DNA of 36,324 nucleotides from Okeania hirsuta (lineage in GTDB: Bacteria; Cyanobacteriota; Cyanobacteriia; Cyanobacteriales; Microcoleaceae): positions 1 to 36,324 of the forward strand of contig NZ_RCBY01000058.1 of assembly GCF_003838195.1 (NCBI RefSeq). The letters are read 5' to 3'. The position numbers were made by a program, and so were the translations under genes. The notes beneath the pieces are model-generated. The model made no database searches and had not been told where the DNA came from. It worked only from the letters and a program-made list of their open reading frames with translations. This document shows positions 1-36,324 of this stretch, in pieces (positions within the stretch are counted from its first letter, which is position 1; every line of letters starts with the position of its first letter).

Positions 1-37
1 AAGACACACTCAAGACAGTCAGAAGTTATTTTTGTAA

Positions 38-85
38 CGGGAATTTAAGTCCCGCTCCAAAAATATTTCGCCTTAAAAGGCGGGG
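38..85. repeat. Paired hairpins resembling an IS200/IS605 end
   Basis: Two near-perfect palindromes lie back to back: CGGGAATTTAAGTCCCG at 38-54 and CGCCTTAAAAGGCG at 69-82, followed by GGGG. The same style (a G-run, ATTTAAA-like centre, C-run) recurs at 21003-21016, 29359-29373, 30877-30892 and 36300-36318. I read these as ends of small single-strand-type transposable elements. This is inference from shape; no transposase is present here. Confidence 0.4.
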
Positions 86-228
86 TTGAGCGACCCATAT
101 TATTTTGATAAATGATCAAAGTTAGTCAGGGATTACTTCTGACTTCTGTACGTCGCCAATCCGACGGCTCCCCTATCTGACTTACGCGTAGCGCTATAGG
201 TTGGCCAAGATAGCTACTGAATTAGAGA

Positions 229-753
229 ATGAAACATACTCTTTCTGTTTTAGTTGAAGACGAAGCGGGAGTTTTGACCCGTATTGCTGGTTTGTTTGCC
301 CGTCGTGGTTTTAATATTGAAAGTCTGGCGGTTGGCCCAGCAGAACAATCTGGTGTTTCTCGAATTACAATGGTGGTGCCTGGGGACGACCATGTGATCG
401 AACAGTTGACCAAACAACTATATAAGTTGATTAATGTTTTGAAAGTACAAGATATTACTGCTATTCCCTGTGTGGAACGAGAGTTAATGTTACTCAAGAT
501 TAATGCCACTACAAATATGCGATCTGAAGTGGTTGAGATTGCAAATATTTTTCGGGCGCGGGTAGTAGACTTAGGTGACGACTCATTAACTATTGAAGTA
601 GTAGGAGACCCAGGAAAAATGGTGGCCATTGTCCAAATGCTTGCTAAATATGGTATCCGTGAAATTGCTAGGACAGGCAAAATCGCTTTAACTCGTGAGT
701 CTGGAGTTAATACTGAGTTCCTAAAATTGAGAGCTTTGGAAGTAAAAATGTAA
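229..753 (+). CDS. ilvN: Acetolactate synthase small (regulatory) subunit
   Basis: This is the regulatory subunit of acetohydroxyacid synthase, which catalyses the first common step of valine, leucine and isoleucine synthesis; the catalytic subunit is not in the window. The 174-residue length is normal for the family. Residues 2-77 form the ACT domain, with the signature around [20 protein letters not shown] and the following [12 protein letters not shown]. The rest matches the family's C-terminal domain, including MLLKINA and GKIALTRE. The start at 229 is the family's usual start ([10 protein letters not shown]), preceded by GAGA. In known enzymes valine feedback acts through the ACT domain; that is family knowledge. 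The gene stands alone, about 620 bp before the next gene. Confidence 0.95.
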
Positions 754-1374
754 GTCTTTTCTAGGATGTTAATTAGGAAAGGGTTAATCCTATAGGAGAG
801 GGAATGGTGATTTAAGCTTTTATCTGATTTATAAGACTACTATTTTTTCTCTTTTTAAACTTGACTTTCCTTGATTTTTTACTGATTTAATTTTTATCCT
901 AATCCTAGTTATTTTCAATTAAATATCCTACCTTAAGTAATTACTCCTTTTTTGAGTGCAACCTCATTAGAAGTAATTACTTTTTTTTATTAATATTTTT
1001 TTGTGTTAATTAAATAGAACGACTAACAATATCCTTAAGGATATCCGACGGTAATATCGCTAAAAATACGATTTTTAGCTTAAAAAAAATTAAGGGAAGT
1101 GTTTTGACTTAAGACAAATATACTAACTTTTTGATATTGCAAAATTGCTCCCGTAACTCTACAAAGTTCCATGTAGATCTAGATAGAAAATTAAATAATT
1201 TCTTGTTCTTAAAACACAAAACAAGTAGTTAAATTATTTCAATTAATTATGAATTTTAACTACATGATTTGGCTGATTTTTCGAGCAATATTTAATTACT
1301 AAAAACCTGAATTTACAAGGGAAATCATCCCTATTTTTCAATTACTGTCCTTTAAATTTACAACAAAACAAACT
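754..1374. other. Gene-free spacer after ilvN
   Basis: About 620 bp of very AT-rich sequence with no credible ORF. The only structure I can support is the hairpin plus T-run at 935-988. The stretch just upstream of 1375 lacks a strong Shine-Dalgarno sequence and a promoter I could defend. Confidence 0.5.
935..988 (+). terminator. Possible rho-independent terminator
   Basis: AAGTAATTACT at 935-945 pairs perfectly with AGTAATTACTT at 972-982, followed by T at 981-988. The loop is long (26 nt), the stem is AT-rich, and it lies about 180 bp past the ilvN stop, so it is only a candidate. Confidence 0.35.
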
Positions 1375-3102
1375 ATGGCTACTACACTTCCTTCCGCCCA
1401 AGATCAATATATGCTCGAATTGATCAACAGAGGTCGCCAAGACCCTGCTGCAGAAGCAGATCACTATAATATTGATCTAAATGAAGGACTCGCACAAGAT
1501 ACAATCTCCACTGATGCCAAACAACCTCTAGCATTTAATCTCAACCTCAATACTGCTGCTAACGAACACAGTCAATGGATGCTAGATAACAACGAATTTA
1601 GCCACACAGGAGAAAATGGTACACAATTCTGGGAACGTATGACGAATGCGGGGTACCAATGGTTTGGTGCTGGGGAAAATATCAGTTTTGATTCACCACT
1701 AGCTTCCGGTATTTCCGACTTCACCGGTCTTGTGGAGGAAAACCACAAAGATCTATTCATAAGTCCAGGTCATCGTGAAAATCTTATGAATGCTAGCTTT
1801 GAGGCAATCGGAATTTCTTCATTACAAGCAACGACGTATACTTGGAACGGGACAACTTACACTGATGTAGTGATGACTACCCAAAAGTTTGGCCGTAATA
1901 ACGATGGTCCATTTATCACAGGTGTTGCCTACACTGATGCAGTTACTGATGACGACTTCTATACAGTCGGTGAAGGAATAGGCGGCATAACAGTTACAGC
2001 AGTTGATACTGCCAATAGTGCTAATACTTTCACAACTACTACTTGGGATGCAGGTGGTTATAGTTTAGATGTAAGTCCAAATGCGACTTACGATGTTACC
2101 TTCTCTGGGGATCTTGATGGGGATGGTCAGGCAGATGATACAGCAACTTATCAAGTTACTGTTGGTTCCGAAAACGTCAAACAAGATGTAGTTAGCGACA
2201 ACTTACCTCCATCTACTCCCACCAATAATCCTCCCACCGCAGTAGAAATAGATAACGATACTATTGCCGAAAATACTAGCAATAATACAGTGGTAGGTAA
2301 CTTAACTACTTCTGACCCTGATGCTGGGGATACTCACAGTTATCAATTGTTAGATAATGCTAATGGTCGTTTTGCTCTAGATGGAGACCAAATAGTAGTT
2401 GCTGATGGTTCTGGGTTGGATTTTGAAAGTGATGCGAATCATAATATTACTGTGCGAACTACTGATGCTGGGGGTGAAAGTTTCGAGCAACAGTTAACTA
2501 TTAATGTAAGTAATGTGGATGAGACTCCCACTGAACCAGATAACTTCAATACTATCTATGGAAGTGACAACAACGATAATCTACGTGGCACAGTAGATAA
2601 TGATGCGATCTACGGTGAAGGTGGCAATGATTTAATTATTGGACGGAAAGGTGACGATCTGCTCAATGGCGACAGTGGAAATGACGAAATTAATGGTGGT
2701 TCTGGTAACGATATCCTCAATGGTGGTTCTGATAACGATATCCTCAATGGTGGAAGAGGTATGGATACTCTTACAGGAGTAGACATAACTTCTGCTCAAC
2801 CTGGTTATAATGAGATAGATATTTTGCGGGGCAATGCTGATGCCGATCTATTTATCTTAGGCGATAGTAGTCAAGTTTACTACACTGGAAATGGTGTCAA
2901 CGATTATGCTCGGATTGATACTTTCAATAGTGGTCAAGGCGATCGAATTCAACTATCTGGAAGTAGTGGTGACTATACATTAGAAGAAAATGTTCCTGGA
3001 TTGCCAAAAGGAACTGCTATTTACAATAATGATGATTTGATTGGTATTGTCAATAATGTTGTAGATATGGATTTGAATAGCAGTGATTTTTCTTTTGTAT
3101 AA
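1375..3102 (+). CDS. Secreted CAP-domain protein with cadherin-like domain and RTX calcium-binding repeats
   Basis: A 575-residue, very acidic protein, probably exported by a type I (ABC) system because it lacks a signal peptide and ends in an RTX region. Residues 9-175 are a CAP/SCP domain, with the usual conserved positions visible: NEHSQWM (His65), SHTGENG (His77), GAGENIS (Glu101) and HRENLMN (133-139). Residues 176-275 look like a carboxypeptidase-regulatory or Ig-like domain with a DGDGQADD calcium motif. Residues 285-383 are a cadherin-like repeat (NPPTAVEI to LTINVSN). Residues 394-465 carry RTX nonapeptides such as GGSGNDILN. The C-terminus (ADLFILGD, YARIDTFNSGQGDRIQL) is typical of cyanobacterial RTX proteins. 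CAP domains bind lipids or act as proteases in some families; the substrate here is unknown. Confidence 0.88.
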   Translation: MATTLPSAQDQYMLELINRGRQDPAAEADHYNIDLNEGLAQDTISTDAKQPLAFNLNLNTAANEHSQWMLDNNEFSHTGENGTQFWERMTNAGYQWFGAGENISFDSPLASGISDFTGLVEENHKDLFISPGHRENLMNASFEAIGISSLQATTYTWNGTTYTDVVMTTQKFGRNNDGPFITGVAYTDAVTDDDFYTVGEGIGGITVTAVDTANSANTFTTTTWDAGGYSLDVSPNATYDVTFSGDLDGDGQADDTATYQVTVGSENVKQDVVSDNLPPSTPTNNPPTAVEIDNDTIAENTSNNTVVGNLTTSDPDAGDTHSYQLLDNANGRFALDGDQIVVADGSGLDFESDANHNITVRTTDAGGESFEQQLTINVSNVDETPTEPDNFNTIYGSDNNDNLRGTVDNDAIYGEGGNDLIIGRKGDDLLNGDSGNDEINGGSGNDILNGGSDNDILNGGRGMDTLTGVDITSAQPGYNEIDILRGNADADLFILGDSSQVYYTGNGVNDYARIDTFNSGQGDRIQLSGSSGDYTLEENVPGLPKGTAIYNNDDLIGIVNNVVDMDLNSSDFSFV

Positions 3103-3133
3103 ATCTCTAGTTTGGTCTAAATTGATTTGGTTG

Positions 3134-3198
3134 GTAGTGGTGCATTTGATGATTTTGGTAAAGGTATGGTGAGCATTTTAGCCACCATACACCACTAC
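3134..3198. terminator. Nested inverted repeat, possible bidirectional transcript end
   Basis: Outer stem GTAGTGGTG (3134-3142) pairs with CACCACTAC (3190-3198). Inner stem GTATGGTG (3164-3171) pairs with CACCATAC (3183-3190). It starts about 30 bp after the CAP/RTX stop codon. There is no T-run, so a terminator role is inference; it could equally be a palindromic repeat. Confidence 0.35.
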
Positions 3199-3225
3199 TA
3201 TAGCGCTACGCGCAAGTCAGAAGTC

Positions 3226-3570
3226 ATATCATGTCCGGTAGCATCGGTATTGTATAGCAAAGGTAGGCAACAGGCAACAGTTAGGAAGGCTTAAGAGCAA
3301 GAAAAAAACTTATAGCAATGAGCGCTGGTATATTTACAAATTGCAGGAGGGGCCAAATAGCTAAAAGTCTTATATTATCGGCAATTTATTCCCCCTTCCG
3401 GAGCTGTTGCTTTCCGGAGCTGTTGCCTGCGCACAGCGCTATAAATTTCCTGTAGATATCCACGCTAACTTTTATACAAACGATACCAACGGACATGATA
3501 TCATACCCAGAATCAGCAACGCCCTCTTCCTATTTCCACTTATTTGTAAGTATTAAACAGGATATGATAT
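3226..3570. repeat. ATATCATGTCCGG-family miniature element (composite copy)
   Basis: The left end ATATCATGTCCGG is at 3226-3238. An internal inverted end CGGACATGATAT lies at 3490-3501, and a right-type end (TTTGTAAGTATT followed by GGATATGATAT) closes at 3570. The interior resembles the copy at 27983-28156: both have a TTTCCTGTAGATATCCA-like segment and an ACGATACCAA-like segment. No coding sequence is present. Confidence 0.55.
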
Positions 3571-3571
3571 T

Positions 3572-3732
3572 ATATCATGTCCAGATAATTAGTGATCAAA
3601 AAACTTTCTCCTTTTCCTCCTCTTTATTCTTTCTTCTTGCTTCTTTCTTCTTATTTCTTCCCTCCTGACTCCTGAGTTCTGACTCCTGACTCCTCCGTCG
3701 TTTATTTGTAAGTATTCAACTGGACATGATAT
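3572..3732. repeat. ATATCATGTCCGG-family miniature element touching the cyclase stop codon
   Basis: A complete copy of about 161 bp. The left end is ATATCATGTCCAGATAATTA, followed by the conserved GTGATCAAAAAACTTTCTCC. It then has a TGACTCC heptamer tract, and the right end contains TTTGTAAGTATTCAAC then TGGACATGATAT. Its last base overlaps the TAA stop of the minus-strand adenylate cyclase gene (complement of 3732-3734). Confidence 0.65.
3657..3695. repeat. Short tandem heptamer repeats (TGACTCC type)
   Basis: Tandem and near-tandem units of CTGACTC/TCTGACTCC. This is one of about a dozen such tracts in the window and resembles the STRR class described in filamentous cyanobacteria. Confidence 0.7.
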
Positions 3733-6700
3733 TAGTCTACTCGACCCTCAAGCAAATGATTTTTGTGCGAAAAGATCAAATTTTTTTCACTATTTTCCCT
3801 TCTACCTTGAAGCCAATAAGTAATCATTTCTCCTCTACCTCTAACTGAAATATTTCCCCGTGGTTCTAATAAATATTTATCTTTTAAAACTTGATAAGTA
3901 GCTTCAGTAACTTGAATTTTTCCAGGTATTCCACTTGCTTCCATTCGAGATGCCACATTAACTGTATCACCCCACAAATCATAAATAAACTTTTTAGTAC
4001 CAATTACTCCTGCTACAACAGTTCCAGTATTAACACCAATCCGAATTTGGAAAGGTTTTCCCAAGTCATTTAAAAATTTAGTAATGGCCTGCTGCATATC
4101 TATTGCCATTTCAGCGATCGCTTCTGCATGATCGTCTCTAGCTGCGGGTAAACCACCAACGACCATATAAGAATCCCCAATAGTTTTAATTTTTTCTAAA
4201 TCATGTTGTTCAGTCAATTGATCGAAAGCTGAGAAAATTCGATTGAGCAGATCAACTAATTGATTAGGAGATATCCGAGCTGAAAAACCAGTAAAATCGA
4301 CAATATCAGCAAACAAAATAGTTACATTTTCAAACCGTTTAGCAATTGGATGTTGATTTTGTTTTAATTTTTCAGCAATCTTCGCAGGCAAAATATTCAA
4401 CAATAAACGGTCAGATTTTTCTTGTTCTAATCGTAGTGCACTCTCTACATGCTTACGTTTTGTAATATCTTGAATTGTACCTTCATAATAAAGTATTTCT
4501 CCCTCAAAATTACGAACTACACGAGCATTTTCAGAAATCCAGATTATAGTACCATCAACACGATAAGCTTCTGATTCAAAGGATGATATAGAACCATCTT
4601 TGTCAAGGGCAGCAATAAACTCAGAGCGACGATTTGGATTAACATACAGTTGTTGTGCAATGTCAGTCATTTGATTTTTCAACTCTGCTTCCGAGGAACA
4701 ACCATACATCTTCGCTAAAGCTGGATTTGCACTAATGAAATATCCTTCTGGGGAAGTTTGAAATATACCTTCTGCAGTATTTTCAAAAATGCTACGATAT
4801 TTTTCTTCAGCTCGCTGTAGTGCATCTAGCACCCGTTTGCGTTCTGTAATATTACGCGCTACCCAAATCACACAGTTATCTGGTAATGGTGAAATGTTAG
4901 CAGTAAACCAAATTTCATTAGGATTAGGAAGAGGAGAATAGGGATAGGGAGGCAAATCAGAAGATTTGTAATTAGGAACTTTGCATGAAATTCCCCATAG
5001 AGAGTTAGGCTTTTGAATATTGCCGTTCTGTGGATTTACAAGCAGACTATATTCTAAATTAACAGTTTCATGTGTATTCAGCACCCGCTGAATATTAATC
5101 ATAAATAGGTTTGCTTGTTGAGGAGGCAAAACTTCATAAACACTTTTACCAATCAATTCATTGATGGGACTATATAACACTTCTGAATTAGTAGATAAGA
5201 TTTTGACATATCTACCTTTAGCATCGAAGACAGTAATTACATCAGTCATTGCCTCAAACAAAACCCGCAGTTCCGCTTCTGATTTTCGTAAGGCGGTTTC
5301 TACTCGTTGACGCTCTGTAACTTCCATCATTAACAAACGATTTGATTCTTTGAGAGCAGCAGTACGTTCCTCCACTTTTGTTTCTAACTGCTGATTAGCT
5401 CTTTGCAATGCTTCTTGTGCTTGTTTACGTGCTGTAATATCTTCAACAGTTCCTTCGTAACGAATTAAATTACCATCTCGGTCTCGTACAGATCTGGCAT
5501 TTTCAGAAGTCCAGATCAGACTACTATCTCGGCGATAAACTTGTGACTGAAAGTTAACTACAACATCATGCTCCCGTAGTATTTGCATAAGTTGATAGCG
5601 GCTTTCTTGATTACCGTAAAGTCGATGTTGTAAGGAAGTAAGGTTAGTAATCATCTCTTCAGGAGATTCATAGCCATAAATTCTAGCTAATGCGGGGTTA
5701 ACACTTATGAAGTAACCATCGGGAGTTGCTTGGAAAATTCCCTCGACGGCATTTTCAAAGATGGTACGATATTTCTCTTCTGCTTGTTTGAGTGCTGCTT
5801 CTGCATCTTTGCGTTCGGTAATATCAATACCTACAGCAAAAGCAGCTTTACCTTCAGCATATTTTTGGGAAACAATTAAATAATTCCGAGCAACACCATT
5901 CGCATAAGCAGATACTTCTCGACAGTCATCCCGAGCGTGACTGGCAAAAAATTGGCGCATAAATTCACTAAATTCTTCGCTGGCTTTCAGAAAGCCAATA
6001 TTTTGGCCAATAAAAGCTTCTTTTGGTAAATTGTAAGTTTGTGCTAAGTGTTTATTAACTCCCAAGTAATGTAAATCTGAGCTGATCCAAGAGACAATTC
6101 CTGGAACTGCTTCTAAAACAGCTCCTAACTGTTCTTTAGTTGCTCCAAGGTCTGATTCAGCTTGTCTGCGTTCGGTAATATCAATACCTACCACAAAAGC
6201 AGCTTGATTTCGATCATATTTGCGAGCAACAATTAAGTGATTTTTGGTTTGATTTTGGTAATTTGAAATAATCTCAGAAGTTATTTCCTGCTGAGAACTT
6301 GCAAAAAATTCTTTAATTAAGGTATTAAATTCAGAGCTTTTATCTATAAAACCAATATCTTTACCGACAAAATCTGTTCTCGATCGTTTAAAGATATCAG
6401 CTAATTGTTGATTTACTTCAATATAGGTTAAGTCTGAATTAATCCATGAAACCATTCCTGGAACTGCTTCTAATACTGTTTCTAGTTTTTCTTTAGCTGC
6501 TAAAAGATTTTGTTCTGCTTGTTTGCGTTCGGTAATATCAATACCTACCACAAATGCAGCTTGATTTTGATTGTATTTTTCTGCTACAATCAAATAATTT
6601 CGAGGTTCTCCATGAATTTGTGATACTATTTCACCTGTGATTTCAGACTCAGAACTAGCAAAAAATTTATCAACAAATTTATTGAATTCAGAACTTATGC

Positions 6701-7439
6701 CTAAAAAACCAATGTTTTTACCCATAAATTCTTTTCTGGGCATACTAAAAATATCAGCTAACTTTTGATTAACTTCTATATAACATAAATCCGAACTAAT
6801 CCAAGATACTGTACCTGGTACTGCTGCTAATACTGTTTGTAACTGTTCTTTAGCATTTATTAGGTCATTTTCTGCTTGTTTGCGTTCTGTAATATCAATA
6901 CCTACCACAAAAGCAGCTTGGTTTTTGTTGTACTTTTCTGCGACAACCAAATAGTTGCGAGGTTGTCCATGAACTATTGATGTAATTTCACGACTTGTTT
7001 CTAAATTTGAACTTTCAAAAAATTCTTGTAGAAAGTCATTAAACTCAGAACTTGCGCCTAAAAAACCAATATTTTTACCCGCAAATTCTTCTCTGGGCAT
7101 ACCAAACATCTCAGCTAACTGCTGATTGACTTCTATGTAGTGTAAATCCGAACTCACCCAAGATACTGTACCAGGTACTGCTGCCAAAACTGTTTGTAAT
7201 TGCTCTTGAGCTGCTTTCAGAGCTGTTTCTGCTTGCTGGTGTTTAACAATTTCTTGCACTAACCGATCGTTTGATTCTTTGAGTGCTGCAGTGCGGTCTT
7301 CAATGATCATATTTAACTCTTGCTCATTTAAAATGCAACTTGAATTTGCTGTTTTTAGTTCACTAACACTTTGGCGCAGAGCAATCAATTCCTGAATCAA
7401 TTCCTTTTTAGTTTTATCTTGGTCATTCATAATTTTCAA
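3732..7439 (-). CDS. Multi-PAS class III adenylate cyclase
   Basis: A soluble 1235-residue sensor that should make cAMP from ATP. An N-terminal coiled coil (about 10-80) is followed by four near-identical PAS/PAC units, each about 120 residues, starting near 79, 198, 317 and 436 and each ending FxVGIDITERK/R. Three more PAS units start near 555, 722 and 879, separated by coiled coils. The cyclase domain is 1036-1210. Its residues are visible: metal Asp1045 (LFADIVDFT) and Asp1089 (IGDSYM), purine-selecting Lys1085 and Asp1154 (YDLWGDTVN), and transition-state Asn1161 and Arg1165 (NVASR). Lys plus Asp indicates ATP rather than GTP as substrate. No transmembrane segment is evident, so input is probably cytosolic; no haem or flavin motif is obvious. 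A proline-rich stretch at 828-840 in PAS6 looks repeat-derived. Confidence 0.92.
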   Translation of the reverse strand: MKIMNDQDKTKKELIQELIALRQSVSELKTANSSCILNEQELNMIIEDRTAALKESNDRLVQEIVKHQQAETALKAAQEQLQTVLAAVPGTVSWVSSDLHYIEVNQQLAEMFGMPREEFAGKNIGFLGASSEFNDFLQEFFESSNLETSREITSIVHGQPRNYLVVAEKYNKNQAAFVVGIDITERKQAENDLINAKEQLQTVLAAVPGTVSWISSDLCYIEVNQKLADIFSMPRKEFMGKNIGFLGISSEFNKFVDKFFASSESEITGEIVSQIHGEPRNYLIVAEKYNQNQAAFVVGIDITERKQAEQNLLAAKEKLETVLEAVPGMVSWINSDLTYIEVNQQLADIFKRSRTDFVGKDIGFIDKSSEFNTLIKEFFASSQQEITSEIISNYQNQTKNHLIVARKYDRNQAAFVVGIDITERRQAESDLGATKEQLGAVLEAVPGIVSWISSDLHYLGVNKHLAQTYNLPKEAFIGQNIGFLKASEEFSEFMRQFFASHARDDCREVSAYANGVARNYLIVSQKYAEGKAAFAVGIDITERKDAEAALKQAEEKYRTIFENAVEGIFQATPDGYFISVNPALARIYGYESPEEMITNLTSLQHRLYGNQESRYQLMQILREHDVVVNFQSQVYRRDSSLIWTSENARSVRDRDGNLIRYEGTVEDITARKQAQEALQRANQQLETKVEERTAALKESNRLLMMEVTERQRVETALRKSEAELRVLFEAMTDVITVFDAKGRYVKILSTNSEVLYSPINELIGKSVYEVLPPQQANLFMINIQRVLNTHETVNLEYSLLVNPQNGNIQKPNSLWGISCKVPNYKSSDLPPYPYSPLPNPNEIWFTANISPLPDNCVIWVARNITERKRVLDALQRAEEKYRSIFENTAEGIFQTSPEGYFISANPALAKMYGCSSEAELKNQMTDIAQQLYVNPNRRSEFIAALDKDGSISSFESEAYRVDGTIIWISENARVVRNFEGEILYYEGTIQDITKRKHVESALRLEQEKSDRLLLNILPAKIAEKLKQNQHPIAKRFENVTILFADIVDFTGFSARISPNQLVDLLNRIFSAFDQLTEQHDLEKIKTIGDSYMVVGGLPAARDDHAEAIAEMAIDMQQAITKFLNDLGKPFQIRIGVNTGTVVAGVIGTKKFIYDLWGDTVNVASRMEASGIPGKIQVTEATYQVLKDKYLLEPRGNISVRGRGEMITYWLQGRRENSEKNLIFSHKNHLLEGRVD

Positions 7440-7782
7440 AGTTTATGATGATCTAGGAGTATATTAATTTGTATTTAATCGTGCACTTATTTATACAAAG
7501 TTCTCTTGATTCCTATTTAATTTGTGGGCAATAAATATAATCATTTTGAATAGCAAAATGTTATACATTATTATCAATTAATACTAACTGTTGATAACAA
7601 ATATTAATTATTCTCTCTCTCCTACCATAATAGTAGTTTTAATTTGGGTCGGGTGGACTTGAAGAATTTGAGAATATTAAAAATTTTTTCCTTTAAATCC
7701 TCCTATTTTCTGCTTTCAAAGCATCTATTCTAAAAATTAATTAAATTGAGAAAGGCGACAATTTAACAATTGTTTATATTTA

Positions 7783-7831
7783 GATGAATAGATTGGTAGA
7801 TACCAGAGGGCTATCTACCAATCTATTCATC
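7783..7831. repeat. Perfect 20-bp inverted repeat (hairpin)
   Basis: GATGAATAGATTGGTAGATA at 7783-7802 is followed by a 9-nt loop (CCAGAGGGC) and its exact reverse complement at 7812-7831. There is no T-run after it. It could be a structured small RNA, a regulatory hairpin or a small palindromic element. I see no second copy in the window. Confidence 0.75.
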
Positions 7832-8379
7832 GATCTAGTAGACATTTCCTGATATAATTTGTATCAATTATGATGTTTTTTTCCTGGTTTGATATCTATG
7901 TATTCCTTATTTTGAGAAGGTTACAGATGGAGATGCCCTATGATAGCAAAAAAACTGATGATATTGTAACACTCTCATATCTTAATGTCAAAATTTGGCC
8001 ATGGATATGAAATAAATTGTTACTTTATCAAATAACCAATTAATTAAATTTGATATATGGTAATTTTTAGATGTAGTTATATAGACAATATTCTGGCAAT
8101 AAGCAAAAACTCTATAATAGATAAAAATATCAGAATTATTTTTAGGTATTTACTACTACTTAGATTAGTAGAAATCTACTTCATATTGGGATTATCGGCG
8201 AGTTAAAACCTTGTAGTCAACAACACCAATTATTGTAAAATTTCTCATAGTAGTGAGATGTAATTTTATTCAATTTCCTACTTTTTCAGCAATTTCACTT
8301 TCAAAAATATTTAACACAACCACCTTGAGGAAATATTAGGGGAGATGGGGAGTGTGGAGAGTGTGAGATCCCACCCCTA

Positions 8380-8508
8380 ATATCATGTCCGGTTGAATAA
8401 TTAGACTTTGCTGGAAGGAAGGCAGCTATGCTGGAGGCAGGAGGCAGAAGGTTTTATCCTATTGTCACCTTAATTTTATACACGCTCCGATGCTACCGGA
8501 CATGATAT
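8380..8508. repeat. ATATCATGTCCGG-family miniature element
   Basis: ATATCATGTCCGGTTGAATA at 8380-8399 faces CCGGACATGATAT at 8496-8508, giving terminal inverted repeats of at least 13 bp around a 129-bp unit. The interior includes GATGCTACCGGACATGATAT, also seen near 28138, and purine-rich repeat sequence. It is non-coding. Confidence 0.65.
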
Positions 8509-8688
8509 AACCCCTCCCAGGAGGAGAATGTGGGAATATCAAGAAAGATTTGGCAATGGCGCTCAGATAGAACATTTTTTTATACCGAACCCGAGCAGAT
8601 TTGATATTAGCGGAGAAGTTTTGGATATATGCACTCTAGAGAAAATCTTCTTTTGATATCAAGTCTGCTTCAGTACTTATTAGGACTT

Positions 8689-8856
8689 ATACCATGTCCG
8701 GTTGATTACTTATAAATAAACTACGGAGGAGTTAGGAGGGAACAAAGAAGAATAAACAGGAGTAGAAGCAGAAAGTTTTTTGTTTGCTGGCGCACAACGC
8801 ACGTTAACGCGGAGCGCGGAACAGAGTTCTATCGCGCTCTTATCCGGACATGATAT
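8689..8856. repeat. ATATCATGTCCGG-family miniature element, inverted orientation
   Basis: ATACCATGTCCGGTTGATTA starts at 8689 and TCCGGACATGATAT ends at 8856. It runs opposite to the copies at 3572 and 9402: the ACTTATAAATAA end comes first and the AGAAAGTTTTTTG end last. The stretch around 8788-8842 (GCTGGCGCACAACGC and following) looks like an additional small repeat inserted into this copy. The same GCTGGCG.ACAACGC string occurs at 23648 and a close variant near 24106. Confidence 0.6.
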
Positions 8857-8885
8857 CATATCTCTTTTCACCAACGCCAAACTTT

Positions 8886-9278
8886 TTATAGTACTGCAAT
8901 ACAGTCAATTTCTACAAGTACATCTTTGGGTAAGCGAGCAACTTCAACACAGGCGCGGGCAGGGGCATTTTCAGGGTTGAAGTATTTAGCGTAGATGGTG
9001 TTTACGGTGGCAAAGTCGTTCATGTCTTTGAGGAACACGGTTGTTTTGACAACATTTGACCAAGTGGCACCTGCTGCGGTGAGTATAGCTTCTAGGTTTG
9101 CCATAACTTGTTCTGTTTGTTTACTTACATCATCGGTGTAGACTATTTGGTTGATTTTAGTGTCGATCGCTATTTGACCGGAGACGAAAATCATTTGACC
9201 TGTGGCAGCGATCGCTTGATTGTATGGGCCAACTGGTTCGGGGGCTTTGTCAGTTTTGATTATTTTACGGGTTGTCAT
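8886..9278 (-). CDS. ridA: RidA family imine/enamine deaminase
   Basis: A 130-residue protein of the RidA/YjgF/UK114 family, normal length. It hydrolyses reactive imine/enamine intermediates such as 2-aminoacrylate made by pyridoxal-phosphate enzymes, protecting them; it acts as a cytosolic trimer. The N-terminus shows APEPVGPYNQAI and the family's FVSGQIAID. The C-terminal signature ARACVEVARLPKDVLVEID carries Arg108 and Glu123, equivalent to the E. coli RidA substrate Arg105 and catalytic Glu120. The start is the family start. Its stop lies about 30 bp from a miniature-element end (8856). It stands alone between repeat-filled spacers. RidA acts on isoleucine-pathway intermediates in other bacteria, but ilvN 8 kb away is not evidence of linkage. 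Confidence 0.93.
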   Translation of the reverse strand: MTTRKIIKTDKAPEPVGPYNQAIAATGQMIFVSGQIAIDTKINQIVYTDDVSKQTEQVMANLEAILTAAGATWSNVVKTTVFLKDMNDFATVNTIYAKYFNPENAPARACVEVARLPKDVLVEIDCIAVL

Positions 9279-9401
9279 ATTTTGTTTTTGTTGCTAGTTG
9301 GTTATGGTTTGGTGTTGATGGCTAATAATTTTCAGCTTGATACATTTCACCATTTGAGATTATTGCATAAGTAAAGTCTATTTTTTCAACTTTAATGTAG
9401 T

Positions 9402-9530
9402 TATATCATGTCTGCTTAATTAGTGATAGAAAACTTTCTTCTTCTGTTCCTTCTTTTTTCCTCCTGACTTTTGACTCCTGAGGAGGTCCTCCTCCGTCAT
9501 TATTTATAAGTATTCAACCGGACATGATAT
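9402..9530. repeat. ATATCATGTCCGG-family miniature element
   Basis: A 129-bp copy. The left end is ATATCATGTCTGCTTAATTA, followed by GTGATAGAAAACTTTCTTC. It has a TGACTCC-type tract in the middle, and its right end is TATTTATAAGTATTCAACCG followed by GACATGATAT. With the copy at 3572 it defines the ungapped left-end sequence used to recognise the insertion at 26495-26746. Confidence 0.65.
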
Positions 9531-9546
9531 TACTGCGATAATCTTG

Positions 9547-10365
9547 TTATTCTTCATCTATTTTTTGACCACAATGGGGACAAATTATAGATTTTTTATT
9601 TTGATTTGAAGCCCGTTTTTTTTCTATTTCTTCAGTAAAACCAGAAGCAACTATACCTGCTGGTAAAGCAAATATACCAACTCCTACTAATGCAGCGATC
9701 GCCCCTAAAAATCTACCTAAAGGAGTAATGGGATAAACATCTCCATAACCCACAGTAGTTAAGGTGATAATTCCCCACCACATAGCAGCAGGAATATGAG
9801 GAAAATTATCTGGTTGAGCTTCATTTTCCGCGAAGTAAATTAAACTGGCAGAAGTTACTAATAAAACTAAAGCAATAAATAAAGTAATAACTATCTCTTC
9901 TTGTTTTGACTTGATAACTTTACCAAATAATTTTACTGTGCTTGAATATCTACTAATTTTGAATAACCTAAATATTCTAAACAAGCGAAACGAACGAGTA
10001 AATATTAGATTTGGCCAAAATAAAGGTAAGTAAAATGGAAGAATTGCGATTAAATCAATAATTGCTAAAGGTTTAACCATAAATCGTATTCTTCCCCATA
10101 CTGGATGCTTATATCTAGGAGCAACATTGGATGACCAAACTCGCAAAATATATTCTATGGTAAATATAATTACTGATATTAGTTCAAAGTTATCTAACCA
10201 GATTTGGTATGGTTGATAAATCTCTTCTACTGTGGAGATAATTACAACTAGAATACTCAGAAAAATCAATGTGATGATGCAGATTTTGAAGGTTTTGCTG
10301 TAAATATCTCCGGGATTATCTAGCTCAATAATTTGAAATATTCGACGTTTGATTTTGTCAAGCAT
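9547..10365 (-). CDS. Voltage-gated potassium channel, six transmembrane segments
   Basis: A 272-residue inner- or thylakoid-membrane channel of the Kv-like ion-transport family. Hydrophobic segments lie at about 27-47, 57-77, 99-117, 158-178 and 215-242. The S4 sensor, around RSFRLFRIFRLFKISR, has arginines every third residue (124, 127, 130, 133). The pore helix and selectivity filter are AAMWWGIITLTTVGYGD, with TVGYGD at 204-209, giving K+ selectivity. After S6 comes a short charged tail ending in CPHCGQKIDEE (262-272). This is a single CxxC half-ribbon, so any zinc site would have to form between subunits. Length is typical of bacterial Kv channels. No partner gene is adjacent. Function as a K+ channel is solid; its physiological role is unknown. 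Confidence 0.9.
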   Translation of the reverse strand: MLDKIKRRIFQIIELDNPGDIYSKTFKICIITLIFLSILVVIISTVEEIYQPYQIWLDNFELISVIIFTIEYILRVWSSNVAPRYKHPVWGRIRFMVKPLAIIDLIAILPFYLPLFWPNLIFTRSFRLFRIFRLFKISRYSSTVKLFGKVIKSKQEEIVITLFIALVLLVTSASLIYFAENEAQPDNFPHIPAAMWWGIITLTTVGYGDVYPITPLGRFLGAIAALVGVGIFALPAGIVASGFTEEIEKKRASNQNKKSIICPHCGQKIDEE

Positions 10366-10387
10366 TTTTCTAGATAAGTTTTGGAGT

Positions 10388-10514
10388 TATAGCAATTCCC
10401 AAAAAGCGTGAGGTACAAAATTTTAGGCTTGAGGGAACAGGGAACAGGGAACAGGGAACAGGGAATAAAAAGACAAAAAGATAACTGTACCTCATGACTT
10501 TGGGAAACGTTATA
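10388..10514. repeat. Small inverted-repeat element with internal tandem heptamers
   Basis: A terminal segment containing TTCCCAAAAAGCGTGAGGTA (10396-10415) is the imperfect reverse complement of one containing TACCTCATGACTTTGGGAA (10488-10506). Both are framed by TATA. The interior contains GGGAACA repeated about four times near 10434-10465. The unit is about 127 bp, has no coding capacity and ends 3 bp before the stop of the next minus-strand gene. Confidence 0.55.
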
Positions 10515-10517
10515 TTT

Positions 10518-11846
10518 TCATTTTTTGCAGAGAATTATATAGTCATCTAATCCATAGTTTGAGTTATGATTTAATCCAAGATATTGACGTTTAAGTGGGC
10601 TTATATATTTTTGAGGAGGTAATTTTTCATTAGCATACTTCAAAAAGTCTTTATGATATTCTCTGATTCCTGTTGAAGTAACATATTTATACCACTCCAG
10701 TTTTAACCCTAACTCCTCAACAAACTTTTCAAGCAAGTTTTTTTCTTGGATAATATCTTCTTTGGGCTGCATATTATAAAATCCGAATAATCTTTTTATT
10801 TGAACAATTAACATTACATAACCATCACTACTCAAACTCTCCTGAAATATTTTTCGATAAACATCGAAAGACTTTTTCTTTTCTGCTTGGTCAGCAAATA
10901 AACAGTGAGAAATAACTATAAAGTCAAAAAAGCGTTGTGGCAAAACTTTCGATTGCTCGTTGTATGTAAAAATATCAGTTGTATCAAATCGAAAATAAAG
11001 ATTAGTTGGCATTCTTTGTTGTTCTATATATTGTCGCCAAAATTGAAGACCTCGATATTGAAATTGAGCTTGTTTTTCCAAAGAATAGTAACAAATGTGC
11101 ATTGGAGGAGGGGAGAAAAAACCACTACTACTTTGTAGGAATAAAGCTAACCCATAAGCAACGGTTCCCGGACCAGCACCGATGTCAAGAATATTAAGTT
11201 TTGTAGGCAATAATCCAGATTTATATACTAGAAACCAAGCCAAATAACTAGAATATACATGATCGGGAAAATATTTCATCATATAAACATAAGGAGTAAA
11301 ATTAAAAGCATAATCAGGATCTATATTACGCTTTAGTAATTTCATATCCTCGATCGCTGCTTGCAATTCTGATACTCGTTTTTCTTGGGGCACTCTATTA
11401 ATTTCTTCCTGTATATACTCTGCCAAACTTGATTCAAAATCGTCAAATATCCGTTCATAGATTCCAGTACATTGCAATAAATTTTCATCTTTTTCAATTA
11501 ACTGAAAACTCTTCGTGACAAACTCAATAAATTTTGGTTCTGGGGTCAATATATAGTCATCAAGTCGTCTAATTACTGCCTCGTCAAAATCAATCTTTAA
11601 TTCTAACTCATCTAATTTATAAACAGCTTTTCTCAGATGTTCATTTAAACTGTTGATTTCTCTGTCTTTATCATTTAGAGATGTCTGAAACTTCAGCTTA
11701 TCCTGATACAACTTCTCTAGGGGCGATAATTTAGCTCCTGAATTTTCAATAGTTTTAAATATATGATTAGCTTGAGCATTTTTGCCTTGTTTTAGGGCAA
11801 ACCAAAACTTTAGAGAACGCCAAAAATTTGTGATGTAATTATTCAT
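10518..11846 (-). CDS. Class I SAM-dependent methyltransferase-like protein with N-terminal coiled coil
   Basis: A 442-residue soluble protein. Residues 30-95 and 140-172 are predicted coiled coil or helical (rich in E, K, L, D). The Rossmann core starts at 218 with motif I LNILDIGAGPGTVAYG, the SAM-binding glycine loop. Later strands include FDFIVISHCLFAD and DGYVMLIVQI, consistent with motifs IV-V of class I methyltransferases. The substrate cannot be read from the sequence. The overall plan (HVYSSYLAWFL before motif I) loosely recalls Rsm22-type ribosome-associated methyltransferases, but I could not see that family's cysteine cluster, so I do not assign it. A decayed copy of codons about 39-66 lies upstream at 11943-12025, suggesting a former tandem paralogue. 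Confidence 0.72.
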   Translation of the reverse strand: MNNYITNFWRSLKFWFALKQGKNAQANHIFKTIENSGAKLSPLEKLYQDKLKFQTSLNDKDREINSLNEHLRKAVYKLDELELKIDFDEAVIRRLDDYILTPEPKFIEFVTKSFQLIEKDENLLQCTGIYERIFDDFESSLAEYIQEEINRVPQEKRVSELQAAIEDMKLLKRNIDPDYAFNFTPYVYMMKYFPDHVYSSYLAWFLVYKSGLLPTKLNILDIGAGPGTVAYGLALFLQSSSGFFSPPPMHICYYSLEKQAQFQYRGLQFWRQYIEQQRMPTNLYFRFDTTDIFTYNEQSKVLPQRFFDFIVISHCLFADQAEKKKSFDVYRKIFQESLSSDGYVMLIVQIKRLFGFYNMQPKEDIIQEKNLLEKFVEELGLKLEWYKYVTSTGIREYHKDFLKYANEKLPPQKYISPLKRQYLGLNHNSNYGLDDYIILCKK

Positions 11847-11942
11847 TAGTCAATTCTGCCTGAAATTATTTTATTCCTCAATTATTTAGTTTTTGTATTA
11901 ACTTAATCGGGGAAATTTTGAGAATTTATCCCTAAATTAAAT

Positions 11943-12025
11943 TGTTGATTTCTCTATCTTTGTTATGTTAAAGATGCCTGAAACTTCAGCCCATTCTGAT
12001 CCAACTTTTCTAGGAGCGATAATTT
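11943..12025 (-). pseudogene. Fragmentary duplicate of the methyltransferase-like gene
   Basis: This 83-bp stretch aligns without gaps to 11652-11734 inside the neighbouring gene, with roughly 85% identity by eye. Translated on the minus strand it starts KLSLLEKL and then hits a stop, against KLSPLEKLYQDKLKFQTSL in the intact gene. It is best explained as the remnant of a tandem duplicate. Immediately beyond it (12026) lies an end of the ATACCAATTT element. Confidence 0.7.
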
Positions 12026-12052
12026 ATACCAATTTGGAAAAAGAATGTTATA
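12026..12052. repeat. Solo end of the ATACCAATTT miniature-element family
   Basis: ATACCAATTTGGAAAAAGAATGTTA-type sequence matches the left ends at 19194, 31937, 33831 and 35781. No right end is seen nearby, so it is a solo or truncated copy. Confidence 0.5.
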
Positions 12053-12145
12053 GCAGTTGAAGGAAAGGTTAGGATAGATCAAAAACTGAAAACTCAAACA
12101 ACCTAAGATTTTTTCTTCTTACTTCTTCCTTCTTCTTTCTTCCTT

Positions 12146-13027
12146 TTATTCATAAGTAAATCCTGCTTGACCTTCTTTAATTTCTACATCACTCAGTATT
12201 TCTACTAACTGAGATTTGAAGCTTTGATAATTTTTATTTTCATTATTGTACCACCAACTATACTTTTTTTTCATATCTATAGCTTCCTCGCGAGTGCTTG
12301 CTATGAGCGATCGCTTATGACTAGCATGAAACTCTTGAATTACAACTCTATCTACAAAATTTAGTTGTCTAATAAAATTTTCTTGTTCTTCTGGCAAAGT
12401 CGGCAGTAAAGGAGTAATAGTAATAGAAAGTTTAGGCAAATAACCTGTTAAATCATTAATTGTAGTTTTAATTTTTTTCATAGCATTAAGTCTAGCTCTA
12501 ATACTAGGAGTTTGAGGCTCAAAATCTTTTCTTATTTTCTCACTACCAGTGGGAATACTCATATTAATTCTTAGATGTTTAAATCGCTGTAAAATATCAA
12601 TATCTCTAGTTATCATTGGGCTGCGAGTTTGGATAACTAAAATTGGTCGATATTCCAACATTACTTCTAATAATCTACGAGTTAATTGAGTTTTAGATTC
12701 TATCGGTTGATAGGGGTCTGTCACACTACTCATATAAATACTAGGGGCTTTACTAGGATTTTTCTTATCCCATTTCAATAATTCTTTCTCTAAAACTTCC
12801 GCAGCATTTTCTTTAATAAAAACCCATTTTCCCCATTCATCTCTCATTTTTTCATTAGGGCTAAAAGCAGCAGCATAACAATAGCTACAACCATATTGAC
12901 AACCACGATACGGATTTAAAGTAAAGTCATAAGCTTTAATAAAACCAGTAGCTTTATTTAATATCGATTTAGCGTTTTGTGCGTAAACATCAGCACTGCC
13001 AAATTTTTCACTAACTACTAATATCAT
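12146..13027 (-). CDS. SplB-like radical SAM protein (Rv2578c/PA0069 type)
   Basis: A 293-residue radical S-adenosylmethionine enzyme. The [4Fe-4S] cluster motif is RGCQYGCSYCYA, with Cys43, Cys47 and Cys50 (CxxxCxxC). It follows the AYDFTLNPYRGC signature shared with spore photoproduct lyase-like proteins often labelled DNA repair photolyase. Other family features are the SSVTDPYQPIE segment and TRSPMITRDIDIL. The true substrate of this subfamily is not established, so a DNA-repair role is only a family-level guess. The ATG start lies inside a repeat end: read on the minus strand, the repeat ends CCGAACATGATAT and the gene reads ATGATATTAGTAG. The next in-frame Met is far inside the domain, so the element appears to have provided the translation start. 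No Shine-Dalgarno sequence is visible. Confidence 0.82.
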   Translation of the reverse strand: MILVVSEKFGSADVYAQNAKSILNKATGFIKAYDFTLNPYRGCQYGCSYCYAAAFSPNEKMRDEWGKWVFIKENAAEVLEKELLKWDKKNPSKAPSIYMSSVTDPYQPIESKTQLTRRLLEVMLEYRPILVIQTRSPMITRDIDILQRFKHLRINMSIPTGSEKIRKDFEPQTPSIRARLNAMKKIKTTINDLTGYLPKLSITITPLLPTLPEEQENFIRQLNFVDRVVIQEFHASHKRSLIASTREEAIDMKKKYSWWYNNENKNYQSFKSQLVEILSDVEIKEGQAGFTYE

Positions 13028-13241
13028 GTTCGGTTGAATACTTAATAAATAACTGTTGTGAGGAGTCAGGAGTCAGGACTCAGGAGTCAGGAGGGAAGAA
13101 AGGAGTAATACATAGGAAATATTAGAGAATAGTATTGATAATTTCAGGATTTATTTGGTACTGTCAGTGTTATCAGTCCTTAAATTTTATTATAACTGAC
13201 CCGTCCGTTAGCGTAGCTCCCCCGGAGGGGGAACATGATAT
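13021..13241. repeat. ATATCATGTCCGG-family element overlapping the radical SAM start
   Basis: ATATCATGTTCGGTTGAATA at 13021-13040, followed by CTTAATAAATAA, matches the family's right end in inverted orientation. GGAACATGATAT at about 13230-13241 may be the other end. AGGAGTCAGG heptamers lie at about 13060-13100. GCGTAGCTCCCCCGGAGGGG near 13211-13230 is a small palindrome inside it. Confidence 0.55.
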
Positions 13242-13655
13242 AATATATTAAATGATGAAAATGTTTTTTAAAGTTACCAAAATTCCAGATTAATTCAGTA
13301 TTTTCAAGGCTAAAATTTTCATAAATAAAATCAACAAATTTTTTGTTGAAAAGGATGTAAATTTTAATTTAATTAGAACAAAACTATTCCAGAAAATAGG
13401 CAGTAGGCAGTAAGGGAAAAGAATTGATAAATTCTGTGTGATAATTGATTTGATTTTTTATTATAGGAGATGTCTATTTTAAATTCCCAGCTCTGTTGTT
13501 GTAAGCATTTCCTACGGAATGCTGCGCAAACAGCATTCAGCTATGAGTTATGAACTTATATCATGTCCGGATAATAGCGCGATCAAAAAACTTTCTCTTT
13601 CTTCTTCTTTCTTCCCTCCTGTCTCCTGTCTCCTGACTCCTGACTCCTTCATCTT
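13028..13655. other. Repeat-filled spacer before bvdR stop
   Basis: No gene is supportable. Contents are the element at 13021-13241, heptamer repeats, and one end of the TAGACATCTCC family (GGAGATGTCTA near 13468-13478). There is also a GCTGCGCAAACAGCATTC-type small repeat near 13521-13538. Last comes a left end ATATCATGTCCGGATAATAG at 13558-13577, with the usual GATCAAAAAACTTTCTC after it and a heptamer tract up to about 13648. Confidence 0.5.
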
Positions 13656-14660
13656 CTATAGATTAATAATTTTATTTATTTCTGATGCTTTTCTAGTCGC
13701 CTCAGCAACTTTTAGGGTATACAAACTTGCTTCTGGAGTTACATATAAAGGAGTTCCCTCCAATAAATGTTCAATTACCATTTTTGTATCTTTAGCAAAT
13801 AAACCTCGTCGCGCCCCCACTTCTATAGTTTCTGTTTTTTCTCCCTGCAATAGTTGACCTTGTTGAGGAGTAAAAATTAATGTGCCTGCTTCGCCGTAAA
13901 GAGTAAAAGTGTTTTCTGAGATCCAAAATTTGTCACCTTTGCCATAGACGCTTTCCCCAATAACACCATTGCTAAATTTTAACTGGGCAGTACACAAACA
14001 AGCATTATAAAGGTCTGCTTCAGTGTACCAAAACTGACTTTGGCAATTGACATTATCAACTTGACCAAATAGGTCGGTAAACCGATGCAAACGAGAAAGC
14101 GCTCCCATAAAAGGAAAGCCAAATAATGAAGGCTGATAAGTCCATTTTACAGGTGCTGGCTGTTTAGAATTGATTGTAATGTAACGAGCGTAGAAGACTT
14201 TACCAATAGCTGATAAAGATTGTTTAATCGCATTATGGAGACTGCCGAGAAGCTCAATATGTTCGACGTGCAATAGCTTATTTTTCTTAGCTGCCAGAGA
14301 AATTAATGATTCGGCTTCATTTGAGTCTAGGGAAAGAGGATACTCCACAATGATGTGTTTATCATTTTCTAGGGCTGCACGAACAATTGATCCATGGTCT
14401 CTATTAATAGTAGAAACGATAACTAGATCCAAATCTTCTCGTTTTACCAACTGTTGCCAAGAAGCTGTATTCTGAACTTGGAAGGTTTGACTAAATTCCT
14501 CAGTTTTTTCTGGGGTATGACCTGCTACCGCAACTAGGAGCGATCGCGTATCTACTTTTAATGCCTCAGCTCTAGTTTTAGCAGCATGACCAGTACCAAC
14601 AATACCTACTCTGATCGGGATAGTGGGGCATAAAGAGGAAGAGAGATTTGTTTGGGTCAT
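13656..14660 (-). CDS. bvdR: Biliverdin reductase (Gfo/Idh/MocA fold, cyanobacterial BvdR type)
   Basis: A 334-residue NAD(P)H-dependent oxidoreductase expected to reduce biliverdin to bilirubin in the cytosol; in Synechocystis BvdR affects phycobiliprotein content. The N-terminal Rossmann motif is VGIVGTGHAAKTRAEAL (18-34). Features I associate with cyanobacterial BvdR rather than other family members are the STINRDHG segment, IIVEYPLSL where sugar dehydrogenases have EKP, HVEHIELLG, VFYARY, PAPVKWTY, ALSRLHRFTDLFG and the late GARRGLF. The usual catalytic EKP lysine is replaced by Tyr in EYP, as in BvdR. Length fits the family. It is divergent from the ferredoxin cluster with about 310 bp between starts. 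Family assignment is from memory of the Synechocystis protein. Confidence 0.86.
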   Translation of the reverse strand: MTQTNLSSSLCPTIPIRVGIVGTGHAAKTRAEALKVDTRSLLVAVAGHTPEKTEEFSQTFQVQNTASWQQLVKREDLDLVIVSTINRDHGSIVRAALENDKHIIVEYPLSLDSNEAESLISLAAKKNKLLHVEHIELLGSLHNAIKQSLSAIGKVFYARYITINSKQPAPVKWTYQPSLFGFPFMGALSRLHRFTDLFGQVDNVNCQSQFWYTEADLYNACLCTAQLKFSNGVIGESVYGKGDKFWISENTFTLYGEAGTLIFTPQQGQLLQGEKTETIEVGARRGLFAKDTKMVIEHLLEGTPLYVTPEASLYTLKVAEATRKASEINKIINL

Positions 14661-14969
14661 AGTTAAAGTACAAAATTAAAATATTATACTTTAGATTATA
14701 TATGTCAATGACTGTGCTAAAATTCAATATTTTTTAATATCTGTCTGAGAGTTGTTGTCCAATCAGGTATAAGTAATCAGAATTAAATTAGAATTATTTA
14801 TAACAAATTCTATAGTAATTTTTTGCCTAATTTGTTTTACAACATTGATTTTTTCCCTTAATATCAAAGATGGAAATAAAACAAGTACAAATAATTTGGC
14901 TAATCAAGCCTTGTGTTTTGTATAAGTTTAAATTATATATAGACAAAACTAGCTGAAGAGGAAAAATAA
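14661..14969. other. Divergent intergenic region between bvdR and the ferredoxin cluster
   Basis: About 310 bp of AT-rich sequence between two divergent starts. It should hold promoters for both directions. Only one rightward promoter candidate could be picked out (14911-14939). I saw no repeat element here, unlike most spacers in the window. Confidence 0.5.
14911..14939 (+). promoter_or_regulatory. Candidate promoter of the ferredoxin cluster
   Basis: TTGTGT (14911-14916) and TATATA (14934-14939) are separated by 17 nt, a plausible -35/-10 pair. The predicted transcript start lies about 25 bp before the first ferredoxin ATG, whose Shine-Dalgarno-like GAGG is at about 14958. In such AT-rich DNA chance matches are common. 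Confidence 0.35.
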
Positions 14970-15263
14970 ATGGCCACTTACAAAGTTACTCTAGTTACAC
15001 CAGATGGTGAAAAAGTAATTGAATGTCCTGATGATGAGATCATTCTTGATGTTGCTGAAGATCAAGGATTAGATATACCCTATTCCTGTCGCGCTGGTGC
15101 TTGCTCCTCCTGTGCTGGTAAAATTGAATCAGGTACAGTAGATCAAGACGATCAGTCATTTTTAGATGATGACCAGATAGAACAAGGATATGTACTAACC
15201 TGTGTGGCCAAACCAACGTCTGATTGTACTATTAAAACTAACGTGGAAGAAGAGCTAGGATAA
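14970..15263 (+). CDS. Plant-type [2Fe-2S] ferredoxin, first of three tandem copies
   Basis: A 97-residue soluble electron carrier of the PetF type, normally reduced by photosystem I. It supplies FNR, nitrite reductase, bilin reductases and other enzymes. The cluster ligands are Cys40, Cys45, Cys48 and Cys78 in [13 protein letters not shown] and LTCVA. The C-terminus ends NVEEELG instead of the usual THQEE..LY, and a Lys (CVAKP) replaces the common Tyr, so it is the most divergent C-terminus of the trio. The start is the family start with a GAGG Shine-Dalgarno 8 nt upstream. The gap to the next copy is about 390 bp and contains a terminator-like hairpin, so copies may be separately transcribed. 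Which of the three is the main photosynthetic ferredoxin cannot be told. Confidence 0.93.
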
Positions 15264-15949
<686 letters not shown>

Positions 15950-16016
15950 AGTTAGCAGCTTCAAGTCAATCAAAAATCAAAAAAATTGTCTAATTAATTA
16001 TTGAGAGGAAAATTAT

Positions 16017-16325
16017 ATGCCTACCTACAAAGTTACTCTAATAAATGAAGAAGAGGGAATCAACCAAACTATTGATTGTGCTGATGATACCTATATCCTT
16101 GATGCTGCTGAAGAAGCAGGTATTGACCTACCTTACTCCTGTCGTGCTGGTGCTTGTTCGAGCTGTGCAGGAAAGGTAGAAGGTAACGCAGATGATGTAA
16201 TAGATCAAAGTGATGGCTCCTTCTTGGATGACGATCAGATTGCAGAAGGATATGTACTAACTTGTGTTGCTTACCCTAAAAAAGACTGCACCGTTACGAC
16301 TCACCAAGAAGAGGCACTTACTTAG
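16017..16325 (+). CDS. Plant-type [2Fe-2S] ferredoxin, third of three
   Basis: A 102-residue PetF-type ferredoxin. The N-terminus [20 protein letters not shown] is the copy most like textbook cyanobacterial PetF. Ligands are Cys42, Cys47, Cys50 and Cys83. An unusual insertion of about three residues ([17 protein letters not shown] against the usual KxxxGTVDQSDQSF) lengthens the loop after the cluster-binding segment, which could change partner recognition (inference). It has a GAGAGG Shine-Dalgarno before the ATG. Downstream, 16326-16411 holds no gene. Confidence 0.93.
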
Positions 16326-16411
16326 TAGTTGAGAGAGTGTTTGTCAAATAAATATTAGACAGCGTAGTGGCGCGTCAAGCTTAAAATGGTATTGACATGG
16401 AGAAACAGGTG

Positions 16412-16543
16412 TTAAGAGTCTTGGCGTGCCACAGTTTCAACAACAGGATAAAGATGCTTCAATTTAATTCGTGCATCTTGGGTTGTCAAATGCCAAATTA
16501 CTTGACTAGCTGTGCGATTTTGTTCCCGACGACTTTTTCCCAT
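16412..16543 (-). pseudogene. Short ORF, possible transposase remnant
   Basis: A 43-codon reading frame starting MGKSRREQNRTASQVIWHL and ending ARQDS. The segment VIWHLTTQDARIKLKHLYP recalls the C-terminal end of cyanobacterial transposases, but I cannot name the family. Overlapping its 3' end is an imperfect inverted repeat, GTGGCGCGTCAAG near 16367 against CTTGGCGTGCCAC near 16420, which could be a decayed element end. Low confidence. Confidence 0.3.
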
Positions 16544-16600
16544 AAGCTCTAGTATTTTTCAACAAACCTAAAAGCTAAAACCTACAACCTACAACCTTCC

Positions 16601-17605
16601 TCAAGTCCAAGCACGGAAGAAAGTATTTTCTTGCCAAACACTGGCTGTTTTTTGTTCGATCGCTCCCATGTCCTGTTGAGTTAACTGTTGAAACGTTTGG
16701 GCGACTCTAACATTAGACTGCAACATTTCCACAGACTCTGTAGCTACGATACAACAATGTACGCCCTCTAAGGACAATACATATCCCATCGCTTCCTCCA
16801 TATTCAATACCCCCGGTCGGAGTAATTTACCGTAAGCTGGTATTTTCATTCCAATAACACCCACATTTTTTTGTTGCGCAACAGGTAACACAGTAGGAGC
16901 AAATGGTCGTGGATGATGTTTGTCAGCAGCATTAATAGAAACCAGAGTCGTGTCAAATGGATAGCGACGTAGTCCCTCAGCAATAATATCAGGTTCGTGA
17001 TGACCTGTAATTCCTGAAAATTTGACTATACCTTGTTCTTTTGCTTCTTCCATTGCTTTGATAGCACCTTGGGAACTGAATATTTCATCTAAAGTTTCTG
17101 TAAATGAAACATGGTGTAACTGCCACGAGTCGAGATAATCTGTATTTAACCGTTTTAGCGATCGCTCTAACTCTCTCCATGCTCCGTCGCGGTCGCGTCT
17201 TCCGGTTTTACTTACCAAAAATATATCTTTTCGATAAGCGGGTAAGACTTTTCCTAAATGTTCTTCACTTGCACCATAACTAGCAGCAGTATCAAAATAT
17301 CTAATTCCTAGAGACAGAGCAGCTTCAATTATTGCAACTGACTCTTTTTCCTGTCCGCTTTTATTGAGGGGTGTTCTTCCTGCTCCACCTAAACCTAACA
17401 ATGGTACTTTTACACCCGTTTTACCTAATACTCGTTCTGGCATTGTGGATGTGGTGGGTAGTTTTTCAGCAGATGCTACTTTGGTTTGAGTCTGTTTATT
17501 GATGGCAGCACCACCGATGATGCCACCCGTAACCGCAAGACTGGTTATTATTAAGTTACGTCGAGTCGTTTTTTTTTCATAGTTATCGATAGGTTTTTTT
17601 AACAT
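16601..17605 (-). CDS. Tat-exported aldo/keto reductase
   Basis: A 334-residue NADPH-dependent aldo/keto reductase. The N-terminus carries a twin-arginine signal: KKTTRRNLIITSLAVTGGII, with Arg15-Arg16, a hydrophobic stretch to about 35 and AxA-like residues near 44-46. It should be exported folded or anchored at the membrane. The catalytic tetrad is visible: Asp105 and Tyr110 (RYFDTAASYG), Lys133 (FLVSKTG) and His164 (WQLHHV). The barrel begins at ERVLGKTGVKVPLLGLG (57-73), typical of the YdhF/YhdN-like branch. Substrate unknown. It is the last of three same-strand genes (48 bp behind 17653-18267), possibly one transcript. Confidence 0.88.
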   Translation of the reverse strand: MLKKPIDNYEKKTTRRNLIITSLAVTGGIIGGAAINKQTQTKVASAEKLPTTSTMPERVLGKTGVKVPLLGLGGAGRTPLNKSGQEKESVAIIEAALSLGIRYFDTAASYGASEEHLGKVLPAYRKDIFLVSKTGRRDRDGAWRELERSLKRLNTDYLDSWQLHHVSFTETLDEIFSSQGAIKAMEEAKEQGIVKFSGITGHHEPDIIAEGLRRYPFDTTLVSINAADKHHPRPFAPTVLPVAQQKNVGVIGMKIPAYGKLLRPGVLNMEEAMGYVLSLEGVHCCIVATESVEMLQSNVRVAQTFQQLTQQDMGAIEQKTASVWQENTFFRAWT

Positions 17606-17652
17606 TATAACAACTCTAAAAAATTATGTTTTTTGTGAGAACAGATTTCATC

Positions 17653-18267
17653 TTAGTAAGGTACAAATGTGACAGACAAGGCTCCTGTGTTACAGTTTTT
17701 ATCATTTGGTTGTACGCCAGGAGTAAAATCTGGATCTATATGCAGTCTTATGAATCCAGGGATAGTAGGTTCTTTAGGACGTATCCAAGCTCTAAGTTCA
17801 GGATTTTCCCTAACCTGACTGAAACTTTTTGGACAGGGAGAAGCATCTTCTGTGAGAATAATTTTAACATCTTGACCAACCTTCCCATTCCAACAGAAGG
17901 GTGAATTCTCGGCATATTCTAAGCCTAAAATATAAGTATTTCTCGGCTTTGTTGCATCTTCTGGAAAAATCCCTCTCCAATACAAATTAATCGCACCATT
18001 ACTTGGATCGAGAGGACTTATTCCTAATTTGGCTAACTTCAGTGATGCAATTTGAAAATCACCATCTGAAATTAAATAACCTGAATCAATACGAAGTTTT
18101 GAACGTAGTCGCCAATTTCCTTGACTATCAAAGTCATCTTTTAATAAAACTGTCTCATTTGAACTAAATTTAAAATCAAAAATAAAGGTTTTTTCAGAGA
18201 AAATTGCTATACTTACTACCATGCTTGCTACCAGAATAAGAACCAGTAAATAATTTTTAATTTTCAT
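17653..18267 (-). CDS. Secreted or membrane-anchored protein of unknown function
   Basis: I do not recognise this 204-residue protein. Residues 3-24 (KNYLLVLILVASMVVSIAIF) are a signal peptide or single membrane anchor, with no lipobox cysteine. The remainder is rich in aromatic and beta-type sequence, e.g. DDFDSQGNWRLRSKLRIDSG. This opening recalls concanavalin/laminin-G-like carbohydrate-binding folds that start with a DDFD..G.W motif. Three cysteines in the mature part (CW, CP, NC) could form one disulfide. It lies 48 bp upstream of the Tat aldo/keto reductase on the same strand. Both are predicted to act outside the cytoplasm, so a shared periplasmic task is possible but unproven. Confidence 0.65.
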   Translation of the reverse strand: MKIKNYLLVLILVASMVVSIAIFSEKTFIFDFKFSSNETVLLKDDFDSQGNWRLRSKLRIDSGYLISDGDFQIASLKLAKLGISPLDPSNGAINLYWRGIFPEDATKPRNTYILGLEYAENSPFCWNGKVGQDVKIILTEDASPCPKSFSQVRENPELRAWIRPKEPTIPGFIRLHIDPDFTPGVQPNDKNCNTGALSVTFVPY

Positions 18268-18366
18268 TGATTTAGTAAATTAATTTGTGGTCAGTTAATA
18301 ATACTACTAATTAATCACAAAAATCAAGGAATAACAAAAACAAGACTTACACACCAACCACTAAAT

Positions 18367-18936
18367 CTAAAAATCCCACTCCATAAATAAGTCTGTTACT
18401 GGTAATGTAAAACCTGGTAAAATATCTTCTCCATCTAAATTATCAGCAACTTGTAATAATTTATCTGGTTGTGGTTTATGGTTGATTAAAATTGATTTTT
18501 CATCAGGATTAATTACCCAAACTAACCGACAGTTATTTTCAAAGTATTCAACAATTTTTTGATGTAGTTCCTCAAATGTATTATTAGGATAAATCACCTC
18601 TACTGCTAAATCGGGAGCACCTTGAAAATAACCTTTAGGTAATCGCTTTAATCCTAATAAACGGTCTTTGGAAACAAAATAAATATCTGGAGAACGTTTA
18701 TTACCAGATTTGAAAGTAAAGGCTGTACTAGAATCGCAAGTTACACCTAATTTTTTAGGACGAGCATATAATTCTATTACACCACATAGATAAGCGGTAA
18801 TATTACCATGCTCCATTCCCGAATTTCCCATATCAACAACTTCTCCATTAATTAATTCATAATGACTACCATCTTCTGATAAAGCTCTAAATTCTTCATC
18901 AGTTAATATCTTATTTTCGGTTGCTATATTCATCAA
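18367..18936 (-). CDS. Uma2 family (DUF820) restriction-like endonuclease
   Basis: A 189-residue member of the very large cyanobacterial Uma2/DUF820 family, with a PD-(D/E)xK nuclease fold. Visible positions are YELINGEVV (26-34), SPDIYFV (82-88), APDLAVEVI (107-115, Asp109 and Glu113) and Lys127 in the following helix. VWVINPDEKSI follows. The usual SPS/SPN after the second strand is changed to YPNNT, a mild deviation that does not remove the acidic residues. The biological role of these proteins is not established; they are often amplified in repeat-rich cyanobacterial genomes. It lies 100 bp upstream of the secreted unknown on the same strand. Confidence 0.88.
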   Translation of the reverse strand: MMNIATENKILTDEEFRALSEDGSHYELINGEVVDMGNSGMEHGNITAYLCGVIELYARPKKLGVTCDSSTAFTFKSGNKRSPDIYFVSKDRLLGLKRLPKGYFQGAPDLAVEVIYPNNTFEELHQKIVEYFENNCRLVWVINPDEKSILINHKPQPDKLLQVADNLDGEDILPGFTLPVTDLFMEWDF

Positions 18937-19106
18937 TTTATTCTGCTATTTTGTGATATTTTTTTGTGATAATTTAATTAAGTAATTTAATAATTTATCA
19001 AATTAGCCCAATTACATTTTAGATCATATCAAATCTGCTTGCTATGGTTCCCGTTTGCGTAGTATAAACTAGGAGAAAATTGGAGTATATAGAATTTATA
19101 CTGTCA

Positions 19107-19134
19107 GTAGGGGCAAACTGCCGTTTGCCTCTAC
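19107..19134. repeat. Palindrome of the GTAGGGGCAAAC type
   Basis: GTAGGGGCAAAC and GTTTGCCTCTAC form a 12-bp stem with one mismatch around TGCC. Palindromes of this type (GTAGGGGCGAACGGCC...) are widespread in cyanobacterial genomes. Here it sits inside a larger inverted-repeat unit. Confidence 0.65.
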
Positions 19135-19193
19135 AATATTGATTCTTATTACTAAATGCCAAATAATACTAAAGAAAAGCGGATTTGGTATCA

Positions 19194-19386
19194 TAGCAAT
19201 TTGAAAAAAGAATGTTACAAATAATAAGCAACATGAAAATAATTTGTAGGAAATATATATTTGACTAAAAAGATAAATTACTACATAAAAAATGGTATCA
19301 AACCTATTTATTCTGACTCCTGACTCCTGTCTCCTGACTCCTAAGCAGTAACCTATTTATTTGCAGCAAATATTTATCAAATTGGT
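19194..19386. repeat. ATACCAATTT-family miniature element
   Basis: The left end has AATTTGAAAAAAGAATGTTA and the interior TTTGACTAAAAAGATAAATT and AAAAATGGTATCAAA. It has a heptamer tract (19313-19342), and the right end is AGCAAATATTTATCAAATTG. It shares the order of blocks with the copies at 33831-34183 and 35781-35971. Its terminal bases are decayed (TAGCAATT instead of ATACCAATT). Confidence 0.65.
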
Positions 19387-19414
19387 CTCACACTCTATTT
19401 TTAGTCAATAGCAA

Positions 19415-20878
19415 ATGTTTAAACTTTCCCTCAAACAAGTTACAATTACTTTTCTTATGGTATTTATCAATCCATTAATAGCACTTAGTCAGGAAATTGC
19501 TACAACAATTTGTCCCTCTGAATTAAGTAATCGGATTGATGCTGTAGTTAACCGCCCAATTTTTAATCGTTCTCGGTGGGGAATTTTAGTTGAAACTTTA
19601 TCGGAAAAAACAACAGTTTATAACCGAGATGCTGAATATTATTTCATTCCTGCTTCTACGGCTAAACTATTAACAACTGCAGCAGTATTACAAAAACTTC
19701 GCCCTCAATTTAGAATTAGAACTTCAGTTTATGGTGATGGGAATGGCAATATATATATTGTGGGTAGAGGCGACCCTAGTTTAACAGAAACTCAACTGCA
19801 AAGTTTGGCTGAACAATTAAAGGAACAGGGGATAGAAAATATTAATCAATTAATTGCTGATGATAGTTATTTTGAAGGAACAGGAGTTAATCCTAATTGG
19901 GAATGGGAAGATGTTCAGGCTGGTTATGGCGCACCTATTAATAGTTTAATCCTGAATCAAAATGCTATAGATTTGGTTTTGTCGCCTCAAAATTTAGGTC
20001 AACCTTTACAAGTTACTTTTGTTAATTCTGTTGAAGGTCAAAAATGGCAGATTGAAAATAATTCGGTGACTGTAGGAAAGAATGAAAAAGAATTTGTTGA
20101 GGTAGGAAGAGATTTTATTCAGCCAATAATTCGGATATCTGGGCAACTAAGAGTTGGTTCGACATCGGAACCTGTTTATGTGGCGGTTGTAGAACCTGTG
20201 GATAATTTTTTAAATAAATTTCGTGAAGTTTTAGCAACAACAGGAATTCAGGTTTCTCAAATAGTAAAAAAATCACAGATTGCCTCTAATATAAATTTGA
20301 ATGAATTAGCTTTTGTGGAGTCTCCAACATTAGCGGAATTAGTGGAGGAAGTTAATAGAAAGAGTAATAATCTTTATACAGAAGCTTTGTTACGGCAAAT
20401 GGGAGTTAGGAGTAGATTAATTCCTAGGAAAAAATCTAATAATCAGACTTTAGCAAAAAGTTTGGAGGAGGTAAAAGTAATTTTAACTAGGTTAGGAGTT
20501 ACTCCCAATAGTTTTGTTTTAAATGATGGCTCTGGTTTGTCTCGTCATAATTTAGTTAGTCCGGAAGCTTTGGTACAAACTCTCAGAATAATGGCTAATT
20601 CTCCTTGGGCAAATATTTATAGAAATTCTTTACCTGTGGCTGGTGTAAATGGTACATTGAGTAGACGTTTTAGAAATAGTTTTGCGGAGGGAAATGTACA
20701 AGCAAAAACAGGAACAATTAGTGGAGTTTCGGGTTTAGCAGGATATATTCAACCTGCTAATTTTGAGCCTTTAGTATTTAGTATTATTGTCAATCAGTCT
20801 GACTTAGAAACCAAAGATTTGAGAAGTGCTATTGATGAAATAGTTTTGTTATTGACTCAGTTAAAATCTTGTGGTTAG
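19415..20878 (+). CDS. dacB: D-alanyl-D-alanine carboxypeptidase/endopeptidase (PBP4-like, peptidase S13)
   Basis: A 487-residue periplasmic penicillin-binding protein that trims D-Ala from peptidoglycan stem peptides and can cut D-Ala cross-links. The signal peptide is about 1-26 (KQVTITFLMVFINPLIALSQ). The serine-protease triad motifs are complete: SxxK as STAK with nucleophile Ser81 and Lys84, SxN as SNN at 317-319, and KTG at 431-433 (QAKTGTISGVSGLAGY). The large insert between SxxK and SxN is the S13 family's hallmark. Length matches the family. The start follows a spacer of two mobile elements, and no clear Shine-Dalgarno sequence is seen. The stop is followed at once by GAAGGAAGAAGG-type tandem repeats. 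Confidence 0.93.
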   Translation: MFKLSLKQVTITFLMVFINPLIALSQEIATTICPSELSNRIDAVVNRPIFNRSRWGILVETLSEKTTVYNRDAEYYFIPASTAKLLTTAAVLQKLRPQFRIRTSVYGDGNGNIYIVGRGDPSLTETQLQSLAEQLKEQGIENINQLIADDSYFEGTGVNPNWEWEDVQAGYGAPINSLILNQNAIDLVLSPQNLGQPLQVTFVNSVEGQKWQIENNSVTVGKNEKEFVEVGRDFIQPIIRISGQLRVGSTSEPVYVAVVEPVDNFLNKFREVLATTGIQVSQIVKKSQIASNINLNELAFVESPTLAELVEEVNRKSNNLYTEALLRQMGVRSRLIPRKKSNNQTLAKSLEEVKVILTRLGVTPNSFVLNDGSGLSRHNLVSPEALVQTLRIMANSPWANIYRNSLPVAGVNGTLSRRFRNSFAEGNVQAKTGTISGVSGLAGYIQPANFEPLVFSIIVNQSDLETKDLRSAIDEIVLLLTQLKSCG

Positions 20879-20914
20879 AAGAAGGAAGAAGGAAGAAGGA
20901 AGAAGAATTGAAGA

Positions 20915-20948
<34 letters not shown>

Positions 20949-21030
20949 AAAATTACATGGGGATTCGCTCCCCCAAGTAATTTTGAACACCGTGTAGACG
21001 GTGGGGTATTAAACCCACAAAGAAAATGAT
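20949..21030. repeat. IS605-end-like double-hairpin repeat, copy 1
   Basis: AAAATTAC...TGGGGA loops back to TCCCCCAAGTAATTTT, followed by hairpin CACCGT-GTAG-ACGGTG (20988-21003) and GGGTATTAAACCC (21004-21016), then AAAGAAAATGATAA. Copies 2 and 3 are at 21044-21142 and 29279-29391. Copy 1 has a 3-nt loop (TCG) where the others carry about 26-28 extra nucleotides. Confidence 0.6.
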
Positions 21031-21043
21031 AAAAAGGAAAAAG

Positions 21044-21142
21044 TGGATGGGGATAGTCTTCGACAAGCCGCTCCGCGTCTACAAACCTCAACTAATTGTA
21101 AACACCATGTAGACAGTGGGGTATTAAACCCAAAAGAAAAAG
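21044..21142. repeat. IS605-end-like double-hairpin repeat, copy 2 (degenerate)
   Basis: The order of blocks is the same as in copy 1: TGGGGATAGTC, a GCCGCTCCGCGTCTAC insert, AATTGTAAACACC, ATGTAGACAGTG, GGGGTATTAAACCC and AAAAGAAAAAGATAA. Hairpin bases are drifting (CACCATGTAGACAGTG). Confidence 0.55.
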
Positions 21143-21970
21143 ATAATTTTTGGAGTAGTTAAAAATTATTAAAGTAGCACTCAGCAATCAGCAATCAGCT
21201 TTTCAAGGTGTATAATGGGGGATTAAAACCCCCATAAAAGGCACACCACGCGCTTTTTCAAATATAGTGGGGGACTTAAACCCTTGAATTTTTAGCTGAC
21301 AGCTAAATGCTGTTTGCGGAGCATTCTGGAACTGAAAAGCTGATAGCTAGTTAAATTATATTAATTCACATTAATATACAGCAGATTCCACTTTGGTACA
21401 CCGATCGCGAGCAAGATGCCCGCACTATAAACATTTAATTGTTAATTTCTGTACTTCTTATGCAAGGAATCTGCTGTAATACCAATAGTAAAGTTTTTCC
21501 CTGAATCTATCCCACTATTTTTTTTTACAGGTTTATTTGTTTAAGTAAAATGTGTTTTAAAAGCTGAAATTTTCGTTTTTAAGTCTCAAAATATTTAGGG
21601 TTTTTAGCAAAAATCTTAGGTGGTAGTGCATTGTCATGGTCGTGCATTGTCATTATTTTTGTAACCAGACACAGTAGTGGGAGCATCTTGCTCCCTTTTG
21701 AACTTTCCTAACGTTTCCTTCCAATGCTATACCAGATATAGTAGTGAGATAATCTTGCTCCCTCCCTTCGAGGATGCCCGCACTAGGCATTGTTCATCTG
21801 CATATAGCATTACTATGCAGGACTATCAAATCTTATACAATTTCTGAATAGTAATGCTATGTTTGATTAACATCTCCCTATCTCCCTATATCCCCATATT
21901 ATGATAAAAAAACTTAAAAATTACTTCGGTTAAAAGTGAAAAAGTCTGATATTATTTTAGTTGGTACAAA

Positions 21971-22078
21971 ACTTACGCACAAGGCACGAAAAAATAGTGT
22001 TTGAGATTGCTTTCCGTTCCGGACTGCTCCGCAAACCCTATCGGTCGCAATGACCGAAATACACTCTACTGCGTAAGT
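21971..22078. repeat. 108-bp inverted-repeat element, copy A (upstream of the Mo-hydroxylase genes)
   Basis: ACTTACGCAC at the left and CTGCGTAAGT at the right are terminal inverted repeats. The interior GAGATTGCTTTCCGTTCCGG and CTGCTCCGCAAACCCTATCG recur in inverted orientation at 26759-26866. Identity between copies is high by eye. It is non-coding and ends 50 bp before the FeS-subunit start. Confidence 0.75.
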
Positions 22079-22128
22079 CTTATGGTAGTTATGACAGAAT
22101 AGTTATCTAAATTTTACAGATTATTAAA

Positions 22129-22623
22129 ATGTTAGAAAAAGAAAAAATAGCACTAACATTAAAAATTAATGGAGTGCAACATCATCTAGAGATAGAACCT
22201 CGCGTGACTCTGTTAGATGCACTGCGAGAATATCTAGGTTTAACAGGGACAAAAAAAGGATGTGATCGCGGAGAATGCGGAGCTTGCACGGTATTAGTCG
22301 ATGGAAAACGCATTAACGCTTGTATGACTCTGGCAGTAATGCAAATCGGAAAGTCAATTATTACTATTGAGGGTTTAGCAGAAGAAAATGGACAACTCCA
22401 CCCAATGCAAACAGCTTTCATTGAGCATGACGCTTTTCAATGTGGGTATTGTACTCCCGGTCAAATAGTTTCCGCAGTAGGTTTACTAGCAGAAACACAA
22501 CCAAAGTCAGATCGAGAAATTCGGGAAGGTATGAGTGGCAACCTTTGTCGCTGTGGTGCTTATCATCATATCGTTGCAGCAGTTCGTGAAGTAGTGGAGA
22601 AAACAGAAAATGCAGCCATTTAG
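22129..22623 (+). CDS. Molybdenum hydroxylase small subunit, two [2Fe-2S] clusters (PaoA/XdhC-CoxS type)
   Basis: A 164-residue electron-transfer subunit of a xanthine-oxidase-family enzyme. It passes electrons from the Mo site to the FAD subunit. The plant-type cluster ligands are Cys45, Cys50, Cys53 and Cys65 (GCDRGECGACTV and INACM). The Mo-proximal cluster uses Cys105, Cys108, Cys140 and Cys142 (QCGYCTPG, NLCRCGAY). E. coli PaoA has a Tat signal; this one starts directly at the ferredoxin fold, so the enzyme should be cytoplasmic. The gene overlaps the FAD-subunit gene by 14 bp, a sign of translational coupling. No clear Shine-Dalgarno or promoter could be read in the repeat-filled region upstream. 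Confidence 0.93.
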   Translation: MLEKEKIALTLKINGVQHHLEIEPRVTLLDALREYLGLTGTKKGCDRGECGACTVLVDGKRINACMTLAVMQIGKSIITIEGLAEENGQLHPMQTAFIEHDAFQCGYCTPGQIVSAVGLLAETQPKSDREIREGMSGNLCRCGAYHHIVAAVREVVEKTENAAI

Positions 22624-23626
22624 TTATGCCAGAGTTAATGAAGAAAATACCGCCATAAGCACAGTTTCTCAGGATGAGACTATATATTTTATTGCTGGTG
22701 GTACAGACTTAATAGGTTTAATTAAAGATGGCGTACAAACACCAAAGCAAGTTCTAGACATCAACTCTCTGTCTTTAGACTCAGTGGAAGTCGATGCTGA
22801 CAACAACCTCCGTATCGGTGCTTTGGCAAAATTGAGCGATGTTGCCCGTTATTCCACAGTGAAAAATTCCTATCCTGTCATTTCAGAAGCAATATTAGAA
22901 AGTGCTTCTCCTCAACTGCGGAATATGGCAACAGTGGGAGGAAATTTATTACAGCGTACCCGTTGTAATTATTTTCGCGACCCAGTTTTTCCTTGCAACC
23001 GTCGTATTCCAGGTACGAGTTGCCCTGCTATAGAAGGTTACAATAGAATGCACGCTATTTTAGGTACGAGCGAATATTGCATTGCCACTCATCCTTCAGA
23101 CTTGGCAGTAGCATTAGTTGCTTTAGGTGCAGTAGTTTGTATTCAGGGTAAAACTGCACAACGTCGAGTGCCGATAAATAATTTTTATCTTTTACCCGGG
23201 GAAACACCCCATCGAGAAAATGTTTTAGATCATGGGGAGTTAATAGTTGCTGTAGAAGTACCTGCTGTTTCCTGGTTTAGCAACTCCCACTATCTCAAAG
23301 TACGCGATCGCGCCAATTATGAATTTGCCCTAGTTTCTGTAGCTCTTGCTCTGGAAGTTGAGCAAAATATTATTAAGTCTGCGCGACTAGCATTAGGAGG
23401 AGTTGGTACAAAACCTTGGCGTTCCCAGGAAGCAGAAACAGCATTGCAAGGAAAACCGATAAATGAAGCAACTTTTTCTACGGCAGCAGAAGTAGCTTTG
23501 GCACAAGCAAAACCACAACAACATAACCAGTTCAAAATTGAACTAGCTAAACGTAGCATTATTCGTGCGCTGTCAACTGTATTACTTAGGAGTCAGGAGG
23601 CAGGAAAGAAGAAGAAACAGGAGTAG
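22610..23626 (+). CDS. Molybdenum hydroxylase FAD subunit with extra [4Fe-4S] motif (PaoB type)
   Basis: A 338-residue CoxM-like FAD subunit. FAD-binding motifs are AGGTDLIGLIKDG (29-41) and ATVGGNLLQ (107-115). Between them and THPSDLAVAL it has the insert RTRCNYFRDPVFPCN...GTSCPA...SEYCIATHPSD. Its Cys119, Cys129, Cys138 and Cys157 match the arrangement that binds an additional [4Fe-4S] in E. coli aldehyde oxidoreductase PaoB (family knowledge); xanthine dehydrogenases of the CoxM type usually lack it. This points to PaoABC-like aldehyde oxidation rather than purine oxidation. The natural C-terminus is near residue 323. The last residues (RSQEAGKKKKQE) are encoded by AGGAGTCAGGAGG-type repeats. 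The following 586 bp of mobile-element debris separates it from the Mo subunit. Confidence 0.9.
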   Translation: MQPFSYARVNEENTAISTVSQDETIYFIAGGTDLIGLIKDGVQTPKQVLDINSLSLDSVEVDADNNLRIGALAKLSDVARYSTVKNSYPVISEAILESASPQLRNMATVGGNLLQRTRCNYFRDPVFPCNRRIPGTSCPAIEGYNRMHAILGTSEYCIATHPSDLAVALVALGAVVCIQGKTAQRRVPINNFYLLPGETPHRENVLDHGELIVAVEVPAVSWFSNSHYLKVRDRANYEFALVSVALALEVEQNIIKSARLALGGVGTKPWRSQEAETALQGKPINEATFSTAAEVALAQAKPQQHNQFKIELAKRSIIRALSTVLLRSQEAGKKKKQE

Positions 23627-23681
23627 AAGGAGAAAGTTTTTTGTTTGCTGGCGTACAACGCATCCTATCTCCTAATGTTAG

Positions 23682-23759
23682 GAGCCGGATGAGCTGGAAA
23701 CTCTCAAGTCCGGTTTTGAAACAGAGGTGAGGGATAGTGATATCCCCATCGACTGTAAC
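23682..23759 (+). mobile_element. Group II intron 3' end (domains V and VI)
   Basis: GAGCCGGAT (23682-23690) pairs with the GTCCGGTTTT strand (about 23709-23717). This forms a domain V with the catalytic AGC triad at 23683-23685 and a GGAAAC-type apical loop. Domain VI follows: ACAG (23721-23724) pairs with CTGT (23753-23756), GGTG with CATC, and GGGATA with TATCCC. This leaves an unpaired A at 23752, seven nucleotides before the 3' end ...GTAAC (23759), matching the branch-point rule and the AY ending. Domains I-IV and the intron protein are absent. Confidence 0.8.
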
Positions 23760-24082
23760 TATCCAAGTTCTCAAATATGTTCAAACTGTGGGCATCAACA
23801 GAAAATGCCGTTAAACTTGAGAACTTACGTTAGCGGAGCTTTGCGTTAGCAAATGTAGTGAATGCGGTTTTGAAGCTGACAGAGATTTTAATGCTGCTGT
23901 CAACTTGAAAAACTATGTGTATAAGTAGCTTGAGTTCCAAGCGAGTTTAAGCCTGTGGAGAGAATAAGTTACAGACTGCGGTCAGTGGTTCTCACAGAAG
24001 CAGGAAGCTAGCTCCAAAACCCTATTGGATAAGTTTGGGTAAGTTTAGTAGAACGGAAGAAACAATAAGAAACCCCCAGTAG
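23760..24082 (+). pseudogene. Decayed IS605-type tnpB, C-terminal part only
   Basis: Directly after the intron 3' end the sequence reads YPSSQICSNCGHQQKMPL, the first half of the TnpB zinc ribbon. After a 22-nt insertion (23832-23853) the frame shifts to CSECGFEADRDFNAAVNLKN, the second CxxC plus the RDxNAAxN RuvC-III motif (Asp is a catalytic residue of TnpB). A stop and a further frameshift precede a tail with ACGE. There is no upstream RuvC-I/II, so it is dead. TnpB is an RNA-guided nuclease of IS200/IS605 elements. The intron appears to have inserted in the tnpB zinc-ribbon region. Confidence 0.85.
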
Positions 24083-24212
24083 AAGGAGAAAGTTTTTTGT
24101 TGAGCTGGCGCACAACACCTCCTTTCGGCATGAAGGGCGCAAACGTTAACGGTTTTGCTTCGCCAAACGCAAAAAAAATAACTATTACGAACTATTTAAG
24201 TAAACACCAAAC

Positions 24213-26426
24213 ATGAACAAAGTTATCGGAAAACCCATCAACCGTGTAGACGGAAAACTTAAAGTTACAGGTGGCGCACGTTATACCGCTGATATGCCAG
24301 TTGAAAACTTGACTTACGGCGTATTAATAGAAAGCACCATTGCTAAAGGCAAAATTACCAAGCTCGAAACTATCGCAGCAGAAACCGCCCCCGGAGTATT
24401 AGCAGTTATTACCCACCGCAACGTTCCCAAATTTAATCAAATTACTTTTTTTCCTGGGGGACAAAGTCTCCCCATTCTCCAGGATGAGAATATCTATTAT
24501 CAAGGACAGCACATTGGGATAGTAGTTGCAAAAACTTTAGAGCAAGCTCAATATGCAGCTACCTTGGTTAAAGTCGAATATAAAATTGAACAACCAATTA
24601 TAGATATAGATACAGCACTCCAACAGGGATATAAACCAGAAAGAATTTTTCTGGATATGCTACCCGCTCATTCCTTCTGGGGCGACATTAACTCTGGGCG
24701 TTCCCAAGCAGAGGTATTAGTCGAACAAACCTACAGCACCCCCGTAGAACATCATAACCCCATGGAACCTTCAGCAACTCTAGCAGTTTGGGAAGATGAC
24801 CGTCTCACCCTCTACGATACAACTCAAGCAGTCTCCTTAACACAAGAAACCATCGCCAAAGTATTCGAGATACCTCCAGAAAACATCCGAGTTATTTGTC
24901 AATATCTCGGTGGTGGATTCGGTTGTAAAGCACTTATTTGGCCTCACACTATCCTGACTGCCCTGGCAGCGCGTTATGTTCAGCATCCCGTTAAACTAGC
25001 ACTCACCCGCGCCCAGATGTATACTTCTGTGGGATACCGCCCCCCGACTCGCCAACATCTGACCCTTGGTGCAACTAAAGCAGGCAAACTTACACTCATC
25101 AAACATATTGGCGAAAACATTACCTCACCCTTTGACGAATTTGCCGAAGCAGTTGCAATGGCAACAAATATGATATATGCCTGCCCTAACCTGGACACCA
25201 ACTACAATCTCGGTTCTATCAATACTAGTACTCCCACTTTTATGCGGGCACCGGGGGAAGCAGCAGGAATGTTTGCCTTAGAGTCAGCAATGGATGAACT
25301 TAGTTATGCTCTAGAATTAGACCCTATCGAACTCCGCCTCCGCAACCATGCAGATGTAGAACCTGCTACCGGACATCCATGGTCGAGTAAATCTCTCAAA
25401 GAATGTTATCAGCGAGGAGCAGAAATATTTGGTTGGAAACACCGCAACCCTAAACCCGGTTCTATGAGTAACGGCGATCGTCTCATTGGTTGGGGAATGG
25501 CAAGCGCTACTTTTCCAGCAAATAGTTGGCCTGCCAATGCTAAGGTAACTATATATAATAGTGGGAAAATTTTAGTCGAAAGTGCAACCCACGACTTAGG
25601 TACCGGCACTTATACTGTGATGACTCAAGTGGCAGCAGAGGTTTTAGGGGTATCTCTAGAACAGGTGGAATTTAAACTCGGTGACACAAATTTACCTAAA
25701 GCTCCACTAACAGGAAATTCGACTACAGCAAGTAGTGTGGGTTCGGCAGTACAAGCAGCAGCAATCAATGCTCGGAATAAAATATTAGAGATAGCAGTTT
25801 CTGACTCAGACTCTCCACTGTATCAAGCAAAACCAGAGGAGATAATTTTTGATTCAGGGAAATTATTGTTGCAAAATAATCCTACTTTGGGGGAAAGTTA
25901 TCAGGAAATTCTCACTCATCATGGTGGGGAAAATATTGAAGCGGTTGGTGATAATGCATCGAAACAGAAACAACCAGAATATGCTAAACATTCTTTTGGG
26001 GCAGTTTTTGTGGAAGTGCAAGTAGACCGACTTTTGGGAGAAGTGCGGGTGAAGCGGTGTGTTGGTGTCTACGGTGCTGGACGTATTCTCAATGCGAAGA
26101 CTGCCCGCAGTCAAATGATAGGCGGTATTACTTGGGGTATTGGTATGGCGTTGATGGAACATACGGTAATGTCTCCTCACTATGGTCGCATTCTCAATCA
26201 TAATCTTTCTGATTATTTGATACCCGTGCAGTTAGATGTGCCGGATATTCAGGTGCAGTTTGTAGAGGAGGAAGATCCTTATGTGAATGCTTTGGGTACT
26301 AAGGGTATTGGGGAACTTTCTCTAGTAGGTGTTGCAGCAGCGATCGCTAATGCTGTTTATCATGCCACAGGTAAGCGTATTCGAGATTTGCCTATTACTC
26401 CAGATAAGTTATTAGAATCAAGTTGA
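24213..26426 (+). CDS. Molybdenum hydroxylase large subunit, Mo-cofactor binding (PaoC/XdhA-like aldehyde oxidoreductase)
   Basis: A 737-residue catalytic subunit of the xanthine oxidase family that hydroxylates aldehydes or N-heterocycles with water as oxygen source. It begins with the family opening GKPINRVDGKLKVTGGARYT. Moco-binding segments include QYLGGGFGCK, FMRAPGEAAGMFALESAMDE, and DLGTGTYTVMTQVAAEVLG with the later GNSTTASSVGSA. The catalytic glutamate is Glu701 in TKGIGELSLVG, near the C-terminus as in PaoC. Length agrees with PaoC (about 730) and the FAD partner is PaoB-like, so an aldehyde substrate is likelier than xanthine (inference). The start follows a repeat-derived leader with no clear Shine-Dalgarno. 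Heptamer repeats begin right after the stop. Confidence 0.93.
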   Translation: MNKVIGKPINRVDGKLKVTGGARYTADMPVENLTYGVLIESTIAKGKITKLETIAAETAPGVLAVITHRNVPKFNQITFFPGGQSLPILQDENIYYQGQHIGIVVAKTLEQAQYAATLVKVEYKIEQPIIDIDTALQQGYKPERIFLDMLPAHSFWGDINSGRSQAEVLVEQTYSTPVEHHNPMEPSATLAVWEDDRLTLYDTTQAVSLTQETIAKVFEIPPENIRVICQYLGGGFGCKALIWPHTILTALAARYVQHPVKLALTRAQMYTSVGYRPPTRQHLTLGATKAGKLTLIKHIGENITSPFDEFAEAVAMATNMIYACPNLDTNYNLGSINTSTPTFMRAPGEAAGMFALESAMDELSYALELDPIELRLRNHADVEPATGHPWSSKSLKECYQRGAEIFGWKHRNPKPGSMSNGDRLIGWGMASATFPANSWPANAKVTIYNSGKILVESATHDLGTGTYTVMTQVAAEVLGVSLEQVEFKLGDTNLPKAPLTGNSTTASSVGSAVQAAAINARNKILEIAVSDSDSPLYQAKPEEIIFDSGKLLLQNNPTLGESYQEILTHHGGENIEAVGDNASKQKQPEYAKHSFGAVFVEVQVDRLLGEVRVKRCVGVYGAGRILNAKTARSQMIGGITWGIGMALMEHTVMSPHYGRILNHNLSDYLIPVQLDVPDIQVQFVEEEDPYVNALGTKGIGELSLVGVAAAIANAVYHATGKRIRDLPITPDKLLESS

Positions 26427-26500
26427 AGGGAGGAGTCAGGAGTCAGGAGTCAGCAGGGAAAGGAGGGAAGAAGAGGAGAAAGTTTTTTCATCACTAATTA

Positions 26501-26740
<240 letters not shown>

Positions 26741-26758
26741 TAATTATTCGGACATGAT

Positions 26759-26866
26759 ATTACGCAGTAGAAAGTATTTCCTTCATTGCGACCGACAGGG
26801 TTTGCGGAGCAGTCCGGAACGGAAAGCAATCTCAAAGGCTACTTTTTCGTACCTCGCGCGTAAGTC
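26759..26866. repeat. 108-bp inverted-repeat element, copy B (downstream of the Mo-hydroxylase genes)
   Basis: This is the reverse-complement relative of 21971-22078. It starts TTACGCAGTAGAAAGT, contains GTTTGCGGAGCAGTCCGGAA and ends CGCGCGTAAGT. It is inserted exactly at the GACATGATAT end of another element. The two copies face each other across the three structural Mo-hydroxylase genes. Confidence 0.75.
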
Positions 26867-27113
26867 CTGACACAGTGAAGAAAGTGGGGTTTTTCACAAG
26901 GGTTGCCGAGTAACAGAGAGCTTGAAAAAAAGGAACGAGTTGCTTAGGACTGATGTTAATGATGAACCGTAAGACAGGGAAATGTTTTTCTCACTGTTCT
27001 CTGTTCCCTGCCATAATTTTCACTTGAAAAACTAAAAGAAAATAAATTATGATACATAAATCATCAACCAATTTTACCTTTGACTTACTTCCTTTGTTAT
27101 CTTTGGTGTTTTC

Positions 27114-27740
<627 letters not shown>

Positions 27741-28154
27741 AACAATAACAGCAAGGAAGAAGGGATAAGGAAGAAGGAAGAAGGGAAGTTGAAAAAATCT
27801 TACTTTGTCTGAGTTTTAAGCTTTTGATCTATCCCATGATCTATCCCAACTTTTCCCTCAACTGATATAGTTGGAGTCTGCTGGAATTTATCAGAAATAT
27901 CAAATAATATCAAGTCTCATTAATTAGCCATAATAAAAATATTTTCTCTGATAAATTTCTCCCTGTTCCCTTTTTCCAAATGATATCATTTCCTTTGGTA
28001 TCGTTTGTGTAAACCCAAGGGTGGATATCTACAGGAAATTTAGGTTTTTTTCTTGCTCAATAGTTTTCTTCCCTCTTTTCTCTTCCCTCTTCCCTCTTCC
28101 TTCTTCCTTCTTCCTTACCTTCGCGCTTACAATACTGATGCTACCTAACATGAT
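27741..28154. other. Repeat spacer leading into the xdhC-like gene
   Basis: No gene. It contains GAAGGAAGAAGG-type repeats near 27753-27786, then the ATATCATG-type element at 27983-28156, which includes a CTTCCCT/CTTCCTT tract at about 28070-28112. Confidence 0.55.

Positions 28155-28156
<2 letters not shown>
27983..28156. repeat. ATATCATG-family element ending on the xdhC-like start codon
   Basis: ATATCATTTCCTTTGGTATC at 27983 faces CTAACATGATAT at 28145-28156. The interior TCGTTTGTGTAAACCC and GGATATCTACAGGAAATTTA match, inverted, the composite copy at 3226-3570. Its last two bases (AT) are the first two of the ATG start at 28155. Confidence 0.6.
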
Positions 28157-29382
<1,226 letters not shown>

Positions 29383-29391
<9 letters not shown>

Positions 29392-30024
29392 AATAAATCT
29401 ATAGGAATTATAATTTTAGCTGCTGGTGCATCAACCCGTTTGGGGCAACCCAAACAATTGTTGATTTACAAAGGAAATACTTTGATTTTAAATACTGTTG
29501 AAATTGCTGTAAATTCTGGTTGTTCACCAATTATTGTAGTGCTTGGTGCTTATGGCAATCTAATACTTCCTGAAATTAGTAATTTTCCAGTAAAAATTGT
29601 AGAAAATCATGATTGGCAGGAAGGCATGAATACTTCAATCCGAGCTGGTATTAATACTTTGCAAACTACTCAAGAAATTATAGAAGCAGTAATAATAATG
29701 GTTTGCGACCAGCCTTTTTTATCTACTAACTTAATCCAGAAAATAATTGATGTTTATTATTTAAAATCAAATCCAATAGTTGCTTCTAAATATGCTGGCG
29801 TTTTAGGGGTTCCGGCTTTATTTAGTTCTAGCCTTTTTCCAGAAATGCTCAACTTAAACACAGATAAAGGTGCGAAACAAATAATTAATAAGTATGCTGG
29901 CCAAGTAGCAATAGTTAATTTTCATAGAGGAGAAATAGATATTGATACTTTTACTGATTATGAAAGATTAAAAATTCTCTCAGAAGGGAGTAGGGAGTGG
30001 GGGAGTAGGGGAGTAGGAGAGTAG
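29383..30024 (+). CDS. MocA/MobA-like nucleotidyltransferase (Mo-cofactor cytidylyltransferase)
   Basis: A 213-residue enzyme expected to attach CMP to the Mo cofactor, giving the MCD form used by many bacterial Mo hydroxylases including PaoABC. The nucleotide-binding signature LAAGASTRLGQPKQLL (12-27) and the metal-binding VCDQPFLS are intact. ENHDWQEGMNTSI is the MocA-type segment. Two starts are possible. ATG at 29383 lies inside the dispersed repeat (AAAGAAAATGATAA, identical near 21020), and ATG at 29389 (MNKSIGII) is the likely ancestral one. The tail SEGSREWGSRGVGE is encoded by GGGAGTA repeats. Position after the xdhC-like gene supports a role in maturing the Mo hydroxylase. Confidence 0.88.
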
Positions 30025-30336
30025 AGGAGATCAGAATAATTAATATGCTACTGGCTAATAATCAAAAATATCATTGCACCTGTGTTATTGTAACTGCTAG
30101 GTTGATGTTTGACAATTAGTGCGAATATCTTTCTCGCGTCATAAATCATCATAATTACCCGATGTCCTGACTATAGTGGCGACTGCTATGCTATAATACC
30201 AAATCTCATAAGTATTGATGAAATATAGCATTATTTTTGGTAATTAGTATAATTACTTAATAATTAAAGTTTCACCTCACAAAAGCATTCTTTTTTCACG
30301 GTTGATATCACACCTAAAACCTACCATCTAACACCT
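30025..30336. other. Spacer with a post-gene repeat block
   Basis: No gene. CAGAATAATTAATATGCTAC ... TAATCAAAAATATCATTGCACCTGTGTTAT (about 30032-30088) is a block that recurs after the SulP gene (about 33713-33760) and after the last oxidoreductase gene (about 35719-35781), each time directly behind tandem repeats. GTATTGATGAAATATAGCAT and TTTTTGGTAATTAGTATAAT follow. Confidence 0.5.
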
Positions 30337-30777
30337 ATGAATACTCAAAACCATCTTCGTAACCTCCAACATCAAACAATTCTTGAACGGGCTAAATATC
30401 CACAAAACAGAGGAAAAACAAACCCTATAGACCGCTATCAAATAGGAGATAACCCCTTATGTGGCGATCGGATTGAACTAACAATAAAATTTAGTCAAAC
30501 AAAGCAAATTATAGAAGATATAAAATTTCAAGGGAAAGGTTGTGTATTAACTATTGCTTCCGCAGATTTAATGGCAGAAATATTGTTAGGAAAAACTAGA
30601 GAAGAAGCATTAGAAATTACAGAAAAATTTCGTCAAATGCTCAAAGGAGAAATTAGTCTTTCCGATAATTTACCAAAACTAAATATCTTTCAAGGAGTTT
30701 CCCAATTTCCCATCAGAATTAAATGTGTTTTACTAAGTTGGCACACCCTGAAAACAGCACTAGAATCACCAAATTAA
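30337..30777 (+). CDS. sufU: SufU-type iron-sulfur cluster scaffold/sulfur-transfer protein
   Basis: A 146-residue NifU/IscU-fold protein of the SufU branch. The conserved positions are Cys42 and Asp44 (NPLCGDR), Cys69 (QGKGCVLTIASADLM) and Cys130 (RIKCVLLSWHTL). The spacing between the second and third cysteine is longer than in IscU, the SufU hallmark. In Bacillus, SufU takes sulfur from the cysteine desulfurase SufS. Cyanobacteria use the SufBCDS system, so a partner elsewhere in the genome is expected. It lies downstream of the Mo-hydroxylase maturation genes on the same strand; a contribution to FeS supply for that enzyme is plausible but unproven. No Shine-Dalgarno is obvious. Confidence 0.88.
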   Translation: MNTQNHLRNLQHQTILERAKYPQNRGKTNPIDRYQIGDNPLCGDRIELTIKFSQTKQIIEDIKFQGKGCVLTIASADLMAEILLGKTREEALEITEKFRQMLKGEISLSDNLPKLNIFQGVSQFPIRIKCVLLSWHTLKTALESPN

Positions 30778-31132
30778 AAAGCATTTAGCAGTTCAGCAAT
30801 CAGCGGTCAGCTTTGAGCGTCCAGTACGGAAAGGGGATAAGAAACCCCTCCTAAAATTAAACAACAAGCTAGAAGTCGGGGATTTAAACCCAAGTAGTAT
30901 TTAATTCTGTGGGGTTTGTTGCAACACACCAATAATAATTAGTAGTAACCAAGTTTAGTTTTTCTATATCTATACATTAGACATCTCCAATAATAAAAAA
31001 TAAAATCAATCATCCCAATAGATACATCAATTATTTCTCCCTGCTCCCTCTTTTGGAGGAGATGTCTATTATTCTGAAAATCACTGAAATGTGCTTGAAT
31101 AGAATAGCAATTAGATTCAGTAATAAACATAT
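30778..31132. other. Spacer after sufU
   Basis: No gene I can defend; the one open frame on the minus strand (30939-31130) is mostly repeat sequence. It contains GGGGATAAGAAACCCC near 30836, GGGGATTTAAACCC near 30879, and the 91-bp TAGACATCTCC element at 30978-31068. Confidence 0.5.
30978..31068. repeat. 91-bp TAGACATCTCC miniature element, copy 1
   Basis: TAGACATCTCC at 30978-30988 and GGAGATGTCTA at 31058-31068 are perfect terminal inverted repeats. The interior AAAATAAAATCAAT and TCCCTCTTTTGGAGGAGATG match copy 2 at 34225-34322. A solo end occurs near 13468. Confidence 0.7.
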
Positions 31133-31468
31133 ATGGCCACCAGATTAATTAAACTAGAAGATGGGATTTTGGTTGAGGCAGAAGTTCCAGAGAATGAAGC
31201 AAAACCAATTTCTACTAATGTTATTAAACAAGTTAAATCTAGTTTTGCTAAAGTTAAACCTATATTAATAAATATTAGTCGTCCAATTACTGAGACTTGG
31301 CAAGAAATTAATAAAGATTTGGAAATTGAACAAGCTGAGGTGGAAGTTGATCTTAACTTTGAAGGGGGAGGTAATCTATATATTCCAAAAGGAAAAGCTG
31401 GTACAAATTTAACAGTGAAATTAGTGCTGAAACCGAAAAAATCAGAGAAAATCAGCCTTGAAAAGTAG
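31133..31468 (+). CDS. Trypco1-like (trypsin-co-occurring domain 1) protein
   Basis: A 111-residue acidic protein. LIKLEDGILVEAEV at the N-terminus, a central helix (NVIKQVKSSFAKVKPIL) and the ending QAEVEVDLNFEGGG...AGTNLTVKLVLKP match my recollection of the Trypco1 (CU044_2847) family. In that family, the VEVxFG...ANFTVKL strand pair closes the domain. These small domains are commonly encoded beside trypsin-like proteases, thought to belong to self/non-self or conflict systems (family knowledge). That fits the broken trypsin-like gene 110 bp downstream (31579-31765). The gene itself appears intact. Its biochemical function is unknown. Confidence 0.75.
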   Translation: MATRLIKLEDGILVEAEVPENEAKPISTNVIKQVKSSFAKVKPILINISRPITETWQEINKDLEIEQAEVEVDLNFEGGGNLYIPKGKAGTNLTVKLVLKPKKSEKISLEK

Positions 31469-31578
31469 ATTAAAAAGCTAAGAATAATTAAATCAATAAA
31501 GAGCTAGATTGGCTACTTTAGACACTTATTTTTCTGCAATTGTTACTCTACTATCATAGCAGGATTAGGTATCAGAGA

Positions 31579-31765
31579 ATGAGTAACTTAGAATAATCTA
31601 TTGTTTTAATTACCAGTACTATTGACAAATAAAGCAAATGTTATTGGTACTGGGTTTCCTTTTTATCGGGAGCAAAATTATACTGATTTTCTAACTTGTG
31701 CCCATGTTGTTGAAAATGTGGGTGGAAAAGAGAATGTATTAGTAAATAATACTCCCTCGCCATGA
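31579..31765 (+). pseudogene. Broken trypsin-like serine protease gene (N-terminal remnant)
   Basis: ATG at 31579 opens with MSNLE, a stop, then SIVLIT. After a frameshift the sequence reads NVIGTGFPFY and DFLTCAHVVENVGGKENVLV. GTGF plus LTCAHVV (catalytic His) is the standard beginning of trypsin-like peptidase domains that accompany Trypco domains. Translation ends at TGA 31763-31765, before the catalytic Asp and Ser, and no continuation is seen downstream. Confidence 0.75.
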
Positions 31766-31936
31766 CAAGATGAAAGTTAATAATCATTGCCACATTAGAA
31801 AAGTCATTAATAGCAAATATTTCCCCATAAATCTGTCTAATTTGATTACTTTACCTAATTTACTTAGGGATATGATGAATTAGGTTAACATACCACACCT
31901 AACTGCAGACTCTTCGCGGAGCAAAATGTGCCTTTG

Positions 31937-31972
31937 ATACCAATTTCAAAAAAGAATGTTACAAATAGTTTC
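31937..31972. repeat. Solo end of the ATACCAATTT miniature-element family
   Basis: ATACCAATTTCAAAAAAGAA followed by TGTTACAAATAG matches the left ends at 19194, 33831 and 35781. No matching right end is visible before 32129. Confidence 0.5.
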
Positions 31973-32128
31973 AAACTTTAGATGTCGAATAATTTGCTGA
32001 AATTACTGAAGAATCAAAGTTTTGAACTATGAAATCATAATGCATGACTTTTGACTTTTGAATTCCGTGAAACGGTATGACTTCCAGGGAAAAATATTAA
32101 CTGTTATTGTGCTAAAAATTGGGAGAAA

Positions 32129-33616
32129 ATGAAAGATATATTAACAAAACAAGCCTGGTTTTCTAATGTCCAAAAAGATTTATTAGCAGGCGCTGTAGTC
32201 GCCTTAGCTTTAATTCCTGAAGCCATTGGTTTCTCTATTATTGCTGGTGTCGATCCGAAAGTAGGGTTGTATGCCTCATTTTGTATTGCTATTGTGACAG
32301 CTTTTTTAGGTGGGCGACCGGGAATGATTTCCGCAGCAACCGGAGCTATGGCGTTGCTGATGACAAGCTTAGTTAAAGATTATGGTTTAAATTATCTATT
32401 CGCAACCACTATTCTCACAGGTATCCTGCAAATTTTTCTAGGATGGATTAAGTTAGGAAATCAAATGAGATTTGTTCCTAGAGCGGTAATGTTAGGATTT
32501 GTCAATGCTCTGGCAATATTAATTTTTGATGCTCAACTAACTCAGTTTGAAGATGCTTCTATCTGGGTTTATATAATGGTAGCAGCAGGATTAGGTATTA
32601 TTTACGGGTTGCCTCGCATCACTAAAGCAATACCTTCTCCTTTAGTTGCTATTGTTGTCATCACTGGATTCGCACTAACTACGGGATTAGACATACCCAC
32701 TGTAGGAGACATGGGAACATTGCCCGATGCTCTACCTAGTTTTGCTCTACCAATAGTACCGCTAAACTTTGAAACCCTTGATATTATACTTCCTTATGCT
32801 TTGGCACTTTCTTTAGTGGGGTTACTAGAATCATTCTTAACAGCTAATGTTATTGATGACCTCACCGATACTTCTAGTGATAAAAATCAGGAAGCAGTAG
32901 GACAAGGAATTGCTAATATTGTCGCCGGATGTTTTGGTGGAATGGCTGGATGTGCGATGATCGGTCAGTCTATGATTAATATTGGGTCTGGTGGAAGGAC
33001 GCGACTCTCGTCTTTAAGTGCAGGCATTTTTCTATTTGTTTGTATTATTCTGCTAAATGATTGGGTGGCGCGTATTCCAATGGCGACTTTGGTTGCAGTG
33101 ATGATTATGGTCTCTATCAGTACCTTCCATTGGGATTCTATTCGCAATCTTCGTCGAGTACCCAAGAGTGAAACAGCAGTGATGATGACAACTGTGTTTA
33201 TGACAGTTTTGACTCATAACTTAGCTATTGGAGTTGTTGTTGGGGTGGCGTTGAGTGCAATTTTCTTCAGTCGTAAAATTGCTGCGCTGATTTTCGTTGA
33301 CTCTTATTTAAAAGAAAATGGTGTTGAACGTATTTACAGCGTTAATGGTCAAGTATTTTTTGTTTCTGTGGAAAATTTTCTCAACACCTTTGATTTCCGC
33401 GAACATCTTGAGTCTGTAACTATTGACCTAACTCATGCTCATTTATGGGATCAATCTGCTGTAGATGCAGTAGATAAAGCTGTACTACGTTTTCGGAGAC
33501 GAGGTATTAAAGTACATTTAATTGGTTTGAATGAGGCGAGTGCAACTTTATTAGACCGTTTGACTACTCATTCTAGTAAACAAACTATTTTTAAAGAGGG
33601 ACGGGTTATTCATTAG
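32129..33616 (+). CDS. SulP family anion transporter with STAS domain
   Basis: A 495-residue inner-membrane transporter of the SLC26/SulP family, which carries sulfate, bicarbonate or other anions. About 10-12 hydrophobic helices span 15-395. The family motif is [17 protein letters not shown] followed by [12 protein letters not shown]. The conserved [25 protein letters not shown] segment lies mid-protein, and IARIPMATL-type sequence follows. The C-terminal STAS domain (about 400-490) starts [12 protein letters not shown] and includes [20 protein letters not shown]. It does not look like the bicarbonate transporter BicA; substrate cannot be assigned. Sulfate or molybdate supply to the nearby Mo enzyme would be speculation. 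It uses ATG after GGGAGAAA (a possible Shine-Dalgarno). Repeats begin right after the stop. Confidence 0.92.
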
Positions 33617-33619
33617 ATT

Positions 33620-33705
33620 TAAGGAGTAGGGGGTAGGGAGTAGAGGAGTAAGGGAGTAAGGGAGTGGGGGAGTAGGGGAGTTAGGGAGTGGGGGAGTGGG
33701 GGAGT
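33620..33705. repeat. GGGAGTA/GGGAGTG tandem repeats
   Basis: At least ten imperfect 7-9 bp units of GGGAGTAGG or GGGAGTGGG lie directly behind the SulP stop codon. Similar units behind the mocA-like gene are translated. Confidence 0.7.
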
Positions 33706-33830
33706 AGTAAACATCAGAATAATTACTCATGGGGTGACTGATAATTATCAAAAAGATTATTCGGTCTGTATTAATTATTTAATAATTGAAGTGTCGCCTA
33801 AGTATAGCATGACTTTTGGTAATTGGTATA

Positions 33831-34183
33831 ATACCAATTTTAAAAAAGAATGTTACGAATAATAAGTGCAATAAAAAGATTTTTTAGGAAATGTCTCTTT
33901 GACAAAAAAGAGAATTTATGACCTAAAAACTGGTATTAAATCTATTCCCATACGACTCCTGAATTGCATAATTGCTGTTTGCGGAGCATGACAAACGGAA
34001 ATTCTTACCGAAAAATTGTGGTTTAAAGCCTCCCCTTTTAAGGGGGTAATAAAGAAAAATTTTCATCTCTTTGTCAATCCTCTTCTTTTCAAGGAGAGGT
34101 AATTATTCATTATTCATTATTCATTATTAATTGTTGAAGAAATACCCTAGCTATTTGTAGCAAACATTTATCAAATTGGTATA
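33831..34183. repeat. ATACCAATTT-family miniature element carrying an insert
   Basis: The left end is ATACCAATTTTAAAAAAGAA and the right end ATTTATCAAATTGGTAT, giving inverted termini ATACCAATTT/AAATTGGTAT. The usual unit is about 190 bp; this one is 353 bp. Extra sequence (about 33964-34132) includes GTTTGCGGAGCATGACAAAC, CCCCTTTTAAGGGG and ATTCATT repeats. Confidence 0.65.
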
Positions 34184-34224
34184 AGAAGGAAGAAGAAATA
34201 TCATGTCCGGATGGTTAAGTGTCA

Positions 34225-34322
34225 TAGACATCTCCAAAAATACAAAATAAAATCAATAACCGCACTAAATATATCAATTATTTGCTCCTGCTCCTTACTC
34301 CCTCTTTTGGAGGAGATGTCTA
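34225..34322. repeat. 98-bp TAGACATCTCC miniature element, copy 2
   Basis: TAGACATCTCC (34225-34235) and GGAGATGTCTA (34312-34322) are perfect inverted ends. The interior resembles copy 1 at 30978-31068 with a few extra bases. Confidence 0.7.
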
Positions 34323-34549
34323 ATCAAAATGTTCTCCTCTAAATGTTGAATAAATATTCCAAATTTATGCTCCGTTTCCAGTCTTCGCTCGTGAATTTAC
34401 ATCTACGACCTACCACATAAGAGTACTACCCGAGCGGAGATAATAATAACCTGTTAATTGAATACTATAGCGCTACGCATTAAGGTGTTTGACATTTCTA
34501 AACCCTGTTAGCGGAGCATTTGAGTACCGAAAACACTTTAACAGTTTAC

Positions 34550-34580
34550 TATTCCCTATTCCCTATTCCCTATTCCCTAG
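34550..34580. repeat. CCCTATT heptamer repeat
   Basis: Four perfect tandem CCCTATT units, 80 bp before the last gene. Confidence 0.75.
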
Positions 34581-34661
34581 CGCTATAATTGCCATATTAG
34601 CCTGAATATGATAGGGTGGAGAAACTCCGATTAAATCAGCTATATTTTTACATCAAAACTA

Positions 34662-35669
34662 ATGGAAATAGGAATTGCTATATTTGGTGCAGGTCGTTGG
34701 GGAACTCACTTAATTCGTAACTTCTGCAATCATCCTCACTCTCGTGTTATCGCTATAGTAGACCCTAACCTAGAACAGTTACAAGCAGTTCAAAAGCGCT
34801 TGCAATTGGACAAAGATATCGTATTATTAGAAGATTGGACAAAAGCTTTAGAGTTACCAGGAATAGAGGCAGTGGCGATCGCTACTCCTGCTTCTACCCA
34901 CTACGAAATTATTAGTGCTGCTCTGAAAAAAGGTTATCATGTTCTTTCGGAAAAGCCTTTGACTCTTGAATATTCAGAGTCAGTGGAATTATGCAAATTA
35001 GCTGAACAACAACAACGTCAACTTTTTATCGATCATACTTATTTATTTAATCCAGTTGTCCAAAGTGGTCAAACTATCGTAGCAGAAGGTAAATTAGGAG
35101 AATTACGCTATGGGTACGCTACACGCACTCATATTGAACCTGTACGCCCAGATGTAGATGCTCTCTGGGATTTAGCAATTCACGATATCTGTATTTTGAA
35201 CAGTTGGCTCGATCAAAGACCTGTGGAAGTACAAGCAAATGGCACGGTTTGGCTACCTCAACAACCCCCACAATCAGATTTAGTGATGGCTAAACTGACC
35301 TATCCAAGTGGCTTTCAAGCTTTTTTACATTTATGTTGGCTAAATCCTGATAAACAACGTCGTTTAGGAGTAGTAGGTACTCAAGGAACATTGATTTTTG
35401 ATGAAATGTCTGCAGATACACCTTTAGTTATTCAGCATGGTCATTTAGAAGAACAAAATAATCGCTGGAAAGCAGTAGGTGTCAGTCGGGAAGTTTTAGC
35501 GATCGCCAAAGCTGAACCTTTAGGTCAAGTATGCAATGAATTTTTAAATTGTATTCGTCAGAATACTGCTTCACAAATTTCTTCTGGTTGGGTGGGTGCT
35601 GAATTAGTAGGAATCTTATGTGCTTTAAATGATTCTCTTGAGCAAGGAGGAAAAGTAATACCAGTTTAA
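34662..35669 (+). CDS. Gfo/Idh/MocA family oxidoreductase
   Basis: A 335-residue NAD(P)-dependent dehydrogenase. The N-terminal Rossmann fold has IAIFGAGRWGTHLIRNF (5-21), with the dinucleotide glycine motif. The classical EKP motif is intact in HVLSEKPLTL, with its lysine, in contrast to the BvdR paralogue at 13656. LFIDHTYLFNP and DLAIHDICIL follow, the latter supplying the usual catalytic His. The C-terminal half is the family's substrate domain. Most members act on sugars or nucleotide sugars; substrate here is unknown. It stands alone between repeat-rich spacers, and no Shine-Dalgarno is obvious. Confidence 0.88.
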   Translation: MEIGIAIFGAGRWGTHLIRNFCNHPHSRVIAIVDPNLEQLQAVQKRLQLDKDIVLLEDWTKALELPGIEAVAIATPASTHYEIISAALKKGYHVLSEKPLTLEYSESVELCKLAEQQQRQLFIDHTYLFNPVVQSGQTIVAEGKLGELRYGYATRTHIEPVRPDVDALWDLAIHDICILNSWLDQRPVEVQANGTVWLPQQPPQSDLVMAKLTYPSGFQAFLHLCWLNPDKQRRLGVVGTQGTLIFDEMSADTPLVIQHGHLEEQNNRWKAVGVSREVLAIAKAEPLGQVCNEFLNCIRQNTASQISSGWVGAELVGILCALNDSLEQGGKVIPV

Positions 35670-35780
35670 TAAATGTTTGCTACATTTTTTTTGAGCAGGG
35701 GAGCAGGGGATAAGTAAACATCAGAATAATTTATACGCTACTGAGGTACTAATTATCAAAGATGTCATTGCGCCTATGTT

Positions 35781-35971
35781 ATACCAAGCGTGAAAAAAGA
35801 ATGTTACGAATAGTAAGAGCGATAAAAAAACTTTATAGGAAATGCTCCTTTGACTAAAAAGATAGTTTACGCCCTAAAAAATGGTATTAAAGACATTCCG
35901 ATACGACTCCTGACTCCTGACTCCTAAGAAATACCCTAGATATTTGTAGCAAACATTTATCAATTTGGTAT
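35781..35971. repeat. ATACCAATTT-family miniature element
   Basis: The left end is ATACCAAGCGTGAAAAAAGA followed by ATGTTACG. The interior has TTTGACTAAAAAGATAGTTT and a TGACTCC tract (35904-35926). The right end is ATTTATCAATTTGGTAT. This 191-bp copy is the cleanest of the family here. Confidence 0.7.
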
Positions 35972-35989
35972 GAATTATTGCTCTGCTAA

Positions 35990-36165
35990 TTAACTATCAA
36001 AGCATTGACATATAAAAGTTTCAGCCTTCTTAAGTTGAAAAAAGTGCCAGCTTTTCGGTCAATAAAGCTCATGCATGGAGCGCATTTTGTGCAAGAGTTG
36101 GACAGAAAAATTAAGGGACAATTATTCCAACTACATCCTCTGTAATTCCCATTTTTCCTGACTCC
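35990..36165 (-). mobile_element. Diverged copy of the 240-bp GGGCTTGCTG element
   Basis: Read on the plus strand it matches the reverse complement of 26564-26725. TATCAAAGCATTGAC, AAAAGTGCCAGCTTTTCGGT, GACAGAAAAATTA and CTGTAATTCCCATTT line up in the same order. The terminal GGGCTTGCTG repeats are not recognisable, so it is a decayed copy. Confidence 0.55.
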
Positions 36166-36211
36166 TGACTCCTGACTCCTAACTCCTAACTCCTGATTCC
36201 TGACTCCTACC
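36157..36211. repeat. CTGACTC heptamer tract
   Basis: About seven tandem CTGACTC/CTAACTC/CTGATTC units. They occupy the same relative position as the GACAGGA tract inside the related element at 26501-26740. Confidence 0.7.
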
Positions 36212-36277
36212 CTCTTTCTGCAATGTTTAATTAACTCTAAGAATTTAATTGCATTTCAGTTTGAATATCATGAACTA

Positions 36278-36320
36278 CCCCGCCGTGTAGACGGACGGGG
36301 TTTCTAAGTCCCCGTCAACA
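36278..36320. repeat. IS605-end-like double hairpin
   Basis: CCCCGCCGTGTAGACGGACGGGG forms a strong hairpin around GTAG, overlapped by GGGGTTTCTAAGTCCCC. It has the same GTGTAGACGG core and second hairpin style as the repeats at 20988-21016 and 29345-29373. Confidence 0.55.
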
Positions 36321-36324
36321 AAGT

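What the first reader, a model, noticed from the sequence alone, without database searches (positions are those of the whole stretch)
23682..24082. Group II intron 3' end fused to a dead tnpB, wedged inside a Mo-hydroxylase operon
Seen directly: a domain V with AGC triad, a domain VI with an unpaired A seven nucleotides from a GTAAC end, and from the next base the TnpB zinc-ribbon sequence YPSSQICSNCG. Established: group II introns end in AY with the branch A 7-8 nt upstream, and TnpB carries a CxxC...CxxC ribbon plus RDxNAAxN. Inference: an intron once inserted in a tnpB, both were carried into the gap between the FAD and Mo genes, then everything 5' of domain V was lost. Two mobile elements of different chemistry are preserved as a fossil junction.
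Basis: partly seen in the sequence, partly recalled or inferred. Interest (0 to 1): 0.75.

Follow-up and report, generated by a model that had tools for sequence, protein, structure and literature searches.

The report
Dead intron tail inside dead tnpB
In a marine cyanobacterium of the genus Okeania, the tail end of a self-splicing RNA parasite (a group II intron) still sits at the exact spot where it had interrupted a jumping-gene nuclease gene (tnpB); relatives carry the uninterrupted gene and the matching front half, so this is a real fossil, but of a kind already known from another cyanobacterium.

Summary
Window 23674-23759 is the 3' end of a group IIB intron: Rfam RF00029 matches at 46.6 bits, and domains V and VI covary across 24 sequences. 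From base 23760 the sequence is the 3' exon of an IS200/IS605-type tnpB, ending at a typical right end near 24057. In five Okeania genomes, 63 pattern matches (reversed-pattern control 2) read straight through this point (RF|YPSSQ). Two tnpB copies in Okeania sp. SIO3B5 carry the same 3' junction; two other loci show the missing 5' junction (tnpB ...GATAGATTT|GTGCGACT...). Two sister genomes lack the insert in the FAD-Mo gap; in one the colinearity stops exactly at 23673. The tnpB frame is broken by a 22-nt repeat that also occurs in intron-free copies. The intron belongs to an ORF-less family of about 880-900 nt, with full-length copies in two further tnpB sites and 6-nt EBS1-IBS1 pairing in 6 of 6 distinct cases. 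Best account: an IS carrying the intron, later cut by a deletion. Precedent: Thermosynechococcus introns at a conserved site in an IS200-family element. New member of a known kind.

The parts
23674..23759 (+). 3' fragment of a group IIB intron: a few nt before domain V, domain V, domain VI and the GUAAC 3' end
   Evidence: Rfam RF00029 46.6 bits at 23680-23759; homology to relatives begins at 23674; colinearity with sister G003 ends at 23673
23683..23715 (+). domain V hairpin with AGC triad
   Evidence: A1 columns 5-38; 4 of 11 pairs with changes on both sides
23721..23756 (+). domain VI hairpin; bulged branch-point adenosine at 23752
   Evidence: A1 columns 45-80; 7 of 13 pairs with changes on both sides; 23752 unpaired in the consensus fold
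23760..23928 (+). tnpB 3' exon (YPSSQICSNCG... DRDFNAAVNLKNYVYK stop), frame broken
   Evidence: 97% DNA identity to an intron-free copy in G002:C36; PF07282 on both pieces; junction at RF|YPSSQ
23830..23851 (+). 22-nt repeat-like insertion that breaks the zinc ribbon frame; also present, with small differences, in intron-free copies in G002:C36 and G003:C313 and in G001:C304
   Evidence: read directly and by alignment
23929..24057 (+). tnpB 3' flank and right end of the IS200/IS605-type element, ...GGGTAAGTTTAGTAGAACGGA
   Evidence: 22 distinct places, the window included, share this end with up to 3 mismatches and then differ
23622..23645 (+). left copy of a 24-nt exact direct repeat (part of a dispersed repeat, not a target-site duplication)
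   Evidence: further near copies in the window
24078..24101 (+). right copy of the same dispersed repeat
22129..22623 (+). 2Fe-2S subunit of a molybdenum hydroxylase (context)
   Evidence: PF01799 E 1.5e-33
22610..23626 (+). FAD subunit (context)
   Evidence: PF00941 E 1.5e-40
24213..26426 (+). Mo-cofactor subunit (context)
   Evidence: PF20256 E 3.1e-60, PF02738 E 9.5e-59

Best explanation
This is the remnant of an IS200/IS605-type tnpB element whose tnpB carried an ORF-less group IIB intron exactly between the codons for RF and YPSSQ. When whole, the intron RNA would splice itself out of the tnpB transcript, helped by a maturase made elsewhere, and could copy itself by reverse splicing into tnpB DNA guided by a 6-nt EBS1-IBS1 pairing. 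The chimeric element landed in the repeat-rich gap between the FAD and Mo genes. A deletion then ran from 23673 to just before intron domain V, removing the IS left end, the tnpB 5' exon and intron domains I-IV. What is left cannot splice or transpose on its own and encodes no working protein. Shown: the identity of both parts, the exact junction, uninterrupted and half-filled counterparts, the absence of the insert in two sister genomes, and EBS1-IBS1 pairing in relatives. Inferred: the order of events, help from a maturase in trans, the EBS1 of this particular copy, and that the intron at this site was ORF-less like its full-length relatives.
For: D5/D6 by covariance model and covariation. 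3' junction shared with two G001 = Okeania sp. SIO3B5 contigs, C304 and C706, whose tnpB exons differ from each other but whose first 127 nt are identical. 5' junction in G001:C58 and G003:C298, both reading ...IADRF|GTGCGACT.... 63 pattern matches to the uninterrupted site in 5 genomes, 2 for the reversed control. Sister G003 is colinear with the window up to 23673 and again from 24055, with 326 nt of repeats in between instead of intron and tnpB; G004 also lacks both. Right end shared by 22 places with different downstream flanks. The full-length relatives are ORF-less: 877 nt in G001:C497, 898 nt in G003:C272. Six distinct EBS1/IBS1 pairs give 36 of 36 positions paired, 35 Watson-Crick and 1 G-U; only 1 of 720 assignments reaches that, the true one. 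Maturase domains (PF08388) occur in 5 of 5 genomes, 5 in the window's own; Y1 transposase domains (PF01797) in 5 of 5, 19 in its own.
Against: No sequence held shows one unbroken tnpB-intron-tnpB at this site: G001 contigs stop inside the intron and G003 keeps only the 5' half. The EBS1 and the length of the intron at this site were not seen. G001:C304 has a damaged domain V with no Rfam hit at E 0.01, so that copy is probably dead too, yet the same 127 nt stand in front of a second, different tnpB exon (C706), which retrohoming of a dead intron would not explain; gene conversion might. G002 has a different, 5'-truncated tnpB ending at the same right-hand point, which could also mean repeated recombination at this spot. 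G001's FAD-Mo gap could not be read.
Confidence: 0.9

Rival explanations
1. The junction was made by recombination between dispersed repeats and tnpB copies (gene conversion), not by an IS insertion at this locus followed by a deletion.
For: A 24-nt exact direct repeat flanks the insert; the gap is full of dispersed repeats in the three relatives that could be read, G002-G004; G002 has another tnpB fragment at the same right-hand point; the two G001 junction copies share 127 nt in front of different tnpB exons.
Against: The right edge coincides with a standard IS right end, and the left edge with intron sequence rather than with the repeat.
Confidence: 0.15
2. The intron was truncated at birth: incomplete reverse transcription during retrohoming into tnpB left only its 3' end, and the tnpB 5' part was lost separately.
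For: Group II introns are copied from the 3' end (recalled), so 5'-truncated copies are possible; the intron fragment is only 86 nt.
Against: Such a copy would have tnpB 5' exon directly upstream of domain V; here the sequence upstream of 23674 is the intergenic repeat found in the sister genome. Other Okeania tnpB copies carried intron 5' sequence at this site.
Confidence: 0.06
3. A split, still working intron: domain V/VI plus the tnpB 3' exon here act in trans with a 5' half elsewhere in the genome (trans-splicing), or the order is circularly permuted.
For: Domain V/VI and the branch point are structurally intact in the window.
Against: No 5' intron end with a tnpB exon was found in the window's own genome: its 2 pattern matches are not tnpB and none of its 10 matches to the full-length intron starts at the intron's first base. 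No domain I-IV match elsewhere in the window. The 3' exon has a frame-breaking insert.
Confidence: 0.02

Closest known systems
Thermosynechococcus elongatus TeI introns, family F4 in ISEL1 (Mohr et al. 2010, PMC2882425; passages read)
   Same: Cyanobacterial group IIB introns, 17 of them ORF-less; families with their own EBS sequences; [quoted passage not shown] one IEP (TeI4c) is reported to splice and mobilise an ORF-less intron
   Different: Here the host is a tnpB gene of Okeania, at the codon junction RF|YPSSQ plus two other tnpB sites, and the window copy is a 3' fossil; whether the T. elongatus site lies in a tnpB was not checked
Trichodesmium erythraeum group II introns (Pfreundt and Hess 2015, PMC4649490; passages read)
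   Same: Another marine cyanobacterium with many ORF-less group II introns (10 of 17 that splice); the host intron there is typed B2 with 5' GUGCGAUUC, the same start as several copies here (GTGCGATTC)
   Different: Transposase, IS200 and IS605 do not occur in its main text, so it reports no intron in such an element
[quoted passage not shown] survey PMC4227781; start of abstract and passages seen)
   Same: A self-splicing intron and an IS605-like transposon in one unit
   Different: A group I ribozyme with the IS attached; here a group II intron interrupts the tnpB gene itself

Membership tests
Bacterial group II intron (IIB type) | Domain V with catalytic triad, matching the family covariance model | tested here: met
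   RF00029 46.6 bits, gathering 40; AGC at 23683-23685; covariation
Bacterial group II intron (IIB type) | Domain VI with bulged A 7-8 nt before an AY 3' end | tested here: met
   A 23752 unpaired, end ...GUAAC at 23759
Bacterial group II intron (IIB type) | 5' end GUGYG and domains I-IV | tested here: not met
   absent from the window; the 5' end is present in relatives at the same tnpB site and in full-length copies. The window piece is a fragment of such an intron, not an intron
Bacterial group II intron (IIB type) | EBS1-IBS1 pairing with the 5' exon | tested here: inconclusive
   36 of 36 positions in six distinct relatives; not testable in the window copy because that part is lost
IS200/IS605-type tnpB element | TnpB domains OrfB_IS605 and Cas12f1-like TNB | tested here: met
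   uninterrupted relative L016: PF01385 2.1e-28, PF07282 9.4e-25, PF12323 3.5e-13; the window pieces match PF07282 only, below its cut-off
IS200/IS605-type tnpB element | Defined right end with varying flank | tested here: met
   22 distinct places, different flanks
IS200/IS605-type tnpB element | Left end and its own Y1 transposase | tested here: not met
   the sequence left of the fragment is intergenic repeat; no ORF of 80 aa or more lies between the FAD and Mo genes; Y1 transposases occur elsewhere in the genome
IStron | Group I intron ribozyme associated with the IS | tested here: not met
   only the group II model matches in the window at gathering score
Circularly permuted group II intron | Domain I downstream of domain V/VI and exon | tested here: not met
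   no significant domain I-IV homology to four related introns elsewhere in the window

The most novel reading that the evidence does not exclude
Okeania carries an ORF-less group II intron lineage that lives mainly off tnpB genes, re-aiming its EBS1 at conserved codons of the RNA-guided nuclease (three sites seen: RHAY|NWGL, KTY|E, RF|YPSSQ). Splicing would then decide whether a TnpB protein is made from a transcript whose 3' end also yields the guide RNA: a group II counterpart of the IStron.
Probability: 0.12. Interest if true: 0.7.

Novelty: new member of a known kind. Interest (0 to 1): 0.38.

Why it matters
It gives an unusually well documented case (uninterrupted site, 5' half, 3' half, sister loci without insert) of a retroelement nested in a TnpB transposon and then cut down to its catalytic tail. 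The full-length relatives in two other tnpB sites suggest that multicopy tnpB genes may be a standing refuge for ORF-less introns in this genus, which can be tested for trans-mobilisation and for effects of splicing on TnpB and its guide RNA. It also shows that a lone domain V/VI hit can mark a fossil rather than an intron.

Tried and rejected
I first took the motif GAGAATCTAGTA of full-length copies for EBS1, because it can pair with CTAGATTT of tnpB (my notebook entry, still says so). I dropped this when copies in unrelated exons carried the same motif; the EBS1 that fits lies just before the motif TTGRTYTCGTATC.

Tandem 898-nt copies in G003:C272 were considered as nested or repeated homing, but a run of N lies in the array, so an assembly cause is not excluded; left open.

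Target-site duplication: the 24-nt flanking repeat is part of a dispersed repeat also present in sister loci and elsewhere in the window, so it is not one.

Wider search: the strict 3' junction pattern was found in 2 of 388 genomes drawn from the order (own 1 place, G001 2 places) and in 5 stretches of genome contigs, 2 of them Okeania sp. SIO3B5; the other 3 (Victivallales, Chitinophagales, Prevotellaceae) have no domain V upstream and I take them for chance matches. The pattern is strict, so diverged junctions would be missed. The 5' pattern search in 61 family genomes gave matches in 51, about as expected of a short pattern; I read 27 loci of them (15 given, 12 fetched; one place occurs twice) and two are tnpB. 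The other listed places were not read. Plasmids: 1 record, covering 20% of the query, D5/D6 side only; phages: no match.

Enrichment for tnpB: 6 of 23 Okeania loci of the family whose flank I read lie in tnpB. This is my hand count over, with the window and C304 counted as two loci, C124/C497 as one and C58 not counted apart; more diverged domain V/VI loci are not in it. The binomial figures assume a tnpB share of 2-5% of the genome and independent loci. Four of the six share one site, so by independent sites it is about 3 of 20, which by hand calculation is P about 0.07 at 5%; the tnpB share itself is a guess, because one search scored at most 150 candidates per genome. Enrichment is not established.

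Full report
What is there. Window 23674-23759 is the last 86 nt of a group II intron and 23760 onward is the 3' exon of a tnpB. Rfam finds exactly one family in the whole window at its gathering score: RF00029 at 23680-23759 (+), 46.6 bits, E 3e-6, complete model. Nine such matches were found in the window's genome (150 of 390 candidates scored). An alignment of 24 sequences, the window included, folds into the known domain V and VI hairpins with an unpaired A at 23752, seven nt before the 3' end GUAAC. Counting pairs on that structure gives 97.7% of 576 cells paired and 11 of 24 pairs with changes on both sides; none of 500 shuffles reaches any of the five measures, and slid versions pair at 39-46%.

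The tnpB part. The two reading-frame pieces 23760-23846 and 23857-23925 match consecutive parts of PF07282, the TNB domain of TnpB/Cas12f, with E 0.0044 and 7.5e-5 (below its curated cut-off, as fragments), while an uninterrupted relative (L016) matches PF01385, PF07282 and PF12323 strongly. Relatives without intron read ...ADRF or APRF, then YPSSQICSNCGHQQKMPL or close variants. The frame in the window is broken by 22 extra nt at 23830-23851. Copies with nearly the same extra sequence occur without intron in G002:C36 (97% identical) and G003:C313 (91%), and with the intron in G001:C304. So this tnpB lineage was broken before, or independently of, the intron. The right end ...GGGTAAGTTTAGTAGAACGGA is shared, with up to 3 mismatches, by 22 distinct places with different flanks, which puts the element's right border near 24057.

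Who it is. G001 contigs C706 and C304 have the lengths and junctions of NODE_734 and NODE_372 of Okeania sp. SIO3B5, and G001 is listed as the same genus as the window's genome, so the genus is Okeania. The window's own strain is not named by any search.

Uninterrupted, half and partner sites. In five Okeania genomes the uninterrupted site GAYMGRTTT|TAYCCNARYTCNCA occurs 63 times with up to one mismatch (4, 18, 11, 12 and 18 per genome), against 2 for the reversed pattern; only some of these were read as tnpB. The 3' junction is found in the window and in G001:C304 and C706, 3 places in 2 of 388 genomes drawn from the order. C304 and C706 are identical for 127 nt, then their tnpB exons part; I read this as a k-mer break of a short-read assembly (inference). 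The 5' junction, tnpB ...GATAGATTT followed by GTGCGACT, is found in G001:C58 and G003:C298. G003:C298 holds tnpB 5' exon plus about 180 nt of intron and then other sequence with an IS right end, the mirror image of the window's fossil. No single contig with both exons around a full intron at this site was found.

The locus. The flanking genes are the 2Fe-2S, FAD and Mo subunits of a molybdenum hydroxylase. The start of the Mo gene was found in 5 of 5 Okeania genomes, with the FAD gene on the other side in G002, G003 and G004. In G003 the alignment with the window is unbroken to 23673 and resumes at 24055; 326 nt of dispersed repeats lie between, with no intron or tnpB. In G004 the FAD side matches to 23595, repeats follow, and the match resumes at 24055, also without intron or tnpB. 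In G002 a different, 5'-truncated tnpB ends at the same right-hand point. In G001 the contig starts in low-complexity sequence just upstream of the Mo gene and tells nothing. The simplest history is insertion of an IS with the intron at ...GGA|AGAAACAATAAG, then one deletion from the upstream repeat to just before domain V. This order is inferred.

The intron family. Full-length relatives are 877 nt in G001 (contigs C124 + C497, overlapping by 24 exon and 103 intron nt) and 898 nt in G003:C272; no open frame of 150 aa or more with the reverse transcriptase motif that I searched for lies in the loci. Their exons are also tnpB. C124/C497 reads IKLPRIGWIKTY|EVLPDNV, in a tnpB that has a stop soon after; C272 reads NTRFVARHAY|NWGLWLTKN. 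So the same intron family occupies three different tnpB sites. A six-nt EBS1 just before the motif TTGRTYTCGTATC pairs with the last six nt of the 5' exon in six distinct cases, four in Okeania and two in other genera (L140, L155): 36 of 36 positions, 35 Watson-Crick and 1 G-U. Of 720 possible assignments only the true one reaches this. Two further copies, L156 and L158, share the ACTGGA/TCCGGT pair of L075. I located EBS1 from the first two cases by complementarity and then checked it in the same register in the others. None of the six EBS1 fits AGATTT (at most 4 of 6), so the intron at the window's site should have had another one, which no held sequence shows.

Mechanism. As for group II introns in general (recalled), the whole element would splice from the tnpB transcript and retrohome with a maturase supplied in trans. 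PF08388 maturase domains are present in 5 of 5 genomes, five in the window's own. Which one serves this family was not tested. The window remnant lacks domains I-IV and should be inert.

Against a richer reading. No 5' intron end with a tnpB exon was found in the window's own genome, no domain I-IV in the window, and the 3' exon is broken, so trans-splicing or circular permutation is unsupported. G001:C304 domain V is damaged and has no Rfam hit at E 0.01, so part of the family at this site is decaying elsewhere too; that the same stretch precedes a second, different tnpB exon in C706 is easier to explain by gene conversion than by retrohoming of a damaged intron. Enrichment in tnpB is suggestive (6 of 23 loci, hand count) but not established when shared sites are collapsed and the tnpB share of the genome is left open.

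Prior work. Mohr et al. 2010 (PMC2882425, passages read) describe T. elongatus group IIB introns, 17 of them ORF-less, in families with their own EBS sequences, with family F4 at a conserved site in ISEL1 of the IS200 family. [quoted passage not shown] My searches of the held library for group II intron with tnpB, Trichodesmium, Okeania, IS605, transposase gene in cyanobacteria, mobile DNAs and IS element, and for TnpB with IStron, listed no paper whose title or shown abstract start describes a group II intron inside tnpB. I read passages of nine papers, none whole, and subscription journals are mostly not held. Hence: a new member of a known kind, cleanly documented.

Noticed in passing
L069 (G003:C272:29500-36500): Two identical 898-nt introns head to tail, plus a third 5' start next to a run of N, inside a tnpB at RHAY|NWGL; could be a real tandem array or an assembly artefact.
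   Followed up: partly
L064 / L192 (G001:C497 and C124): Full-length 877-nt ORF-less intron in another tnpB at KTY|E; the tnpB has a stop codon shortly after the site.
   Followed up: yes
L109 (G002:C226, FAD-Mo gap): A different, 5'-truncated tnpB ends at the same right-hand point (AGAACGGAAGAAACAATAAG) as the window's element, so two tnpB elements hit the same position.
   Followed up: partly
L075, L156, L158, L187: Copies of the same intron family sit after ...TCCGGT, in a repeat-like context (ATATCATGTCCGGT and variants), in Okeania and in other genomes of the family.
   Followed up: partly
L079 (G000:C112:23500-29000): A group II intron with a maturase domain lies in what reads like a DNA adenine methylase gene; G004:C55 has a very similar junction. 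The methylase label is recalled from the motif, not from a family search.
   Followed up: no
L040, L041, L042, L065, L066, L039: Relatives ending GTATC are followed by short palindrome-like sequences and then by AACCCAAC or similar, as if they prefer hairpin sites.
   Followed up: no
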